From: Epilithonimonas zeae
Lineage (GTDB): Bacteria > Bacteroidota > Bacteroidia > Flavobacteriales > Weeksellaceae
NCBI RefSeq assembly: GCF_900141765.1
Contig: NZ_FSRK01000001.1
Location: forward strand, 496,001-560,000
Length of the DNA: 64,000 nt
Reading direction: 5' to 3'
The notes below the pieces were generated by a model. The model was not told the origin of the DNA and did no database searches. It saw nothing but the letters and a program-made list of their open reading frames with translations. Below are positions 1 to 64,000 of the stretch, piece after piece; positions within the stretch are counted from its first letter, which is position 1; every line of letters begins with the position of its first letter. Both the position numbers and the translations under genes were made by a program.

Positions 1-1
1 G

Positions 2-967
2 GGAAGGATCAAAGCGCTTAAAAACTCGGCTTACGCAGGATTTCTTCAGACTGATGCGGCAAAACGCGCCATTCAAACACAAATGGTAGCTCAGGCGGCG
101 ACATTATATTATCAATTGATTTCGCTTGATAAACAATTGGAAATTACAAAACAAACCATCGAACTTCGTAAACAAGATGTAGAAACTGTACAGTTGTTGA
201 TGGATGCAGCATATCTGACAGGAGCTGACGTGGAGCAAAGCAAGGCAAACCTTTATTCAGCGCAACTATCGGTTCCGGATTTGGAAATGCAAATCCAGCA
301 AACCGAGAATTCTTTGAATATTTTGATGAATGATAATCCTCAACCGATTGACAGAAATTCCATCGATTCTCAAGTGATTTACACAGATTTGAAAACAGGA
401 GTTCCTGCTTCGTTACTGAAAAATCGTCCGGATGTTCAGTCTGCTGAATTAACTTTCCGTCAGGCATTCGAGAACAAAAATATGGCGATGGCGCAGGTTT
501 ATCCAACGATTAGCATCACGGGAACTCTAGGCTTGTCATCCAGAACTTTGGAAAGTTTTTTCACCAATTCTCTGTTCTATACACTTGGAGGAACGGTGAC
601 ACAAAATATTTTCCAAATGGGAACCAGAAAAGCACAGGTTCGAATAATGGAAGCTCGTAAAATGCAGGCTTATTATACATTCGAAAAAGCTTTATTGACA
701 GCAGGTTCCGAAGTTTCAAACTCTTTATTGTCTTATCAAAAAGCTAAAGAAAAAGAAACTACAAGACAACTTCAAATCCAGTCTTTGGAAAAAGCAGTGG
801 AGTACAACAAAGAATTGTTAACCTATTCATCTAATACAAATTACGTGAATGTTTTAACTTCTGAACAATCATTATTAGCGGCAAAATTAGCAGGCGTAAA
901 TGATAAATTACAACAGTTACAAGCCGTTACAGAGTTTTACCGCGCACTTGGAGGCGGACAATTTTAA
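2..967 (+). CDS. Outer-membrane efflux channel, NodT/OprM type (5' end missing)
   Basis: The reading frame is open from base 2, so the gene starts upstream of the window; 321 codons remain. The residues before the first internal Met (KNSAYAGFLQTDAAKR) continue the protein and resemble the helical-hairpin region of NodT/OprM channels. The rest is rich in Gln, Leu and Ala with long amphipathic helices, and the end, FYRALGGGQF, is the usual C-terminus of the family. The product should be a trimeric outer-membrane tunnel for an RND-type tripartite pump whose adaptor and inner-membrane genes would lie upstream; this is inferred from the family. A hairpin terminator follows. It is separate from the second TolC-like protein at 2884. 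Confidence 0.88.
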   Translation, partial: GRIKALKNSAYAGFLQTDAAKRAIQTQMVAQAATLYYQLISLDKQLEITKQTIELRKQDVETVQLLMDAAYLTGADVEQSKANLYSAQLSVPDLEMQIQQTENSLNILMNDNPQPIDRNSIDSQVIYTDLKTGVPASLLKNRPDVQSAELTFRQAFENKNMAMAQVYPTISITGTLGLSSRTLESFFTNSLFYTLGGTVTQNIFQMGTRKAQVRIMEARKMQAYYTFEKALLTAGSEVSNSLLSYQKAKEKETTRQLQIQSLEKAVEYNKELLTYSSNTNYVNVLTSEQSLLAAKLAGVNDKLQQLQAVTEFYRALGGGQF

Positions 968-992
968 ACACTAAATTTTTTTACTATACTTG

Positions 993-1020
993 AAAACCCG
1001 GCAATTTTGTTGGGTTTTTT
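993..1020 (+). terminator. Terminator after NodT-type channel
   Basis: AACCC and GGGTT arms with G-T pairs between them, followed by six T, lie 26 bases after the stop codon. Confidence 0.7.
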
Positions 1021-1093
1021 CTTACTGTTTTGAAAATTTAATCTTTCGATTAATAAAAATTCTTATTTTAGGTTATCAAAAAAAATAAAAATT

Positions 1094-1786
1094 ATGAGCA
1101 AATTTTCAATCGAAGCTTTCGTTAACGAAACAAAAGAAAATCCACAAGAAAAAGACTATTTCGAGCTGGAGAAACCAGAACTTCTGGAAATCAATCTCAA
1201 CAACCAAGCGGTATGGACAAAGGCCGGAAGTATGGTTGGCTATGTTGGGAACATCAATTTCGAAAGACAAGGAATGTTGTCTGGAGGACTAGGTAACCTT
1301 CTTAAAAAAGCAATCTCCGGCGAAGGTACAAAACTAATGAAAGCAGAAGGGTCAGGTAGATTGTATGTTGCTGATAACGGTAAAAAAGTAAGAATCCTGC
1401 ACTTGAACAATGAGTCTATTTCTGTCAACGGAAACGACGTTCTTGCACACGACCAAAGCATCAAAAGTGACATCAAAATGCTGAAAAGTATCGCAGGTGT
1501 TATGGCAGGCGGACTTTTTCAGGTAAAACTGAGTGGAACAGGTCACATCGCCATCACGACGCACGGACATCCTCTGACGCTTTTGGTGACACCGGAAAAT
1601 CCAGTTTTCACAGATCCTAATGCGACCGTTGCTTGGTCAGGAAACCTAACGCCTGAGCTCAAAACCAACGTTTCTCTGAAAAGTCTTATTGGCAGGGGGA
1701 GTGGCGAAGAATTCCAGATGAAGTTTTCCGGAAACGGCTGGGTGCTCATCCAACCTTACGAGGAAGTTTACGTTATAACCAAATAA
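1094..1786 (+). CDS. AIM24 family protein
   Basis: A 230-residue soluble protein with no signal peptide. It shows the glycine-rich beta-strand pattern of the AIM24 (TIGR00266/DUF124-like) family: AGSMVGYVGNI, a GGLGNLLKKA segment, FQVKLSGTGHIAI and a closing GNGWVLIQPYEE. The eukaryotic name comes from a mitochondrial biogenesis factor; the bacterial proteins have no settled reaction. It stands alone between two terminators, so it is probably monocistronic. The ATG at 1094 follows an A-rich stretch, as is usual for Bacteroidota translation starts. The family call is firm and the function unknown. Confidence 0.85.
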   Translation: MSKFSIEAFVNETKENPQEKDYFELEKPELLEINLNNQAVWTKAGSMVGYVGNINFERQGMLSGGLGNLLKKAISGEGTKLMKAEGSGRLYVADNGKKVRILHLNNESISVNGNDVLAHDQSIKSDIKMLKSIAGVMAGGLFQVKLSGTGHIAITTHGHPLTLLVTPENPVFTDPNATVAWSGNLTPELKTNVSLKSLIGRGSGEEFQMKFSGNGWVLIQPYEEVYVITK

Positions 1787-1792
1787 ATTTTT

Positions 1793-1880
1793 AGGAGCTT
1801 AATCCCGCTATCCACTATTACTCCTCGCGCAACCGCAAATTCCATCGCTTGCTGTGGGGTAACCGTTACTATCGGGGCTA
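1793..1880 (+). repeat. Dispersed structured element, copy A
   Basis: Foot stem AGC (1796-1798), 5-base bulge TTAAT, then CCCG (1804-1807), pairs with CGGG and GCT (1873-1879). The apical part has ACTCC (1820-1824) opposite GGGGT (1856-1860), and GCAA opposite TTGC inside it. It is nearly the same as copy D at 42241. It lies 6 bases after the AIM24 stop and just before a strong terminator. Confidence 0.8.
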
Positions 1881-1884
1881 AAAA

Positions 1885-1920
1885 ATAAAAACCTCAGAGA
1901 AATTTCTCTGAGGTTTTTAT
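1885..1920 (+). terminator. Near-perfect palindromic terminator
   Basis: Symmetrical palindrome centred between 1902 and 1903, with ACCTCAGAGAAA as the left core and T-rich flanks. Almost the same hairpin follows copy B of the structured element (7385-7418), so element and hairpin recur as a pair. Confidence 0.8.
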
Positions 1921-1948
1921 TTGAAATTAGATTCCTTAAATTTACAAA

Positions 1949-2791
1949 ATGACAGCTTTAGAAAAATTCGGGGTTGAGATTTTTACTCAGGAAACGATTC
2001 ACCAGAGAATTACGGTGGATAAACCCTTTCGTCCTGAGAATCCTGCGTTTTTATTTATAAAAAGCGGGACAATAAAACTCAGGCAACACCTCAGTGATCT
2101 GGAGCTTTCGGCCAATACTTTTATTGTCACAGATCCGCAAAGTGTCTATGAGCTGATTTCTTTCAGCGATGATTTTCAGTCGAGGATGGTTTCTTATAAG
2201 CGCGAATTTATTTCTACATTGTCGTTGAAATTTAATCGGTTAATTACCTACCGGTATTTCCGTCAGCAGATGAATGTCGGTGTTCCGTTTTCACCGGATG
2301 ACCTGGAAGTGGTTTGGAAAAGCGTCAATTTTTTAAAATATATTCTCGATTCTAACACTGAAATGATCTATAAAAAAGAGATTGTGGAACATCTTTTCTC
2401 GGTTTTCTGCTATCAGATGGCAGGAATTATTTCTAAGGAAGACAGCAGTGCAATGAATCAGATGTCGAGACAGGAAGAGATTGTTTTTTTATTCCTTAAT
2501 GATTTGTCAAATCATCATTTGAATAACCGCAATGTTGAGTTCTATGCAGAGCGGCAATCCATTACAACCAGACATCTTTCGTCGGTGGTGAAGTCGATTA
2601 CGGGAAGATCGGCAAGCCAGATTATTGCTTCTATTGTAATTAATGAAGCAAAAGTATATTTAAACTCTTCTAATATGCCTGTTTCAGAGATTTCCTCCGT
2701 TCTTGGCTTTAGCGACCAGTACTCGTTTTCTCACTTTTTTAAGAAGCATTTGGGGATGAGTCCAAGCCAGTACAGGCAGCAATTTCAATAA
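1949..2791 (+). CDS. AraC-family transcriptional regulator
   Basis: 280 residues. The C-terminal third (about 203-280) is an AraC/XylS double helix-turn-helix: the first helix pair surrounds RHLSSVVKSITGRSASQII, and the second carries VSEISSVLGFSDQYSFSHFF followed by KKHLGMSPSQYR, the family signature. The N-terminal part looks like a small cupin-type sensing domain (LFIKSGTIKLRQH, early residues). It sits 92 bases upstream of, and in the same direction as, the three-gene export operon that starts at 2884, so it most likely controls that operon, as AraC regulators next to EmrAB/TolC sets commonly do. The ligand is unknown. Confidence 0.9.
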   Translation: MTALEKFGVEIFTQETIHQRITVDKPFRPENPAFLFIKSGTIKLRQHLSDLELSANTFIVTDPQSVYELISFSDDFQSRMVSYKREFISTLSLKFNRLITYRYFRQQMNVGVPFSPDDLEVVWKSVNFLKYILDSNTEMIYKKEIVEHLFSVFCYQMAGIISKEDSSAMNQMSRQEEIVFLFLNDLSNHHLNNRNVEFYAERQSITTRHLSSVVKSITGRSASQIIASIVINEAKVYLNSSNMPVSEISSVLGFSDQYSFSHFFKKHLGMSPSQYRQQFQ

Positions 2792-2825
2792 TCGAATCCT
2801 ACATTTGAACATCTTTTTCCAAAAA

Positions 2826-2863
2826 TCAAACATTTGTTTGAATATTTAACCGGCCTAACTTTG
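2826..2863 (+). promoter_or_regulatory. Promoter of the efflux operon with overlapping inverted repeat
   Basis: TTTG (2833-2836), 19 bases, then TAACTTTG (2856-2863) matches the Bacteroidota -33/-7 promoter, 20 bases before the ATG at 2884. An inverted repeat TCAAAC-ATTT-GTTTGA (2826-2841) covers the -33 box and is a plausible operator for the upstream AraC protein. Function is inferred from position. Confidence 0.65.
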
Positions 2864-2883
2864 CATCTGTAAAACAAGGTAAA

Positions 2884-4194
2884 ATGGTTAAGAACATAAA
2901 AACAGCAGTCTCAGTTTTGATAGGTCTCTTTCCTGCGCTGTTTTTTTCACAAGAAATAAAACAGATGACCGCAGATGAAGTTGCCACACTGGCAATTCAG
3001 AACCATCAGCAACTAAAAATTTCTGCTCAGAATATCGACATCGCAAAACAGCAGACGGATATTACTAAACTTCAGAAACTTCCTACAATCACAGCTTCGA
3101 CAAGTCAGTTTTACTTGGGAAATGTGGTGGCAATCGACAAAGATTTTTCCAATTCAACGACGATTCCGATGCCTCATTACGGGAGTTCATATGCGGTTCA
3201 GGCGACTCAACTCATCTTCAAAGGTGGATTGGTGAATAAATCTATTGAATTGGCCGGACTTCGTGAACAGCTTTCCGAATTGGATTTAGAAAAAAATAAA
3301 CAAGACGTAAAGTTTTTGGTGATTTCAAATTATTTAGATATTTATAAAATAATCAATCAGGAAAAAATTTTTCAGAATAACAAAAAGCTGGCTCAGGAAA
3401 GATTAAAAAACATCAATGATTTTTATAAACAAGGAATGATAACGAGAAACGAAATCATCCGTGGAGAATTAAACATCAAAAATCTCGACCAGGGAATTTT
3501 AACTTTAGTCAACAACAGAAAAATTCTTAATTATAATCTGAATATTGCTTTAGGGTTGAATTCTGAAACGCAGATTGTCCCAGTAGAAAATTTAGGAAAC
3601 AAAGAAACCGGAATCGGAATGGATTATTATCTGAATCTCGCTCACGACAGCAATCCTCAAATGAAATCGGCAAAAACCAATATCGAAGTTGCAGATAAAA
3701 ACATCGAAATCATTAAAACCGATAAAATGCCAACGCTCGCAGGTTTTGGAGGTTATACTCTGCAAAGACCGATTACAACAAGAAATCCTGTTTTGGATAT
3801 GTACTCCGGCGGTTGGCAGGGCGGAATTTCTTTGAGCTATAATATTGATAATTTATACAAAACCAAAGAAAGAGTGAAGCTTGGGGAAATCCAGAAAAAT
3901 CAGGCGAATGATGCGATGACTTTGGTACAGCAAAATCTTGATATGGCTGTAAATGCGGCTTATACAAAATATCAGGAAGCCATTCAGCAGGCAGAAATTC
4001 TGAATGATGCTAAAAATCTGGCCGATGAAAACTACAAAATCACAGAAGCTAAATATCTGAACCAATTGGCTGTACAGGCAGAAATGCTGGATGCACAGAA
4101 CCAAAAACTGCAGTCGGAATTAGATTTTGCCAATGCGGAAATCAATGTGCTTTATCAATATTACAATCTTTTGAAATCAACGGGAACATTATAA
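2884..4194 (+). CDS. TolC family outer-membrane efflux protein
   Basis: 436 residues with a signal peptide (hydrophobic stretch to about residue 22, ending LFFSQ). Two repeated outer-membrane-efflux halves follow, rich in long helices with regular Gln, Asn and Ala (IDIAKQQTDITKLQKLPTI; later EAIQQAEILNDAKNLADENY). This is the outer-membrane channel of a tripartite export pump, first gene of an operon with an adaptor (4321) and an MFS pump (5600). Length is normal for the family. It differs from the NodT-type fragment at the window start, which belongs to another pump. Substrate unknown. Confidence 0.92.
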   Translation: MVKNIKTAVSVLIGLFPALFFSQEIKQMTADEVATLAIQNHQQLKISAQNIDIAKQQTDITKLQKLPTITASTSQFYLGNVVAIDKDFSNSTTIPMPHYGSSYAVQATQLIFKGGLVNKSIELAGLREQLSELDLEKNKQDVKFLVISNYLDIYKIINQEKIFQNNKKLAQERLKNINDFYKQGMITRNEIIRGELNIKNLDQGILTLVNNRKILNYNLNIALGLNSETQIVPVENLGNKETGIGMDYYLNLAHDSNPQMKSAKTNIEVADKNIEIIKTDKMPTLAGFGGYTLQRPITTRNPVLDMYSGGWQGGISLSYNIDNLYKTKERVKLGEIQKNQANDAMTLVQQNLDMAVNAAYTKYQEAIQQAEILNDAKNLADENYKITEAKYLNQLAVQAEMLDAQNQKLQSELDFANAEINVLYQYYNLLKSTGTL

Positions 4195-4204
4195 GAAATG
4201 TTCT

Positions 4205-4282
4205 GTGGTCTTAGCAGAGTTTACGCCTTTGTAAACTTAAAAACAGTTAGTAGTCAAAAAACTTTGCGCACTCTGCGTTAAA
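4205..4282 (+). repeat. Intergenic inverted repeat of the 'ACTTTGCGNACT' type
   Basis: Between the channel and adaptor genes. TAGCAGAGTTTACGCC on the left is roughly complementary to GCGCACTCTGCGTT on the right. Related text occurs near 36790-36880 and 39770-39835. It is non-coding and probably a dispersed intergenic repeat. Confidence 0.45.
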
Positions 4283-4320
4283 AATAACATTCAATTTTAT
4301 TAAAACTGAAAATCAAGATA

Positions 4321-5442
4321 ATGGAAAACAAGGAACAAAATACTCAAGATACAAAACCGGCGGCTAATTCTGCCGTAGCGAAGAAGAAAGAAAATAAGAA
4401 AAATAAAATCAGAGCCATCATTTCAAACATTATTGTTTTTGCGGTGATTGGTTTCGGATTGTATTGGTTAGTTCGTCAGTACTTTCACATCGGCGATAAA
4501 ACTTACACAGAAGCCGCTCAGGTGGAGGAATTTATTAATCCGATTAACACAAGGGTTTCGGCTTATATCAAGGAAATTAAATTTATCGAGCATCAACAAG
4601 TAAAAAAGGGTGATACTTTGGTCATTCTGGATGACAGAGAAATTCTTACACAGCTTGGTCAGGCAGAAGCGGCGTATCAAAATGCATTGGCTCAAAGGTC
4701 AGCAACAAGTTCTTCTGTCAACACGGTTTCCAACAACGTAAGTGTTATGGAATCGAACATAGCCGGAGCAAAAGCCAGACTTTGGAATGCAGAACAGAAT
4801 TTAAACCGATATAAAAATTTATTGGCTTCGGAAGCAGTAACAAGACAGCAATACGACCAGATGAAAACCGAATATGATGCGCAAAAAGCAGCCTATGAAA
4901 CATTGGTTAATCAAAAGCAATCGGCAAATCTTTCTACCACTGAAGTGAAATCTAAATTAGGAATCAACGATGCAGAAATCAAAAGAACAAAATCTGCATT
5001 GGATATGGCGAAAATCAATCTTTCTTACACCGTAATTACTGCACCTTACGATGGTGTAATGGGACGAAGACTGATTTCTGAAGGTCAGTTGATTCAGCCG
5101 GGACAACAAGTCGGAACCATCGTTTTGAATAATCAGAAATGGATAACCGCTAACTTCTTGGAAAGTCAAATGCCGAATATCAAAATCGGACAAAAGATAA
5201 TGATGACCGCCGATGCATTGGGCGGAAAACAGTTTGAAGGAACCGTAACTGCCGTTTCAGCAGCAACAGGTTCGAGATATTCTAGCGTTCCAACGGATAA
5301 TTCGACAGGTAATTTCATTAAAGTTCAGCAGAGAATTCCTGTAAGAATTGAGTTTACAGATTCCAACAAAAAAGAAGATGTTGCGAAACTGAGCGCAGGG
5401 ATGAATATGAATGTGTCTATTAAAGAGCCAGGTAAAAAGTAA
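4321..5442 (+). CDS. HlyD/EmrA-type membrane fusion protein
   Basis: 373 residues. A charged cytoplasmic N-terminus is followed by one membrane helix (about 32-51), a biotinyl-lipoyl-like segment (IKFIEHQQVKKGDTLVILDD), a long alpha-helical hairpin, the return half (VITAPYDGVMGRRLISEGQLIQPGQ) and a beta-barrel/membrane-proximal region. This is the EmrA/HlyD plan: it bridges the MFS pump in the inner membrane to the TolC-like channel. It is the middle gene of the operon, so export of a drug or other small amphipathic molecule is the likely role; the substrate cannot be read from sequence. Confidence 0.93.
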   Translation: MENKEQNTQDTKPAANSAVAKKKENKKNKIRAIISNIIVFAVIGFGLYWLVRQYFHIGDKTYTEAAQVEEFINPINTRVSAYIKEIKFIEHQQVKKGDTLVILDDREILTQLGQAEAAYQNALAQRSATSSSVNTVSNNVSVMESNIAGAKARLWNAEQNLNRYKNLLASEAVTRQQYDQMKTEYDAQKAAYETLVNQKQSANLSTTEVKSKLGINDAEIKRTKSALDMAKINLSYTVITAPYDGVMGRRLISEGQLIQPGQQVGTIVLNNQKWITANFLESQMPNIKIGQKIMMTADALGGKQFEGTVTAVSAATGSRYSSVPTDNSTGNFIKVQQRIPVRIEFTDSNKKEDVAKLSAGMNMNVSIKEPGKK

Positions 5443-5463
5443 AAAGAATCAAGTAAAAAGGAT

Positions 5464-5585
5464 GGAAGCTGGAAGCGGGATTATGGAAGTATGTGATTCG
5501 TCGCCTTGCAACACCGAGTGATAAAATCTTTAGAAATCAACTCACTGCTGGAAAACTTCCGGCACAAATCTTCCAACTTCCAACC
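5464..5585. repeat. Inverted repeat with GGAAGCTGGAAG / CTTCCAACTTCC ends
   Basis: The left arm GGAAGCTGGAAG begins at 5464 and the right arm CTTCCAACTTCC ends near 5581, separated by about 95 bases with no reading frame. It fills the gap between the adaptor and MFS genes. Similar purine/pyrimidine inverted repeats are common between Flavobacteriia genes (general knowledge). Role unknown. Confidence 0.5.
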
Positions 5586-5599
5586 TTAAAAACAACATT

Positions 5600-7189
5600 A
5601 TGTACAACCAAGGTCTTTTCAGTAATTGGGTTCCGAAACCGCTTCAGCTATTTATGCTGTTCCTGATCACGCTTATCGCAATGCCGGTGAGTGGAGTGTA
5701 TACTGGAAGTTTAAGCTATATGGTGGGCGATACGGGAGCGCTGAGCGAATATTATATGTGGGCAAACTATGCCACAACAGTAGGGATGGGCGCTGCAATG
5801 CCTATCGTTTTGAGAGCTAAAATGCGTTTCAAAGTGCGAGATAAAGTCGTGGCTTTACTGGTATTGATGGGTGTTTTAAGTTTCATCAATGCTACAACTT
5901 CCAATCCAATGGTAATTGTTTTTATATCATTGATTTTAGGGTTCTTCAAAACATTTATTACAATTGAAGTATTTCTCCCATTGATGATGCTGATGGGCGG
6001 AAGGGGAATATTTTACGGTGTTTTTTACACTTTTATTCTCGTGATAACTCAGGTTGCAAATTATTACGCCGTAGAATTTTCTATCATTTACAATTGGAGA
6101 CAGTTCCTCATTTTTGTAGCGATTCTCTGTTTCATTGTAGCACTGATTTGCTGGGCGTTGATGCACAATAAATATTTTGCGCTTAAAATGCCTTTGCATT
6201 ACATCGACTGGCTGAGTATTCTTCTATTTATTTCGACATTTATGTTTTCGGCGTATGTTTTTTCATTCGGGAAACAACAGGATTGGCTCAATTCACAGAA
6301 TATCATTAATGCAAGTATTGCTGCATTTGTGAGTTTTGCTTTGATGGTCATACGTCAGGCGACCTTAAAACGACCATATCTTTCCTTCAAAATTTTCACA
6401 CGAAACAATGTGCAGGTCGGGTTATTCCTTTTGCTTTGTCTCGGGATGTTTCTGGCAACCACTTCACTTCAGAACATCTTTTCAGTCGGAGTTTTAGGAT
6501 ACGACCAGTTGACGAATGCTAAACTGAATATGATGATGATTCCGGGAATGTTACTGGCAGGAATTTTAGCCGTATATTGGTTTAAAAAAGAAAAAAAGCT
6601 CAAGTTTTTCATCTTTGCAGGCTTTTCTTCGATGGTGGCGTACTGCATCATAATGTATTTTTCGATGGTACTCGAGTTCAGTTATGAAAGTTGGTATCTG
6701 CCAATGTTTTTAAAAGGATTCGGGATGTGTTCGCTCTACATATCAGTTTGGTATTACGCTTTGGATAAGCTCGAAATCAACGATATGTTGCCCGCAATCG
6801 GATTATTTTTGGTTTGGCGTTCTTTCGTCACAGTCGGACTTTTCTCCGCCCTATTTTCGTGGACTCAATACCAGTTTCAGATCGAGAGTCTTGGAGATTT
6901 AGCCGTCTATATGGACGGAATGACACTTAATGCCCAACCCAATCTCAGCCTGAAAACCATTCAGCTCAACGCGATGATTGTAGCCAATAAAAAACTGTTC
7001 GGATATATTGTACTTGCCGGTTTTGGGATTTTAATTTTCGTAATGACCCATCATTTCGGATATCCTAAATTCACTTTAGATAAACTTGTAAGGCTCTTCG
7101 GCGGTAAATCCGTCGTCGCCCGAAGACGCTTAAGAGAAAGAAAAAAATTAGCAGAAAGCCTGAAAGATGGCGTAGGTTCTGCGATATAA
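5600..7189 (+). CDS. MFS drug/H+ antiporter, DHA2 (EmrB)-like
   Basis: 529 residues, almost wholly hydrophobic, with about 14 predicted membrane helices and a basic C-terminal tail (RRRLRERKKLAESLKD). Length, helix number and position behind an HlyD-type adaptor and a TolC-like channel fit the DHA2/EmrB family. It is the inner-membrane proton-driven pump of the tripartite exporter. Sequence divergence from classical EmrB is visible in the loops, so the substrate is open. The ATG at 5600 is preceded by CAACCTTAAAA, a motif seen before several starts here. A structured repeat (copy B) and a terminator follow. Confidence 0.9.
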   Translation: MYNQGLFSNWVPKPLQLFMLFLITLIAMPVSGVYTGSLSYMVGDTGALSEYYMWANYATTVGMGAAMPIVLRAKMRFKVRDKVVALLVLMGVLSFINATTSNPMVIVFISLILGFFKTFITIEVFLPLMMLMGGRGIFYGVFYTFILVITQVANYYAVEFSIIYNWRQFLIFVAILCFIVALICWALMHNKYFALKMPLHYIDWLSILLFISTFMFSAYVFSFGKQQDWLNSQNIINASIAAFVSFALMVIRQATLKRPYLSFKIFTRNNVQVGLFLLLCLGMFLATTSLQNIFSVGVLGYDQLTNAKLNMMMIPGMLLAGILAVYWFKKEKKLKFFIFAGFSSMVAYCIIMYFSMVLEFSYESWYLPMFLKGFGMCSLYISVWYYALDKLEINDMLPAIGLFLVWRSFVTVGLFSALFSWTQYQFQIESLGDLAVYMDGMTLNAQPNLSLKTIQLNAMIVANKKLFGYIVLAGFGILIFVMTHHFGYPKFTLDKLVRLFGGKSVVARRRLRERKKLAESLKDGVGSAI

Positions 7190-7264
7190 AAAATACCTTG
7201 TTTTTACTTGTAAGGTCCCGTCTTGTTTTCAGAGCGGGGCTTTGCTTTTGTGCTAATCATTTTC

Positions 7265-7380
7265 AGGAGCTTAATCCCGCTATCCACTATATCTTTTTCA
7301 TCATTGCGAACGAAGTGAAGCAATCTTTTGAACCATTTACCCCGCAATAACAAAAAAGGATGCCGTTCCTATCGGGGCTA
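7265..7380 (+). repeat. Dispersed structured element, copy B (with nested repeat)
   Basis: AGC-TTAAT-CCCG (7268-7279) pairs with CGGG-GCT near 7373-7379. The apical stem CTTTTT (7293-7298) pairs with AAAAAG (7353-7358). Inside it lies extra sequence with ATTGCG (7303-7308) opposite CGCAAT (7343-7348), resembling an inserted second hairpin. It sits between the convergent MFS and MoxR genes. Confidence 0.75.
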
Positions 7381-7384
7381 GAAA

Positions 7385-7418
7385 ATAAAAACCTCAAAGA
7401 AATTTCTCTGAGGTTTTG
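7385..7418. terminator. Bidirectional terminator, sister of the one at 1885
   Basis: Palindrome built on ACCTCAAAGAAA and TTTCTCTGAGGT with one mismatch and A/T-rich flanks, between the convergent MFS and MoxR genes. Confidence 0.75.
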
Positions 7419-7442
7419 TATTGTGAAATTTAGTTTAAAAAA

Positions 7443-8897
7443 TTAGCTTCTAAAAAACTGCCCAATCCCAGCCGATTCAAAATTGAAAGTAGAGGCATTT
7501 TCTGACTTGTCCAATTTTTTACTGATTGTCAAAGCCCATAATACCAATTCTTTACAGAAGTTTTTATCATTGTTATCCAATTCAGGAACGTTTTCTTCAA
7601 TCAAAGTTGTCAGAGGTTTTATGCTGTCCAATTTGCTGTAGAAATCGTTATCGTTATCAGAATAATTCAGTTCCAGATGATTGTTGTTGAACCATTGGAT
7701 GATATCGGTGTAAGGTGTTTTCAAACCCTCTTTTTCCAATTTGGAAATTCTAGGGAAAAGGCTTTCAAATTGAGTCATCACAGCATCATCAATCAGGATT
7801 TTGGCGACATAATCTGCGCCTTCCTGTTCACCTTCATAGACCAATTCGATTTTTCCGGTGATGGAAGGAACAATCGACATAAAATCAATAAGTCGGATAT
7901 TCGTCTTTTCTGAATCGGATTCTAATAATCTCAATTTTGCAGCAGCTATAAGATTTTCCATTGCGCTGATGGTTAGCCTTGCACTCACGCCGCTTTTCGC
8001 ATCCACAAACTCACTTTCCCTGGCAGCAAATGCGACTTCTTCCAAAAGATTTCTTGCCAAATCCGGAATCTGGATTTTTGCTTTATCATCTTCAGAAACC
8101 AAAGCTTCTTGTTCCGTGATTTGTCTCGCCAATGCAACGGTTTTCGGATAATGCGTGAAGATCTGAGAACCAATTCTATCTTTCAAAGGTGTTACAATAC
8201 TTCCTCTGTTGGTATAATCTTCTGGATTGGCTGTAAACATAAACTGAATATCCAAAGGCATTCTCAACTGAAAACCTCGGATCTGCACATCACCTTCCTG
8301 CAAAATATTAAACAATGAAACCTGAATTCTCGCCTGTAGATCCGGCAATTCGTTCAGCACAAAAATCGAACGGTTAGCTCTCGGGATCATTCCGTAATGT
8401 AAAACGCGTTCGTCCGAATAAGGCAGTTTCAAAGTCGCTGCTTTAATCGGGTCGATATCGCCGATCAGATCCGCAACGTTCACATCAGGTGTTGCCAGTT
8501 TTTCGAAGAATCTTTCCGAACGATGAACCCAGGAAATTGGTGTTTCGTCTCCTAGTTCAGCAATCAGATCTCTTGCATATTTTGAAATCGGATTGAAAGG
8601 ACTGTCATTGATTTCGGAACCTTTGACAATCGGTATATATTCATCCAAAAGATTGACCATACTTCTGGCGATTCTAGTTTTTGCCTGTCCACGCAACCCT
8701 AAAAGATTGATGTGATGTCCAGCCAAAATTGCTTTTTTCAGTTGTGGAATCACGGTGTCTTCGTAGCCCCAAAGTCCTTCGAAAACTGGTTCTTTGGCTT
8801 TGATTTTTGCAATCAGATTTGCCTGGATTTCCTGATTGATTGTTTTATCTGTGTATCCCGATTTTTTTAATTCTTTGAATGTCGTATCGTTCTTCAT
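7443..8897 (-). CDS. MoxR-like AAA+ ATPase (magnesium-chelatase-type)
   Basis: 484 residues. The Walker A loop is GLRGQAKT (67-74); Ala before the Lys is normal in MoxR proteins. Further on come a helix-2-insert region, FVLNELPDL as the Walker B segment, FTANPEDY as sensor 1 and a lid domain to about residue 330. The extra C-terminal 150 residues are mostly helical and match no domain I recognise. MoxR ATPases act as chaperones that mature or insert cofactors into partner complexes together with VWA proteins. The partner gene lies immediately upstream on the same strand (9014-10156), a strong functional link. The client is unknown. Confidence 0.88.
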   Translation of the reverse strand: MKNDTTFKELKKSGYTDKTINQEIQANLIAKIKAKEPVFEGLWGYEDTVIPQLKKAILAGHHINLLGLRGQAKTRIARSMVNLLDEYIPIVKGSEINDSPFNPISKYARDLIAELGDETPISWVHRSERFFEKLATPDVNVADLIGDIDPIKAATLKLPYSDERVLHYGMIPRANRSIFVLNELPDLQARIQVSLFNILQEGDVQIRGFQLRMPLDIQFMFTANPEDYTNRGSIVTPLKDRIGSQIFTHYPKTVALARQITEQEALVSEDDKAKIQIPDLARNLLEEVAFAARESEFVDAKSGVSARLTISAMENLIAAAKLRLLESDSEKTNIRLIDFMSIVPSITGKIELVYEGEQEGADYVAKILIDDAVMTQFESLFPRISKLEKEGLKTPYTDIIQWFNNNHLELNYSDNDNDFYSKLDSIKPLTTLIEENVPELDNNDKNFCKELVLWALTISKKLDKSENASTFNFESAGIGQFFRS

Positions 8898-8923
8898 TTT
8901 TTACTAATTAATAATGTTTTTAA

Positions 8924-8998
8924 TTCTCGCAGATTTAGCGGATTATGCAAATTATTTAGTTTAAAATCAATCTGCACAATTAGTAAAATCAGCGAGAA
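8924..8998. repeat. 'CTCGCAGATTTAGC' inverted repeat, copy 1
   Basis: TTCTCGC (8924-8930) is complementary to GCGAGAA (8992-8998), and GCAGATT to AATCTGC inside. It fills the gap between the VWA and MoxR genes. A second copy lies at 38363-38420. Confidence 0.55.
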
Positions 8999-9013
8999 AA
9001 TATTTGCTTTTTC

Positions 9014-10156
9014 TTAAATTCTTTTAATTCTATTTTTTTCGTAATCTTCAAAAATCATTTGTCCCAATCCTGAAAGTCCGGTTAAGAAAGCTTTTCCTTT
9101 GTTTTGAGCTGTGAAGGCTTTCACAAATTGTCTCAGATAAGGGTCTTGCGCAATCATAAAAGTTGTGATGGGGATTTTCAGTTTTCTGGCTTGTGCTGCT
9201 CTGTTAAGACATTCCGAAACAATTTTTTCATCCAGACCAACACTGTTCATATAATATTCGCCGGTTGGAAGTTTTAGGCAGCTTGGTTTGCCATCAGTAA
9301 TCATAAAGATTTGCTTATTGGTATTTCTTTTTCTTCGTAGAATGTCCATTGCCAATTCCAGTCCTGCAACAGTATTGGTGTGATAAGGTCCTACTTGCAG
9401 ATAAGGCAAATCTTTGATTTGGATTGGCCACGCATCGTTCCCGAAAACAATAATATCGATGGAATCTTTCGGATATTTCCTTTTGATGAGTTCCACCAAA
9501 GCCATTGCTACTTTTTTTGCAGGTGTGATCCGGTCTTCGCCATACAAAATCATCGAGTGGCTAATGTCAATCATCAAAACCGTACTCATCTGCGCTTTGT
9601 GTTTGGTTTCTTCTACAATGAGATCGTTTTCCGTCAGTCTCAGATCAGAAATGCCGTTGTTGATTTGTGCGTTTTTGATACTTTCGGTCAGGTTCACCAT
9701 TGCAAGGTCATCGCCAAATTGAAAGTTTCGGTTTTCGCCGTCTTTCTCATCACCGACACCGCTTTTGTTGGTTCTGTGATTTCCGACACCACTTTTTCTC
9801 AGCTTTCCAAAGATCTGGTCCAGTGCATAATCCCGCAAAGCTGCTTCCAGTTTTGCTGTCAGAATATTTTTACCATTTCCGGAACCGGAATTTCCATCTT
9901 CTGTTTTAACCTCTTCTTTGATGTAACCTCGTTTTTTAAGATCTTCGATAAAGTCGTCCAAACCATATTCTTCATTGAAGATATCATATTCTTTATCGAG
10001 CATATCCAGCCAGTCAAAAGCCTCGTCCAAATCTCCGGAAGTATGGATGAGCAAGTCTTTGAAGACGCCAAAAACCCTGTCAAAATGCGAAATCTCTTCC
10101 GGAATATGCTTGCTGAACGTAAATCCTGTGTGGAAGTTTTTATTTTTATCTTTCAT
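9014..10156 (-). CDS. VWA domain protein, MoxR partner (CoxE/ChlD-like)
   Basis: 380 residues without a signal peptide or membrane helix. The first 190 residues are acidic and helical, with a Gly/Ser/Asn linker (about 88-97). A von Willebrand A domain follows, with a complete metal-ion site motif DISHS (197-201) and, later, the conserved Thr and Asp segments (MITDGKPS). It is transcribed with the MoxR ATPase 116 bases downstream. In such pairs the VWA protein acts as adaptor and the ATPase as motor for complex assembly or remodelling. The VWA gene comes first here, the reverse of the commoner order. Client unknown. Confidence 0.88.
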   Translation of the reverse strand: MKDKNKNFHTGFTFSKHIPEEISHFDRVFGVFKDLLIHTSGDLDEAFDWLDMLDKEYDIFNEEYGLDDFIEDLKKRGYIKEEVKTEDGNSGSGNGKNILTAKLEAALRDYALDQIFGKLRKSGVGNHRTNKSGVGDEKDGENRNFQFGDDLAMVNLTESIKNAQINNGISDLRLTENDLIVEETKHKAQMSTVLMIDISHSMILYGEDRITPAKKVAMALVELIKRKYPKDSIDIIVFGNDAWPIQIKDLPYLQVGPYHTNTVAGLELAMDILRRKRNTNKQIFMITDGKPSCLKLPTGEYYMNSVGLDEKIVSECLNRAAQARKLKIPITTFMIAQDPYLRQFVKAFTAQNKGKAFLTGLSGLGQMIFEDYEKNRIKRI

Positions 10157-10287
10157 TGATCGATTTCAAATTGGAGATACAATTTAGGTATTATTAGCAA
10201 AATCTGAACCGTAAGAGTATAGAAAAAACTAATGATGCTAATACGTAATAAGAATTTTTAGATCTCGATTTTACAAAATCCATAATC

Positions 10288-10318
10288 TTTATTTTCCTAT
10301 TCTAAAGTTTTATCTTTG
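10288..10318 (+). promoter_or_regulatory. Promoter of the methyltransferase gene
   Basis: TTTA (10288-10291), 19 bases, TATCTTTG (10311-10318), 17 bases before the ATG; an exact TAnnTTTG -7 match. Confidence 0.6.
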
Positions 10319-10335
10319 CAATCAGAATTACCACT

Positions 10336-11043
10336 ATGAAAGACCTAATGGGACGTGCTATCTGGGATTACTACCACAATAATAATCCAAAGGATTTGCA
10401 AACCGAAACTTCTATTTCCGAACTGGATGAACTTCCTGTTGATTATCTTTTTCGAGATTTTAAGGAGATGAATAAAATCGAACAAAAAGCTTTGAAATTA
10501 GCCAACGGAAAAGTTTTGGATATCGGAGCTGGAGCTGGTTCGCATTCTCTTTATCTTCAGAATGAAAGAAATCTTGAAGTTACAGCATTGGATATTTCTC
10601 CAAAGTCGATTGAAGTTTGTAAACTAAGAGGAGTCAAGAGTGCGGTTGCAGAAAATATGCTGCATTTTTCAGAAGGAACATTCGATACAATTCTTTTATT
10701 GATGAACGGAACTGGGATTTTCCAAAGCCTGAATGTCATCGATATTTACCTCAAAAAACTCCATTCTTTATTAAGTTCAAAAGGTCAAATTCTTATTGAC
10801 AGCACTGATATTCTTTATATGTTTGATGAAGATGAGGACGGTGGTTTTTACATTCCGGTAGATGGTTATTATGGTGAGTTGGATTATATTGTCCATTACA
10901 AAGGCGAATCTGAAGACCCGATAAAATGGCTATATCTCGACTTTGATACTTTGAAAAATGCCGCTGAAAATAATGGATTTAAAATTGAAAAAGTTTTGCA
11001 GGATGAAGATTCTTATCTGGCTAGACTAACGTTCAATAATTAA
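10336..11043 (+). CDS. Class I SAM-dependent methyltransferase
   Basis: 235 residues. Motif I is LDIGAGAG (61-68), followed by the acidic end of strand 2 (VTALDISPKS) and a motif IV-like segment (DTILLLMNGTGIF), so AdoMet binding is well supported. The substrate cannot be told; it resembles the general methyltransferase 11/25 type found alone in many Flavobacteriia. It is monocistronic: its own promoter lies upstream and a strong terminator downstream separates it from a convergent gene. Confidence 0.85.
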   Translation: MKDLMGRAIWDYYHNNNPKDLQTETSISELDELPVDYLFRDFKEMNKIEQKALKLANGKVLDIGAGAGSHSLYLQNERNLEVTALDISPKSIEVCKLRGVKSAVAENMLHFSEGTFDTILLLMNGTGIFQSLNVIDIYLKKLHSLLSSKGQILIDSTDILYMFDEDEDGGFYIPVDGYYGELDYIVHYKGESEDPIKWLYLDFDTLKNAAENNGFKIEKVLQDEDSYLARLTFNN

Positions 11044-11077
11044 AATTTTAGTATTTTTTTAGCATTATTACATAAAA

Positions 11078-11102
11078 AAGGAGTCAGTATTTTTGACTCC
11101 TT
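11078..11102. terminator. Bidirectional terminator
   Basis: AAGGAGTCA (11078-11086) pairs with TGACTCCTT (11094-11102), A-rich before and T-rich after, between convergent genes. Confidence 0.85.
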
Positions 11103-11104
11103 CC

Positions 11105-11779
11105 TTATAATAATCTTTCAATCAACATTTCATATTCGTAGACCATTTCTTCCTCTTTAAAGTAGTAAAAATTAAGTTTAGCATTTTTCATAATTCCTGT
11201 TTCATTATTAATGATATAGAAACCTTTTATTGATAAATCTTCGAATAATTTTGATTTTTTTAATTTTTTATTAAAATTAAAATTCACATTTATTTTTGAT
11301 TCTTTTTCATTAACTTCTGTAAGTTGATATTCTTTATCAAAATTTTCGTACAATGAAAAATGTAAATCGTTGTCTGAAAACCATTTGTCTCCAATATTTA
11401 TACATTTTTTTGGAAACTCAAGAGTAATTAAATTAATGTTAATGTTTTCTTGTAATAAATCTAGAGAGTCTTTTTGCTTGATTTTATTACCGAATATATC
11501 AATCTTGAATTCTTTTATGTCAGAAAAATAATTTACTTTAAAATAGTCTTTAGGTTCAATTTTGTGATTTAAAAGTTTGTAACCGTAAGAAACCTGTAAA
11601 GAATCATTACTAATCTTTTTAAAATTAATTTGAGGCGAAGAAGTGAATATTTTATCATATAATAATCTGAAAATTGCACTGTCTTTTTCAAGATTATATT
11701 TCAGACAGGCATTTTTGTGTTCTTGTCCTTGAAAAAAAAGAATTCCAAAAAATAAAAATAACAGATTAATATATCTCAT
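11105..11779 (-). CDS. Secreted protein of unknown function
   Basis: 224 residues from the ATG at 11779; a TTG nine bases earlier also opens the frame but would overlap metG. A clear signal peptide (about residues 1-18, LLFLFFGILFFQG) indicates export. The mature part is rich in Lys, Asn, Ile and Phe, with alternating polar and hydrophobic residues typical of beta structure. It has no motif I can name; the segment FPKKCINIGDKWFSDND loosely recalls uncharacterised Bacteroidota periplasmic proteins of the DUF6263 type. The gene starts 1 base after the metG stop, so it is probably cotranscribed with metG. It is visibly more AT-rich than metG. Confidence 0.7.
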   Translation of the reverse strand: MRYINLLFLFFGILFFQGQEHKNACLKYNLEKDSAIFRLLYDKIFTSSPQINFKKISNDSLQVSYGYKLLNHKIEPKDYFKVNYFSDIKEFKIDIFGNKIKQKDSLDLLQENININLITLEFPKKCINIGDKWFSDNDLHFSLYENFDKEYQLTEVNEKESKINVNFNFNKKLKKSKLFEDLSIKGFYIINNETGIMKNAKLNFYYFKEEEMVYEYEMLIERLL

Positions 11780-11780
11780 T

Positions 11781-13814
11781 TTATCCAATCTCGATTCCGT
11801 TTTCTACGGTTTCATCAGGCGTTACGAAAGATAATTTTCCGTCTGGTTTTGTGGTTAATAAAAACATTCCTTGAGATTCTATTCCACGGATTTTTCTTGG
11901 TGCAAGATTTAGTAAAATCATTACTTGTTTTCCAATTAATTCTTCCGGAGAAAAGCTTTCTGCAACTCCAGAAACAACCGTTCTGATATCAACACCAGTA
12001 TCCACTTTGAACTTCAATAATTTGTCTGCTTTCTCTACTTTTTCAGCTTCAAGAATTGTTGCAGTTCTCAAGTCGATTTTAGCAAAATCATCAAATTGAA
12101 TTTCGTCTTTCATAGGGTTGGCGTTAGGATTTGTTTTCTTATTGTTTTGTTTGGTATCTTCCAGTTTCTTGATTTGAGCTTCGATAACATCGTCTTCGAT
12201 TTTTGAGAACAAAAGAGAAGCTTCGTTGATTTTGTGACCAGTTTCAATTAAAACAGATTTAGTTTCAACATTTTTCCAATCTGATTTCTGAACATTAAAC
12301 ATACTTAATAATTTCTCGGAACTGAAAGGCATAAAAGGCTCACACAACTGCGCTAAAGCCACTGCAATCTGAGCGCCTACAAATAAAGAATGTGCGGCCT
12401 TTTCAGGATTATCTTTAATAGTTTTCCAAGGTTCTTCTGTCTGAAGATACTGGTTTCCAAAACGAGCTAAATTCATTAAAGCTATTAAAGAATTTCTAAA
12501 TTCATAGTTTTCTAAGAAGCCTGAAATTTCTTTTGCAGCTTTGTTTATTTCAGCTAATTCAGGCGCATTTACATCACCTTCAGGAACAACGCCATCATAA
12601 TATTTATGAATCAAAACCGCAACTCTGTTGATAAAGTTCCCAAAAATTCCAACTAACTCAGAATTATTCTTCGTCTGAAAATCCTTCCAGGTAAAATTAT
12701 TATCTTTAGTTTCCGGAGCCGATGAAAGAAGAGCGTATCTCAAAACATCCTGTTGTCCAGGGAAATCTTCAACATATTCGTGTGCCCAGACTGCCCAGTT
12801 TCTTGAGGTTGAAATTTTATCATTTTCAAGATTCAAAAATTCAAAAGCAGGCACATTTTTCGGCATAATAAAATCACCGTGAGCCTTCATCATTGCAGGG
12901 AAAATAATACAGTGGAATACAATATTATCCTTTCCAATGAAATGAACTAAATCACTTCCTTCACTTTGCCAATAATCTTTCCAGTCTTTTCCTTTTTTCT
13001 CAGCCCATTCTTTGGTGAAAGAAATATATCCAATTGGTGCATCAAACCATACGTAAAGTACTTTTCCTTCAGCATTCGGAAGTGGAACAGGAACGCCCCA
13101 GTTCAGATCTCTGGTCATGGCACGAGGTTTCAAACCGTCGTTTAACCAAGATTTTACCTGTCCGTAAACGTTGGGTTTCCAGTCATCTTTGTGACCTTCG
13201 ATAATCCATTTGTTCAGGAAATCTTCGTATTCATTTAACGGTAAATACCAGTTTTTTGTTTCTTTTAAAATCGGAACATTGCCACTTAACATTGATTTTG
13301 GATTAATCAATTCTGATGGCGAAAGGGTAGAACCACATCTTTCACATTGGTCACCATAAGCATTTTCGTTGCCACAATTCGGGCAAGTTCCTACAATATA
13401 TCGGTCTGCTAAGAATTCTCCAGCTTGTTCATCAAAATACTGCTCAGACATTTCTTCCGTAAATTTCCCTTTTTCATAAAGAACTTTGAAGAAATCCTGA
13501 CTTGTTTCACGGTGATTTGCAGACGTCGTTCTTGAATATTCATCAAAAGAAATTCCCAAATCTGAGAATGATTTTTTGATGATTTCGTGGTATTTATCAA
13601 CAATATCTTGCGGCGTGACGCCTTCTTTTTTAGCTCTTATGGTAATAGGAATTCCGTGCTCATCGCTTCCGCAGATAAACGCCACATCTTTTCCTAATCT
13701 TCTTTGGAATCTAGCATAAACATCTGCAGGAATATAAACTCCCGCCAAATGCCCAATATGAACCGGTCCGTTTGCATAGGGCAAAGCCGCCGTAATCATC
13801 TTTCTGTTTGACAT
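11781..13814 (-). CDS. metG: Methionyl-tRNA synthetase
   Basis: 677 residues. It charges tRNA-Met with methionine. The class I signature near the start reads YANGPVHIGH. The zinc knuckle is CPNCG...CERCG, and the second class I signature is DKISTSR (KMSKS equivalent). An anticodon-binding helical domain follows, then a Lys/Asn-rich linker and a C-terminal tRNA-binding OB-fold (about 570-677, starting FAKIDLRTATI) that mediates dimerisation. Length is normal for the dimeric type. The gene has its own promoter (13838-13845) and is followed directly by a small secreted-protein gene. Confidence 0.97.
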   Translation of the reverse strand: MSNRKMITAALPYANGPVHIGHLAGVYIPADVYARFQRRLGKDVAFICGSDEHGIPITIRAKKEGVTPQDIVDKYHEIIKKSFSDLGISFDEYSRTTSANHRETSQDFFKVLYEKGKFTEEMSEQYFDEQAGEFLADRYIVGTCPNCGNENAYGDQCERCGSTLSPSELINPKSMLSGNVPILKETKNWYLPLNEYEDFLNKWIIEGHKDDWKPNVYGQVKSWLNDGLKPRAMTRDLNWGVPVPLPNAEGKVLYVWFDAPIGYISFTKEWAEKKGKDWKDYWQSEGSDLVHFIGKDNIVFHCIIFPAMMKAHGDFIMPKNVPAFEFLNLENDKISTSRNWAVWAHEYVEDFPGQQDVLRYALLSSAPETKDNNFTWKDFQTKNNSELVGIFGNFINRVAVLIHKYYDGVVPEGDVNAPELAEINKAAKEISGFLENYEFRNSLIALMNLARFGNQYLQTEEPWKTIKDNPEKAAHSLFVGAQIAVALAQLCEPFMPFSSEKLLSMFNVQKSDWKNVETKSVLIETGHKINEASLLFSKIEDDVIEAQIKKLEDTKQNNKKTNPNANPMKDEIQFDDFAKIDLRTATILEAEKVEKADKLLKFKVDTGVDIRTVVSGVAESFSPEELIGKQVMILLNLAPRKIRGIESQGMFLLTTKPDGKLSFVTPDETVENGIEIG

Positions 13815-13837
13815 TTTCTAATTGAAATTTTGAGTTG

Positions 13838-13845
13838 CAAAAATA
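13838..13845 (-). promoter_or_regulatory. metG promoter -7 element
   Basis: TATTTTTG on the minus strand, 23 bases before the metG ATG; exact TAnnTTTG match. Confidence 0.55.
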
Positions 13846-13888
13846 CGATTTTCATTTTTAAAATCAGATAAGTGCAAGTAATATTAAA

Positions 13889-13984
13889 ATGGATGAAGAT
13901 CAGTTAGGTTTTTTAGTTAATGAGATTTATGAAAATTGGAAAATCAAATTAGTGGAAATGAAAATTTTTCACTTGTCTTTGTAA
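13889..13984 (+). CDS. Possible small ORF, 31 residues
   Basis: ATG at 13889 after an A-rich stretch (ATATTAAA), 31 codons, TAA at 13982. The peptide begins MDEDQLGFLVNEIY and is acidic and amphipathic, looking more like protein than random AT-rich sequence, but no family is recognised. It could be a real small protein, a leader of the divergent sus region, or the remnant of a lost gene. Confidence 0.3.
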   Translation: MDEDQLGFLVNEIYENWKIKLVEMKIFHLSL

Positions 13985-14473
13985 GTCCTTTCTATATCCT
14001 ATGTTAGTCCTTTGTTAGTTATTGATGTGTTTGTTTAAATTTAGTTTTTTAATGGTTTTAGGTTTATTAATTTAATTAAAAATTTATTTTTATTGAATAT
14101 TTTAATTTTTATTAAAGTCACGAATTTATTGATGTTTTCAACGATTTGGAATATTCTAAAAATTATGATTTGTTTCATTTTTGATTAATATAGGATTAAT
14201 ATTGGTTAATTTAGAAGAAGAAAAATAGACTTAAAAACCGAAAAAATTGTTAAAAATCAATATTTGTTAAGAAAATTAACATTGATTTAAGTATTTGATA
14301 TTCAGCTATTTGTTTTATTGTTGCTTGTTTTTTTTATCGAAATACTTTGCTAAATTCACTGATTTTAAAAATATTTTAACACAATGTCGTTTTTTTTATA
14401 AATTGCAAAACTAGATTATGTGTAATCTGGAAACAAATAAGAAAATAATATAAACCTTAAAAATTTATTTTTT
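13985..14473 (+). promoter_or_regulatory. AT-rich control region upstream of susC
   Basis: No gene is seen in this 489-base stretch. It holds two AGTCCTTT direct repeats (13984-13991 and 14006-14013, 22 bases apart, two helical turns), a possible -7 box TACTTTG (14343-14349, spacing not perfect), a small hairpin AGATTA-TGTG-TAATCT near 14413-14428, and the motif AAACCTTAAAA just before the start. It is the likely site of starch/maltose control; no regulator gene is nearby. Confidence 0.45.
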
Positions 14474-17194
14474 GTGAGAAACTATAATGTATTAAAAATT
14501 GCTCCTGCATTTCTCTTGCTTGGAACAATGCTACATGCACAACAAACTGATTCGGCCAAAAAAGAAACCGAGATCGAACAAGTTGTGTTGATTGGTTATG
14601 GTAAGCAGAAGAAAACAGATCTTACAGGGTCTATCACTGCATTAACCACAGAAGACTTTAATAAAGGTGCAGTAACTACGGCTGAAGGACTTATAAATGG
14701 TCGATCTTCGGGTTTGGTTATTACCCAATCTGGAACACCAGGTAGTGAGGCAACAATTAGAATTAGAGGAGGCTCTTCTTTAAATGCAAGTAATGATCCT
14801 TTATTAGTTGTTGATGGATTACCTTTGGATGGAGTTTCTTTATCGACACTTAACCCGAATGATATAGAGTCTTTCTCTATTTTAAAAGATGCTGCTTCTA
14901 CAGCAATCTATGGTTCTAGAGGTTCTAACGGTGTTATTTTAGTTACTACAAAAAAAGGAAGTAAAAAATTGAGAGTTTCACTTAATGCTTTTACTACGGT
15001 GAATACTTTGGCCAAAAAAATTGACGTTTATTCTGGAGATCAGTTCCGAGAGATTATTAATCAGTATGCTCCAGAAAAAGCATATCTTTTAGGAACAGCC
15101 AATACAGACTGGCAAAAAGAAATTCTTAGAACCACTGTAACAACTGATATTAATGCTTCTATTTCTGGTAGCTTGTTTGGTAAAGTGCCTACGCGTTTTT
15201 CAGTTGATAACTTGGATAATTCTGGATTGTTAATGACTTCTCAATTCAGAAGAACAACAGCTAACTTAGCTTTAAGTCCTAGTTTTTTAGATGATCATTT
15301 GAAGTTTAATATTACTGGAACATATTCTTATACTTTTAAAAATAACGCTAGTGAAGATGCAATAAAAAATGCAATTTCATATGATCCTACAAAACCTGTT
15401 TATGATACAAGTTCTCCATTCGATGGATATACAGAATGGACAAGAGTAGATGCGGGAGTTTTAAAAACTTTTGGAGTTAGTAACCCTGTAAGTATGTTGA
15501 GAAACAAGCATGATGTACAAAATTTCAGAAGATTTTTTGGAAATGTGAATATGGAATATAAATTCCATTTTTTACCTGATTTAAGACTGATTGTAAATGC
15601 GGGTCTTGATAGTAAAGAATTAGATGGTCATGTAACTACAAATCCTTATTCTAGAAACGGATATTTCTCAGTTGCAGGAGGTAATCCTCAGTTTTATGGA
15701 GAGAACTCATACTCAGATGAGAGTATTTTAAATAAGAATGGTAATTTCCAGCTAAACTATACTAAGGCATTTGGTAAGTTTAATTTAGAAGCCATGGGAG
15801 GTTATGAATATCAGAATTATCATAAAATAAAATCTTCTTCTGGTAATACATTACTGTATTCTTTAGATCCTTCGAATAACTTCTATAATCCAGACACAAA
15901 ACCAGATTTAAATCTACAGGCTTTTTTTGGAAGGTTAAATTTGGGTTGGGATAATAAGTATCTAGTTACAATTAACTACAGAAGAGACGGATCTTCACGC
16001 TTTAGTAAAAATAACAGATGGGGAGACTTTGGAGGTGTTGCGGCAGCTTGGAAAATTTCTGAAGAAAGTTTCTTGAAAGGAAATTCTACACTTTCCGATT
16101 TGAAACTAAGAGCGAGTGTTGGTAAAACTGGCCAACAAGATATAGGTGATTGGAGATATGATTATTTTAAAACTTATAATGTTTCATCTACATTGTATTA
16201 TCAACTAGGAAATGAGTATTACTTAATAGCAAAACCTAACGGATATAATGAAAATCTGAAATGGGAAGAGAGCTTAAAATATAATTTAGGTTTAGATTTC
16301 GGTTTCTTGAATAATAGAATCAAAGGTACTTTAGATTTTTACTTAGCTGATACTAAAGATTTGTTATCTATCGTGCCAGAAGGGCCATTGGAGAATTTAA
16401 GAATCATTGGACCTCAAAATATTGGTAAATTACAATCTAAAGGTGTTGATCTTGGTTTAGATGTAAAAGCAGTTAAAAATGAGAAATTTACTTTAAACTT
16501 TAACTACAATGTATCTTATAATAAAATGGAGATACAAGAATTGCAAGTTAATGGTGTAGATAAAGGTAATGTTGGATTAGGTGGCTATGTTCAGACATTT
16601 AGGGAAGGTTATTCTCCATATGCGTTTTGGGTATATCAACAAGTGTATGATTCAAACGGTAGACCAGTGGAGGGAGCTTATGTAGATAGAAATGGTGATG
16701 GTGAAATTACAACAGCAGATAAGTATAATTATAAAAAACCACAAGCCGATGTAACTATGGGATTGATGACCAATGCTACTTTTGGAAAACATTGGGATTT
16801 TTCAATGGGATGGAGAGCGAGTCTTGGTAATTATGTATATGATCAGATTTCTGCAGATAGATCGCAGATGAATCATATAAATAACACCGTTGATAATAAT
16901 ATAAATAATGCTCCAGTAGATTTTAATAATACCCGTTTTGCGGAAGCTAATAAGGTTTCAGATTACTATGTTAAAAACGGTAATTTCTTAAAGCTTGACA
17001 ATCTTACTGTAGGTTATACTTTCAACAATTTTATGGGCAATAATGCTTCTTTAAGAGTTTATGGAGCTGCTCAAAACGTATTAATAATTACAAAATATAA
17101 AAATTTAGATCCTGAAGTATTTAACAATGGAATGGATAACTCTATTTATCCAAGAGCGAGAATGTTTACTTTAGGAATAAACGCTAATTTTTAA
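14474..17194 (+). CDS. susC: SusC/RagA-type TonB-dependent starch oligosaccharide transporter
   Basis: 906 residues from a GTG start; no ATG lies nearby upstream in frame. A signal peptide (PAFLLLGTMLHAQ) is followed directly by a TonB-box-like VVLIGYGKQKK and the plug domain (ITALTTEDF...VTTKKGSKK, about 40-160), then a 22-strand beta-barrel ending LGINANF, the usual outer-membrane targeting end. It lacks the carboxypeptidase-regulatory-like N-terminal domain many SusC proteins carry. It imports maltooligosaccharides across the outer membrane, with SusD (12 bases downstream) as its lid. First gene of the susCDEF-like operon. Confidence 0.95.
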   Translation: MRNYNVLKIAPAFLLLGTMLHAQQTDSAKKETEIEQVVLIGYGKQKKTDLTGSITALTTEDFNKGAVTTAEGLINGRSSGLVITQSGTPGSEATIRIRGGSSLNASNDPLLVVDGLPLDGVSLSTLNPNDIESFSILKDAASTAIYGSRGSNGVILVTTKKGSKKLRVSLNAFTTVNTLAKKIDVYSGDQFREIINQYAPEKAYLLGTANTDWQKEILRTTVTTDINASISGSLFGKVPTRFSVDNLDNSGLLMTSQFRRTTANLALSPSFLDDHLKFNITGTYSYTFKNNASEDAIKNAISYDPTKPVYDTSSPFDGYTEWTRVDAGVLKTFGVSNPVSMLRNKHDVQNFRRFFGNVNMEYKFHFLPDLRLIVNAGLDSKELDGHVTTNPYSRNGYFSVAGGNPQFYGENSYSDESILNKNGNFQLNYTKAFGKFNLEAMGGYEYQNYHKIKSSSGNTLLYSLDPSNNFYNPDTKPDLNLQAFFGRLNLGWDNKYLVTINYRRDGSSRFSKNNRWGDFGGVAAAWKISEESFLKGNSTLSDLKLRASVGKTGQQDIGDWRYDYFKTYNVSSTLYYQLGNEYYLIAKPNGYNENLKWEESLKYNLGLDFGFLNNRIKGTLDFYLADTKDLLSIVPEGPLENLRIIGPQNIGKLQSKGVDLGLDVKAVKNEKFTLNFNYNVSYNKMEIQELQVNGVDKGNVGLGGYVQTFREGYSPYAFWVYQQVYDSNGRPVEGAYVDRNGDGEITTADKYNYKKPQADVTMGLMTNATFGKHWDFSMGWRASLGNYVYDQISADRSQMNHINNTVDNNINNAPVDFNNTRFAEANKVSDYYVKNGNFLKLDNLTVGYTFNNFMGNNASLRVYGAAQNVLIITKYKNLDPEVFNNGMDNSIYPRARMFTLGINANF

Positions 17195-17206
17195 ATCTAA
17201 TTCACA

Positions 17207-18820
17207 ATGAAAATTAAGAAACTAAATATATTTAAATTAAGAAATCTAGCTATTGCAGGTATCTTTTTATTAACAACTACTTCATGTCTTAATGATCTTG
17301 ATGTGTCTGTTAATGATGACGAATTATATACCTCAGAACAATTTTACGCTAATCCAGCTTCATACAAACAGTTTTTAGCAAAAATCTATGCGGGATTATC
17401 TGTAACAGGTCAACAATCTGGTAATGGACAATCTGACTTAGGTTCTGAAGATGATGGAGGACCGAATGAAGGCTTTTCACAATATTTAAGAGGATATTGG
17501 CAATTGCAGGAACTAACAACAGATGAGGCTATAATTGCCTGGGGCGAAAGTGATAACCCTACCATTAGAGATTTGAACTTCAATACTTGGAATGCGGATA
17601 ATGTTTTCAATGAAGCATTTTTTGCTAGAGTATTTTTCCAAGTAGGTCTTGTGAATGAATACTTAAGAGAGACAACTGATGACAAGTTAAACTCAAGAGG
17701 TGTTTCAGAAGATTTGAAAGCACAAATAAAAACTTTCAGAGCTGAAGCAAGATTTTTAAGAGCTTTGACTTACTATCACGCAATTGATATTTATGGTAAA
17801 ATGCCTTTTGCAACAGAAAATGATGCTTTAGGAACTAAACCAGTGATGCAGTCTAGAGATTATATGTTCAATTATGTGATTAATGAACTGAATTCTATAG
17901 AGGGGGATCTTCCCGCTCCAAAAATGAATGAATATGGAAGAGCTGATCAAGCTGCTCTTTGGATGCTCAAAGCGAAATTATACATTAATGCAAAAGTATA
18001 CACTGGCGCTGATAAAAGTTCAGAAGCTTTGACAGAAGTTGAAAAAGTAATTGGATCTACTTATAAAGTAGCGCAGATTCCTTATGCTGATTTATTCAAG
18101 GCTGATAATAATTCGAATGGAGCACAAGATGAAATCATTTTCCCAATCAATTTTGATGGTGTTAAAACAAGAACTTATGGTGGTACTACTTATCTTATCC
18201 ACGCAAGTTGTACAAATGAAGTAGGCGCTACATTAGGAATAGATTTCGGATGGCAAGGATTTAGAGTTCGTCAAGAATTTATGCAAACAGTAGGGAATTC
18301 TGACGCAAGGGTTATGAAAGTAGTAGGAAGTACAGATCCTGAATTTATTTCTGATTATTCTAAATTTGAACAAGGTGCAAAGTTGATTAAGTTTTCTAAT
18401 AAAACTTCAACAGGAGCTAATGGTAGTGATCTTAACTTTACTGATGCGGATTTCCCATTATTTAGAATGGCGGATGCTTATTTAATGTATGCTGAGTTAG
18501 CGGTAGTGAACGGAAAAGGTAGTTTAGCGAATGCGCTTACTTATGTTAACGAACTTAGAACAAGGGGAGGGGCTGCAACTGTTTTACAATCGGCTTTGAA
18601 TGCAGATTTTATTTTAGCAGAGCGTGCTAGAGAGCTTTACTGGGAAGGTTATAGACGTCAAGATTTAATACGTTTTGGTAAATATACTTCAGGATATAAC
18701 TGGCAATGGAAAGGTGGAAGTATCAATGGTAATAGTCTTCCTGAATACAGACAACTTTTCCCAATTCCAAATAAATATCTGAATCTAAATAGCAATCTTT
18801 CTCAAAATACAGGATATTAA
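17207..18820 (+). CDS. susD: SusD/RagB-type starch-binding lipoprotein
   Basis: 537 residues. A lipoprotein signal ends at TTTSC27, followed by LNDLDVSVND, whose acidic residues suit surface export in Bacteroidota. Helical TPR-like repeats form the core; the C-terminal part has the family signature RARELYWEGYRRQDLIRFGKY and ends with FPIPNKYLNLNSNLSQNTGY. It caps SusC and binds starch helices. Spacing to susC is 12 bases and to the next gene 21 bases, so they are one transcript. Confidence 0.95.
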   Translation: MKIKKLNIFKLRNLAIAGIFLLTTTSCLNDLDVSVNDDELYTSEQFYANPASYKQFLAKIYAGLSVTGQQSGNGQSDLGSEDDGGPNEGFSQYLRGYWQLQELTTDEAIIAWGESDNPTIRDLNFNTWNADNVFNEAFFARVFFQVGLVNEYLRETTDDKLNSRGVSEDLKAQIKTFRAEARFLRALTYYHAIDIYGKMPFATENDALGTKPVMQSRDYMFNYVINELNSIEGDLPAPKMNEYGRADQAALWMLKAKLYINAKVYTGADKSSEALTEVEKVIGSTYKVAQIPYADLFKADNNSNGAQDEIIFPINFDGVKTRTYGGTTYLIHASCTNEVGATLGIDFGWQGFRVRQEFMQTVGNSDARVMKVVGSTDPEFISDYSKFEQGAKLIKFSNKTSTGANGSDLNFTDADFPLFRMADAYLMYAELAVVNGKGSLANALTYVNELRTRGGAATVLQSALNADFILAERARELYWEGYRRQDLIRFGKYTSGYNWQWKGGSINGNSLPEYRQLFPIPNKYLNLNSNLSQNTGY

Positions 18821-18841
18821 TTTAAAGAAAAATTTTAAGAA

Positions 18842-19969
18842 ATGAAAAATCATAAAATATATAAATTTTTCTTCGCAATTATAATGCTTTTTAGTGTTAT
18901 GTCTTGTGAAGATAGAGAGAAAATTACGATAGAAGAAAATGATGCTCCTATAGTAATGGATTTATCAAAAGAATCAGTCTTTCTTGATGGTAATTTTCCA
19001 AATAATCCTGCATTAACTGTCAATTGGGATGCAGCAAGTTATTCTGTTCCCACGGAAATCAATTATGTAGTGGAAGCATCTAGTACAGAAAATTTTACAC
19101 AACCTTATGTTCTTGGAACATTTGGACAGTCTGTTAAATATGCAACATTTACGGCAGTACAGATGAACAATGCTGCGGCAGGCGTTGGACTTCCTGCAGA
19201 TGTTACTGGTAAAATGTATTTGAAAGTTAGATCTTATATTGGAACATCTCAACAATTACAACAGGAATCTAATGTAACATCTGTGATGGTAACACCATAC
19301 AAATTGGTTTATCCAGATTTCTTCCTAGTAGGCGAGGCTTCTTATGTCGGATGGACAGCTAGTGCTGCTCAAATTCTTCATAAGGTTGAAAATGAGTCTA
19401 TCATTTACACATATCTTGAAAAAGATAAGAACTTTAGATTCTTGGGACAACAAGATTGGAGCCCGCTCAATTATAGTATAGATGATGCTACAACGGATGC
19501 TGCGAATAGATATTTCAAACAAGTGTCTTCCAACATAACTGTTGCAGACCACGAAAATATGAAGTTTACTGGTGAAACAGGAATCTATAAAGTTATAATT
19601 AATGCAGACAAAAGTGTTCAATCTCTTAAAGCTACAGCTTCCCCAATTCCAGCTTTCGATATCCCACAAGTTTATTTGGTAGGAAATGTAGCAGGTGTTA
19701 ACTGGTCAGCCGAAAATGCTATTGCTATGACAAAAACAGGAGCGGGTGTATTCGAATATACTACGACGTTACCTGCGGATGCCGAATTTAAATTCTTAGG
19801 TCAAAAATCTTTTGGAGATTTAGATTGGGGTAATATTTCTGCTGATGGTGCTAGTGGTTTCCTAGGGCCAAAAGGAGATAATGGTAATGTTAAGTTTGTT
19901 GGAGACGGAGGTTCTTACAAAATTACAGTTAACATCAAAGCAGGTATTTATACTATCGTTAAACAATAA
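18842..19969 (+). CDS. SusE/SusF-like surface starch-binding lipoprotein (first)
   Basis: 375 residues. Lipoprotein signal with Cys22 (FSVMSCEDRE). Residues about 25-150 form the SusE N-terminal Ig-like domain (FPNNPALTVNWDAASY, VEASSTENF). Two similar modules follow, each starting with an aromatic-rich strand (FFLVGEASYVGWTAS; VYLVGNVAGVNWSAE) and containing NFRFLGQQDW or EFKFLGQKSF; these are starch-binding modules of the SusE/SusF type. It is anchored on the cell surface and retains starch near SusCD. It has two binding modules, like SusE rather than the three-module SusF. Confidence 0.88.
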   Translation: MKNHKIYKFFFAIIMLFSVMSCEDREKITIEENDAPIVMDLSKESVFLDGNFPNNPALTVNWDAASYSVPTEINYVVEASSTENFTQPYVLGTFGQSVKYATFTAVQMNNAAAGVGLPADVTGKMYLKVRSYIGTSQQLQQESNVTSVMVTPYKLVYPDFFLVGEASYVGWTASAAQILHKVENESIIYTYLEKDKNFRFLGQQDWSPLNYSIDDATTDAANRYFKQVSSNITVADHENMKFTGETGIYKVIINADKSVQSLKATASPIPAFDIPQVYLVGNVAGVNWSAENAIAMTKTGAGVFEYTTTLPADAEFKFLGQKSFGDLDWGNISADGASGFLGPKGDNGNVKFVGDGGSYKITVNIKAGIYTIVKQ

Positions 19970-19992
19970 TTCCAGTTTTTAATTATTAGAAT

Positions 19993-21339
19993 ATGAAAAA
20001 TATATTTAAATTATTATTTGCATCATTGCTTGTTACAATCGTTTTTGTAGCTTGTGATAATGATGCTGACAGAGACTGGACTTCACCAGAGGCTAGTTTC
20101 AAATTATATGACACTACTTTAGGAAGTAATGTGTTATATGAAACAATGAAGGATAATCCTTTTACCCTAACTTGGGATAAAACAGGCTCTTCAGAATCTA
20201 CTATCGTATTTTCAACGACAGAAGATTTTGCAAATAAAATGACTTTAGGCACTTCTACTAGTAATACATTTACTACAACGATAGGTGATATTAATAGTAA
20301 ATTTCTTCAAGCTGGTTTATCAACATATGCATCTTCAAATGTTTATCTACGTATAGAAGCAGGTGCAGAAGTTTCTAATACAATTAATTTTGCAGTAACA
20401 CCGTATCCAGTAGCTGGACCTGTTATCACGGCTCCTACTTCTGGTAGTGTGGTAAGCTTAGATGTAAATAAACCGGATGATCTTATCAAAATAAACTGGA
20501 GTGATTATTCATCTGGTATTGATGTGAAATATACTGTTAGTCTTGCTAAAAAAGGAGGCTCTTTCAGTAACTTGGGAACTGTTACTAGTACGGTTGCTAA
20601 TCCTGTAAAATCACTTGAGTTAACAAGCAAAGATTTTGTATTTGCATTATTGAATGCCGGAGCGGCAGCTAATGTACAGTCAGAGTTTGATGTCAAAGTA
20701 ACTGCTGAAACAAAATCAACAGGAACAATTACATTAGTTTCTGAGGTTGTGACTTTCAAAGCTACTCCTTATGAAGTGACTTCATATCTTTATGCACCGG
20801 GAGCATATCAAGGTTGGACTCCTGCTACAGCAGAAAGTTTGATTTCTCCAAAAAGTGATGGCATCTATACAGGGTATATTAAGTTTACAGAGGCAAATTC
20901 TGAATTTAAGATTACAACTGCAAGAAATTGGGATAATAGCTATGGTACAACAGATAACGTAAATCTTATTTATAACGGAGGAGGTAATCTAAAAGCTCCA
21001 AATACAGGTTATCAAAAATTGACTGTAAATACAAACACGCTTGTATTCTCATTAGAAGCATATTCTTGGGGACTAATTGGTGATGCTACACCTGGAGGAT
21101 GGGATGCTGATACCGATATGACTTGGAATAGTTCTAACCAAACTTGGGAAATTGCTAATATTGCACTCGTGGGTGGGAAAAATATCAAATTCCGACTAAA
21201 TGATGCTTGGACTACCAATTATGGTGGATCTGGTGGAAACCTAGTTTCAGGTGGTAGTGATATTCAAGTGGCTGAATCAGGAAACTACAAAATTGTTTTA
21301 GATTTGGTTAACTTAAAATATTCAGTTATTAAGCTTTAA
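19993..21339 (+). CDS. SusE/SusF-like surface starch-binding lipoprotein (second)
   Basis: 448 residues. Lipoprotein signal with Cys21 (FVACDNDADRD). Two consecutive Ig-like SusE domains (NPFTLTWDKTGSSES; PDDLIKINWSDYSSG) precede two starch-binding modules (SYLYAPGAYQGWTPAT; SWGLIGDATPGGWDADTDM). It shares its plan with the preceding gene but carries an extra Ig-like spacer, which would push the binding modules further from the membrane (inference). Last gene of the operon, with a strong terminator 22 bases downstream. Confidence 0.88.
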   Translation: MKNIFKLLFASLLVTIVFVACDNDADRDWTSPEASFKLYDTTLGSNVLYETMKDNPFTLTWDKTGSSESTIVFSTTEDFANKMTLGTSTSNTFTTTIGDINSKFLQAGLSTYASSNVYLRIEAGAEVSNTINFAVTPYPVAGPVITAPTSGSVVSLDVNKPDDLIKINWSDYSSGIDVKYTVSLAKKGGSFSNLGTVTSTVANPVKSLELTSKDFVFALLNAGAAANVQSEFDVKVTAETKSTGTITLVSEVVTFKATPYEVTSYLYAPGAYQGWTPATAESLISPKSDGIYTGYIKFTEANSEFKITTARNWDNSYGTTDNVNLIYNGGGNLKAPNTGYQKLTVNTNTLVFSLEAYSWGLIGDATPGGWDADTDMTWNSSNQTWEIANIALVGGKNIKFRLNDAWTTNYGGSGGNLVSGGSDIQVAESGNYKIVLDLVNLKYSVIKL

Positions 21340-21360
21340 ACCTTAAAAATCATATAGAAA

Positions 21361-21388
21361 AGTGTTGCGGTTTCGCAGCACTTTTTTT
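21361..21388 (+). terminator. Terminator of the susCDEF-like operon
   Basis: AGTGTTGCG (21361-21369) pairs with CGCAGCACT (21374-21382), one G-T pair, then seven T. Confidence 0.9.
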
Positions 21389-21417
21389 ATATTGTACAAC
21401 ATATATAAACCTTAGAA

Positions 21418-21472
21418 AAATGAAATCGCCATTGGCTATTTTTTATTAATTAGTTAATAAGCGATTCCATTT
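21418..21472 (+). promoter_or_regulatory. Stem-loop with 9-codon mini-ORF upstream of GH97
   Basis: AAATGAAATCGC (21418-21429) pairs with GCGATTCCATTT (21461-21472), one mismatch. The left arm contains an ATG (21420) that opens MKSPLAIFY and stops at 21449; it is preceded by AAACCTTAGAAA, the same lead-in that precedes real starts in this locus. Possible leader peptide or simple 5' UTR structure. Confidence 0.35.
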
Positions 21473-21498
21473 GACCTTAAAAAAATAAATTTAGTCAA

Positions 21499-23655
21499 AT
21501 GAAAAAATTCACCATTGGAGCAGCTTTGCTTACTATGATGTTTAACGGAGTTTATGCTCAAAGTCTAAAGTCTCCGGACGGAAAATTTGAAATGAATTTC
21601 CAATTGAAAAACGGCGTTCCAGTTTATAATCTGAAATATAACGGAAACGTAGTTGTAGAAGATTCTAAATTAGGATTAAGACTGTTCAAAGATTCTTCTA
21701 TCAAATTCGCTTCCGAGATTGCAAAACCGGAAGATGCAAGTTTTGACCTCAATAACGGCTTCACAAAAACAGCAGAGAAGAGAGATTCTAAAAACGAAAC
21801 TTGGCAGCCGATTCTTGGAGAAAAGAAAAACTACATCAACAATTACAACGAGTTAGCATTGACGCTGAATCAAACTTCTTCCGACAGAAGTATTGTTGTA
21901 AAATTCAGGTTATTCAATGATGGATTAGGATTCAGATACGAGTTCCCTCAACAAAAAAATCTGAATTATTTCGTAATCAGAGAAGAAGATTCTGAAATCG
22001 ATTTTCCAACCGATATGAAGGCTTGGTGGATTGTTGCAGATTACGATTCTCAGGAATACCAGTATCAGACTACTAAAATTTCCGAAATCCCGGCTCAATG
22101 GCCAAAAGCTTTTGATTCCAACGCTTCACAGACTTTGATCAAAAATGCAGTTCAGTCACCTTTGATGTTGAAAAAAGAAGGAAAAGACCAGTTGTATATC
22201 AATGTTGGAGAAGCTGCAGTTTTGGATTATCCGGCTTCACATTTAGAGGTGGATGCTCAGAATTTCAAATTCAAAACGCATTTAACAGCTGACAGGCAAG
22301 GCGCGAAAGGTTATATTCAAACACCGACTGTGACGCCATGGAGAACCATTATCGTTGCGCCAAAAGCAGAAGATGTAATGGCTTCTAAAATGATGTTCAA
22401 TCTGAACGAACCTACTAAATATAAAGACACTTCATACATCAAACCAACCAAATATATGGGCGTTTGGTGGGAAATGATTATCGGGAAATCACAATGGGCA
22501 TACTCAACAGCAGAAAATGTTCACATCGGAAAAACCGATTTTTCTAAATTGACGCCCAACGGAAAGCACGCAGCAAACAATACAAAAGTTAAAGAATACA
22601 TCGATTTCGCTTCAGCAAACGGTTTCCAAGGCTTGCTTATCGAAGGCTGGAACACAGGTTGGGAAGATTGGTTTGGACATTCCAAAGAATTCGTTTTTGA
22701 TTTCATCACGCCTTACCCAGATTTTGATATCAAAATGCTGAATGATTATGCGCATTCAAAAGGCATCAATTTGATTATGCACCACGAGACTTCCGGTTCA
22801 GCAACCAACTATGAAAGATGGGCAGATGATGCGTTCAAATTGATGAATAAATATGGTTACAAATCTGTGAAAACGGGTTATGTAGGCGACATCATTCCAA
22901 GAGGAGAGCACCATTATTCTCAGTGGACAATCAACCATTTCTACAGAATTGCAGAGAAAGCTAATGATTATAAGATTATGGTCAACTCTCACGAATCGGT
23001 TCGTCCTGGCGGAGAAAGCAGAACCTATCCAAACTGGATTTCTGCAGAAGCAGCTCGTGGAACAGAGTACGAAGCTTTCGGTGGAAACAAACCAGACCAT
23101 CAGACGATTTTGCCTTTCACACGTTGGATGGGCGGTTCTATGGACTACACGCCGGGGATTTTCCAGACTAAGTTAGATTACTATTTCCCGGGTGACAAAC
23201 GTTTCGTTCAGACGACTTTGGCAAAACAATTGGCGCTTTACGTCGTGATGTATATGCCTCTTCAAATGGCGGCAGATTTACCGGAGAATTACGCAAAGCA
23301 TATGGACGCATTCCAGTTCATTAAGGACGTTGCTGCAGATTGGGACGACACCAAAATCCTTTCCGCGGAACCTGGAGACTACATCCACACGGCGCGTAAA
23401 GCAAAAGGAACTGAAAACTGGTTCGTAGGTGGCGTTACCGACGAAAATCCAAGAGATTACACCGTAGATTTCTCTTTCCTCGACAAAGGCAAAAAGTACG
23501 AAGCAACAGTTTACGAAGACGGTAAAGATGCCGATTACATCAACAATCCGCAGAGTTACAAAATCTACAAAAAGACAGTGGACAGCAAAACCAAACTTCC
23601 AATCCATTTGGTAAGAAGCGGTGGTTACGCCATTTCCCTGAAACCCATAAAATAA
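21499..23655 (+). CDS. susB: GH97 alpha-glucosidase (SusB-like)
   Basis: 718 residues with a signal peptide (to about residue 20, NGVYAQ). The N-terminal super-sandwich domain (SLKSPDGKFEMNFQLKNG) is followed by the TIM barrel characteristic of GH97 (KYMGVWWEMIIGKSQW; GLLIEGWNTGWEDW; LIMHHETSGSATNYE; MVNSHESVRPGGE), and a C-terminal beta domain. The Glu residues in the last three segments correspond to the calcium-ligand and catalytic Glu cluster of inverting SusB-type enzymes. In the periplasm it releases glucose from maltooligosaccharides. A terminator separates it from susCDEF, so it is likely a separate transcript of the same regulon. Confidence 0.94.
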   Translation: MKKFTIGAALLTMMFNGVYAQSLKSPDGKFEMNFQLKNGVPVYNLKYNGNVVVEDSKLGLRLFKDSSIKFASEIAKPEDASFDLNNGFTKTAEKRDSKNETWQPILGEKKNYINNYNELALTLNQTSSDRSIVVKFRLFNDGLGFRYEFPQQKNLNYFVIREEDSEIDFPTDMKAWWIVADYDSQEYQYQTTKISEIPAQWPKAFDSNASQTLIKNAVQSPLMLKKEGKDQLYINVGEAAVLDYPASHLEVDAQNFKFKTHLTADRQGAKGYIQTPTVTPWRTIIVAPKAEDVMASKMMFNLNEPTKYKDTSYIKPTKYMGVWWEMIIGKSQWAYSTAENVHIGKTDFSKLTPNGKHAANNTKVKEYIDFASANGFQGLLIEGWNTGWEDWFGHSKEFVFDFITPYPDFDIKMLNDYAHSKGINLIMHHETSGSATNYERWADDAFKLMNKYGYKSVKTGYVGDIIPRGEHHYSQWTINHFYRIAEKANDYKIMVNSHESVRPGGESRTYPNWISAEAARGTEYEAFGGNKPDHQTILPFTRWMGGSMDYTPGIFQTKLDYYFPGDKRFVQTTLAKQLALYVVMYMPLQMAADLPENYAKHMDAFQFIKDVAADWDDTKILSAEPGDYIHTARKAKGTENWFVGGVTDENPRDYTVDFSFLDKGKKYEATVYEDGKDADYINNPQSYKIYKKTVDSKTKLPIHLVRSGGYAISLKPIK

Positions 23656-23667
23656 TAAAAAATTCCC

Positions 23668-23716
23668 CTTCCCTGAAGGGGAGATTTTCGAACTTGTTCG
23701 AAAATCGGGGGTAGTT
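23668..23716 (+). repeat. Short intergenic hairpin repeat
   Basis: CCCCTTC-CCT-GAAGGGG followed by TTTTCGAA...TTCGAAAA, two consecutive hairpins 13 bases after the GH97 stop. The second is a common intergenic repeat type in Flavobacteriia (general knowledge). It may also terminate GH97 transcription. Confidence 0.5.
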
Positions 23717-23721
23717 TTTTT

Positions 23722-23827
23722 AGGAGCTTAATCCCGCTATCCGCTATATCTTTTTTGTTTTATCAAGTTTTGTCATCAAATCCAGATTTCAACAAAACAA
23801 AAAAGGATGCCGCTACTATCGGGGCTA
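23722..23827 (+). repeat. Dispersed structured element, copy C
   Basis: AGC-TTAAT-CCCG (from 23725) pairs with CGGG-GCT (23820-23826). The apical stem CTTTTTTGTTTT (23750-23761) pairs perfectly over 12 bases with AAAACAAAAAAG (23794-23805). It lies between GH97 and the symporter gene. Confidence 0.8.
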
Positions 23828-23910
23828 TAGGTTTCCACTTCAATCAAAACTTTGTCAAGGTTAAGGCTTTGACAAAGTTTTTCTTAATTTTTTTTTCAAA
23901 ATCCTCTGAT

Positions 23911-24906
23911 ATGAATTGGATTTCCAAACTTTTCAACAAACAAAATATCTTTCTTTTCCTACTGATAGGAATGGTCATCTTGGCGAAAGTCATTCCCTTC
24001 CACGAATCCTACAACCAATATTTCAATCTGGCCGGATTTATAGATTGGGGAATTGCCGGAATTTTTCTATTGTATGGACTGAAACTTAATCTGAAAGAAG
24101 TCGTAAAAGATGTCTCCAACTGGAAACTGCATTTGCTGATTCAGTCTGGAACTTTCATTATTTTTCCATTTCTTGCATTGATGTTTTATCCTTTTTTGAA
24201 AGACACAAATTATGAAAATATCTGGCTTTCAGTTTTCTTTTTAGCTTGTTTGCCATCCACGGTTTCATCGTCAGTCGTAATGGTTTCCATCGCAAAAGGA
24301 AATGTCACTTCAGCAATTTTCAACGCATCGATTTCAGGAATTATCGGAATTGTAATGACGCCACTTTTGATGAGTTTTTTCCTGACATCAGACGGAGAAG
24401 GAGGCAATCAATCGGAAATCATCCAGCAATTATTATTGAAAGTTTTGCTCCCAATCATCTTAGGAATTTTACTCAATCCAATCTTCAAAAAATGGGTAGC
24501 CAAATATGCGAATGTCATCGCAGAATTTGACCGGCTGATTATTTTGCTCATCGTTTACGAAAGTTTTTCAACAGCGTTTATTGAGAATATTTTTGTAGCC
24601 GTGCCTTCATTTGTGTTTGTTGCATTGGCTTTTAGTGTAGTCTTTTTGTTTTTTGCAACTTACTACATTCTAAAATTCATAGCAGAAAAACTGAATTTTA
24701 AAAAGAAAGATGTAATCACAACAACCTTTTGTGGTTCAAAAAAATCCTTAGTTCACGGGAGTTTGTTTCTCTTGGTTTTAGGAATTCAGGATGACCAGAA
24801 AGTTTTGTTTTTGTTACCAGTAATGATATATCATAGTTTTCAATTATTCTATGTAAGTTGGCTAGCAAATAAAATCGCAAAAAGAACAGATGTTAACGAG
24901 ATTTAA
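23911..24906 (+). CDS. Bile acid:sodium symporter family transporter
   Basis: 331 residues from the ATG at 23911. An in-frame extension to 23755 would run through the structured repeat and is rejected. There are about ten hydrophobic helices and the SBF-like (YfeH/PF13593 type) pattern: IDWGIAGIFLLYGLKLNL, LPSTVSSSVVMVSIAKGN and a C-terminal FCGSKKSLVHGSLF, which holds the conserved crossover region. It should be an inner-membrane sodium-coupled carrier for an organic anion. Its place between GH97 and GH13 is odd; a role in starch use is not implied by family. Confidence 0.88.
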   Translation: MNWISKLFNKQNIFLFLLIGMVILAKVIPFHESYNQYFNLAGFIDWGIAGIFLLYGLKLNLKEVVKDVSNWKLHLLIQSGTFIIFPFLALMFYPFLKDTNYENIWLSVFFLACLPSTVSSSVVMVSIAKGNVTSAIFNASISGIIGIVMTPLLMSFFLTSDGEGGNQSEIIQQLLLKVLLPIILGILLNPIFKKWVAKYANVIAEFDRLIILLIVYESFSTAFIENIFVAVPSFVFVALAFSVVFLFFATYYILKFIAEKLNFKKKDVITTTFCGSKKSLVHGSLFLLVLGIQDDQKVLFLLPVMIYHSFQLFYVSWLANKIAKRTDVNEI

Positions 24907-24983
24907 TTTTATAATTGAATTGATAATCAATCATCAGAAATTTATTTAAATTTAATATATAGACCTTAAAATAAATTAACCTT

Positions 24984-26831
24984 ATGAAAAAAATATTCAC
25001 GATTTCTTCCATAGTATTTTCTTCTATTTTCTATTCTCAGGTTCAGAAAGTAGAACCGGCATTTTGGTGGAGCGGAATGAAAAATACTGAACTACAATTG
25101 TTGGTTTACGGAAAAGATATCCAAAATCTTCAGCCAGAATTCTCAAACGGAATCAAAATAAAAGAAGTTAAAAAAGTCGAAAACCCGAATTACCTTTTTG
25201 TAACCATCGACACAAACGGCGTTCAGCCACAAAAAGCAAAACTGAATTTCAAAAACGGAAACAAAACCGTCAAAACCATCGATTACGAATTCAAGCAAAG
25301 ACAACAAAACTCAGCAAACAGAGATTCTTACACTTCTTCGGATGTAATGTATCTGATAATGCCGGATAGATTTGCCAACGGAAACCCAAAGAATGACAAT
25401 ACACCTGATACAGCCGAAAAATCGGACAGAACGAAAAACGGTGGACGCCACGGTGGAGACATTGCGGGTATTGTAAAAAATCTGGATTACCTGAGCGAAT
25501 TAGGTGTTACAACACTTTGGAACACACCTTTGCTGGAGGATAACGAACCAAGTTATTCTTACCACGGTTATGCCCAAAGCGATTATTACAAGATAGACCC
25601 GCGTTACGGAACCAACGATGATTACAAAAATCTGGCTGACGAACTTCACAAAAGAAAAATGAAACTCGTGATGGATTATGTGACCAATCACTGGGGTTCA
25701 AAAAGCTGGATTATCAAAGACTTACCAGCGAAGGATTGGATTCATTATTGGAATGGACAGGAAAATGGTTTCCAGAGAAGTAATTACAGAATGACAACCC
25801 AGTTTGACACAAACGCCGCAAAAGTTGACGAAGCAGCTTGTATGGATGGCTGGTTCGATACCACAATGCCGGATATGAACCAAAGTAATCCAATGGTTGT
25901 TAATTATATGGCCCAGAATGCGATTTGGTGGATAGAATATGCTGGTTTGGACGGTTTCCGTGTGGATACGTATTCTTACAACGACAAAAAAGGAATTGCA
26001 GATTGGACAAAACGTATTACTGACGAGTATCCGAAATTCAATATTGTTGGAGAGGTTTGGATGCACGACCAGGCGCAGATGTCTTATTGGCAGAAGGATT
26101 CCAAGATTGCAGCGATAGAAGGTTACAATTCTTATCTGCCATCTGTGATGGATTTTACGCTTCACGATGCTCTGGGGCAGGTTTTCCGCGAAGATTCTGG
26201 CTGGGATTCCGGGATGCAGAGAGTTTATGACAATTTTGCAAACGATTTTCTTTACCCTAATATCAATAATATTTTGGTTTTTGCCGAGAATCACGATACG
26301 AATAGATTTAATCAGATTTTCCCTAAAGTTGAAGATTACAAACTGGCAATGAGCTTGATTTTGACCGTTCGTGGAATTCCACAGTTGTATTACGGTTCCG
26401 AAATCGGAATGGCTGGAGATAAGAATAACGGCGGCGATGGCGAGATCCGTAAAGATTTTCCAGGAGGCTGGCCTGGCGACGCAAATAACGCATTCACGAA
26501 ATCAGGAAGAACAGCATCTCAAAACGAATATTTTGATTTTACCAAAAAACTTCTGAACTGGAGAAAAACAAACGAAGCAGTTCACACCGGAAAAACTTTG
26601 CATTACATCCCGAACAACAATGTTTACGTTTACTTCCGATATACGGATAGCAAAAGAGTAATGGTTGTCATCAATAACAATAAAGAAACTCAAAATCTGG
26701 ATTTGAAACGTTTTTCTGAAGGTTTAAAGAATTTTAGAACAGGAAAAGATATTATCTCTGACAAAGATTTTGATTTGAAAACAAATTTATCTGTCGCTGG
26801 AAAATCTTCATTAATTTTAGAATTGAAATAA
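24984..26831 (+). CDS. GH13 alpha-amylase family enzyme (cyclomaltodextrinase/neopullulanase-like)
   Basis: 615 residues with a signal peptide (to about residue 19, SIFYSQ). An N-terminal Ig-like cyclomaltodextrinase domain (VEPAFWWSGMKNTELQLLVYG) is followed by a GH13 barrel with all conserved regions: VMDYVTNH, GLDGFRVDTY with the nucleophile Asp, FNIVGEVW with the acid/base Glu, and FAENHDTNR with the third Asp. A C-terminal beta domain completes it. This is the SusA role: periplasmic cleavage of imported oligosaccharides. It has its own leader with GACCTTAAAATAAATT before the ATG. Confidence 0.94.
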   Translation: MKKIFTISSIVFSSIFYSQVQKVEPAFWWSGMKNTELQLLVYGKDIQNLQPEFSNGIKIKEVKKVENPNYLFVTIDTNGVQPQKAKLNFKNGNKTVKTIDYEFKQRQQNSANRDSYTSSDVMYLIMPDRFANGNPKNDNTPDTAEKSDRTKNGGRHGGDIAGIVKNLDYLSELGVTTLWNTPLLEDNEPSYSYHGYAQSDYYKIDPRYGTNDDYKNLADELHKRKMKLVMDYVTNHWGSKSWIIKDLPAKDWIHYWNGQENGFQRSNYRMTTQFDTNAAKVDEAACMDGWFDTTMPDMNQSNPMVVNYMAQNAIWWIEYAGLDGFRVDTYSYNDKKGIADWTKRITDEYPKFNIVGEVWMHDQAQMSYWQKDSKIAAIEGYNSYLPSVMDFTLHDALGQVFREDSGWDSGMQRVYDNFANDFLYPNINNILVFAENHDTNRFNQIFPKVEDYKLAMSLILTVRGIPQLYYGSEIGMAGDKNNGGDGEIRKDFPGGWPGDANNAFTKSGRTASQNEYFDFTKKLLNWRKTNEAVHTGKTLHYIPNNNVYVYFRYTDSKRVMVVINNNKETQNLDLKRFSEGLKNFRTGKDIISDKDFDLKTNLSVAGKSSLILELK

Positions 26832-26903
26832 TAACTTCCCAAACCAAGAAAATGTAATTGAGTTTCCGAACAAATTTTTACATTAGTTTAATATATTTCA
26901 GAT

Positions 26904-27377
26904 ATGAAAAATCAATTACAACTGGCAAATCGTTTCAGGGAAGTCATCCTGAATGGAACTTGGATTGCGAACACGAATTTTAAAGACCAATTGGAAAATT
27001 TGGATTATAAAATGTCTACGGCTAAGTTTCAGAATCTAAATACGATTTCTGTTCTTGCACAGCATATTCATTATTATATCAAAGGAATCAAAAACGTTTT
27101 GCTTGGTGGTAGTTTGGAAATAAGAGATAAATTCAGTTTCGATTTTCCACCTCTAGAATCTCAAGAGCAATGGGACAATTTTCTTGATGGTTTTTGGAAC
27201 GATTCTGAGGAATTTGCAAAATTGATAGAAAATTTACCTGATGAAAAACTCGATGCAGATTTTGTTGATGAAAAGTATGGAACTTATATCAGAAACATTG
27301 ATGGAATGATAGAACATAGCTACTATCACCTTGGTCAGATTGTGTTAATTAAAAAAATTATAGAAACTCAAAAATAA
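26904..27377 (+). CDS. DinB-like/DUF1572 four-helix protein
   Basis: 157 residues, no signal peptide, helical throughout. His residues in VLAQHIHYYIKG and near the end in MIEHSYYHLGQIVLIKK fit the three-His metal site of the DinB/YfiT superfamily. These are metal-dependent enzymes of varied thiol or transferase chemistry; nothing indicates the substrate. It lies in the starch locus but has no evident link to it. It is closely followed (6 bases) by the next gene. Confidence 0.7.
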   Translation: MKNQLQLANRFREVILNGTWIANTNFKDQLENLDYKMSTAKFQNLNTISVLAQHIHYYIKGIKNVLLGGSLEIRDKFSFDFPPLESQEQWDNFLDGFWNDSEEFAKLIENLPDEKLDADFVDEKYGTYIRNIDGMIEHSYYHLGQIVLIKKIIETQK

Positions 27378-27383
27378 AATCAA

Positions 27384-27902
27384 ATGAAGAAAATAATTTC
27401 ACTCTTTCTACTGTCATCGTTCTTAATATTTTCCAATTCAGTTCTGGCTCAGAAAAAAGGCTTTTATGAGAATGTTCAGAAAAAGAATATCAACAAACTG
27501 TTAGATGATTTCAATACGTTTGCAGCTGATGCAGATTTTGATAAATATTTTGATTGCTTTGCAGAAGAATCTACTTTCATCGGAACAGACGCGACCGAAG
27601 TCTGGAATAAAAAAGAATTCAAAGATTGGGCAAAACCATTTTTCGACAAAAAAACAACTTGGAACTTCAAATCTTTAAAACGAAATATCTATTTCAGCAA
27701 AGACGGAAATTACGCTTGGTTTGATGAAATCCTCGGCACACAAATGAAAATCTGCAGAGGTTCAGGTGTAGTAGAAAAAATTGGTGGAAAATGGAAAATC
27801 AAACAATACGTTCTTTCCGCAACAATCCCAAATGAAGTAATAGATGAAGTCACCAAAATCAAAACGCCAATTGAAGATGCTTTGATTCAGAAATTAAAAT
27901 AA
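27384..27902 (+). CDS. Exported SnoaL/NTF2-like protein
   Basis: 172 residues with a signal peptide (to about residue 22, FSNSVLAQ). The body has the NTF2-like cone fold pattern: DDFNTFAADADFDKYFDCFAEESTFIGTD, WNKKEFKDWAKPFFD, then three strands ending GGKWKIKQYVLSATIPNE. Such domains bind small hydrophobic ligands or serve as scaffolds; function is unknown. Cotranscribed with the DinB-like gene (6-base gap). Confidence 0.75.
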   Translation: MKKIISLFLLSSFLIFSNSVLAQKKGFYENVQKKNINKLLDDFNTFAADADFDKYFDCFAEESTFIGTDATEVWNKKEFKDWAKPFFDKKTTWNFKSLKRNIYFSKDGNYAWFDEILGTQMKICRGSGVVEKIGGKWKIKQYVLSATIPNEVIDEVTKIKTPIEDALIQKLK

Positions 27903-27923
27903 TATATAAAACCTTAAAAATAA

Positions 27924-29303
27924 ATGACAAAAAAAATAAAACCAAATCTCTCAATGGCTCAGATTATCAATATGAGTATGGGATTTTTGGGAATTCAAAT
28001 GGCTTTTGGTTTACAGAACGGTAATGCCAGCAGAATTTTGGCAAATCTTGGAGCGGACGTTCACGAACTATCTTGGTTTTGGCTGGTTGCGCCTGTTACA
28101 GGATTAATCGTTCAGCCGATTATTGGACATATGGGAGATAACACTTGGAGTCCATTGGGAAGAAGAAAACCATATTTTTTGATTGGTGCAGTGCTGTGTG
28201 CGATTGGATTAGTTTTACTTCCAAACGCTGCTTCTGTGACTAATCTTATCGCTGCAAATGTATTATTACTTGCGGTAATTTTCTTAGCGATGATGGATGC
28301 TTCTATCAATGTTGCAATGGAACCTTTCCGCGCTTTGGTTGGAGATATGCTTCCGAAACATCAGGGAACAATCGGGTTTTCTGTTCAGACAATTTTGATT
28401 GGAATCGGAGCTGTAATCGGTTCTTATCTTCCGGATTGGCTGACCAAATTAGGAATCTCGAATGTTGCTCCAGAGGGATTTGTAGCGGATAACGTAATTT
28501 TCTCTTTTTATGTTGGTGCAGGATTTTTGATTCTGACCATTCTTTACACGATTTTCACAACTAAGGAATATTCTCCGGAAGAATTTGCAGCTTTCGAAGA
28601 TGGGAAAGAAGTTGCAGAACCTTCCAAATTTTCAGATATATTCAAGGATTTTGCGAATATTCCGACTCAGATGAAAAGATTGGGCATTGTTCAGTTCTTC
28701 TCTTGGTTTGCACTATTTACAATGTGGGTTTTCACAACAAGTGCTTTGGCAACGCATCATTTTGGATTATCGCCGGACGATACACATTCGGAAGCGTTTA
28801 ACAATGCTGGAGATCTGACTGGGAAATTATTCGGAATGTATAATCTTTGGGCAATTCCATTTGCTTTTCTATTGACACCAATTGCTAAATTCCTTGGTAA
28901 AAAGCAAACCCACGCTTTGGCTTTGTTCTCAGGAGGTTTGGGATTGATATCGATGTATTTTATAAAAGATACGTCGTTGCTTTGGATTTCGATGATAGGA
29001 TTGGGATTTGCCTGGGCAAGCATTTTAGCAATGCCATATGCAATGTTGATAGAAGTAATTCCACAGAGAAAAATGGGGGTTTATATGGGAATTTTTAATT
29101 TCTTCATTGTAATTCCTCAAATCATTAATGGAATTTTCGGTGGACCAATTGTATCGAACATTTTTGGAAAAATGGCGATTGATTATGTTGTTGTTGGTGG
29201 AGTTTGTATGTTGATCGGTGCTGTCGTAACGATGGTTTTCATTAGATCAGAAGACGAAACTCCAAAAGAAATCGAAGAAGAAATCCAGCAGGTTCATTTT
29301 TAA
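27924..29303 (+). CDS. MFS sugar transporter, MalT/SLC45-like
   Basis: 459 residues with 12 hydrophobic helices. Loop motif GDNTWSPLGRRKPY between helices 2 and 3, an early GIQMAFGLQNGNASRIL and AMMDASINVAMEPFRALVGDM are hallmarks of the glycoside-proton symporters that import maltose or sucrose (SLC45/MalY-like group). It would move maltose or maltodextrins from periplasm to cytoplasm, completing the pathway begun by SusCD, GH13 and GH97. The start follows ATAAAACCTTAAAAATAA, the recurring lead-in of the locus. It overlaps the next start by one base (TAATG). Confidence 0.9.
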   Translation: MTKKIKPNLSMAQIINMSMGFLGIQMAFGLQNGNASRILANLGADVHELSWFWLVAPVTGLIVQPIIGHMGDNTWSPLGRRKPYFLIGAVLCAIGLVLLPNAASVTNLIAANVLLLAVIFLAMMDASINVAMEPFRALVGDMLPKHQGTIGFSVQTILIGIGAVIGSYLPDWLTKLGISNVAPEGFVADNVIFSFYVGAGFLILTILYTIFTTKEYSPEEFAAFEDGKEVAEPSKFSDIFKDFANIPTQMKRLGIVQFFSWFALFTMWVFTTSALATHHFGLSPDDTHSEAFNNAGDLTGKLFGMYNLWAIPFAFLLTPIAKFLGKKQTHALALFSGGLGLISMYFIKDTSLLWISMIGLGFAWASILAMPYAMLIEVIPQRKMGVYMGIFNFFIVIPQIINGIFGGPIVSNIFGKMAIDYVVVGGVCMLIGAVVTMVFIRSEDETPKEIEEEIQQVHF

Positions 29304-29530
29304 TGATGGTTTATAAAAAGATTCTAATATCAAGTATTTTACTGATAATTCTTTCTGTAATAATGTTTATAGTCGGAGTTAGTTTTTTTGCTTATACAGG
29401 AAACCAACTGAATCCGATAATTATTAAATTGGGAGAAATCAGTTTTGCTTTTTGGTTGCCGGCTTTGATTTTAGGAATTATTTTATTTTTTATTTCTATA
29501 ATTTTAGCAGTAATAAAGAAACCGAAATAA
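29303..29530 (+). CDS. Small two-helix membrane protein
   Basis: 75 residues; its ATG overlaps the stop of the sugar transporter (TAATG), so it is translationally coupled. Two membrane helices (about 7-30 and 45-68) are separated by a short polar loop, with a basic C-terminal end. No family recognised. The coupling suggests a small accessory subunit of, or passenger with, the transporter. Confidence 0.6.
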   Translation: MMVYKKILISSILLIILSVIMFIVGVSFFAYTGNQLNPIIIKLGEISFAFWLPALILGIILFFISIILAVIKKPK

Positions 29531-29558
29531 TATTAGAATCTATTTTTCTTATTAATAC

Positions 29559-29582
29559 AAAATCCACCAATCGGTGGATTTT
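29559..29582 (+). terminator. Terminator of the sugar transporter transcript
   Basis: AAAATCCACC (29559-29568), loop AATC, GGTGGATTTT (29573-29582), then T-rich sequence. Confidence 0.88.
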
Positions 29583-29815
29583 TCGTTTTTCTTAAATAGA
29601 ATTTGACAAAAAATTAAAATATAACACCAAAATATAAGATTCAAAGTAAAATTTTAGGCGTCGTAATTTTTTCATCTTTCATAAGTTGAAAACCAATGCC
29701 TTATGTATAGTTTTCTTTTTGATGAATATCGTAAAAATATCTATATTCTATATGTTTTTGATAGATATGAAAAGAATTTTTTGCGAAAAAACCAATGTTT
29801 ATGAAAATTAGTTTC
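29583..29815. other. AT-rich spacer before the ilv promoter
   Basis: No gene seen. It contains one 8-base inverted repeat ATATCTAT (29737-29744) / ATAGATAT (29761-29768), about 50 bases upstream of the ilv -7 box, which could be an operator or chance in AT-rich DNA. Confidence 0.3.
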
Positions 29816-29823
29816 TACATTTG
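29816..29823 (+). promoter_or_regulatory. ilv operon promoter -7 element
   Basis: TACATTTG matches TAnnTTTG exactly and lies 19 bases before the leader-peptide ATG and 184 bases before ilvE, as expected if transcription starts ahead of the attenuator. Confidence 0.65.
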
Positions 29824-29842
29824 TACCGTTCAAAACAAACAG

Positions 29843-29899
29843 ATGAATAACACAATTATTATTCTTGTCATTTCTGTCATTATCGGATTCCGGTGGTGA
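29843..29899 (+). CDS. ilv leader peptide
   Basis: ATG at 29843, 18 codons, TGA at 29897. The peptide is MNNTIIILVISVIIGFRW, with six Ile, two Val and one Leu among 18 residues. Its last codons and stop (GGTGGTGAG) overlap the 5' arm of an antiterminator. The arrangement is that of amino-acid leader peptides: a ribosome that stalls on Ile/Val codons leaves the arm free, while one that reaches the stop covers it. Confidence 0.85.
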   Translation: MNNTIIILVISVIIGFRW

Positions 29900-29966
29900 G
29901 TGATGGCTTGTGATAATTATTGAATTGAAATAATACAGACCATTCTCACCACGAGGATGGTTTTTT
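29893..29966 (+). promoter_or_regulatory. ilv transcription attenuator (antiterminator / terminator)
   Basis: Antiterminator: GTGGTGAG plus ATGG (29893-29906) pairs with CCAT plus CTCACCAC (29940-29952), 12 pairs around a TG/T internal loop. Terminator: ACCATTCTC (29939-29947), loop ACCAC, GAGGATGGT (29953-29961), then five more T. The two hairpins share 29940-29952, so only one can form. A small ATTATT/AATAAT hairpin sits between the antiterminator arms. Confidence 0.85.
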
Positions 29967-30007
29967 ATTTTCCTAAATCTAACAAACAAATATAAAATCA
30001 ATACAAA

Positions 30008-30910
30008 ATGTATTACAATGACGACAGTGTTCTCTTTTTTGATGGGGAATATGTAAAAGCAAAAGAAGCCAAGACCGACTTGTACGGTCAATCGTTACAC
30101 TACGGATATGCTGTTTTCGAAGGAATTAAATCTTACAAAACTGCGAACGGAACCAAGATTTTCAAAGCAGAAGAACATTACGACAGACTAAGAAGGTCTG
30201 CCCAAACGATGATGATGCCTTTCGATTATTCGACCGAAGAAATGGTTGAAGCAACGTACAAATTATTGGAAATTAATAATTTATCAAACGCATACATTCG
30301 CCCGTTGGTCATTTGTTCTCCAAATATGGCTCTGTCAAAAGGACAAAAAAGTTATCTCGTTATCGAGGTTTGGAATTGGGATAATGGTTATATGGCCAAT
30401 CAAATGCGAATTATGACGTCATCATTTGAACGTCCAAATCCAAAAGCTTTCAAGGTTGAAGCAAAAGTAAGCGGTCATTATGTGAACTCAATTTTGGCTT
30501 GTCAGGAAGCAAAAGACAAAGGTTTTGATGAAGCTTTGGTTCTTGACGCTGACGGAAATGTGGCAGAAAGTTCCGGCGCCAATATCTTCTTCGAGAAAGA
30601 CGGAAAACTTTTCACACCTGCAAAAGGAAGTATTCTTCCAGGAATCACAAGAGCAACAGTTTTCGAAATCTGCAACCAACTGGGAATTCCTTACGAGGAA
30701 AAATTCTTTAAACCGGAAGAAATGAAAGGCGCAGACGCTGGTTTTTTCTGCGGAACAGCGGCCGAAATCGTAGCATTAGGTTCGCTTGATGACGTTCCTT
30801 TCAAACTGAATTGGGAAGAGAGTTTAGCATCAAAAATTCAAACAGCTTACCGTCATTTGGTGTTAGAAGAAGATTATTCATACTTGAAATCAAACTTGCA
30901 ATATGTGTAA
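30008..30910 (+). CDS. ilvE: Branched-chain amino acid aminotransferase
   Basis: 300 residues. PLP-dependent fold type IV enzyme; last step of valine, leucine and isoleucine synthesis. The start region [30 protein letters not shown] and YIRPLV are typical, the PLP-binding Lys is Lys153 in [12 protein letters not shown], and [14 protein letters not shown] with SILPGITR complete the cofactor site. First structural gene of the operon, about 40 bases after the attenuator; its end overlaps the ilvD start by 8 bases. Confidence 0.95.
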
Positions 30911-32588
30911 CGTAGAACTGAACAAATATTCCAAAACCCTCACAAAAGACCCGACACAACCTGCAACTCAGGCAATGTTTTACGGAATCGGTTTTGAAGA
31001 AGAGGATTTCGACAAAGCGCAAATTGGAATCGCAAGTATGGGCTACGATGGCAACACTTGTAATATGCACCTTAATGGTTTGGCGGAGATTGTAAAAAAA
31101 GGAGTCAAAGAACAAAACTTAGTAGGATTGATGTTCCACACTATCGGTATCAGCGACGGAATGACCAATGGAACAGACGGAATGCGTTATTCGCTGGTAA
31201 GTCGCGACATTATTGCAGATTCCATCGAAGCCGTTTGTGCAGGACAATATTACGATGGATTAATTACCGTTCCGGGTTGCGACAAAAATATGCCGGGTTC
31301 TTTGATGGCAATGGCTCGTCTCGACCGTCCTTCGATAATGGTTTATGGCGGAAGTATTGCGCCCGGACATTACAAAGGTCAGGATTTGAACATCGTTTCT
31401 GCTTTCGAAGCTTTGGGAAATAAAATCGCAGGGAAAATTTCTGACGAAGATTTCAAAGGTGTGATAAAAAATTCCTGTCCAAGCGCCGGAGCGTGTGGCG
31501 GAATGTACACAGCAAACACAATGGCTTCCGCAATCGAAGCGCTCGGAATGAGTTTGCCGTATTCGTCATCTTATCCGGCTTTAAGCAAAGAGAAAAATGA
31601 AGAATGCAAATTCGCCGGTCATTACGTGAAAATCCTTTTGGAAAAAGACATCAAACCATCCGATATAATGACGCCAAAAGCTTTCGAAAATGCATTGAGG
31701 TTAATTATGATTTTAGGTGGAAGTACCAATGCGGTTCTGCATTTTATTGCGATTGCAAAATCTATCGGATACGATTTGACTTTAGATGATTTCCAAAAAA
31801 TAAGTGACGAAACACCATTTTTGGCTGACCTTAAACCAAGCGGGAAATACCTGATGGAAGACCTTCATAACGTTGGCGGTGTTCCTGCGGTGATGAAATA
31901 TCTGTTGGATTTAGGCTTACTTCACGGCGATTGCTTGACAGTAACAGGAAAAACGATTTCCGAAAATCTGGAGCACGTCACATCAATTATCGACAGAGAA
32001 CAAAATATCATTCACGATATCAAAGACCCAATCAAACCAACCGGACATATCAGAATTTTGTACGGAAATCTTGCCGAGAAAGGTTCTGTTGCGAAAATCA
32101 CAGGCAAAGAAGGCGATTATTTCAAAGGAAGAGCAATCGTTTTTGACGGCGAAAAAGAATTCATCAAAGGAATTGAAGATAAAAAAATTCAGGAAGGAAA
32201 TGTGGTTGTAATCAAAAATGAAGGTCCAAAAGGCGCACCCGGAATGCCGGAAATGTTAAAGCCAACTTCCGCTTTAATGGGGTCAGGCTTAGGTAAAAAT
32301 GTAGCATTGATTACAGACGGAAGATTTTCTGGAGGAACACACGGTTTCGTGGTTGGTCACATTACACCCGAAGCTTTTTCCGGAGGTTTGATTGGTTTAA
32401 TAAAAGACGGTGATATGATTGAATTGGATGCAGAGAAAAATACCATTAATGCACTTCTCTCGGACGAAGAAATCGCTAAAAGAAAAGCTGAGTTCCAACA
32501 ACCGGAATACAAAGTGAAACGTGGCGTACTGTACAAATACGCCAAGTCTGTAGCCGATGCATCACAAGGTTGTGTAACTGATTTATAA
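30903..32588 (+). CDS. ilvD: Dihydroxy-acid dehydratase
   Basis: 561 residues. It dehydrates dihydroxy-isovalerate and dihydroxy-methylvalerate to the keto acids. Iron-sulphur ligands are seen in [20 protein letters not shown] and [17 protein letters not shown]; other conserved blocks are [13 protein letters not shown] and [23 protein letters not shown]. Length is normal. The ATG at 30903 lies inside the last codons of ilvE, indicating translational coupling. Confidence 0.96.
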
Positions 32589-32598
32589 ATCAATAAGA

Positions 32599-32649
32599 AC
32601 GGACTTTAGCCCGTTTTCTTCAGCAAAAATTATTGGGCTTTAGCCAAAA
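32599..32649 (+). repeat. Paired 'GGACTTTAGCC' hairpins between ilvD and ilvB
   Basis: AACGGACTTTAGCCCGTT and TTGGGCTTTAGCCAAAA stand in tandem; each can fold back on itself. They occupy most of the 76-base gap. Possibly a processing or partial termination site. Confidence 0.45.
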
Positions 32650-32664
32650 TTTAAAACATTTAGT

Positions 32665-34407
32665 ATGAGTAATACCATTTCACAAATAGAAAATACAAAA
32701 TTAGAACAGCGGAAAACCATAGAAATATCTGGTTCCAAAGCCGTTTTAGAAGCATTGCTAGCAGAAAATGTACAAACAGTTTTCGGTTATCCGGGTGGCG
32801 CAATTATGCCAATCTACGATGCTTTATATGACTATTCCGAAAAACTGAAACATATTTTGGTTCGTCACGAGCAAGGCGCAATTCACGCAGCTCAGGGATT
32901 CGCTAGAAGCTCCGGAAAAACAGGCGTTGTATTTGCAACAAGTGGTCCGGGCGCTACCAATTTAGTAACAGGTTTGGCTGATGCTATGATAGATAGCAAT
33001 CCGATTGTCTGTATTACAGGTCAGGTTTTTGCCTCACTTTTAGGAACTGATGCTTTTCAGGAAACGGACGTCATTAACATCACAACGCCAGTCACAAAAT
33101 GGAATTATCAGGTGACTGATGCTACTGAAATTCCGGAAGCGATTGCCAAAGCATTTCACATCGCAAGCACAGGTCGTCCCGGACCGGTTTTGATTGATAT
33201 TACTAAAAATGCTCAAATACAATTATTCGAATATTTGGGTTATAAAAAATGTAATCATATTAGAAGTTATCGTCCCGAACCGGAAATCAGACCCGAATAT
33301 ATTGAGCAAGCGGCGGAACTAATTAATCAAGCAAAAAAACCATTTGTTGTTTTCGGACAAGGTGTGATTTTAGGGAAAGCGGAAGAAGAATTTAAAGCGT
33401 TTATTGAAAAGGCAAATATTCCCGCAGCAGCAACTGTAATGGGATTGAGTGCTCTTCCAACCAATCATAAATTACACGTAGGAATGTTAGGAATGCACGG
33501 CAATTATGCACCAAACGTAATGACCAACGAATGTGATGTTCTGATTGCCGTCGGTATGCGTTTCGATGACCGAGTTACGGGACGGTTAGACAAATATGCG
33601 AAACAAGCAAAGATTATCCACCTGGATATTGACCCAGCCGAAATCGATAAAAATGTGAAAACCACAGTGCCGGTTTGGGGAAATTGCAAAAAGACTTTAC
33701 CAATGTTAACTGCGCTTCTTAACGAAAGTGACCATTCAGCTTGGTTAAATGAATTTCGAGAACTGGAAAAAGAAGAAATCAAAGAAGTTATTCAGGAAGA
33801 ACTCAATCCCACATCTGAAGTTTTGACTATGGGAGAGGTCATCAAAGTTCTGAATGATTTGACTAATGGCGACGCCATCATTGCAACAGACGTTGGTCAA
33901 CACCAAATGGTCACTTGCCGATATGCGAAATTCAATAATTCAAAATCCAGCGTAACATCGGGCGGTTTGGGAACAATGGGATTTGGTTTGCCGGCAGCCA
34001 TTGGAGCTTGGTATGGTGCACCTGAAAAAACGGTTGTTGCCATTATCGGAGACGGCGGATTCCAAATGACGTTGCAGGAATTGGGAACCATTATGCAGTT
34101 TGGAGCCAAGGTCAAAATTATGATTCTAAACAACGAATTCCTTGGAATGGTAAGACAGTGGCAGCAATTGTTCAACGAAAGACGCTATTCTTTCGTGAAT
34201 ATTACAAGCCCGGATTTCGTTGCAGTTGCCAAAGCTTATTACATCGATGGACAAAGGATTTCTGAAAGAGAAAATTTAAAACCTGCTTTGGAAACAATGC
34301 TAAATCACGACGGCGCCTATCTTTTGGAAGTAATGGTTGGAAAAGAAAATAACGTTTTTCCAATGGTAGCACAAGGAACTTCGGTTTCAGAAATCAGACT
34401 TAAATAA
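32665..34407 (+). CDS. ilvB: Acetolactate synthase large subunit
   Basis: 580 residues. It condenses pyruvate with pyruvate or 2-ketobutyrate. TPP site: VRHEQGAIHAAQG with the catalytic Glu, and the GDGGFQMTLQEL...ILNN motif near residue 470. FAD/central domain: KPFVVFGQGVILG. The C-terminal FLGMVRQWQQLF block is typical of AHAS. Seven bases separate it from the regulatory subunit gene. Confidence 0.96.
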   Translation: MSNTISQIENTKLEQRKTIEISGSKAVLEALLAENVQTVFGYPGGAIMPIYDALYDYSEKLKHILVRHEQGAIHAAQGFARSSGKTGVVFATSGPGATNLVTGLADAMIDSNPIVCITGQVFASLLGTDAFQETDVINITTPVTKWNYQVTDATEIPEAIAKAFHIASTGRPGPVLIDITKNAQIQLFEYLGYKKCNHIRSYRPEPEIRPEYIEQAAELINQAKKPFVVFGQGVILGKAEEEFKAFIEKANIPAAATVMGLSALPTNHKLHVGMLGMHGNYAPNVMTNECDVLIAVGMRFDDRVTGRLDKYAKQAKIIHLDIDPAEIDKNVKTTVPVWGNCKKTLPMLTALLNESDHSAWLNEFRELEKEEIKEVIQEELNPTSEVLTMGEVIKVLNDLTNGDAIIATDVGQHQMVTCRYAKFNNSKSSVTSGGLGTMGFGLPAAIGAWYGAPEKTVVAIIGDGGFQMTLQELGTIMQFGAKVKIMILNNEFLGMVRQWQQLFNERRYSFVNITSPDFVAVAKAYYIDGQRISERENLKPALETMLNHDGAYLLEVMVGKENNVFPMVAQGTSVSEIRLK

Positions 34408-34414
34408 AATACAA

Positions 34415-35005
34415 ATGGAAAAACAAGAATTTACCATCACATTATACACCGAAAATTCTGTTGGATTAATCGGCAGAATTTCAGGGATATTTTCACGAAG
34501 AAAAATCAATATTGAGAGTTTGAATACATCTCCTTCGGAAGTGGAAGGCATTCATAGATTTACAATTCTCATTAATGAAACTAAAGAAGTCGTAAGAAAA
34601 CTTTGTCGACAGCTCGAGAAGCAGATTGACATTATGAAGGCTTATTTCAATACAGATGATGAGATTGTCTGGCAAGAGCAGGCACTTTACAAAGTCCCCG
34701 CAAATGTGATTACAGAGAAAGTTTATGTAGAAAGATTGCTTCGTCAGTACGGCGCATCCACAGTTGTGATTCGTCAGGATTATATCGTTTTCGAAACCGC
34801 TGGTCATCGTGAAGAAATTGACCGATTAACGGAAGAACTCAACAAATATGGTCTCATAGAATTTGTACGAGGTGCAAGAATCGCCATCATCAAAAACAGC
34901 AGAGGAATCCACGACAAAGTCCTCGAGTTCGAAAGGAGAGAACCTTCTCCTGAACTTATAGAGAATGAATATCTCGACAAACGAGACGACGTTTTCACAA
35001 TGTAA
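34415..35005 (+). CDS. ilvN: Acetolactate synthase small (regulatory) subunit
   Basis: 196 residues. An N-terminal ACT domain (TLYTENSVGLIGRISGIFSRRKINIESL) that binds valine for feedback control is followed by the AHAS small-subunit C-terminal domain (VYVERLLRQYGASTVVIRQDY; LIEFVRGARIAIIKN). Cotranscribed directly behind the large subunit. Slightly longer than short IlvH forms because of an acidic tail. Confidence 0.94.
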   Translation: MEKQEFTITLYTENSVGLIGRISGIFSRRKINIESLNTSPSEVEGIHRFTILINETKEVVRKLCRQLEKQIDIMKAYFNTDDEIVWQEQALYKVPANVITEKVYVERLLRQYGASTVVIRQDYIVFETAGHREEIDRLTEELNKYGLIEFVRGARIAIIKNSRGIHDKVLEFERREPSPELIENEYLDKRDDVFTM

Positions 35006-35100
35006 AAAGTCCCAACGGACGATTTATTAAAAGATAGGATGTAATGCTATCAAAGCACATTATTACGATATAAAAATTAAACAAAATCAAGACAAAATAA

Positions 35101-36582
35101 ATGGCAAATTATTTCAATACCTTATCACTCAGAGACCAGTTGTACCAGTTAGGACAGGCAGATTTTATGGACAGTTCAGAGTTTTCTGATGGTGTTTCCG
35201 CTTTGAAAGGGAAAAAAATTGTGGTTGTAGGATGTGGCGCTCAAGGTCTGAATCAAGGTTTGAATCTAAGAGACAGCGGACTGGATGTTTCCTATGCTTT
35301 GCGTCAAGAAGCAATCGACCAAAAGAGAGATTCCTGGAAAAATGCAACCGACAATAATTTCAAAGTAGGCACTTATGAAGAACTGATTCCAACTGCGGAT
35401 TTGGTTATCAATTTAACACCCGACAAACAGCATACTTCAGTAATCAATGCCGTTCAACCTTTGATGAAACAGGGCGCAACTTTGTCCTATTCTCACGGGT
35501 TCAATATCGTGGAAGAAGGAATGCAAATTCGTAAAGATATCACGGTAATTATGGTTGCTCCAAAGTGTCCGGGTTCCGAAGTTCGCGCCGAATATCTGCG
35601 TGGTTTTGGTGTTCCAACTTTGATTGCCGTTCACCCAGAAAATGACCCTCAAGGAAAAGGTTGGGCAGAAGCAAAAGCTTATTGCGTAGGAACTGGCGGT
35701 CACAAAGCCGGCGTTTTGAAATCCTCTTTCGTAGCAGAAGTGAAGTCCGATTTGATGGGCGAGCAGACCATTTTATGTGGACTTTTGCAAACGGGTTCAA
35801 TCCTTTCTTTCGACAAAATGGTGGAGAAAGGAATCGATGCAGGTTACGCTTCCAAATTGGTTCAGTACGGTGTTGAAGTTATCACAGAAGCTTTGAAACA
35901 CGGCGGCGTGAGCGGAATGTTAGACAGACTTTCCAATCCTGCAAAGCTTAAAGCTTTTGAATTGTCAGAAGAATTGAAAGACATTATGCGTCCACTTTTC
36001 CAAAAACATCAAGACGATATCATCTCTGGCGAATTTTCCAAAACAATGATGGAAGATTGGGCAAACGGCGATAAAAACCTTTTGAAATGGCGAGCGGAAA
36101 CAGGAGAAACTGCTTTCGAAAAAACACCTGCTGGAGATGTGAAAATAGATGAACAGGACTATTTTGACAATTATCTTTTGATGTTGGCCTTCATCCGAGC
36201 GGGTGTTGAACTGGCTTTCGAAACAATGATTGAAGCCGGAATCAAACCGGAATCCGCTTATTACGAATCACTTCACGAAACCCCTTTGATTGCCAATACC
36301 ATAGCCAGAAAAAAATTGTTCGAAATGAACCGTGTGATTTCCGACACCGCAGAATACGGATGTTACCTTTTCGACCAGGCTTGCAAACCTTTGCTGGCGG
36401 ATTTTATGAAATCAGTCGATACAAATTTGGTAGGTAAAAACTATAACGAAGGCAAAAAAGCTTCGGTTGACAACGCCCAATTGGTTCACGTGAACGATAT
36501 TTTGAGAAATCATCCCGTAGAAATTGTTGGCAGAAAATTGCGTCAGGCAATGACCGCGATGAAGTCTATTAAAACAGTTTAA
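35101..36582 (+). CDS. ilvC: Ketol-acid reductoisomerase, class II (long form)
   Basis: 493 residues, matching the long E. coli-type enzyme rather than the 330-residue class I form common in bacteria. Rossmann motif [23 protein letters not shown] with downstream basic residues for NADPH, then two consecutive knotted helical domains containing the metal-binding Asp/Glu residues ([45 protein letters not shown]). It isomerises and reduces acetohydroxy acids. Followed by two intergenic repeats, so readthrough to ilvA is not certain. Confidence 0.95.
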
Positions 36583-36595
36583 AATAATTATTTGG

Positions 36596-36675
36596 GCAAC
36601 TTAATCCGCCTTCCGCTCCCAATTTTTTCACTCCACTACGTTGCGTAAAAAGAATTTCCGCTCAAGTCGGGTTGC
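36596..36675 (+). repeat. Dispersed structured element, divergent copy F
   Basis: The foot is GCAAC (36596-36600), bulge TTAAT, CCG (36606-36608), opposite CGG and GTTGC (36668-36675). The bulge is unchanged while the stem differs from copies A-E at both arms. The apical AATTTTTT...AAAAAGAATT region still pairs. It follows the ilvC stop by 13 bases. Confidence 0.65.
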
Positions 36676-36706
36676 AGATTCAGTGTAAAAGAAAAGTTGT
36701 CCAAAA

Positions 36707-36785
36707 TTCAAATTTTGTCATTCCATAGAAAACCTGACGAAGTGGTTTATAACTGCTAAGATTCCTACGGAATGACAAATTGAAT
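36707..36785. repeat. Inverted repeat ending in TTGTCATTCC / GGAATGACAA
   Basis: ATTCAAATTTTGTCATTCC at the left is complementary to GGAATGACAAATTGAAT at the right, with about 40 bases between. It adjoins copy F of the structured element. The rest of the gap to 36882 is 'CTTTGCGAAACTT' type repeat text with no gene. Confidence 0.6.
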
Positions 36786-36882
36786 GTTTATTCTTTGCTA
36801 AGCGAAGCGACTTTGCGAAACTTAAAATATTTTTAATAAGATTATAAAACCTTTACACCCTTTGCGTTTAGAAAATAAAATA

Positions 36883-38376
36883 ATGTCAACTCCAATAATA
36901 AAAATTTCAAACCTCAATTTTCAATACGGCGACCAAGTCATACTGAAAGATTTAAACTGGGAAATATCTTCCGGAGAATGTTGGATGTTAGGCGGATTAA
37001 GCGGAAGTGGAAAAACGACTTTAGCCAAAATTATTTCAGGAGAAATCAAGAATTTTGAAGGAAAAGTTGAGATTAATTTTAATGAAAATTCAAAGTTACC
37101 AAAGAAAGTTCTGTATGCTTCCAATTGGTTTCAGTTCAGCAATCTGGAAGGTGACCGAAATTTTTATTATCAACAGCGATATAATCAATTCGCTAAAAAT
37201 GATACACTAACTGTTTTTGCAGAAATGAATCATTTCAGAAAAGAAGAAAATCTGGATTTCAGAATATTAGAATCTTATTTAGAACCGTTTGGATTTGAAA
37301 ATTTTAAAAATCAGCAATTAATAGAATTGTCGAGTGGCGAACACAAGAAATTACAATTGTTAAAAGCACTTTGGCTAAAACCTCAGATTTTGATTATAGA
37401 CCAGCCTTACACAGGTTTGGATGTCAAATCAAGACAGTTTTTGAATCAGGCTTTTGATAATTTAATTAAAGAAAATGTCATTTTGATTTTAATTAATAAT
37501 GATGACGAATATCCGGAAAGTGTTCAGTATTTTGTTGAAATAGAAAATGGGAAATTAATTCACAAAAATTCACCAAAAGACTTTTCAAAAGGCGAAGAAA
37601 GAACACCAAAATCGCTTCCTTTTTTTCTTCAAAATAATCAGGAAAACGAACAGGAAAGTCTCATCAAACTAGAAAATATCAATATTTCTTACGGCGAAAA
37701 ACAAGTCCTTAAAAATATCTATTGGGAAGTCAATATGGGTGAACGATGGCTGTTGCAAGGTCCTAACGGTTCGGGGAAATCTACTTTGTTGAGTTTGTTA
37801 AATGGCGACCATCCTCAAGCTTATTCCAATGAAATATATCTTTTCGGAAAAAAGCGGGGAAGTGGTGAAAGTATTTGGGATATCAAAGAAAAAATCGGAA
37901 TGATTTCGCCCGAATTACACTGGTATTTTGATATGAATGCGAATGTCGGACAAACCATTGCTTCCGGTTTTTTTGATTCGATGTCATTATATCAGAAACT
38001 GAGTTTTAATCAGCAACAGCAATTAGATCAGATTCTTTATTTCTTCGATTTAAAAGAAGATAAAAATAAGAAGTTAAATACTTTACCACTTGGAAAACAA
38101 CGTTTGGCTTTACTCGCAAGAACATTGATTAAAAAACCAAAACTTCTGATTCTGGATGAACCTTGTCAGGGAATGGATAACGAACAGACGCAATATTTCA
38201 ATCAAGTCATTGATGATTTGTCAATTCAGGGACAATCGTTGATTTACGTCGGACATTTTGAATCTCAATTACCAAAAAAACTCAGTCACAAACTTGTTCT
38301 GGAAAACGGAATAATGAAAATTAATAATCGAGTAGAATTAAAAGTATTGAAGGATAATTTACTCTCGCAGATTTAG
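36883..38376 (+). CDS. Double-ABC ATPase (ModF-like) inside the ilv operon
   Basis: 497 residues from the ATG at 36883; a TTG seven codons earlier lies in repeat text and is rejected. Two full ATPase domains: Walker A GGLSGSGKTT, signature LSSGEHKK and Walker B LIIDQPYTGLD in the first; GPNGSGKSTL, a weak signature LPLGKQRLA and LLILDEPCQGMD in the second. No membrane segment. The plan is that of ModF/soluble ABC proteins, whose role is unclear. It is placed between ilvC and ilvA. Its last codons (LLSQI) and stop are made of repeat sequence that continues downstream. Confidence 0.85.
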   Translation: MSTPIIKISNLNFQYGDQVILKDLNWEISSGECWMLGGLSGSGKTTLAKIISGEIKNFEGKVEINFNENSKLPKKVLYASNWFQFSNLEGDRNFYYQQRYNQFAKNDTLTVFAEMNHFRKEENLDFRILESYLEPFGFENFKNQQLIELSSGEHKKLQLLKALWLKPQILIIDQPYTGLDVKSRQFLNQAFDNLIKENVILILINNDDEYPESVQYFVEIENGKLIHKNSPKDFSKGEERTPKSLPFFLQNNQENEQESLIKLENINISYGEKQVLKNIYWEVNMGERWLLQGPNGSGKSTLLSLLNGDHPQAYSNEIYLFGKKRGSGESIWDIKEKIGMISPELHWYFDMNANVGQTIASGFFDSMSLYQKLSFNQQQQLDQILYFFDLKEDKNKKLNTLPLGKQRLALLARTLIKKPKLLILDEPCQGMDNEQTQYFNQVIDDLSIQGQSLIYVGHFESQLPKKLSHKLVLENGIMKINNRVELKVLKDNLLSQI

Positions 38377-38420
38377 CAGATTAACAATTTTAAATCTGCC
38401 CAATCAGCAAAATCTGCAAG
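38363..38420. repeat. 'CTCGCAGATTTAGC' inverted repeat, copy 2
   Basis: CTCTCGCAGATTTAGCAGATT on the left and AATCAGCAAAATCTGCAAG on the right are roughly complementary. It begins inside the end of the ABC gene and supplies its stop codon. Copy 1 is at 8924-8998. Confidence 0.55.
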
Positions 38421-38481
38421 AATTTTAAAAATTATTAAAACAATTAAGTTTAAAAACAAAACCAAAGAATCTGTAATATAA

Positions 38482-39750
38482 ATGAAGATGAATGAAACGC
38501 TGATATTTCCAACCTTGGAAGCGGTAAAAGAAGCCCGAAAAAGTATAGAAAATGTCGTGAATTATACGCCTTTGCAATACAATTCTCGATTGTCGGAAAA
38601 ATTTGGTGCAAATATTTTCCTGAAAAGAGAAGATTTGCAACCTGTAAGGTCGTACAAGTTGCGAGGTGCTTACAATAAAATCAAAACTCTATTTAATGAA
38701 GGCAAAGTTTCACAAGGAATAGTTTGTGCAAGTGCGGGAAATCACGCTCAAGGTGTGGCTTTTTCCTGTAAACAACTTCAAATTAAAGGAACGATTTTTA
38801 TGCCGGTCACGACGCCAAAGCAGAAATTGGAACAAGTCGAAATGTTTGGTGGAAATTACGCTGAAATCCGATTGGTTGGCGATACTTTTGACGCGTCAAA
38901 AACGGCGGCTTTTGAGTTTGCGGAAACTTCCGGGGCTGCTTTTATTCATCCTTTTGATGATGTTCAGATTATAGAAGGTCAGGCAACTTTGGCTTTGGAA
39001 ATTTTGGAACAACAAAAAGAAAATATAGATTATGTTTTCATTCCAATTGGCGGCGGCGGTTTGGCTTCCGGAATTGCAACGGTTTTTGGTAAATTGTCAA
39101 AAGAAACTAAATTGATTGGCGTAGAGCCAAAAGGCGCACCTTCGATGAGATTGTCCATTCAAAATGATATCAATACAGAGTTGTCGGAAGTCGATAGTTT
39201 TGTTGATGGAGCAGCAGTTAAAAGAGTAGGAGATTTGACTTTTGAGATTTGCAGAAACTCGCTTGCAGATTGCATTCCTGTGGATGAAGGGAAGGTTTGT
39301 GATACGATTCTTCAGTTGTATAACAAAGACGCAATTGTTTTGGAGCCTGCCGGAGCGCTTTCTATTTCCGCTTTGGAACAATATCGAAATCAGATTAAAG
39401 GAAAAAATGTGGTTTGCATCGTCAGTGGAAGTAACAACGACATTACGAGAATGGAGGAAATCAAAGAACGCGCTTTGCTTTACAATGGTTTGAAACATTA
39501 TTTTATGGTCAAATTTCCGCAGCGTCCAGGTTCTCTGAAAGATTTCGTTCTGAATGTTCTGGGCTCAAATGACGACATCACTCATTTCGAATATACCAAG
39601 AAAAATTCAAGGGAAACCGCTTTGGCAATCGTCGGAATCGAACTTTCCAATATTTCTGATTTTATTGGTTTGAAACAAAGAATGAAAGAGCTTGGTTATT
39701 TCGAATCTTATTTGAATGATAATCCTGATGTGTTGAGTATGCTTGTTTAA
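38482..39750 (+). CDS. ilvA: Threonine dehydratase, biosynthetic
   Basis: 422 residues. It converts threonine to 2-ketobutyrate, the entry to isoleucine. The PLP Lys is in VRSYKLRGAYNK; the glycine-rich phosphate loop is PIGGGGLASGI. The C-terminal 90 residues (HYFMVKFPQRPGSLKDFVLNVL) form one ACT-like regulatory domain, the single-domain form of biosynthetic threonine dehydratases. Start at 38482; a second ATG two codons later is equally usable. Last gene of the ilv cluster. Confidence 0.94.
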   Translation: MKMNETLIFPTLEAVKEARKSIENVVNYTPLQYNSRLSEKFGANIFLKREDLQPVRSYKLRGAYNKIKTLFNEGKVSQGIVCASAGNHAQGVAFSCKQLQIKGTIFMPVTTPKQKLEQVEMFGGNYAEIRLVGDTFDASKTAAFEFAETSGAAFIHPFDDVQIIEGQATLALEILEQQKENIDYVFIPIGGGGLASGIATVFGKLSKETKLIGVEPKGAPSMRLSIQNDINTELSEVDSFVDGAAVKRVGDLTFEICRNSLADCIPVDEGKVCDTILQLYNKDAIVLEPAGALSISALEQYRNQIKGKNVVCIVSGSNNDITRMEEIKERALLYNGLKHYFMVKFPQRPGSLKDFVLNVLGSNDDITHFEYTKKNSRETALAIVGIELSNISDFIGLKQRMKELGYFESYLNDNPDVLSMLV

Positions 39751-39767
39751 TTAATAAATTTAAATTA

Positions 39768-39835
39768 ACGAAGTTAATCCTCGTGCTTTAAAACACAAAG
39801 ATTGAAAAATAATCTTAGTGCCTTCGTGTTAAAAT
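39768..39835. repeat. 'CTTAGTGCCTTCGTGTT' inverted repeat
   Basis: CTCGTGCTTTAAAACACAAAGATT is roughly complementary to AATCTTAGTGCCTTCGTGTT. Intergenic repeat between ilvA and its terminator. Confidence 0.45.
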
Positions 39836-39839
39836 CTAC

Positions 39840-39866
39840 AACTCCGACCACCGTCGGAGTTTTTTC
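39840..39866 (+). terminator. Terminator of the ilv operon
   Basis: AACTCCGAC (39840-39848), loop CACC, GTCGGAGTT (39853-39861), then T run. Strong perfect stem 89 bases after ilvA. Confidence 0.92.
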
Positions 39867-39952
39867 GTTCTTATCCTACGTCAATGTATAGAAGTTTTCA
39901 AAGCAGGAAATTTGTATTAACAAAAAAAGCCTAACAATTAAACCAATTTATA

Positions 39953-40669
39953 ATGAAAACAGTATATCACAGCGCAGATAGTAGAGGTTACGCCAACCAC
40001 GGTTGGTTGAAAAGTCATCACACATTTAGCTTTGCCAATTATCACAATCAGGAAAGAACCCATTTCGGTGTTTTGAGAGTTTTGAATGACGATTTCGTAG
40101 AAGGTGGCATGGGATTCGGGAGACATCCACACCGCGATATGGAGATTGTTTCTATTCCGTTGGAAGGCGATTTGCGTCACGGCGATAATATGGGCAATTC
40201 CGGAATTATCAAAAAAGGCGATATTCAAGTGATGTCAGCAGGAACCGGAATTATGCATAGCGAAGAAAATGCAACTGAGCAACCAGTGAAATTTCTACAA
40301 ATTTGGATTATCCCAAACAAAACCGACGTCACACCAAGATACGATCAAATCAACATCGAGGAAAAATCGGTTCAAAATGATTTTCAGCAAATTCTTTCCC
40401 CAAATGCAGATGACGCTGGTGTTTGGATTCATCAGGATGCTTGGTTCAATTTGGCAAAATTTGATAAAGGATTTTCTAAGGAATATAAAATCAACAAATC
40501 TGGAAACGGTGTTTATGCTTTTGTCATTAAAGGAAAAGCAAAAATCGGAGACCAAATTCTGAATGAAAGAGATGGATTGGGGATTTGGGATACAAACAGT
40601 TTCACTCTAGAATCTCAGGAAAACTCAGAAATATTATTGATGGAAGTTCCAATGGAATTATCAAGATAA
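39953..40669 (+). CDS. Pirin family protein
   Basis: 238 residues, two-cupin protein. The pirin N-terminal cupin is clear (FSFANYHNQERTHFGVLRVLNDD; GFGRHPHRDMEIVSIPLEGDLRHGDNMG), with metal-binding His residues in HPHRDMEI and a later Glu/His pair in GTGIMHSEEN. Some bacterial pirins (YhhW type) are quercetin dioxygenases, others bind partners; the substrate is not readable. Single gene after the ilv terminator. Confidence 0.93.
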   Translation: MKTVYHSADSRGYANHGWLKSHHTFSFANYHNQERTHFGVLRVLNDDFVEGGMGFGRHPHRDMEIVSIPLEGDLRHGDNMGNSGIIKKGDIQVMSAGTGIMHSEENATEQPVKFLQIWIIPNKTDVTPRYDQINIEEKSVQNDFQQILSPNADDAGVWIHQDAWFNLAKFDKGFSKEYKINKSGNGVYAFVIKGKAKIGDQILNERDGLGIWDTNSFTLESQENSEILLMEVPMELSR

Positions 40670-40675
40670 TTATAA

Positions 40676-40790
40676 CTACAAAAGTCACAGAAGTCTAAAC
40701 TATAAAGATAAAAATAAGACATTTTTATTTTTTCAACATCTTCTAATATCCAATATTTTCCTTTGTGACTTTTGTGATTTAACTTTTTAA
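40676..40790. repeat. Inverted repeat ACAAAAGTCACA / TGTGACTTTTGTG
   Basis: ACAAAAGTCACAGAAG near 40678 is complementary to CTTTGTGACTTTTGTG near 40760-40775. Long-armed intergenic repeat between pirin and purD; no gene seen in 40670-40961. Confidence 0.5.
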
Positions 40791-40846
40791 TATTTTTTTA
40801 AGAAAATTACGTCCAACTCGGTATGAGTATTGTCATTGAAAAATCT

Positions 40847-40854
40847 TAAATTTG
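40847..40854 (+). promoter_or_regulatory. purD promoter -7 element
   Basis: TAAATTTG exact match, 107 bases before the purD ATG; leaves a 5' UTR holding a CACTTTAAAAAGTG palindrome directly downstream of the box. Confidence 0.45.
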
Positions 40855-40961
40855 GCACTTTAAAAAGTGAAACTGAAAACAGACGAAACGCTACAAACGA
40901 AAGTTCTCCGGAAATAGAAAGATTTCAAGCGTTTTATCCACAAAAACATTAATATTTACAG

Positions 40962-42200
40962 ATGAGATTACTTATTGTTGGAAATGGCGGCCGTGCTTCG
41001 GCTTTAGCAACTAAATTGAGCGAGGATAACAGAATTACGAAAATGTTTTTCGCGCCTGGCAACGCCACGACAGAAAAATTAGGAGAAAATATAAACGAAT
41101 CAGATATCATTGCGCTTAGAGATTTTGCAATTAAAAACAAAGTCGATTTGACAATCGTTGGCCCGGAAGCGCCTCTTGTTGAAGGGATTGTGGACGAGTT
41201 CAAAAAAGTGGATTTGAAAGTTTTTGGTCCTTCAAAAAAAGCAGCTTCTTTGGAAGGCAGCAAAGCGTTCTCTAAAAAGTTTATGAAAACTTACGGAATC
41301 AAAACGGCACAGTCTGTGACATTTGATTCTTATGTTGATGCTAAAGAATATCTTCAAAAACAAGAATATCCTTTGGTAATCAAAGCGAGCGGTTTAGCTG
41401 GCGGAAAAGGCGTGGTGATTGCCGAAGATTTGGAAGAAGCAGAAGGCACAATCCACGATTTTATGATTAAGAGAATCTTCGGAGATTCTGGGATTCAGGT
41501 AATTATCGAAGAGTTTCTACAGGGTTTCGAAGCTTCAATTATCGGAGTTTCCAATGGCGAAAAAATCTTCCCTTTCGTTTCTGCAAAAGATTATAAAAAA
41601 GTAGGAAACGGCGACAAAGGTCCAAACACGGGCGGAATGGGTTCTGCGGCACCAAGTCCGGAATTTACAGACGCACATCATCAGGATTTTGTAGAACATA
41701 TTATGAATCCAACGGTGGAAGGTCTTAAAAAAGAAGGTCTTAGCTTCAAAGGATTTATTTTCTTCGGATTGATGATTACCAAAAATGGAACTTATCTTCT
41801 GGAGTACAATATGAGATTGGGCGATCCGGAAACTCAGGTTCTTTTGCCGTTGCTGGAAAACAATTTGGTAGATGTTATCGAGGATTGTCTTCATGGCAAA
41901 GACTTGGATTTGAAATTCAAAAATAAAAAAGCAGTTTGTTTAGTGGTTTGTTCGGGAGGCTATCCTCAGAATCACGAGACTGGCTACGAGATTACAGGCG
42001 CAGAAAAAGTGAAAGGTAGCAAATTGCTTTATGCAGGAGCAGATTACAGAGGCGACAGAGTCGTTTCCACGGGCGGTAGAGTTTTGAACTTAGTGGCGCT
42101 TGGAGACACTTTCGAAGAAGCTCGCAAAAAAGTTTATGAAGATGCGGTGGCTGTAGATTTCGACTACGGATTTTACCGAGAAGATATTGCGAAATTCTAA
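40962..42200 (+). CDS. purD: Phosphoribosylamine-glycine ligase
   Basis: 412 residues. Second step of purine synthesis: joins glycine to phosphoribosylamine with ATP. An N-terminal preATP-grasp fold (LLIVGNGGRASALATKLS; DLTIVGPEAPLVEGIVD), ATP-grasp core (PLVIKASGLAGGKGVVIAED; GPNTGGMGSAAPSP; YNMRLGDPETQVLLP) and C-terminal domain (LYAGADYRGDRVVSTGGRVLNLVALG) are all present. Normal length. Own promoter and terminator. Confidence 0.97.
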   Translation: MRLLIVGNGGRASALATKLSEDNRITKMFFAPGNATTEKLGENINESDIIALRDFAIKNKVDLTIVGPEAPLVEGIVDEFKKVDLKVFGPSKKAASLEGSKAFSKKFMKTYGIKTAQSVTFDSYVDAKEYLQKQEYPLVIKASGLAGGKGVVIAEDLEEAEGTIHDFMIKRIFGDSGIQVIIEEFLQGFEASIIGVSNGEKIFPFVSAKDYKKVGNGDKGPNTGGMGSAAPSPEFTDAHHQDFVEHIMNPTVEGLKKEGLSFKGFIFFGLMITKNGTYLLEYNMRLGDPETQVLLPLLENNLVDVIEDCLHGKDLDLKFKNKKAVCLVVCSGGYPQNHETGYEITGAEKVKGSKLLYAGADYRGDRVVSTGGRVLNLVALGDTFEEARKKVYEDAVAVDFDYGFYREDIAKF

Positions 42201-42207
42201 AATATAC

Positions 42208-42240
42208 AGAGATGTTGGGCGACCAATGTCTCTTTTTTTT
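42208..42240 (+). terminator. purD terminator
   Basis: AGAGATGTTGG (42208-42218) pairs with CCAATGTCTCT (42222-42232), two wobble pairs, followed by a T run that abuts structured element copy D. Confidence 0.85.
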
Positions 42241-42329
42241 AGAAGCTGTTTCCCGCTTTCCACTCATACTCCTCGCGCAGCCGCAATTTGCCAACGCTTG
42301 CTGTGGGGTATCCGTTACAATCGGGGCTA
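42241..42329 (+). repeat. Dispersed structured element, copy D
   Basis: AGC (42244-42246), bulge TGTTT, CCCG (42252-42255) pair with CGGG-GCT (42322-42328). The apical part is like copy A, with GCAG in place of GCAA opposite TTGC, a change that keeps pairing through G-U. Confidence 0.75.
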
Positions 42330-42515
42330 GTTTGCAATTCGGAAACTTAGATATGGAAGTTTATTTAATAGAAAGGCTTCGAGAGCCTCAGCCTGACAGC
42401 GCTGAAAATAAAACGTTTACTATTAGATTTGTCACATTTTGTCATCCTGAGGTTTTCGATGGATTGTCGAAGTGTCCAACTCATAATTAATAACTCATAA
42501 TTAATAATTACAAAA
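42330..42515. other. Repeat-rich spacer
   Basis: No gene seen. Contains GGCTTCGAGAGCCTCAGCC near 42374, a GTCATCCTGAGG stretch near 42441, and a direct repeat ACTCATAATTAATA twice just before the methyltransferase start. All look like worn intergenic repeats. Confidence 0.4.
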
Positions 42516-43280
42516 ATGCCTTGGAATCCTGATGTATACGACCAGTTCAAGCAAGAACGTTCAGCACCTTATTTTGATTTAATAAAATTGGTGGAAATAG
42601 AATCCAATATGTCCGTTGTCGATTTAGGTTGCGGAACAGGAGAGCCCACTGCAGTACTTTTGGATCTCATCCCCAATTCTCAAATCATCGGAATCGATTC
42701 TTCTGGTGAAATGCTTCAGAAGGCAGAACAATTCGAAACCAAAAGACTGCAGTTTTTCAAAAGAAGCGTTGAAGAACAAATGGAGCTGGATGAAAAATTT
42801 GATTTAATTATTGCCAACGCATCTTTGCAATGGTGTCAGAATCATCAGGAACTTTTCCCAAAATTAATTTCAAAAATTAATCTAGAAGGACAATTAGCCG
42901 TCCAAGTTCCATCGAATCATAATTTCATAGTTCATCAGTTATTATCAGTCGTTGCGGAACACGACTTTTATCAGAAGCATTTTAACGGCTGGAAAAGAGA
43001 ATATTCGGTTCTTAATATAGAAGATTACGCTAAGATTCTGTCAGACAACGGAGGAAGAAAAATCAACGTCTTTGAAAAAGTTTATCCGCACATTATGAAA
43101 GATGCGGATGCGGTTTATGACTGGGCATCTGGAACCGCAATGATTCCTTTTGTGGAAAAACTTCCGGAAGAGTTGAAAGAGCAATACAAACAAGATTATA
43201 AAAAAGAACTTAGAAAAGTTTTCAGAGGTTCGCCGGTATTTTATCCATTCAAAAGAACCTTTATTTACGCACAATTTTAA
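42516..43280 (+). CDS. Trans-aconitate 2-methyltransferase-like enzyme
   Basis: 254 residues, soluble. It starts MPWNPDVYDQFKQERSAPYFDLI, like Tam of E. coli in sequence and length (about 252). Motif I is VVDLGCGTGEPTAVL, with an acidic residue after strand 2 (IIGIDSSGEML), and NASLQWCQNHQELFPKL follows, all features of Tam-type enzymes that methylate trans-aconitate formed spontaneously in the citrate cycle. Other small carboxylic acids remain possible substrates. Starts 19 bases before guaA ends the gap, so it may be cotranscribed with guaA. Confidence 0.82.
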   Translation: MPWNPDVYDQFKQERSAPYFDLIKLVEIESNMSVVDLGCGTGEPTAVLLDLIPNSQIIGIDSSGEMLQKAEQFETKRLQFFKRSVEEQMELDEKFDLIIANASLQWCQNHQELFPKLISKINLEGQLAVQVPSNHNFIVHQLLSVVAEHDFYQKHFNGWKREYSVLNIEDYAKILSDNGGRKINVFEKVYPHIMKDADAVYDWASGTAMIPFVEKLPEELKEQYKQDYKKELRKVFRGSPVFYPFKRTFIYAQF

Positions 43281-43299
43281 AAAAATATTACAACATTAT

Positions 43300-44829
43300 A
43301 TGCAAAACGGAATTATCATTTTAGACTTCGGTTCACAGTACAACCAATTGATTGGAAGAAGAATCCGTGAAATGGAAGTCTATTCGGAAATAGTACCATT
43401 CAACACTCCATTATCAGAAATTCTTGAAAAAAAACCAAGAGGAATCATCCTTTCCGGAGGACCAAGTTCTGTAAATGCAGAAAATGCGCACCTTGTAGAA
43501 AAAGAACTTTATGAGCAAGGAATCCCAGTTTTGGGAATCTGCTACGGAATGCAGTTGACTGCACACCTTTTGGGCGGAAAAGTAGCAAAAGGCGAAAAAG
43601 GCGAATATGGAAAAGCACACCTGGAAATCGTTAAAGAAAACGAATTGCTGAAAGGCGTTTACCAAAACTCCATTGTTTGGATGAGCCATTTTGATGAGGT
43701 TGCAGAATTGCCACAAGGTTTCGAACTCAATGCAAAATCCGGCGTTATCGCCTCGATTTCGAATCCAGAGAAAAAAATCTATTGCGTTCAGTTTCATCCG
43801 GAAGTTTCGCATTCAGAAGAAGGTGGAAAGATGTTGGAAAATTTCGTATTCGAAATTTGTAAAGCCGATAAAAATTGGTTATTGACCAATTATATTGAAA
43901 AAACCGTTGCGGAAATCAAAGAAAAAGTAGGAACTCAAAAAGTAATTCTTGGACTTTCCGGAGGCGTAGATTCTTCAGTAGCGGCGGTTTTAATCCATAA
44001 AGCAATCGGTGACCAACTGAACTGTATTTTTGTTGATACTGGACTTTTGAGAAAAGACGAAGGCAAAAAAGTAATGGAAAATTACGGGAAGCATTTCCAT
44101 ATGAATATCAAATTGGTAGAAGCTTCCGAGAGATTTCTTTCCAAATTGGCAGGCGTTGGTGACCCCGAAGAAAAAAGAAAAATCATCGGCAACGAATTTG
44201 TTTACGTTTTCGATGAAGAATCCAAAAAAATAGAAGGTGCAAAATTCCTTGCGCAAGGAACAATCTATCCAGATGTTATAGAATCTCAGTCTGTGAAAGG
44301 ACCTTCAGCGGTAATCAAATCACATCATAACGTTGGTGGACTTCCGGAAGAAATGGAATTCGAATTGTTGGAACCTTTGAGAGAATTGTTCAAAGATGAG
44401 GTGAGAAAAGTAGGAGAGGAATTGGGGATTCCACACGAGTTGGTTTACAGGCATCCTTTCCCAGGGCCAGGTTTAGGAATCCGGGTTTTAGGCGAAGTGG
44501 ACGCAGAAAAAGTAAGAATCCTGCAAGAAGCAGACGATATTTTCATCGAAGAATTATATAAAAACGATTTGTACGAGAAAGTTTCTCAGGCATTTGTAGT
44601 TCTTCTTCCGGTGAAATCTGTTGGTGTAATGGGCGACGAAAGAACTTATGAATACACAGCAGTGGTTCGTTCTGCCAATACGATTGACTTTATGACTGCA
44701 ACTTGGAGCAGATTGCCTTACGAGTTTTTGGACACCGTTTCCAGCAGAATCATTAATGAAGTTCGTGGAATTAATAGAGTCGCATACGACATTAGTTCAA
44801 AACCACCTGCGACGATTGAGTGGGAATAA
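43300..44829 (+). CDS. guaA: GMP synthase (glutamine-hydrolysing)
   Basis: 509 residues. Converts XMP to GMP. The class I glutamine amidotransferase domain holds the nucleophile in GICYGMQ and the His-Glu pair in FHPEVSHSEEG. The ATP pyrophosphatase domain has the P-loop LGLSGGVDSSVAAVL, and the C-terminal dimerisation domain ends with PPATIEWE, the invariant GuaA terminus. Normal length. Confidence 0.98.
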   Translation: MQNGIIILDFGSQYNQLIGRRIREMEVYSEIVPFNTPLSEILEKKPRGIILSGGPSSVNAENAHLVEKELYEQGIPVLGICYGMQLTAHLLGGKVAKGEKGEYGKAHLEIVKENELLKGVYQNSIVWMSHFDEVAELPQGFELNAKSGVIASISNPEKKIYCVQFHPEVSHSEEGGKMLENFVFEICKADKNWLLTNYIEKTVAEIKEKVGTQKVILGLSGGVDSSVAAVLIHKAIGDQLNCIFVDTGLLRKDEGKKVMENYGKHFHMNIKLVEASERFLSKLAGVGDPEEKRKIIGNEFVYVFDEESKKIEGAKFLAQGTIYPDVIESQSVKGPSAVIKSHHNVGGLPEEMEFELLEPLRELFKDEVRKVGEELGIPHELVYRHPFPGPGLGIRVLGEVDAEKVRILQEADDIFIEELYKNDLYEKVSQAFVVLLPVKSVGVMGDERTYEYTAVVRSANTIDFMTATWSRLPYEFLDTVSSRIINEVRGINRVAYDISSKPPATIEWE

Positions 44830-44854
44830 GAATCATTAATAAATTATAAAAGAT

Positions 44855-44885
44855 AAATCCAGCAATTGTTTGTTGGATTTTCTTT
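44855..44885. terminator. Bidirectional terminator
   Basis: AAATCCAGCAA (44855-44865) pairs with TTGTTGGATTT (44870-44880), one wobble, between convergent guaA and the TPR regulator. Confidence 0.85.
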
Positions 44886-44891
44886 TGTAAA

Positions 44892-46604
44892 TCAATTTCC
44901 CAAAAACAGATCCTCATATTTCTCTCCAAATCTTTTTCTCAATCTTTGCTTGGATTTTTTCACAGCTTCAATAGTAATTCCCAGTAATGATGAGATTTCC
45001 TGATTGGATAATCCCAGTTTCATTAATGTAATAATTCGAAGATTCGATTCTGTAAGATCCGGAAAGTCCCTTATCAAAGTCTGAAAATAATCTGGATATT
45101 CATATTGAAAAGCATTTTTGAAATTCATCCAGTTTTCGTCCGTCATCAGGTGAGAATCCAACAATTTTTGCAGCTGTTGCTTTTCCTTTTCAATAGAAGA
45201 AGAGGAGGAATTTCTGATCTTGGAAAGTTCCTTGTTCAGCAATTCGATTTGCTCATTTTTTTCTGAAAGGTAAGTGCTGTAGGAAGATAAAGTTTTGTTG
45301 GTTTCGGAGAGTTTTTGTTCAGATTTTATTTTTTCTAATTCTAATTTCAGAACCGTTTTGTCGTATTGATCTTTTTTTGATTTGAGTTGCTTGCGATTGA
45401 AAATAATCAATAAAATAATGATGAAAAACAACAGTGCAGACACAACAACAATTGCTTTGTTCTTTAATTGTTCCTTCTCAAATTGGGCATTCGCAAGACT
45501 TAGTTTGCTGGCATATCTTTCTTTTTGCGCAAGAATATTGCTGCGTTCAAGATTCTTTTCGCTGTCAGAATTGATCAGTTCCGCATCCAGAATATTTAGT
45601 TTTCTTAATGAAACCAATTCCTGATGCGTGTCGTTTTCTTTTTGGGCAATCTTCAAATTAAGCTGTTCAATATCAAAGACATCTTTTTTGAGATGAACTT
45701 TGGATTCTGCAAATTTTCCCGCTTCCGTCAATACTTTTTTGGCTTCAGCAATTTGATTTTTAGCGATGAGAATTTTGCTTAATAATATTCGGGCGTAATT
45801 GGTATTGTAATCACTGTGAAGTTTTTTAGAAATTACAAGATCCTGATTCAACAATTGAATAGCTTTATCAAGATTTCCGTTTTTAAATTGCAATAGACCC
45901 AAATTTCCCAAAACTTTTGCATATCGGATTTGGTCGTTGATTTTTTTTGAAAGTGTTCCTGCCTTTGAGAGATAATTTTTAGCGCTGTCAAATTGATCTA
46001 ATTCCAGATAATAAAATCCAATATTATCCTGAATGGAAGCTAATTCTTTTGAATCAGGCTCTGCAAATTGTTCTGCTTTTTTTAGATAATCGATTGCCTC
46101 ACTGGTGTCACCAATCGTTCCCATAAAAAAACCAATCTTTTTAAAACAATCACTGGGCAGAACAATGTCATTTGCATCGGTTTGTCTGATTTTGTTATCC
46201 GCATCCAAATAGACCTGAAGTGCTTCCGAAGTTTTTTTGTAATCGTAAAGATAAAAGGCATAATTACATAAAGCCCAAATTTCCAACCCATGATTATCCT
46301 TAGCCTTTGCTAATTCCAGAGCCTTGGAAAAATACTGATTACTTTTAGAATTCAAGCCTTCACTTGCCGAGGCAAAACCGCTTGCGAGAAGATTGTAATA
46401 AATGATTTTTAGATCTCTATCCGATTTTAAAAGTGGAGCGAGAAATGTTTTAAGTGCAATTGTATCCTTCCCAAAATTTTTGTTTTGAAGGATAACAGAT
46501 TCCATTTTTTTCTTTGAATCTTGATTTCTATTGATGACAATCTGCTGCGAAAAAATATTTTCGGAGAAGAAAAATAGAATTATAAAAATGTAAATCTGCT
46601 TCAA
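44892..46604 (-). CDS. Membrane-spanning TPR regulator with LuxR-type HTH
   Basis: 570 residues. A signal peptide (FIILFFFSENIFSQ) is followed by tetratricopeptide repeats (about 90-330; for example ASIQDNIGFYYLELDQFDSAKNYLSKA). One membrane helix (about 380-402, VVVSALLFFIIILLIIF), a charged coiled coil (about 405-480) and a C-terminal LuxR/sigma-4-like helix-turn-helix (about 514-565, LMKLGLSNQEISSLLGITIEAVKKSKQRLRKRF) follow. The TPR part faces the periplasm and the DNA-binding part the cytoplasm. This plan is widespread in Bacteroidota; target genes are unknown. Confidence 0.88.
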   Translation of the reverse strand: MKQIYIFIILFFFSENIFSQQIVINRNQDSKKKMESVILQNKNFGKDTIALKTFLAPLLKSDRDLKIIYYNLLASGFASASEGLNSKSNQYFSKALELAKAKDNHGLEIWALCNYAFYLYDYKKTSEALQVYLDADNKIRQTDANDIVLPSDCFKKIGFFMGTIGDTSEAIDYLKKAEQFAEPDSKELASIQDNIGFYYLELDQFDSAKNYLSKAGTLSKKINDQIRYAKVLGNLGLLQFKNGNLDKAIQLLNQDLVISKKLHSDYNTNYARILLSKILIAKNQIAEAKKVLTEAGKFAESKVHLKKDVFDIEQLNLKIAQKENDTHQELVSLRKLNILDAELINSDSEKNLERSNILAQKERYASKLSLANAQFEKEQLKNKAIVVVSALLFFIIILLIIFNRKQLKSKKDQYDKTVLKLELEKIKSEQKLSETNKTLSSYSTYLSEKNEQIELLNKELSKIRNSSSSSIEKEKQQLQKLLDSHLMTDENWMNFKNAFQYEYPDYFQTLIRDFPDLTESNLRIITLMKLGLSNQEISSLLGITIEAVKKSKQRLRKRFGEKYEDLFLGN

Positions 46605-46919
46605 ATAATGATTTATGTCTATGCAAATTACAAAAAACCTAGATTTTATAGGCTAAATCCAATATTGCTTTTTATTAAATTCAAAAAACTAAAAATGTAA
46701 CAGTTTGATAGATAGTTTGTTTAAATTGTAAAATCATTTGTCCACCCGATGTCCATCCCATTTTTTTGCTTTATTTTCTTTAAATTCTAATTTTGATTAG
46801 CATAATAACCATAAGGGCTTTCATTTCATCTCAAAAAAAGAAAATGAATTTCTAAAAGCCAAAAGACCTATTCATTTCTCGAATAGGTCTTTATTTTAAA
46901 TATCGATCAAAATTAATAA
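46605..46919. other. Intergenic region with one terminator
   Basis: AT-rich, no gene seen. Apart from the terminator at 46862-46892 it should hold the promoter of the TPR regulator on the minus strand; only an imperfect TAATTTG near its start was found. Confidence 0.4.
46862..46892 (-). terminator. Terminator of the FMN glutamate-synthase-like gene
   Basis: AAAGACCTATTC (46862-46873), 7-base loop, GAATAGGTCTTT (46881-46892); 12-base perfect stem downstream of the gene ending at 46920. Confidence 0.9.
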
Positions 46920-48428
46920 TTATCGTTTCCTCACATTCTCCAAAATATCAGGAAAATAAGTGTCCGAAAGATGTTCGAACTCGTCACCTCGCATAAACAT
47001 AGAAGCGTTCACCTGGTCGTAAGACTCTCTTCCTGCGGCAGCAATCAACTCGTTGCAAGTATGCAAAGTATTTTTATGAAACTGATAAACCCGTTCTGTT
47101 TTATCATTGGTGTCGAGTCCTTTAATTAACATTTTGTCTTGCGTTGCAACGCCGGTTGGGCAAGTATTCGTATTGCATCTCAACGCCTGAATACAGCCGA
47201 GAGAAAACATAAAACCTCGGGCATTATTACAAAGGTCGGCACCCATTGCAACAGCTCTTAGAATATCCAAGGAAGTCAAAACTTTTCCGCTGGCAATGAT
47301 TCTTAATTTATCTCTTAATTCATAATTAATCAAAGTCTTATTCACAAAAATCAATGCAGGTTCCAATGGCATCCCAACACCGTCTGAGAACTCTGGTGGC
47401 GCAGCGCCCGTTCCACCTTCTGCACCATCTATGGTGATGAAATCTGGATAGATATTCAGGATATTCATCTGTTCACAGATGTCTTCAAACTCTTTGGTGT
47501 CGCCGATACAAAGCTTGAACCCAACTGGTTTTCCGCCAGAAAGCTCACGCAATTGCTGCACAAATCTCAACAAACCTTCCGCGTCAGAAAAAGCACTATG
47601 TGATGGTGGCGAAAGAATCGTAACGCCAGGTGGGACGTGTCGGATTTTGGCAATCTCCGGCGTATTTTTTACAGCCGGTAAAACACCGCCGTGACCTGGT
47701 TTTGCACCTTGAGACAATTTGATTTCAATCATTTTCACATTATCCAGATTCGAGTATTTTGTAAACAATTTGGCATCGAATTTCCCGTCTTCATTTCTGC
47801 AACCAAAATATCCGGTTCCAATCTGCCAACAAAGGTCGCCGCCTTCCAAATGATGCGGAGAGATACCACCTTCGCCCGTGTTGTGATAGAAATTTCCTTT
47901 TTTCGCACCTCGGTTCAAAGCCATTTGCGCTCGGTCACTCAACGCACCAAAACTCATTGCAGAAATATTAAAAAGTGATGCGTTATAAGGCTGTTTACAA
48001 TCTTTGCCTCCAATGGTTACTCTCGGCAGCTCTTCTTTTGGATGTTTGGCGTAGATAGAATGTTTGATACCTTCATATTTTCTATGGTTGATTTCTAACT
48101 GAGTCCCGAAAGGCACAGTATCACTCAGGTTTTTTGACCTTCTGTAAACTGCTGACCTTTGATGTCTTGGAAATGGTTTCCCATCGGTCTCTCTCTCAAT
48201 AAAATATTGCTGAATCTCTGGCGAAATCTCTTCAAAAATATATCGGAAATAACCAAGAACAGGGAAGTTCCTGAGAATCGCGTGTTTGGTCTGATACGTA
48301 TTGTAGATGCCTAAAATATAAAGGAAAGTCAGGAAAATCGGAATCCAGTAATGCGCTTTGATGAGCAGAGCCGTGGTCCAAGTCAAGATTAATATAACGA
48401 TTCCCCAAAGAATGAATTTATTTCTCAT
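46920..48428 (-). CDS. Membrane-anchored FMN-binding glutamate-synthase-like protein
   Basis: 502 residues. Two N-terminal membrane helices (about 4-21 and 26-43) precede a glutamate synthase FMN barrel: SHHLEGGDLCWQIG-type segment, KLSQGAKPGHGGVLP, ITIDGAEGGTGAAPPEFSDGVGMPLEPAL and a Cys cluster C-x5-C-x4-C in GCIQALRCNTNTCPTG, spaced as in true GltB 3Fe-4S sites. It has no amidotransferase or GXGXG domain. It resembles archaeal-type or stand-alone GltB-like proteins of unknown substrate; the anchor places the barrel at the inner membrane. Confidence 0.88.
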   Translation of the reverse strand: MRNKFILWGIVILILTWTTALLIKAHYWIPIFLTFLYILGIYNTYQTKHAILRNFPVLGYFRYIFEEISPEIQQYFIERETDGKPFPRHQRSAVYRRSKNLSDTVPFGTQLEINHRKYEGIKHSIYAKHPKEELPRVTIGGKDCKQPYNASLFNISAMSFGALSDRAQMALNRGAKKGNFYHNTGEGGISPHHLEGGDLCWQIGTGYFGCRNEDGKFDAKLFTKYSNLDNVKMIEIKLSQGAKPGHGGVLPAVKNTPEIAKIRHVPPGVTILSPPSHSAFSDAEGLLRFVQQLRELSGGKPVGFKLCIGDTKEFEDICEQMNILNIYPDFITIDGAEGGTGAAPPEFSDGVGMPLEPALIFVNKTLINYELRDKLRIIASGKVLTSLDILRAVAMGADLCNNARGFMFSLGCIQALRCNTNTCPTGVATQDKMLIKGLDTNDKTERVYQFHKNTLHTCNELIAAAGRESYDQVNASMFMRGDEFEHLSDTYFPDILENVRKR

Positions 48429-48465
48429 AATAGATTTTTGAGTTTATAATTGTTTAAATATAAAA

Positions 48466-48491
48466 CCATTTCAAAGATAGATTTGAAATGG
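48466..48491 (-). terminator. Terminator of the GNAT gene
   Basis: CCATTTCAAA (48466-48475) pairs with TTTGAAATGG (48482-48491); on the minus strand it is followed by TTTT. Confidence 0.8.
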
Positions 48492-48522
48492 CTTTAAAAC
48501 TAATATCTTAATTTAAAAATAG

Positions 48523-49164
48523 TTATTTTTCTATAACTATTGATGTATAATAGGAATATAATTCCCAACCTAAGTTTTTATAAAGCAGTTTACCTTCACT
48601 TGTCGCAACTAAAAAATTGGTATAAATCTTTTTTGATAATGCAATACTTTCTAATTCTTTCATCAAAAAAGTTGCAAGACCTTTACGTTTATGCTTATTC
48701 TCCGTAAAGATGCGGTCGTAAAGAGCAATGTCTTCTACAATAATCACTCTTCCTTCAGCGCAAAGTTCATTGTTCTGAGTCAGAATTCTAATGACAGCTG
48801 TTGAATTATAATTTTCAATTTCAAATTTATAAGCTGGATTTAACTCAGTCTTTAGAATTTTCATTGGAGTTGTACAATGCATCATAAAACCTTGTGGCTG
48901 AACTTTCCATCTGTCTGGAACTTTATTCTGAATTTTTTCCGGAAGACCACAAAACTTTAAATAAATCCAAGGCTCAGTAATCTCTTTTGAAAGTTGAATA
49001 ATATCTTCATTGATTTCCGGAAAAACATAACGGAATTTTTGTTTTTCAAAACCAACATCTACCTTGAATCCTGACTTATATTTCACTGGTAATGGAAGTT
49101 CTCTTGATAAGCACCAAGCGGTCAGCCATTTTTCAATGATGTCTTTCGATACAGAATTTTTCAT
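48523..49164 (-). CDS. GNAT family N-acetyltransferase
   Basis: 213 residues. The acetyl-CoA loop is HKRKGLATFLMKELE (about residues 157-171), followed by TNFLVATSEGKLLYKNLGWELYSYYTSI, which is the closing strand pattern of GNAT enzymes. The N-terminal half (WLTAWCLSRELPLPVKYKSG) is an extra region seen in an uncharacterised Flavobacteriia subfamily. The acceptor is unknown. It starts 23 bases after the end of the M1 peptidase gene and is probably cotranscribed with it. Confidence 0.82.
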   Translation of the reverse strand: MKNSVSKDIIEKWLTAWCLSRELPLPVKYKSGFKVDVGFEKQKFRYVFPEINEDIIQLSKEITEPWIYLKFCGLPEKIQNKVPDRWKVQPQGFMMHCTTPMKILKTELNPAYKFEIENYNSTAVIRILTQNNELCAEGRVIIVEDIALYDRIFTENKHKRKGLATFLMKELESIALSKKIYTNFLVATSEGKLLYKNLGWELYSYYTSIVIEK

Positions 49165-49187
49165 TAAAAAATCAATCCTGAAAAAAA

Positions 49188-50813
49188 TTACTTATTACTG
49201 TATACAACGTAATAGTTTTTATCGAACTCAACCGGTTTGTCAGATTTCAAAGTCGTGGTCTGATTCTGTTCTGTTGGTTTCAATTCTTGTCCATCAGCCA
49301 ATCGGATTGGAAGTTTCAGATTCGGAACCACATTCGTCCATTTGAAAGTCAACTGATTTCCATTTTGCTTATATTCCAAAGTCGGGATTTTTACCGTTCT
49401 CAGATATTGGTCAAAAATCGATTGCAAATCAATTCCGGATTTTTGGATAAAATAATCTTCAACCTGTTTTGTAGTTACCGTTTGATGATAGAAATCTTTG
49501 TTCAGACCTCTCAGTATTTTACGAAATTTCTCATCATTATTAATAACCTGACGAATCGTATGAATCATATTGGCGCCTTTTGGATACATATCGCCGCTGC
49601 CTTCATTTCGGATACCGTATGTTCCGATAATCGGCTTGTCGTTCTGAATATTTCCTCTTAATCCTTGCAGATATTTGTTCCCATCAGCTTTTCCAAAAAC
49701 ATAATCCACAAATAAGGTTTCAGAATAAGTTGTAAAACTCTCATGAATCCACATATCGGCCTGATCTTTTGCCGTGATGTTGTTCGCAAACCACTCGTGT
49801 CCGGTTTCGTGGATGATGATGTAATCCCATTTCAGGCCAATTCCTGTTCCGGAAAGGTCTCTTCCGAGGTAACCATTTTGATATTTGTTTCCGTAAGCCA
49901 CGTTGCTTTGATGTTCCATTCCAAGATGTGGCGATTCTACCAATTTGTAAGAGTCTTCGTAAAAAGGATAAGGTCCAAACCAATGCTCGAAAGCTTTCAT
50001 CATGGGTTTCACTTGCTCAAATTGTTTCTTAGCTTTGTCAAGATTGTAATCCAAAACCCAATAATCCAAGTCCAATTTTCCTTTTTCGCCGTCAAAAGTA
50101 TCTTTGAAATTCACATATTTTCCAATCGAAGGAATGATAGAATAATCATTAATAGGACTTTTCACTTCCCAAAGCCAGGATTTTTTATCGCCCAGATTTT
50201 CTTCTTTGATTAATCTTCCGTTGCCAACGCCAACCAAATCTTTTGGCGTAATGATTTTGAAAGTCATACCGTTATCAGGCTCGTCACTCCAGATATCTTT
50301 CACGGGAAGCCAAATACTTGCTCCAATTCCTTCGTCAGCAGCTGTGATCCACGGATTGCCGTTTTTATCTTTAGTGAAAATCCATCCACCGTCCCAAGGT
50401 GCGTGTTTTGCAATCACAGGATTTCCAGAATACTCAATATCAATCGTATATTTTTCTCCTTTTTTGAATTTCTTTTTTGCAGAAATAAAAATGAAATCAC
50501 CTTCTACTTTTTTATCAACGATAGGGAAACTGGCTGTTATTTTATCAGCTTTCATAGGACTTTGAAGGTCGATTTGAAAAACAGGATTCAAAACATCTTT
50601 CTCAATCGTCAAACTGATTTTATTACTTCCTTTGATGCTTTTCGCTTCAAAATTCGGCTCCAGGACAATATCATATTTCTTGACATCCCAAAAGTTCCTG
50701 AATTTTGTATTAGAACCTTTCAGCGTGTCTGTTTTTGTAGGCTTTGCATCCTCAAAAAACTGAGCTTGTGAAACTCCGGAGATTAATATGGAGAGAAGTA
50801 ATAATTTTTTCAT
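49188..50813 (-). CDS. M1 family zinc aminopeptidase, secreted
   Basis: 541 residues with a signal peptide (LLLSILISGVSQAQ). An N-terminal beta-saddle domain is followed by the exopeptidase motif (HLGMEHQS) and the zinc site HETGHEWFANNIT with the third ligand Glu in WIHESFTTYSE, 18 residues later. A helical segment and a short final beta domain complete it; it lacks the long C-terminal domain of PepN. Periplasmic or secreted peptide trimming is expected. Own promoter at 50860-50867. Confidence 0.93.
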   Translation of the reverse strand: MKKLLLLSILISGVSQAQFFEDAKPTKTDTLKGSNTKFRNFWDVKKYDIVLEPNFEAKSIKGSNKISLTIEKDVLNPVFQIDLQSPMKADKITASFPIVDKKVEGDFIFISAKKKFKKGEKYTIDIEYSGNPVIAKHAPWDGGWIFTKDKNGNPWITAADEGIGASIWLPVKDIWSDEPDNGMTFKIITPKDLVGVGNGRLIKEENLGDKKSWLWEVKSPINDYSIIPSIGKYVNFKDTFDGEKGKLDLDYWVLDYNLDKAKKQFEQVKPMMKAFEHWFGPYPFYEDSYKLVESPHLGMEHQSNVAYGNKYQNGYLGRDLSGTGIGLKWDYIIIHETGHEWFANNITAKDQADMWIHESFTTYSETLFVDYVFGKADGNKYLQGLRGNIQNDKPIIGTYGIRNEGSGDMYPKGANMIHTIRQVINNDEKFRKILRGLNKDFYHQTVTTKQVEDYFIQKSGIDLQSIFDQYLRTVKIPTLEYKQNGNQLTFKWTNVVPNLKLPIRLADGQELKPTEQNQTTTLKSDKPVEFDKNYYVVYSNK

Positions 50814-50859
50814 TTTTAATTTTTTTTAGAATTAGTTTCGCTGATGAAATGAAACGTTA

Positions 50860-50867
50860 CAAAATTA
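50860..50867 (-). promoter_or_regulatory. M1 peptidase promoter -7 element
   Basis: TAATTTTG on the minus strand, 46 bases before the ATG; exact TAnnTTTG match. Confidence 0.5.
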
Positions 50868-50897
50868 AATAAAAGTATTTTACAAAATTATTATTAT

Positions 50898-50977
50898 GAG
50901 CTTAATCCCGCTATCCACTATATCTTTTTCTTTTTTTTGCCAAAAAAAGAAAAAGGATGCCGCTACTATCGGGGCTA
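50898..50977 (+). repeat. Dispersed structured element, copy E
   Basis: AGC-TTAAT-CCCG pairs with CGGG-GCT. The apical stem CTTTTTCTTTTTTT (50924-50937) pairs perfectly over 14 bases with AAAAAAAGAAAAAG (50942-50955), a different sequence from copy C. Both neighbouring genes are on the minus strand, so here the element opposes them. Confidence 0.8.
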
Positions 50978-51024
50978 TAGGATTTGTCAGTCAATCAACT
51001 CTTGTATTTCAATATGAAATAAAG

Positions 51025-51057
51025 AACCCTTTCAGAGTTTCAAACTCTGAAAGGGTT
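51025..51057 (-). terminator. Palindromic terminator after dus
   Basis: AACCCTTTCAGAGTTT (51025-51040) and AAACTCTGAAAGGGTT (51042-51057), 16 complementary bases either side of one C, 26 bases downstream of the dus stop. Confidence 0.85.
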
Positions 51058-51082
51058 TCATAAATTGTATTGCGAATGTTTA

Positions 51083-52072
51083 TTAATTCACATTCTCAAC
51101 ATAAAAATGCTTCGTCTCTTCGATAATTTCGTCAATTTGTTCAAGTGTTAAAGCCTGAAGAAACTTAGTCTTGAATTCTTTAAAATGTGGAATTCCTCGG
51201 AAATAATTGCTGTAATGCTGTCTCATCTCCACAATTCCGGGACGTTCGCCTTTCCATTCCACAGACCAAAGTGCGTGATTTTTCACAGCGTCTAATCTTT
51301 CAGAAATGGTTGGTTCTGGTAAAATTTCTCCAGTTTCAAAAAAATGTTTGATTTCGTTGAAAATCCAAGGATAACCAATCGCACCACGACCAATCATTAT
51401 TCCGTCGCAGTTGTATTTGTTTTTATATTCCAAAGCTTTTTCAGGAGAGTCAATATCGCCATTTCCAAAAATCGGAATTTCGATATTTGGATTATTTTTA
51501 ATTCTTGAGATATGTTCCCAATCTGCTTCACCTTTGTACATTTGAGCACGTGTTCTGGCGTGGATTGTTAATGCTTTGATACCAACATCCTGTAATCTTT
51601 CTGCAACTTCATCGATATTAATAGAATCATTATCCCAACCCAATCTGGTTTTTACAGTAACAGGTAAATGTGTAGAACTCACGACAGCTTTTGTTAATCT
51701 GACCATCAAATCGATGTCTTTCAAAACGCCTGCTCCGGCACCTTTACAAACCACTTTTTTCACAGGACACCCGAAATTGATATCCACCAAATCTGGTTCT
51801 ACAGTCTCCACAATCCTTGCTGACATTGCCATTGCTTCTTCATCGCCGCCAAAAATCTGGATTCCAACCGGTCTTTCATAATCAAAAATATCGAGCTTTT
51901 TACGACTTTTAATCGCATCACGAATCAAGCCTTCCGAAGAAATAAATTCCGAATACATCAAGTCTGCGCCGTGCATTTTGCACAGTTTTCTGAAAGGTGG
52001 GTCACTTACATCTTCCATCGGCGCCAGCAAAAGTGGAAAATCCGGAAGTTCTATGTTGCCAATTTTTACCAT
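51083..52072 (-). CDS. dusB: tRNA-dihydrouridine synthase
   Basis: 329 residues. FMN enzyme that reduces uridine in tRNA D-loops. Start LLAPMEDVSDPPFRKLC, VDINFGCPVKKVVCKGAGAGVL with the catalytic Cys, LTIHARTRAQMYKGEADW and GNGDIDSPEKAL, GRGAIGYPWIF are family blocks in the right order; the length fits DusB. Single gene with a terminator behind it. Confidence 0.93.
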   Translation of the reverse strand: MVKIGNIELPDFPLLLAPMEDVSDPPFRKLCKMHGADLMYSEFISSEGLIRDAIKSRKKLDIFDYERPVGIQIFGGDEEAMAMSARIVETVEPDLVDINFGCPVKKVVCKGAGAGVLKDIDLMVRLTKAVVSSTHLPVTVKTRLGWDNDSINIDEVAERLQDVGIKALTIHARTRAQMYKGEADWEHISRIKNNPNIEIPIFGNGDIDSPEKALEYKNKYNCDGIMIGRGAIGYPWIFNEIKHFFETGEILPEPTISERLDAVKNHALWSVEWKGERPGIVEMRQHYSNYFRGIPHFKEFKTKFLQALTLEQIDEIIEETKHFYVENVN

Positions 52073-52133
52073 TCTGCAAAGATAATAATTCCTGTTCGGA
52101 CTAATTTAAAATCAGTCTTAATTCCTTATTTAA

Positions 52134-52141
52134 TAAATTTG
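52134..52141 (+). promoter_or_regulatory. Cytochrome c promoter -7 element
   Basis: TAAATTTG, 16 bases before the ATG. Confidence 0.5.
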
Positions 52142-52157
52142 TGATATAATAATCAAT

Positions 52158-52535
52158 ATGAAAAGAGTATTTGTAGCAGCTGTATTAGCGGTAATGTTTT
52201 CCTGTTCCAAGAATGATAATTCTGGTAACCAAAATGTAATTACTTCTGAGCCAGAACCAGCGCCAAAAGTTGTTACTGACCCAATCGCAGAGGGGAAATC
52301 TTTAATTGAAGGTTCAGATTGTTTAGGTTGTCACAAATTGGATGAAAAAATGATTGGTCCTTCTTACAAAGAAGTTGCAGAAAAATATGAGAATACACCG
52401 GAAAATGTAGAAATGCTGGCAGAGAAAATCCTCAAAGGAAGTTCTGGCGTTTGGGGCGATGTTCCGATGCCGGCTCACGGATTTAGTAAAGAAAATGCGA
52501 AATTTATGGCGCAATATATTTTGTCCTCGAAATAG
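52158..52535 (+). CDS. Cytochrome c class I lipoprotein
   Basis: 125 residues. Lipoprotein signal with Cys16 (VLAVMFSCSKND), a spacer rich in Pro and Glu, then one haem-c site CLGCH and the distal Met in VPMPAHGFSKENAKFMAQYIL. It is a small periplasmic, membrane-anchored electron carrier of the cytochrome c551/552 type. Partner unknown. Own promoter and terminator. Confidence 0.9.
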   Translation: MKRVFVAAVLAVMFSCSKNDNSGNQNVITSEPEPAPKVVTDPIAEGKSLIEGSDCLGCHKLDEKMIGPSYKEVAEKYENTPENVEMLAEKILKGSSGVWGDVPMPAHGFSKENAKFMAQYILSSK

Positions 52536-52561
52536 AATTATATATTCTGAATATAAGAATT

Positions 52562-52586
52562 AAAGGCAGTTTTTTAACTGTCTTTT
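52562..52586 (+). terminator. Terminator after cytochrome c
   Basis: AAAGGCAGTT (52562-52571), loop TTTT, AACTGTCTTT (52576-52585), T-rich tail. Confidence 0.8.
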
Positions 52587-52639
52587 CCTGTTTATGTCTC
52601 TTTCGGAGAATTTGATTATCTTTTCAAAAACAAAATCTA

Positions 52640-54778
52640 ATGAAGTCTATCTTATATTCTGCTTTATTTCTTTCCGCATTGTTATGTGCTCAGGAACATC
52701 AATATGATTATACTTTTTTCACGAACAGTTTGATGAAAGATAATTTCTTTTATGGAAATATAAAGTCTTCCGGAAGCTCTTCTGTCAAAAATCAGAACAA
52801 TAAATTATTGGTTGATAGAAATGAATTCCATTCTCCGGGAAATTCTATCTTGCTGGATTATAAAAATGCAAAAGACGGAAAATGGGAAGCATCTATAGAA
52901 TATGAAGAAGTAAGAGGAAAGGATTTTTTCAACAAAGCTAATTTTCTAAGTTTTTGGATTAAATCTGAAAAGAATGATTCTAATATTTTACCAACTGTAA
53001 AACTTCAAAAAACAGATGGGACTTTTTCAAAACCAATTACACTTAAGTTGACGAAAAAGAATCAATGGGAAAATATTCTAATCGATATTTCAAACCTTGA
53101 TATTTCTGTTATAAATAACCCAAGATTAATAAAAGCCGTCATTTTCTCTCAACCCGAAAATTCTGAATCAAATAATAAAATTTGGCTTGATGATATTGCC
53201 TTCATCGATTCAAAAGAAAAGAAAATCATTTCTGAAACGCCTAAGATTTCATCAGCGAAAGGTTATATGAAACACGTTGACCTGAAATGGAATCCATTAA
53301 CAAATGACAATGTCCGATACGTAAAAATCTACCGCTCAGAAAATGGTAAAGACTTTAAACCGATCGGAATTCAGGATTCTTATATTGACAGATTTGCAGA
53401 TTTTACCAATGAAACAGGAAAGGTATATTCTTATAAAATAAGTTTCCTAGACAAGCTTTTCAATGAATCCAAATTATCAGAAATTATTTCTACCGAAACC
53501 AAAAATATGTCGGATGAGGAATTGATGACGATGGTTCAAGAAGCTTCTTTCAATTATTATTGGGATGGCGCAGAAACGGAAAGCGGTTTGTCAAAAGAAA
53601 ATACGAACGGAAGACAGAATATGATTGCAACAGGCGCTTCAGGTTTCGGAATTATGGCTTTGATTGCAGGAACAGAAAGAGCTTTTATCTCAAGAAAAGA
53701 ATCGGTTGAACGTTTTACAAAAATCGTGAACTTCATCGAAAAAGCCGACAAATATCACGGCGCAGTTGCTCATTTCATCGATGGAAAAACAGGGAAAACC
53801 GAACCTTTTTTTGGAACAAAAGATAACGGAGCGGATTTGGTGGAAACTTCTTTTTTAGTTCAAGGCTTGCTCGCTGCTCATCAATATTTCAATAAAGACA
53901 ATGCCGAAGAAAAAAACATCAGACAAAAGATTGATAAATTCTGGAAAGGAATCGAGTGGAATTGGTTTAAACAAAAACCGGATAGCAAATATCTCTATTG
54001 GCACTGGTCGCCTGACCAGGGTTGGGTAATTAACCATAATTTGATTGGCTGGAACGAGACGATGGTCACTTACCTGATGGCAATCGCTTCTCCAACGCAT
54101 TCTGTGCCAGCAAGTCTGTATTATTCGGGTTGGGCAAGTCAGGATAAAATTGCGCAGGATTACAGAAAAGATTGGGGAAATTCTAATGAAGGCGCAATGT
54201 ACACCAACGGAAATACTTATTACGGAATCAAGCTGGATGTCGGTGTCAACAAAGGTGGTCCGTTGTTTTTCGCACATTATTCCTTTATGGGCTACGACCC
54301 GCACGGTTTGACGGACAGATATACCAACTACTTCAAGAATAATCAGAACATTGCCAAAATTAATTATCTATATTGCGTCGAAAATCCGAAAAAACAAAAA
54401 GGTTACGGCAAAGATGGTTGGGGTCTAACGGCTTCCGACGGACCAAATGGCTATAATCCGGATGAACCTGTAGAAAGAGAAGATACAGGAAAACTGACAC
54501 CAACTGGTGCAATCGCATCTTTTCCGTACACACCAACCGAATCTATGGCAGTTCTGAAAAATTTCTACCTCAATTACGGCGATTTCCTTTGGGGTGAATA
54601 TGGTTTCCGCGATTCATTTGATTTGAATAACAATTGGTGTTCGCCAATCTTTATGGGGCTGAATCAAGCGCCAATGACCGTGATGATAGAAAACTACAGA
54701 ACCAGCTTGATTTGGAACTTATTTATGAGCCATCCGGATGTGAAAACCGGAATCCAAAAATTAGAGAAAGAAAAATAA
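52640..54778 (+). CDS. GH144-like/glucoamylase family secreted glucanase
   Basis: 712 residues with a signal peptide (FLSALLCAQ). An N-terminal jelly-roll carbohydrate-binding-like region (about 25-190, SFWIKSEKNDSN; KIWLDDIAFID), a fibronectin type III-like domain (about 205-285) and a long alpha/alpha barrel (about 290-700, SFNYYWDGAETESGLSKENT; ATGASGFGIMALIAGTERAF; DNGADLVETSFLVQGLLAA; DSFDLNNNWCSP) follow. This is the PF10091 glucoamylase-like/GH144 type, whose characterised members are endo-beta-1,2-glucanases; other beta-glucans are possible. It overlaps the rlmF start by one base. Confidence 0.88.
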   Translation: MKSILYSALFLSALLCAQEHQYDYTFFTNSLMKDNFFYGNIKSSGSSSVKNQNNKLLVDRNEFHSPGNSILLDYKNAKDGKWEASIEYEEVRGKDFFNKANFLSFWIKSEKNDSNILPTVKLQKTDGTFSKPITLKLTKKNQWENILIDISNLDISVINNPRLIKAVIFSQPENSESNNKIWLDDIAFIDSKEKKIISETPKISSAKGYMKHVDLKWNPLTNDNVRYVKIYRSENGKDFKPIGIQDSYIDRFADFTNETGKVYSYKISFLDKLFNESKLSEIISTETKNMSDEELMTMVQEASFNYYWDGAETESGLSKENTNGRQNMIATGASGFGIMALIAGTERAFISRKESVERFTKIVNFIEKADKYHGAVAHFIDGKTGKTEPFFGTKDNGADLVETSFLVQGLLAAHQYFNKDNAEEKNIRQKIDKFWKGIEWNWFKQKPDSKYLYWHWSPDQGWVINHNLIGWNETMVTYLMAIASPTHSVPASLYYSGWASQDKIAQDYRKDWGNSNEGAMYTNGNTYYGIKLDVGVNKGGPLFFAHYSFMGYDPHGLTDRYTNYFKNNQNIAKINYLYCVENPKKQKGYGKDGWGLTASDGPNGYNPDEPVEREDTGKLTPTGAIASFPYTPTESMAVLKNFYLNYGDFLWGEYGFRDSFDLNNNWCSPIFMGLNQAPMTVMIENYRTSLIWNLFMSHPDVKTGIQKLEKEK

Positions 54779-55701
54779 TGACCGAAAAATCCAGCCTTCA
54801 TCCCAGAAATATCCACCGAAATTCCTATGATTTCGAAGAATTGATTGCCTCGGTTCCCGAACTCAAACATTACGTTTTCAAAAATGATTACGATACATTG
54901 ACTATTAATTTCAGTCTTCCGCAAGCTGTGAAATTGCTCAACAAAGCCTTGCTTTTGAAATATTACAATATCAAAGATTGGGACATTCCGGAAGGCAATC
55001 TTTGTCCACCGATCCCTGGACGTGCAGATTACGTGCATTATTTGACAGATTTGTTAGCGGAAGAAAATGGCGAGATTCCAACTGGAAATTCAGTGAAAGG
55101 TTTGGATATCGGAACTGGTGCAAATTTAGTTTATCCGCTAATTGCTAATAGTTCGTACGGCTGGAATATTTTGGGAACAGACATTAATAAAGATTCTCTG
55201 GAAAATGCTCAGAAGATTTTAGACAGCAATCCGGATTTGGTAGAAAATATTCATTTGAAATTCCAACCAGATTCTGATTTTATCTTTAAAAATATATTGT
55301 CGTCCGATGACAAATTCACATTCTCGATGTGCAATCCGCCTTTCCACGAATCTGCAGAAGATGCATTGCAAGGCAATCGCAGAAAAACCAAAAATCTTAG
55401 ACACAACAAAGCTCAAAAACCAATTCTCAACTTCGGCGGAAATCAATCCGAGCTTTGGTGCGAAGGTGGCGAGGAAGCTTTTATCAAGAAAATGATAAAC
55501 GAAAGTGTGCAGTTCAAATCCCAGGTTTTGTGGTTCACCACTTTGGTTTCCAAAAAAGACAACCTGCATCAGCTGACGACTTTATTAAAAAACCTCAAAG
55601 TCCCAGAGTTCAGAACCATCGATATGGCACAAGGTCAGAAAATCAGCCGGATTTTGGCTTGGACATTTGTACCGAAAAATAATCGGAAGATTTTCTTTTA
55701 G
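54778..55701 (+). CDS. rlmF: 23S rRNA m6A1618 methyltransferase
   Basis: 307 residues from the ATG at 54778, which overlaps the previous stop (TAATG). An in-frame extension to 54634 lies wholly within the glucanase gene and is rejected. The AdoMet motif is LDIGTGANLVYPL and the catalytic NPPF motif is in FSMCNPPFHESAEDA, followed by LNFGGNQSELWCEGGEEAFI, the RlmF signature. It methylates A1618 of 23S rRNA. Coupling to a secreted glucanase gene has no obvious meaning. Confidence 0.93.
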   Translation: MTEKSSLHPRNIHRNSYDFEELIASVPELKHYVFKNDYDTLTINFSLPQAVKLLNKALLLKYYNIKDWDIPEGNLCPPIPGRADYVHYLTDLLAEENGEIPTGNSVKGLDIGTGANLVYPLIANSSYGWNILGTDINKDSLENAQKILDSNPDLVENIHLKFQPDSDFIFKNILSSDDKFTFSMCNPPFHESAEDALQGNRRKTKNLRHNKAQKPILNFGGNQSELWCEGGEEAFIKKMINESVQFKSQVLWFTTLVSKKDNLHQLTTLLKNLKVPEFRTIDMAQGQKISRILAWTFVPKNNRKIFF

Positions 55702-55739
55702 ATCCTAATAGCTTTTTTAAAGTAGTTTAAAATATTCAA

Positions 55740-55776
55740 AACCTTTCAAATTTTCAATCTGTGAAAGGTTTTTTTT
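55740..55776 (+). terminator. Terminator after rlmF
   Basis: AACCTTTCA (55740-55748), 13-base loop, TGAAAGGTT (55762-55770), six T. Confidence 0.85.
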
Positions 55777-55825
55777 ATGCGAAAAATACTCCTTTTGAGG
55801 TATTTTACTTGTCAATAATGAAATC

Positions 55826-55833
55826 TAACTTTG
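55826..55833 (+). promoter_or_regulatory. Promoter -7 element of the T9SS cargo gene
   Basis: TAACTTTG, 20 bases before the ATG, with TTG 14 to 18 bases upstream. Confidence 0.5.
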
Positions 55834-55853
55834 GATTTATAAAATTATAGTTT

Positions 55854-56339
55854 ATGAAATCTAAAATTTATTTTTCAGGGCTTTTGTTGTTTTCATTTAT
55901 CTGGAATGTTAAATCACAAAGCCTCACGCTTTCCGGAGGGGAATCCGAAAGTAGTTCAGGAGGAAGTATCTCTTCTTCTATAGGGCTTTCGCCAGCTACC
56001 GTTGCCTGGAATGGGTCTTACACAGTTTCGTCTGGTAGCCAGCAACCGTACGAAATTTCTATGCATTTGAGTGTTGTAGATATCAAAAATAAAAATATTG
56101 ATATCAAAATCTATCCAAATCCTTTTTCTGAAAATGTCTCTGTGAAATTTTCGCAGGATTATAAAAAAGAAAAATACGACTATAGAATTTTTGACTTAAA
56201 TGGCAGATTGATTATTAAAGGAGAATTAAGAGAAACCGCAAATATTCTCAATCTACAAAATCTATCAATAGGCAATTATATTCTGGAGATCAACCAGTTT
56301 GGGATAACTATTAATACTTACAAAATCATCAAAAAATAA
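55854..56339 (+). CDS. Small T9SS type A sorting-domain protein
   Basis: 161 residues with a signal peptide (LLLFSFIWNVKSQS). A short Ser/Gly-rich region (about 20-65, GGESESSSGGSISSS) has no catalytic domain. The C-terminal 80 residues are a type A sorting domain: IKIYPNPFSENVSVKF, DYRIFDLNGRLIIKGEL, IGNYILEINQFG, ending in KIIKK. It should be secreted by the type IX system and attached to the surface. The cargo part is too short for an enzyme. Six bases precede the next gene. Confidence 0.88.
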   Translation: MKSKIYFSGLLLFSFIWNVKSQSLTLSGGESESSSGGSISSSIGLSPATVAWNGSYTVSSGSQQPYEISMHLSVVDIKNKNIDIKIYPNPFSENVSVKFSQDYKKEKYDYRIFDLNGRLIIKGELRETANILNLQNLSIGNYILEINQFGITINTYKIIKK

Positions 56340-56344
56340 AAATT

Positions 56345-57097
56345 ATGAAAACTTTTTTACAAATTTTAATCTTGTTTGTTTCTGTATCAATTTTTGGACA
56401 AACATCAAACAAGTTTGGATATCAAGCTGTTGTTAGAGATGCGCTTAATGGGTTATTGCAAAATCACAATTTAAAAGTAAGAGCAAGTATCCTAATTGGG
56501 AATAATGCAGTTTATTCGGAAGTTCACTTGCCAAAAACCAATGATAATGGTTTGTTTAATTTACAAGTTGGAGGTGGTGTAGCTGAATCAGGGAATTTTA
56601 GCAATATCGATTGGAGTCAAGGAAATCTTTTTTTAAAGATTGAGACAGATATATTGAATGGTTGGGGATATAGTATAGTTAGTAATACGGAACTACTAAA
56701 TGTTCCATTTGCTAATTATGCGGATAAGGCTAGAGAACTATCAAATCCTGCTGCTACGATTTCTGGTTTATATAAGGGTATTTATAATAGTAGTTTACCA
56801 AGTAATATATATTATATGATAATTCAGTATCTTAGTCCCAAAAAAATTAAATGTGATATATTCTACTCTCAAAATATAAGTACAGGAGCTTATTCTCAGG
56901 ATATTATATCTATGATTGGCGATGTGGAAAATGTAAATAATTATTCCGCTAAAAATATTTGGTTTAATATTGTTCTTAGCAGTAACGCTAATCCAACTTG
57001 GATTCCTTCGCAATTACAACCAAATGTTTTTGAAGGAAGTAAAATTACTTTTTTTGGATCAAGTGGATCGTCAGTTATTTTTGATAAGATTGAATAA
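56345..57097 (+). CDS. Secreted protein with common Bacteroidota N-terminal domain
   Basis: 250 residues with a signal peptide (FVSVSIFGQ). Residues about 20-130 (KFGYQAVVRDALNGLL; KVRASILIGNNAVYSEVH; IDWSQGNLFLKIETD; LLNVPFANYADKA) match a domain found at the start of many large Bacteroidota secreted or tail-fibre-like proteins. Here it is followed by only 120 AT-rich residues of unknown type, and no T9SS sorting domain is present. Probably cotranscribed with the preceding cargo gene. Function unknown. Confidence 0.75.
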   Translation: MKTFLQILILFVSVSIFGQTSNKFGYQAVVRDALNGLLQNHNLKVRASILIGNNAVYSEVHLPKTNDNGLFNLQVGGGVAESGNFSNIDWSQGNLFLKIETDILNGWGYSIVSNTELLNVPFANYADKARELSNPAATISGLYKGIYNSSLPSNIYYMIIQYLSPKKIKCDIFYSQNISTGAYSQDIISMIGDVENVNNYSAKNIWFNIVLSSNANPTWIPSQLQPNVFEGSKITFFGSSGSSVIFDKIE

Positions 57098-57135
57098 ATA
57101 TTTTTACTTTCAATTTTTTACATATTTTAATTTCA

Positions 57136-57143
57136 TAAATTTG
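57136..57143 (+). promoter_or_regulatory. lysS promoter -7 element
   Basis: TAAATTTG, 24 bases before the ATG. Confidence 0.55.
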
Positions 57144-57167
57144 CAGTTCCAAAAAAATTGAATTAAA

Positions 57168-58868
57168 ATGTCATTATCAGAACAGGAAATTATCCGTCGC
57201 GAAAAACTACAGAAATTGACCGATTTGGGAATCGATGCATTCCCAGCCGCTGAATACAAAATCACAGATTCCACAAAATCTATAAAACAGGATTTCGAAG
57301 AAGGGAAGAAGGTGGTGATTGCCGGAAGATTGATGTCCAGAAGAATCCAGGGGAAGGCAAGTTTTGCAGAATTGCAGGATTCTGAAGGTAGAATTCAGGT
57401 TTATTTTAACCGTGATGAGATTTGTACTGGTGAAGACAAAACTTTATATAATGAGGTTTACAAACATCTTCTAGATATCGGTGATATCATCGGAATCGAA
57501 GGTGAATTGTTCAAAACTCAGGTTGGAGAGATGACAGTAATGGTGAAGAATTTCACATTGTTGACAAAATCTCTTCGTCCGCTTCCACTTCCAAAAGTAG
57601 ATGCTGAAGGTAATGTTTTTGATGGTTTCACAGATGCAGAATTGCGTTACAGACAACGTTATGCAGATTTGGTCGTGAATCCTCACGTGAAAGAAATTTT
57701 CGTAAAAAGAACAAAATTGTTCAATGCGATGAGAACGTTCTTCAACGATGCCGGATATTTTGAAGTTGAGACGCCGATTTTGCAATCAATTCCTGGTGGA
57801 GCAGCAGCGAGACCATTTATTACTCATCACAATGCTTTGGATATTCCTTTATATCTTAGAATTGCCAACGAATTATATCTGAAAAGATTAATCGTTGGTG
57901 GATTTGATGGCGTTTATGAATTCTCGAAAAACTTCAGAAACGAAGGAATGGACAGAACGCACAATCCGGAATTTACAGCAATGGAGATCTATGTAGCTTA
58001 CAAAGATTACAACTGGATGATGGATTTCACAGAAAAATTGCTGGAATTCTGTGCAACTTCCGTGAACGGCTCTGCGGAATCAACTTTCGGCGAACACAAA
58101 ATCAACTGGAAAGCGCCTTATCCAAGGGTTTCTATGACAGAAGCGATTTTGAAATATACAGGATTTGACATCACTGGAAAATCTGAGCAGGAGTTATTCG
58201 ACTTCGCAAAATCTATCGGAATAGAAGTGAACGAAACAATGGGCAAAGGAAAATTGATTGATGAGATTTTTGGAGAAAAGTGCGAAGGGAACTTCATTCA
58301 GCCAACTTTCATTACAGATTATCCTGTTGAGATGTCGCCTTTGACCAAAAAACACAGAAGCCAGGAAGGTTTGACAGAGCGTTTCGAATTAATGGTTTGC
58401 GGAAAAGAAATCGCGAATGCTTATTCGGAATTGAATGACCCGATTGACCAAAGACAACGTTTTGAACATCAATTGTTATTATCAGAAAAAGGAGACGATG
58501 AAGCAACAGGCTTTATCGATGAAGATTTCCTTAGAGCTTTGGAATACGGAATGCCTCCAACTTCTGGTTTAGGCGTAGGAATGGACAGATTGATAATGTT
58601 CTTGACCAATAATCCATCAATTCAGGAAGTTCTTTTCTTCCCTCAAATGAGACCAGAAAAGAAAACTCCAACCGTTGAATTAGGAGAAGATGAAAAAGTA
58701 ATCCTCGAGATTCTTAATTCTCAAGAAGATGCGCTGGAATTGAATGAAGTAAAAACCCGTTCTCAGCTTTCCGGAAAAAAATGGGACAAAGCTTCTAAAA
58801 CTTTAACTAAAAATAATTTGGTAAAAGTTGAGAAAATTGATGAGGTTTTATTAATGAAGTTGATTTAA
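57168..58868 (+). CDS. lysS: Lysyl-tRNA synthetase, class II, with C-terminal extension
   Basis: 566 residues. The N-terminal OB-fold binds the anticodon (VVIAGRLMSRRIQGKASFAELQDSEGRIQVYF). Class II motifs follow: motif 2 FRNEGMDRTHNPEFTAMEIY and motif 3 GLGVGMDRLIMFLTNNPSIQEVLFFP. The usual protein ends soon after motif 3; here about 70 more residues follow (GEDEKVILEILNSQEDALELNEV...LLMKLI), looking like a small winged-helix or helical domain. The extension may be lineage-specific. A terminator lies about 200 bases downstream. Confidence 0.95.
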   Translation: MSLSEQEIIRREKLQKLTDLGIDAFPAAEYKITDSTKSIKQDFEEGKKVVIAGRLMSRRIQGKASFAELQDSEGRIQVYFNRDEICTGEDKTLYNEVYKHLLDIGDIIGIEGELFKTQVGEMTVMVKNFTLLTKSLRPLPLPKVDAEGNVFDGFTDAELRYRQRYADLVVNPHVKEIFVKRTKLFNAMRTFFNDAGYFEVETPILQSIPGGAAARPFITHHNALDIPLYLRIANELYLKRLIVGGFDGVYEFSKNFRNEGMDRTHNPEFTAMEIYVAYKDYNWMMDFTEKLLEFCATSVNGSAESTFGEHKINWKAPYPRVSMTEAILKYTGFDITGKSEQELFDFAKSIGIEVNETMGKGKLIDEIFGEKCEGNFIQPTFITDYPVEMSPLTKKHRSQEGLTERFELMVCGKEIANAYSELNDPIDQRQRFEHQLLLSEKGDDEATGFIDEDFLRALEYGMPPTSGLGVGMDRLIMFLTNNPSIQEVLFFPQMRPEKKTPTVELGEDEKVILEILNSQEDALELNEVKTRSQLSGKKWDKASKTLTKNNLVKVEKIDEVLLMKLI

Positions 58869-59072
58869 TGTTTTCTTTAAATTGTTATTGAAAATTATTT
58901 ATAATAAAATTAAATTTATTAATTATTTAAATAAATTTAATTAATGATGATAAATTTTTAAAATTAAATTTGCTTTTTATTTTTTAATTTCTAAATAATT
59001 AAAAACCCTTTTAAATAAATAACTTTATCAAAACATAATATTGTTTTGGTTTGAAACTGAATTTAAAATATT

Positions 59073-59097
59073 ACACCCCTAAATTTTTTAGGGGTGT
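59073..59097 (+). terminator. Terminator downstream of lysS
   Basis: ACACCCCTAAA pairs with TTTAGGGGTGT around a TTT loop, followed by a T run; 205 bases after the lysS stop. Confidence 0.88.
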
Positions 59098-59391
59098 TTT
59101 TGTTTTATATTCGATTTTAACTCAATATCATATTTTTAGAAAGATTAGATTTAATTCTACGTTTTTCCAATCCTTATTGAAATGTATATTTTGATTAATT
59201 GTCTGATTGTTAATACTTTGGTTATTTTATATGTTAATTCAGTTTTAACAACTTTTTGCCCAATGTTAAATTAATGTAAATTATCGGCAAATAAAAGATG
59301 TTTTATTTGTTTTAAATCTTATTTGTAGTTTTTATAATTGCTGATTCGGTAATTTAAAATCATTTTTGACTCTTTTTTCATTAAGTTTGTT

Positions 59392-59399
59392 AGTATACA
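59392..59399 (+). promoter_or_regulatory. gltB promoter -7 element
   Basis: TAAGTTTG, 12 bases before the ATG, implying a nearly leaderless mRNA if correct. Confidence 0.45.
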
Positions 59400-59411
59400 A
59401 AATTGATGTAG

Positions 59412-62400
59412 ATGAAAAGAGCAAGGGGAACTTCCCAAAAATCCATTTCCAAAAATCAAGGACTTTATTTACCAGAGACAGAATTTGACTCCTGCGGAGT
59501 TGGTTTTGTGGCTAATATAAAAGGACTCAAAAGTTTCAAAATTGTCAGCGATGCAATTACGATGCTCGAAAATATGGAGCATCGTGGTGCTACAGGTTAT
59601 GAAAGTAATACAGGTGACGGCGCAGGAATTCAAATCCAACTACCACACGAATTGCTTTTCGATGAAGCCTTAAAGTATGGAATTGATATTGCCGAACCTG
59701 GACAATATGGTGTTGGGATGCTTTTCTTTCCTCAGAATAATTTCATCAGGCAAGAATGTAAAGAGATTATTGAGCAATCGGCGGAAAAGTTAGGACTCAA
59801 AATTTTGGGTTATCGTCCTGTTCCTGTTAGCAATATAGATTTAGGAGATTTGGCAAAAAGCGTAGAACCTGTGATGGAAATGCTTTTTGTAGAGCGCCCT
59901 TTTGATATAGAAACTGATAAAGATTTTGAGAGAAAATTGTTCGTTTTCAAAAATTATATTTCACATCAGATTACGAGCGTAACAAGCAATGACCCAATTG
60001 GTTTTTACGTCGCTTCTTTTTCCTGTAAAAAGCTGATTTACAAAGGTCAGTTGCGTTCGGTTCAGATTCGTAACTATTTCAAGGATTTGTCAGACCCGAG
60101 ATTGCGTTCGGCTTTCGGAATGGTGCATTCACGTTTTGCAACCAATACAAATCCGACGTGGAGTTTGGCGCAACCGTTTCGTTTTTTGGCTCACAATGGC
60201 GAAATCAATACGATTGGAGGGAATCTGAATTGGTTGAAATCTTCAGAAAAAACATTCGAAAGTTCCAATTTTACTGCTCAGGAAATGGATATGATTTTGC
60301 CAATCACAAAACCAGGACAATCCGATTCTTCCTACCTTGATAATATGGTAGAATTGCTTTATCATTCGGGCCGTTCGCTTCCGCATACAATGATGATGCT
60401 GATTCCTGAGGCTTGGGATGGTCACAAGCAAATGGAAGATTACAAGAAGGATTTTTACGAATTTCACGCTTGTATGATGGAACCTTGGGATGGTCCTGCT
60501 TCTATTTCTTTTACAGATGGCGAAATGATTGGGGCGACTTTGGATAGAAACGGACTTCGGCCTTCACGATATTGCGTTACTTCTGATGACCGCGTTATTA
60601 TGGCTTCGGAGTCGGGTGCTTTGCCTGTAGATCCACAAAAGGTCATAAAAAGAGGTCGCCTTCAACCTGGAAAAATGTTCTTGGTTGATATGAAGAAAGG
60701 CGAAATCATAAGTGATGAAGCGCTGAAAAAAGAGATTTGTACTTCTCGGCCGTATAGAGATTGGTTGGATAAAATGAAGATTAATATCAACGAATTGCCA
60801 AGTCCGAAAATCCGTTTTAACAAATTACAGTCTGAAGATATTTTCAAATATCAAAAAGCTTTCGGGTATTCCAGAGAAGATTTGGATGTCGTTATCAAAG
60901 AAATGGCGGAGCAGGGAAAAGAACCAATTGGTTCTATGGGTTTTGATGCACCTTTGGCTGTTCTGAGTGAAAAACCGCAACATCTCAGTTCTTATTTCAA
61001 ACAATTATTTGCTCAGGTGACAAATCCACCTATCGACCCGATTCGGGAAAAGTTGGTGATGTCTTTGACTACAATTCTTGGCGGAAGCGGTAATCTTTTG
61101 GAAGAAGATAAAAACTTCGCCCATTCTATAAAATTAGATGACCCGATTCTGAATAATGAACAATTGGAAAAGTTGAGAAGTGTAGATACGGGGAAATTTC
61201 AATCGAAAACCATTTATACTTATTTTAAGACGGATGAGAAGGAAGGAACTTTGAGAAAGGCAATTGATAGGATTTGTCGTTATGCGATAGATGCTGTGGA
61301 TGACGGGTTTGAGGTTATTGTGCTTTCCGACCGTTCTTTGGATTCTGGTCATGCGGCAATTCCTTCTCTTTTGGCGTGTTCTGCGGTTCATCACCATTTG
61401 ATAAGAAAAGGTGTTCGTCGAAAAATTGGAATTGTGATGGAGGTTGGCGATGTCTGGGAAGTTCATCATTTTGCGGCTTTGCTGGGTTTTGGAGCTACGG
61501 CTATCAATCCTTATTTGGCTTTGGCGAGTATCCGCGAAATGTTCCATAAAAATGAATTCGGAAGCGAAATAGAATTAGAAAAATTAAAAAATAATTATAG
61601 AAAAGCGGTTGGAGATGGACTTTTGAAGATATTTTCAAAGATGGGAATTTCTACATTGCAGTCTTATCACGGCGCTCAGATTTTTGAGATTATTGGTCTT
61701 AATAAAGCGGTTGTTAATACGTGTTTCACCGGAGCGATTTCAAGAATAGATGGAATTGGGTTTGATGAAATTGCAAAAGAAGCTTTGACAAAACATTTCA
61801 ATGCGTTTGGTCGGAAATTACCTCAACAAATCTTAGAGCCGGGCGGCATTTATCAATGGAAACCGGAGAACGAATATCATCAGTTCAATCCGCAATCTGT
61901 CCATCTTTTGCAACAGGCAACTTGGAATGATCGTTATGATATATTCAAGAAATATTCAAGAACGGTCAATCAACTTTCAGAGAAAGCTTCACTTTTACGC
62001 GGTTTGATGGATTTTAAAAACGACAGACAATCGATTTCTATTGATGAAGTTGAGCCGGTAGAGAATATTTTAAAACGTTTTGCAACGGGCGCGATGTCTT
62101 TTGGTTCGATTTCTTATGAAGCGCATTCTACATTAGCAATTGCGATGAATCGAATTGGTGCAAAAAGCAATACGGGCGAAGGAGGAGAAGATGAGAAGCG
62201 TTATGTTTTGGATGAAAATGGAAATAATTTGCGCTCGGCAATTAAACAAGTGGCATCGGGAAGATTCGGTGTTACAGCGAGATATTTGGCGGAAGCAGAA
62301 GAGCTTCAAATCAAAATGGCACAAGGTGCAAAACCGGGCGAAGGTGGGCAATTGCCTGGTTTCAAAGTGGATGAATGGATTGGAAAAACCCGACATTCTA

Positions 62401-63944
62401 CGCCGGGTGTTGGTTTGATTTCGCCACCACCACATCACGATATTTATTCGATTGAGGATTTGGCGCAATTGATATTTGATTTGAAAAATGCCAATCGCCA
62501 CGCCAGGATTTCGGTTAAATTAGTATCAAAAGCAGGTGTAGGAACGATTGCTTCCGGCGTTGCAAAAGCAAAAGCTGATCATATTCTGATCTCAGGTTAC
62601 GACGGTGGGACCGGAGCTTCGCCTTTAAGTTCTACAAGGCATACAGGTTTACCGTGGGAATTGGGATTGGCGGAAACTCAGCAAACATTAATCAAAAATA
62701 AACTGCGTCATCGTGTGGCTTTGCAAGTTGATGGTCAGGTGAAAACAGGTCGTGATATCGTCATAGCAACTTTGCTTGGGGCGGAAGAATGGGGGATTTC
62801 GACTTCTGCGTTGATTGTTGAAGGTTGTATTTTGATGCGAAAATGTCACCTTAATACTTGTCCGGTTGGTATTGCTACTCAAAATGAAGAACTGAGGAAA
62901 AAATTCAAAGGAAAACCTGAGCATTTGGTTAGTTATTTCACTTTTTTGGCAATGGAAGTTAGGGAAATTATGGCGAGTTTAGGCTTTAAAACGATTGATG
63001 AAATGGTTGGGCAATCCCAATGTTTGACTACGAAAAAAGATGTTTCATTCTGGAAACACAAACAAATAGATTTGAGTCCTATTTTCTTTAAGTCCGAAAC
63101 TGATTTGCCGATTATTAAAAGTGAAGACCAAGATCACGGGATTTCCGATTCTTTGTCTTGGAAAATGTTGGAGGCTTCACAAAATGCTATTAATGAAAAT
63201 CAAACGGTTGAAGCTGAATTTAATATCAAAAATACTGATAGAACAATCGGAACAATCCTCTCTCACGAAGTTACCAAAAAATATGGCTCGGAAGGAATGT
63301 TTGACAATTCTCTGAAATTTAATTTTAAAGGAACGGCGGGACAAAGTTTTGGAGCGTTTTGCAATAAAGGAATCACGATGATTCTTGAAGGCGATGCTAA
63401 TGATTATTTTGGTAAAGGTCTTTCCGGAGCTAATTTGGTGGTTTTTCCGAATAAAGAATCAGTTATCAAGGCGCATCAAAATAGCATCATCGGAAATGTG
63501 GCTTTGTATGGTGCGACTTCTGGGAGGATTTTTGTGTGCGGAATGGCGGGTGAACGTTTTGCGGTTCGTAATTCTGGTGCAATGGCGGTTGTAGAAGGCG
63601 TTGGTGATCACGGTTGCGAATATATGACAGGAGGAACAGTTTTGATTCTTGGCGGAGTCGGAAGAAACTTTGGAGCTGGAATGAGTGGTGGAATAGCTTA
63701 CGTGTGGGACTTGGAAAGGTCTTTGGAAACTAATTTTAATCCTGATATGGCAGATTTGGAAGAGATTACAGAAAAAGATAAATCAATCATCAAAGATTTG
63801 ATTAATGAACATTTGGAAATGACGAAGAGCGAATTAGCGTCGTATCTTCTAAGTGATTTTGAAAATAATTTGAAACATATCATCAAAGTTTATCCGAGAG
63901 ATTATAAAATGGCGATGGAAAATAAGATAAATGAGTTGAAGTAA
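59412..63944 (+). CDS. gltB: Glutamate synthase large subunit
   Basis: 1510 residues. Makes two glutamates from glutamine and 2-oxoglutarate. The amidotransferase domain begins at DSCGVGFVA, with Cys28 as the expected nucleophile after removal of a short propeptide. A central domain and the FMN barrel follow (QGAKPGEGGQLPG; GYDGGTGASPLSS; TGRDIVIATLLGAEEWG) with the 3Fe-4S cluster Cys in GCILMRKCHLNTCPVG, then a C-terminal GXGXG beta-helix (FNFKGTAGQSFGAF; MTGGTVLILGGVGRNFGAGMSGG). Length is normal for bacterial GltB. The stop overlaps the gltD ATG (TAATG). Confidence 0.97.
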   Translation: MKRARGTSQKSISKNQGLYLPETEFDSCGVGFVANIKGLKSFKIVSDAITMLENMEHRGATGYESNTGDGAGIQIQLPHELLFDEALKYGIDIAEPGQYGVGMLFFPQNNFIRQECKEIIEQSAEKLGLKILGYRPVPVSNIDLGDLAKSVEPVMEMLFVERPFDIETDKDFERKLFVFKNYISHQITSVTSNDPIGFYVASFSCKKLIYKGQLRSVQIRNYFKDLSDPRLRSAFGMVHSRFATNTNPTWSLAQPFRFLAHNGEINTIGGNLNWLKSSEKTFESSNFTAQEMDMILPITKPGQSDSSYLDNMVELLYHSGRSLPHTMMMLIPEAWDGHKQMEDYKKDFYEFHACMMEPWDGPASISFTDGEMIGATLDRNGLRPSRYCVTSDDRVIMASESGALPVDPQKVIKRGRLQPGKMFLVDMKKGEIISDEALKKEICTSRPYRDWLDKMKININELPSPKIRFNKLQSEDIFKYQKAFGYSREDLDVVIKEMAEQGKEPIGSMGFDAPLAVLSEKPQHLSSYFKQLFAQVTNPPIDPIREKLVMSLTTILGGSGNLLEEDKNFAHSIKLDDPILNNEQLEKLRSVDTGKFQSKTIYTYFKTDEKEGTLRKAIDRICRYAIDAVDDGFEVIVLSDRSLDSGHAAIPSLLACSAVHHHLIRKGVRRKIGIVMEVGDVWEVHHFAALLGFGATAINPYLALASIREMFHKNEFGSEIELEKLKNNYRKAVGDGLLKIFSKMGISTLQSYHGAQIFEIIGLNKAVVNTCFTGAISRIDGIGFDEIAKEALTKHFNAFGRKLPQQILEPGGIYQWKPENEYHQFNPQSVHLLQQATWNDRYDIFKKYSRTVNQLSEKASLLRGLMDFKNDRQSISIDEVEPVENILKRFATGAMSFGSISYEAHSTLAIAMNRIGAKSNTGEGGEDEKRYVLDENGNNLRSAIKQVASGRFGVTARYLAEAEELQIKMAQGAKPGEGGQLPGFKVDEWIGKTRHSTPGVGLISPPPHHDIYSIEDLAQLIFDLKNANRHARISVKLVSKAGVGTIASGVAKAKADHILISGYDGGTGASPLSSTRHTGLPWELGLAETQQTLIKNKLRHRVALQVDGQVKTGRDIVIATLLGAEEWGISTSALIVEGCILMRKCHLNTCPVGIATQNEELRKKFKGKPEHLVSYFTFLAMEVREIMASLGFKTIDEMVGQSQCLTTKKDVSFWKHKQIDLSPIFFKSETDLPIIKSEDQDHGISDSLSWKMLEASQNAINENQTVEAEFNIKNTDRTIGTILSHEVTKKYGSEGMFDNSLKFNFKGTAGQSFGAFCNKGITMILEGDANDYFGKGLSGANLVVFPNKESVIKAHQNSIIGNVALYGATSGRIFVCGMAGERFAVRNSGAMAVVEGVGDHGCEYMTGGTVLILGGVGRNFGAGMSGGIAYVWDLERSLETNFNPDMADLEEITEKDKSIIKDLINEHLEMTKSELASYLLSDFENNLKHIIKVYPRDYKMAMENKINELK

Positions 63945-64000
63945 TGGGAAAAACAGATGGATTTTTATTGTACAATAGAGAGTTGCCAAAGAAATTTCCT
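63944..64000 (+). CDS. gltD: Glutamate synthase small subunit (3' end missing)
   Basis: Opens at the ATG overlapping the gltB stop and runs off the window. The 18 complete residues seen, MGKTDGFLLYNRELPKKF, fit the start of GltD (short Gly-Phe-Leu lead followed by R...P). The call rests on position and this short stretch. GltD supplies electrons from NADPH through FAD and 4Fe-4S clusters. Confidence 0.8.
   Translation, partial: MGKTDGFLLYNRELPKKFP

Follow-up and report, generated by a model that had tools for sequence, protein, structure and literature searches.

A putative isoleucine/valine leader-peptide attenuator conserved upstream of the ilv operon of Epilithonimonas zeae, and a predicted tandem form in a sister genus

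Ribosome-mediated attenuation is a textbook mechanism of transcriptional control, known from the ilvGMEDA, trp, his, thr and phe operons of enterobacteria, and its classical form requires that the first ribosome follow RNA polymerase closely. For Bacillus, ribosome and polymerase have been reported to run uncoupled, and Bacteroidota make little use of Shine-Dalgarno-led initiation. According to the available excerpt of PMC9723704, transcriptome mapping in Flavobacterium psychrophilum gave 'strong clues' of leader-peptide attenuation in amino-acid operons; small ORFs reminiscent of leader peptides appear for Bacteroides in an excerpt of PMC7366714, and PMC4833913 refers to a comparative analysis of bacterial attenuation from 2010 (doi 10.1134/S0026893310010164). 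Tandem attenuators are described, in the excerpt of PMC3641672, for the Salmonella mgtCBR operon, where they respond to two signals (ATP and proline) through stem-loops unlike intrinsic terminators. Among the matches listed by a full-text search, whose scope leaves most subscription papers outside, no title or abstract opening names an ilv leader in Bacteroidota.

The stretch of E. zeae DNA analysed here (64 kb, hereafter the window) carries on its plus strand an ilv operon with the genes ilvE (branched-chain aminotransferase, the operon's first gene, 30008-30910), ilvD (dihydroxy-acid dehydratase, 30903-32588), ilvB (acetolactate synthase large subunit, 32665-34407), ilvN (acetolactate synthase small subunit, 34415-35005) and ilvC (ketol-acid reductoisomerase, 35101-36582), and further on ilvA (threonine ammonia-lyase, 38482-39750). 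All of these proteins score over the NCBIfam cut-offs (TIGR00119 for ilvN), and the best named relatives of the ilvE protein are those of Epilithonimonas lactis (99% identity) and E. hungarica (98%). The interval between ilvC and ilvA contains a gene for a ModF-like double ABC ATPase (36886-38376), which scores under its family cut-off. Upstream of ilvE, a transporter gene ends at 29303 and is followed by a separate terminator-like hairpin detected in a consensus scan (29559-29582, plus strand).

An 18-codon ORF, MNNTIIILVISVIIGFRW, occupies positions 29843-29899 of the plus strand, from an ATG at 29843 to a TGA stop codon at 29897-29899. It contains six Ile, two Val and one Leu codons, so that half of the codons (9/18) of this short ORF specify Ile, Val or Leu, upstream of ilvEDBNC. 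The ATG stands 19 bases after a TAnnTTTG box (TACATTTG, 29816-29823, plus strand), a motif which we take to be the Bacteroidota promoter consensus; it is the sole box of this type on the plus strand between 29304 and 30010, and a transcript start may be predicted a few bases past it, at about 29828-29830. The distance from box to ATG is 16-21 nt in the window and in 26 relatives (L031-L055 and L057). No Shine-Dalgarno-like sequence was seen upstream of the leader ORF. The sequence-only reading of this DNA had described the ORF, its codon content, its distance from the box and its stop at 29899, and all of these proved exact.

The RNA downstream can form three stems from four segments, all on the plus strand. 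Segment 2 (29890-29907), which extends over the leader's final codons and its stop, provides the 5' arm of an antiterminator in which 29893-29900 and 29903-29906 pair with 29940-29952 in segment 3 (29939-29952; 12 pairs). Segment 3 is also the 5' arm of an intrinsic terminator located between the ORF and ilvE, in which 29939-29947 pair with 29953-29961 of segment 4 (nine pairs, -11.3 kcal/mol); segment 4 and the T run that follows span 29953-29966, and the T run ends 41 nt upstream of the ilvE start. Both stems had been reported at exactly these positions by the sequence-only reading, which held that every part of classical attenuation was present but overlooked the stem that completes the classical set of three, a protector hairpin of 16 pairs. 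In this hairpin, segment 1 (29867-29886), i.e., two stretches of codons Val9-Gly15 comprising Val9-Ile10 (29867-29872) and most of Val12-Gly15 (29877-29886), pairs with 29890-29899 and 29902-29907 of segment 2. The antiterminator thus excludes the terminator and is itself excluded by the protector hairpin. The region folds with a z-score of -4.0, and one of 200 dinucleotide shuffles folds equally well. Terminator-like hairpins number 43 on both strands of the window, and only two are preceded by a short ORF rich in Ile, Val or Leu; the second of these ORFs is the C-terminal end of the transporter gene.

A ribosome covering 12 nt beyond the first base of the A-site codon was set on each leader codon in turn, and we folded the RNA that lies downstream of it. 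For the window, the probability of the terminator is 1.00 at codons 1-4, 0.74 at Ile5, 0.25 at Ile6, 0.14 at Ile7, 0.13 at Leu8, 0.00 from Val9 to Ile13 and 0.02 at Ile14; it is 0.98 at Gly15, 1.00 from Phe16 to the stop and 0.996 without a ribosome. The computed structure therefore depends on the position of the ribosome, with an antitermination interval (Ile6-Ile14) in which eight of the nine codons specify Ile, Val or Leu and whose limits shift by at most two codons across footprints of 9-16 nt. The first Ile codon, Ile5, falls on the border of this interval, so that a ribosome stalled on it would induce poorly. When the stretch before the terminator was replaced by 500 dinucleotide shuffles, 40 of them had any open codon, and three had at least six open codons with both ends closed. 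Across 59 scanned leaders (66 loci were given, seven of which had no candidate), Ile, Val or Leu account for 196 of the 238 codons at open positions versus 510 of 1278 at closed ones.

At equilibrium, an open interval exists in 26 of the 28 near leaders (the window and L031-L057; none in L053 and L055) and in half (13/26) of the distant ones (L064-L092, from Chitinophagaceae and others), among which L068 is largely unterminated even without a ribosome; L005 and L013 are open as well, and L009, L011 and L012 have no open codon. The scan thus agrees with the earlier proposal that stalling allows readthrough and full translation leads to termination, less clearly so in distant relatives. If the nascent RNA is considered instead, ending before segment 4, some codon is open in all 28 near and all 26 distant leaders, and the stop is closed in 27 and 26 of them, respectively; this measure is open at early codons too and thus supports only a switch that closes after the last Ile/Val codons. 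In the nascent RNA without a ribosome, ending just before segment 4, the antiterminator is favoured over the protector hairpin at equilibrium (P 0.99 versus 0.22), so that termination in the absence of a ribosome would require, kinetically, that the protector hairpin form before segment 3 appears.

Relatives had been named as the place where the proposal could fail, through loss of the ORF or of the pairing, and both turned out to be kept. In an alignment of the window with 29 relatives (30 rows, 29 of them distinct), 95.0% of the cells are paired in the antiterminator, 99.2% in the terminator and 96.5% in the protector hairpin, with three, four and three pairs, respectively, changed on both sides; sliding the partner by 1-3 columns lowers the paired share to 35.4-51.1%, 36.6-61.3% and 31.5-73.0%. 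None of 500 shuffles per stem matched the observed share of paired cells, a result that related sequences can give without structure. Covariation is weaker against some of the controls: 13 of 500 shuffles equalled or exceeded the antiterminator's count of pairs with both sides changed, the number of pair types in the protector hairpin was matched by 476 of 500, and for this hairpin a slide of +3 yields six pairs changed on both sides versus three in the true register. Of the three stems, the terminator passes the controls best.

The leader itself varies, with insertions of whole codons in some relatives. It is altered by whole codons in L052 and L055-L057, and in L048 and L050-L053 one extra base near its end shifts the frame and moves the stop downstream, segment 2 being kept. 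In L058 and L059, leader and terminator are kept but displaced, the stop codon lying 493 and 548 nt before ilvE, and in L061 the corresponding stretch has, by eye, GTG instead of ATG as a possible start. Leader and terminator are found several hundred bases upstream of ilvE in these three loci and in L210 and L187. In L059 and L061, the terminator is followed by a stretch resembling an ilvE start (ATGTATTACAACAAAAAATT), which may be what is left of an ilvE that was duplicated or replaced.

A covariance model of the element, R1, finds a single strong match in the E. zeae genome, at this site (E 7e-27); the next best has an E value of 0.02, and the weak matches in this genome (L182-L185) are by appearance ordinary gene-end terminators. 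At E 0.001, R1 has matches in 7 of the 28 genera of the family (62 of 246 genomes), and in 15 of 21 genomes of the own genus. A leuA match was found in 13 of 20 genomes of this genus, and among the genomes included in both searches all 12 with leuA match R1 and all six lacking it (G037, G273, G281, G299, G330 and G336) have no match, so that leader and branched-chain pathway occur together in this genus.

In Chitinophaga and others, ilvE is preceded by leaders that resemble this one in design and differ from it in sequence. The Chitinophaga loci (L064-L089) carry GGAGG in the leader-end arm of the antiterminator and often ACCTCC or CCTCC just before the leader ATG; judging from the letters, these two stretches could pair with each other. 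For L062, L063, L083 and L090, no unit was found by our rule within 1000 nt, an ORF rich in Val and Ile being present nonetheless in L083. In a survey of the class, 197 genomes were searched, 144 of which had no ilvD match at all, and all close ilvD matches (42 stretches, taken before ilvD or the genes upstream of it) were considered; a candidate occurs in at most 20 of the 42 sense stretches, our locus included, versus one of 42 antisense stretches. The figure of 20 is an upper count, since at least six of these candidates (L094-L096, L109, L110 and L113) resemble other ORFs.

Comparable leaders precede other amino-acid genes of the same genome. The hisG gene has a leader with five His in a row, MTTQFMHHHHHFLAQTGR, and a terminator (L292), and trpE has a leader with three Trp in a row, MNTKNWWWLSNSLSGLKGLSVF, also with a terminator (L308). 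Within the genus, a leader with at least four consecutive His and a terminator is present at 16 of 16 hisG loci, and a three-Trp leader with a terminator at 18 of 20 trpE loci. From these arrangements, attenuation looks like a general strategy in this genome, covering ilv, his and trp. The same rule detected no Ile/Val/Leu leader before leuA at the 13 loci of the own genus. In another genus of the family, Ile/Leu-rich leaders with terminators lie directly before leuA-like genes in L172 and L180, the gene being named by eye.

We propose that the element is a ribosome-mediated transcription attenuator sensing charged tRNA-Ile and tRNA-Val, a reading to which we give a probability of about 0.93. 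RNA polymerase would start near 29830 and the leader ORF would be translated. With ample Ile and Val, the ribosome would reach Gly15 to the stop and cover segment 2, segment 3 would pair with segment 4, and transcription would end in the T run by 29966. If Ile or Val were short, the ribosome would stall within Ile6-Ile14 and disrupt the protector hairpin, leaving segment 2 bare; the antiterminator would then form before segment 4 exists and allow readthrough into ilvE-ilvD-ilvB-ilvN-ilvC. If no ribosome were loaded, the protector hairpin would be expected to form first, and then the terminator. Of this scheme, the analysis shows the component elements, their conservation, the way they exclude one another and the effect of ribosome position in the folding computations; use of the promoter, leader translation, stalling, folding order and the magnitude of the response are inferred.

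Three other explanations were weighed against this one. The leader peptide is short and very hydrophobic, and the ORF could in principle encode a functional small peptide, acting at the membrane or like a type I toxin, with the hairpins as an ordinary terminator. We regard this as very improbable, since the peptide sequence varies widely between clades where its position, its Ile/Val content and the terminator stay constant, since hisG and trpE of the same genus have His- and Trp-rich counterparts, and since the stop moves by the frame change described above in L048 and L050-L053 with segment 2 retained. The strong structure of the leader region would also suit an attenuator read by a riboswitch, a T-box or an RNA-binding protein, or a control of translation initiation at ilvE. 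This is equally improbable in our estimation: no Rfam family reaches its gathering score at the element, the best being Phe_leader (RF01859) with a sub-threshold full-length match of 32.5 bits against a gathering score of 55 (E 0.0013 in a 501-base search), and neither a T-box nor another Rfam cis-regulator was found at the gathering cut-off in the window. The Rfam matches of the window at gathering scores are four Flavo-1 RNAs (RF01705) elsewhere, all on the minus strand (1797-1883, 7269-7383, 23726-23830 and 50900-50980). The enrichment of Ile, Val and Leu among the open codons of the 59 leaders argues against this explanation as well, as do the 41 nt that separate the end of the T run from the ilvE start.

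Those same 41 nt are A+T-rich and could hold a promoter of another type, in which case the terminator would be constitutive and ilvE transcribed from downstream of the hairpin. They contain no TAnnTTTG box, the sole one on the plus strand in 29304-30010 being that before the leader; moreover, the upstream gene has its own terminator-like hairpin, and conservation of segments 1 and 2 would be unexpected if the terminator were constitutive. We therefore hold this explanation to be the least probable of the three, and the ribosome-mediated attenuator remains our preferred reading of the locus.

A doubled version of this architecture is present in a sister genus, taken as Chryseobacterium (128 genomes, 91 with a close ilvE, 88 upstream stretches examined). 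Two Ile/Val leader-terminator units stand in series before ilvE in 62 of the 88 stretches. A leader of a second type (..VIIIVIIIPL..) with a terminator occurs in 61 stretches (among them L261, L242 and L258), and all 61 also have, just upstream, a first leader of the MNFTNQKNIIVIS.. type with its own terminator; the 62nd locus, L259, was missed by the sequence pattern that found the others. The stretch L274 has a different type of tandem, and the remaining 25 have one leader in 23 cases and none in L208, whose genome has an R1 match near its ilvE, and L213, which is cut by a contig end. The tandem type of L274, MYNSIIISSIII.. followed by ..NNTIIISIIISSPP or alike, is found in L177, L181 and L274, and L130 also has two units. 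In the 61 loci, terminator 1 is separated from the second ATG by 14-34 nt, and in 56 of them the first ATG comes 4 nt after the end of a promoter-like box, which suggests that the first leader is leaderless or nearly so.

In an alignment of the 61 tandem loci, 95.9% of the cells are paired in the antiterminator of unit 1 and 99.8% in that of unit 2, which is nearly invariant; the terminator of unit 1 has 99.6% of its cells paired, with all 14 cells changed on both sides located at one pair. No covariation was detected in the tandem antiterminators of this alignment (none of their pairs has both sides changed, and all 500 shuffles are at least as high). The equilibrium scan finds an open position in 13 (unit 1) and 14 (unit 2) of the 61 loci, and the stop closed in 59 and 61. 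After this mostly closed equilibrium result we chose nascent RNA as the measure for the tandem loci; it tests how the switch closes, not how it opens. By this measure each unit has some open codon in all 61 loci, and the stop is closed in 58 (unit 1) and 61 (unit 2). The working of the tandem would thus rest on its architecture and on co-transcriptional order, and not on equilibrium folding.

The tandem would be a new variant and is the part of these results that a specialist would not expect. We lean towards the view that the window carries one version of a widespread, uncatalogued group of Ile/Val attenuators in Bacteroidota, of which the Chryseobacterium form would be a series gate: a single transcript, leaderless in that its first leader ORF lies at or next to the 5' end, would carry two ribosome-read attenuators that respond to the same amino acids and have separate intrinsic terminators. 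If so, polymerase would have to pass both gates, starvation would elicit a steeper response than a single gate does, and leading ribosomes would pace RNA polymerase closely in this phylum. The doubled attenuator could then serve as a natural experiment on how a response is shaped when one signal acts through two gates in series. More generally, the locus supplies a conserved Bacteroidota attenuator with comparative support, and what appears to be the same device stands before ilv, his and trp genes in one genome. Attenuation needs closeness of ribosome and polymerase, so that widespread leader attenuators in Bacteroidota would make coupling directly testable there.

Very probably, then, the window contains an attenuator of known mechanism, without an Rfam family, conserved in a phylum where such control is little documented. 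The sequence-only reading had presented it as a clean Bacteroidota example of a control best documented elsewhere; it stands as a conserved case, and its novelty is lower than supposed, as leader attenuation is already suggested in the excerpt of the F. psychrophilum paper (PMC9723704). That paper concerns the same phylum and amino-acid operons; its excerpt names no ilv leader and contains no comparative test. With the enterobacterial attenuators, the element shares an ORF rich in codons for the end products, the three alternative stems (1:2, 2:3 and 3:4), an intrinsic terminator and a position before a biosynthetic operon; unlike them, it shows a Bacteroidota-type box, no visible Shine-Dalgarno-like sequence and no Rfam match at the cut-off. 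It is not a member of Phe_leader (RF01859), given its score below the gathering threshold, and its codons are those for Ile and Val and its operon is ilv. In the Chryseobacterium form and in Salmonella mgtCBR (as excerpted in PMC3641672) alike, a single operon is preceded by two consecutive leader ORFs; mgtCBR senses ATP and proline, whereas Ile/Val codons are found in both Chryseobacterium units, and these have separate intrinsic terminators.
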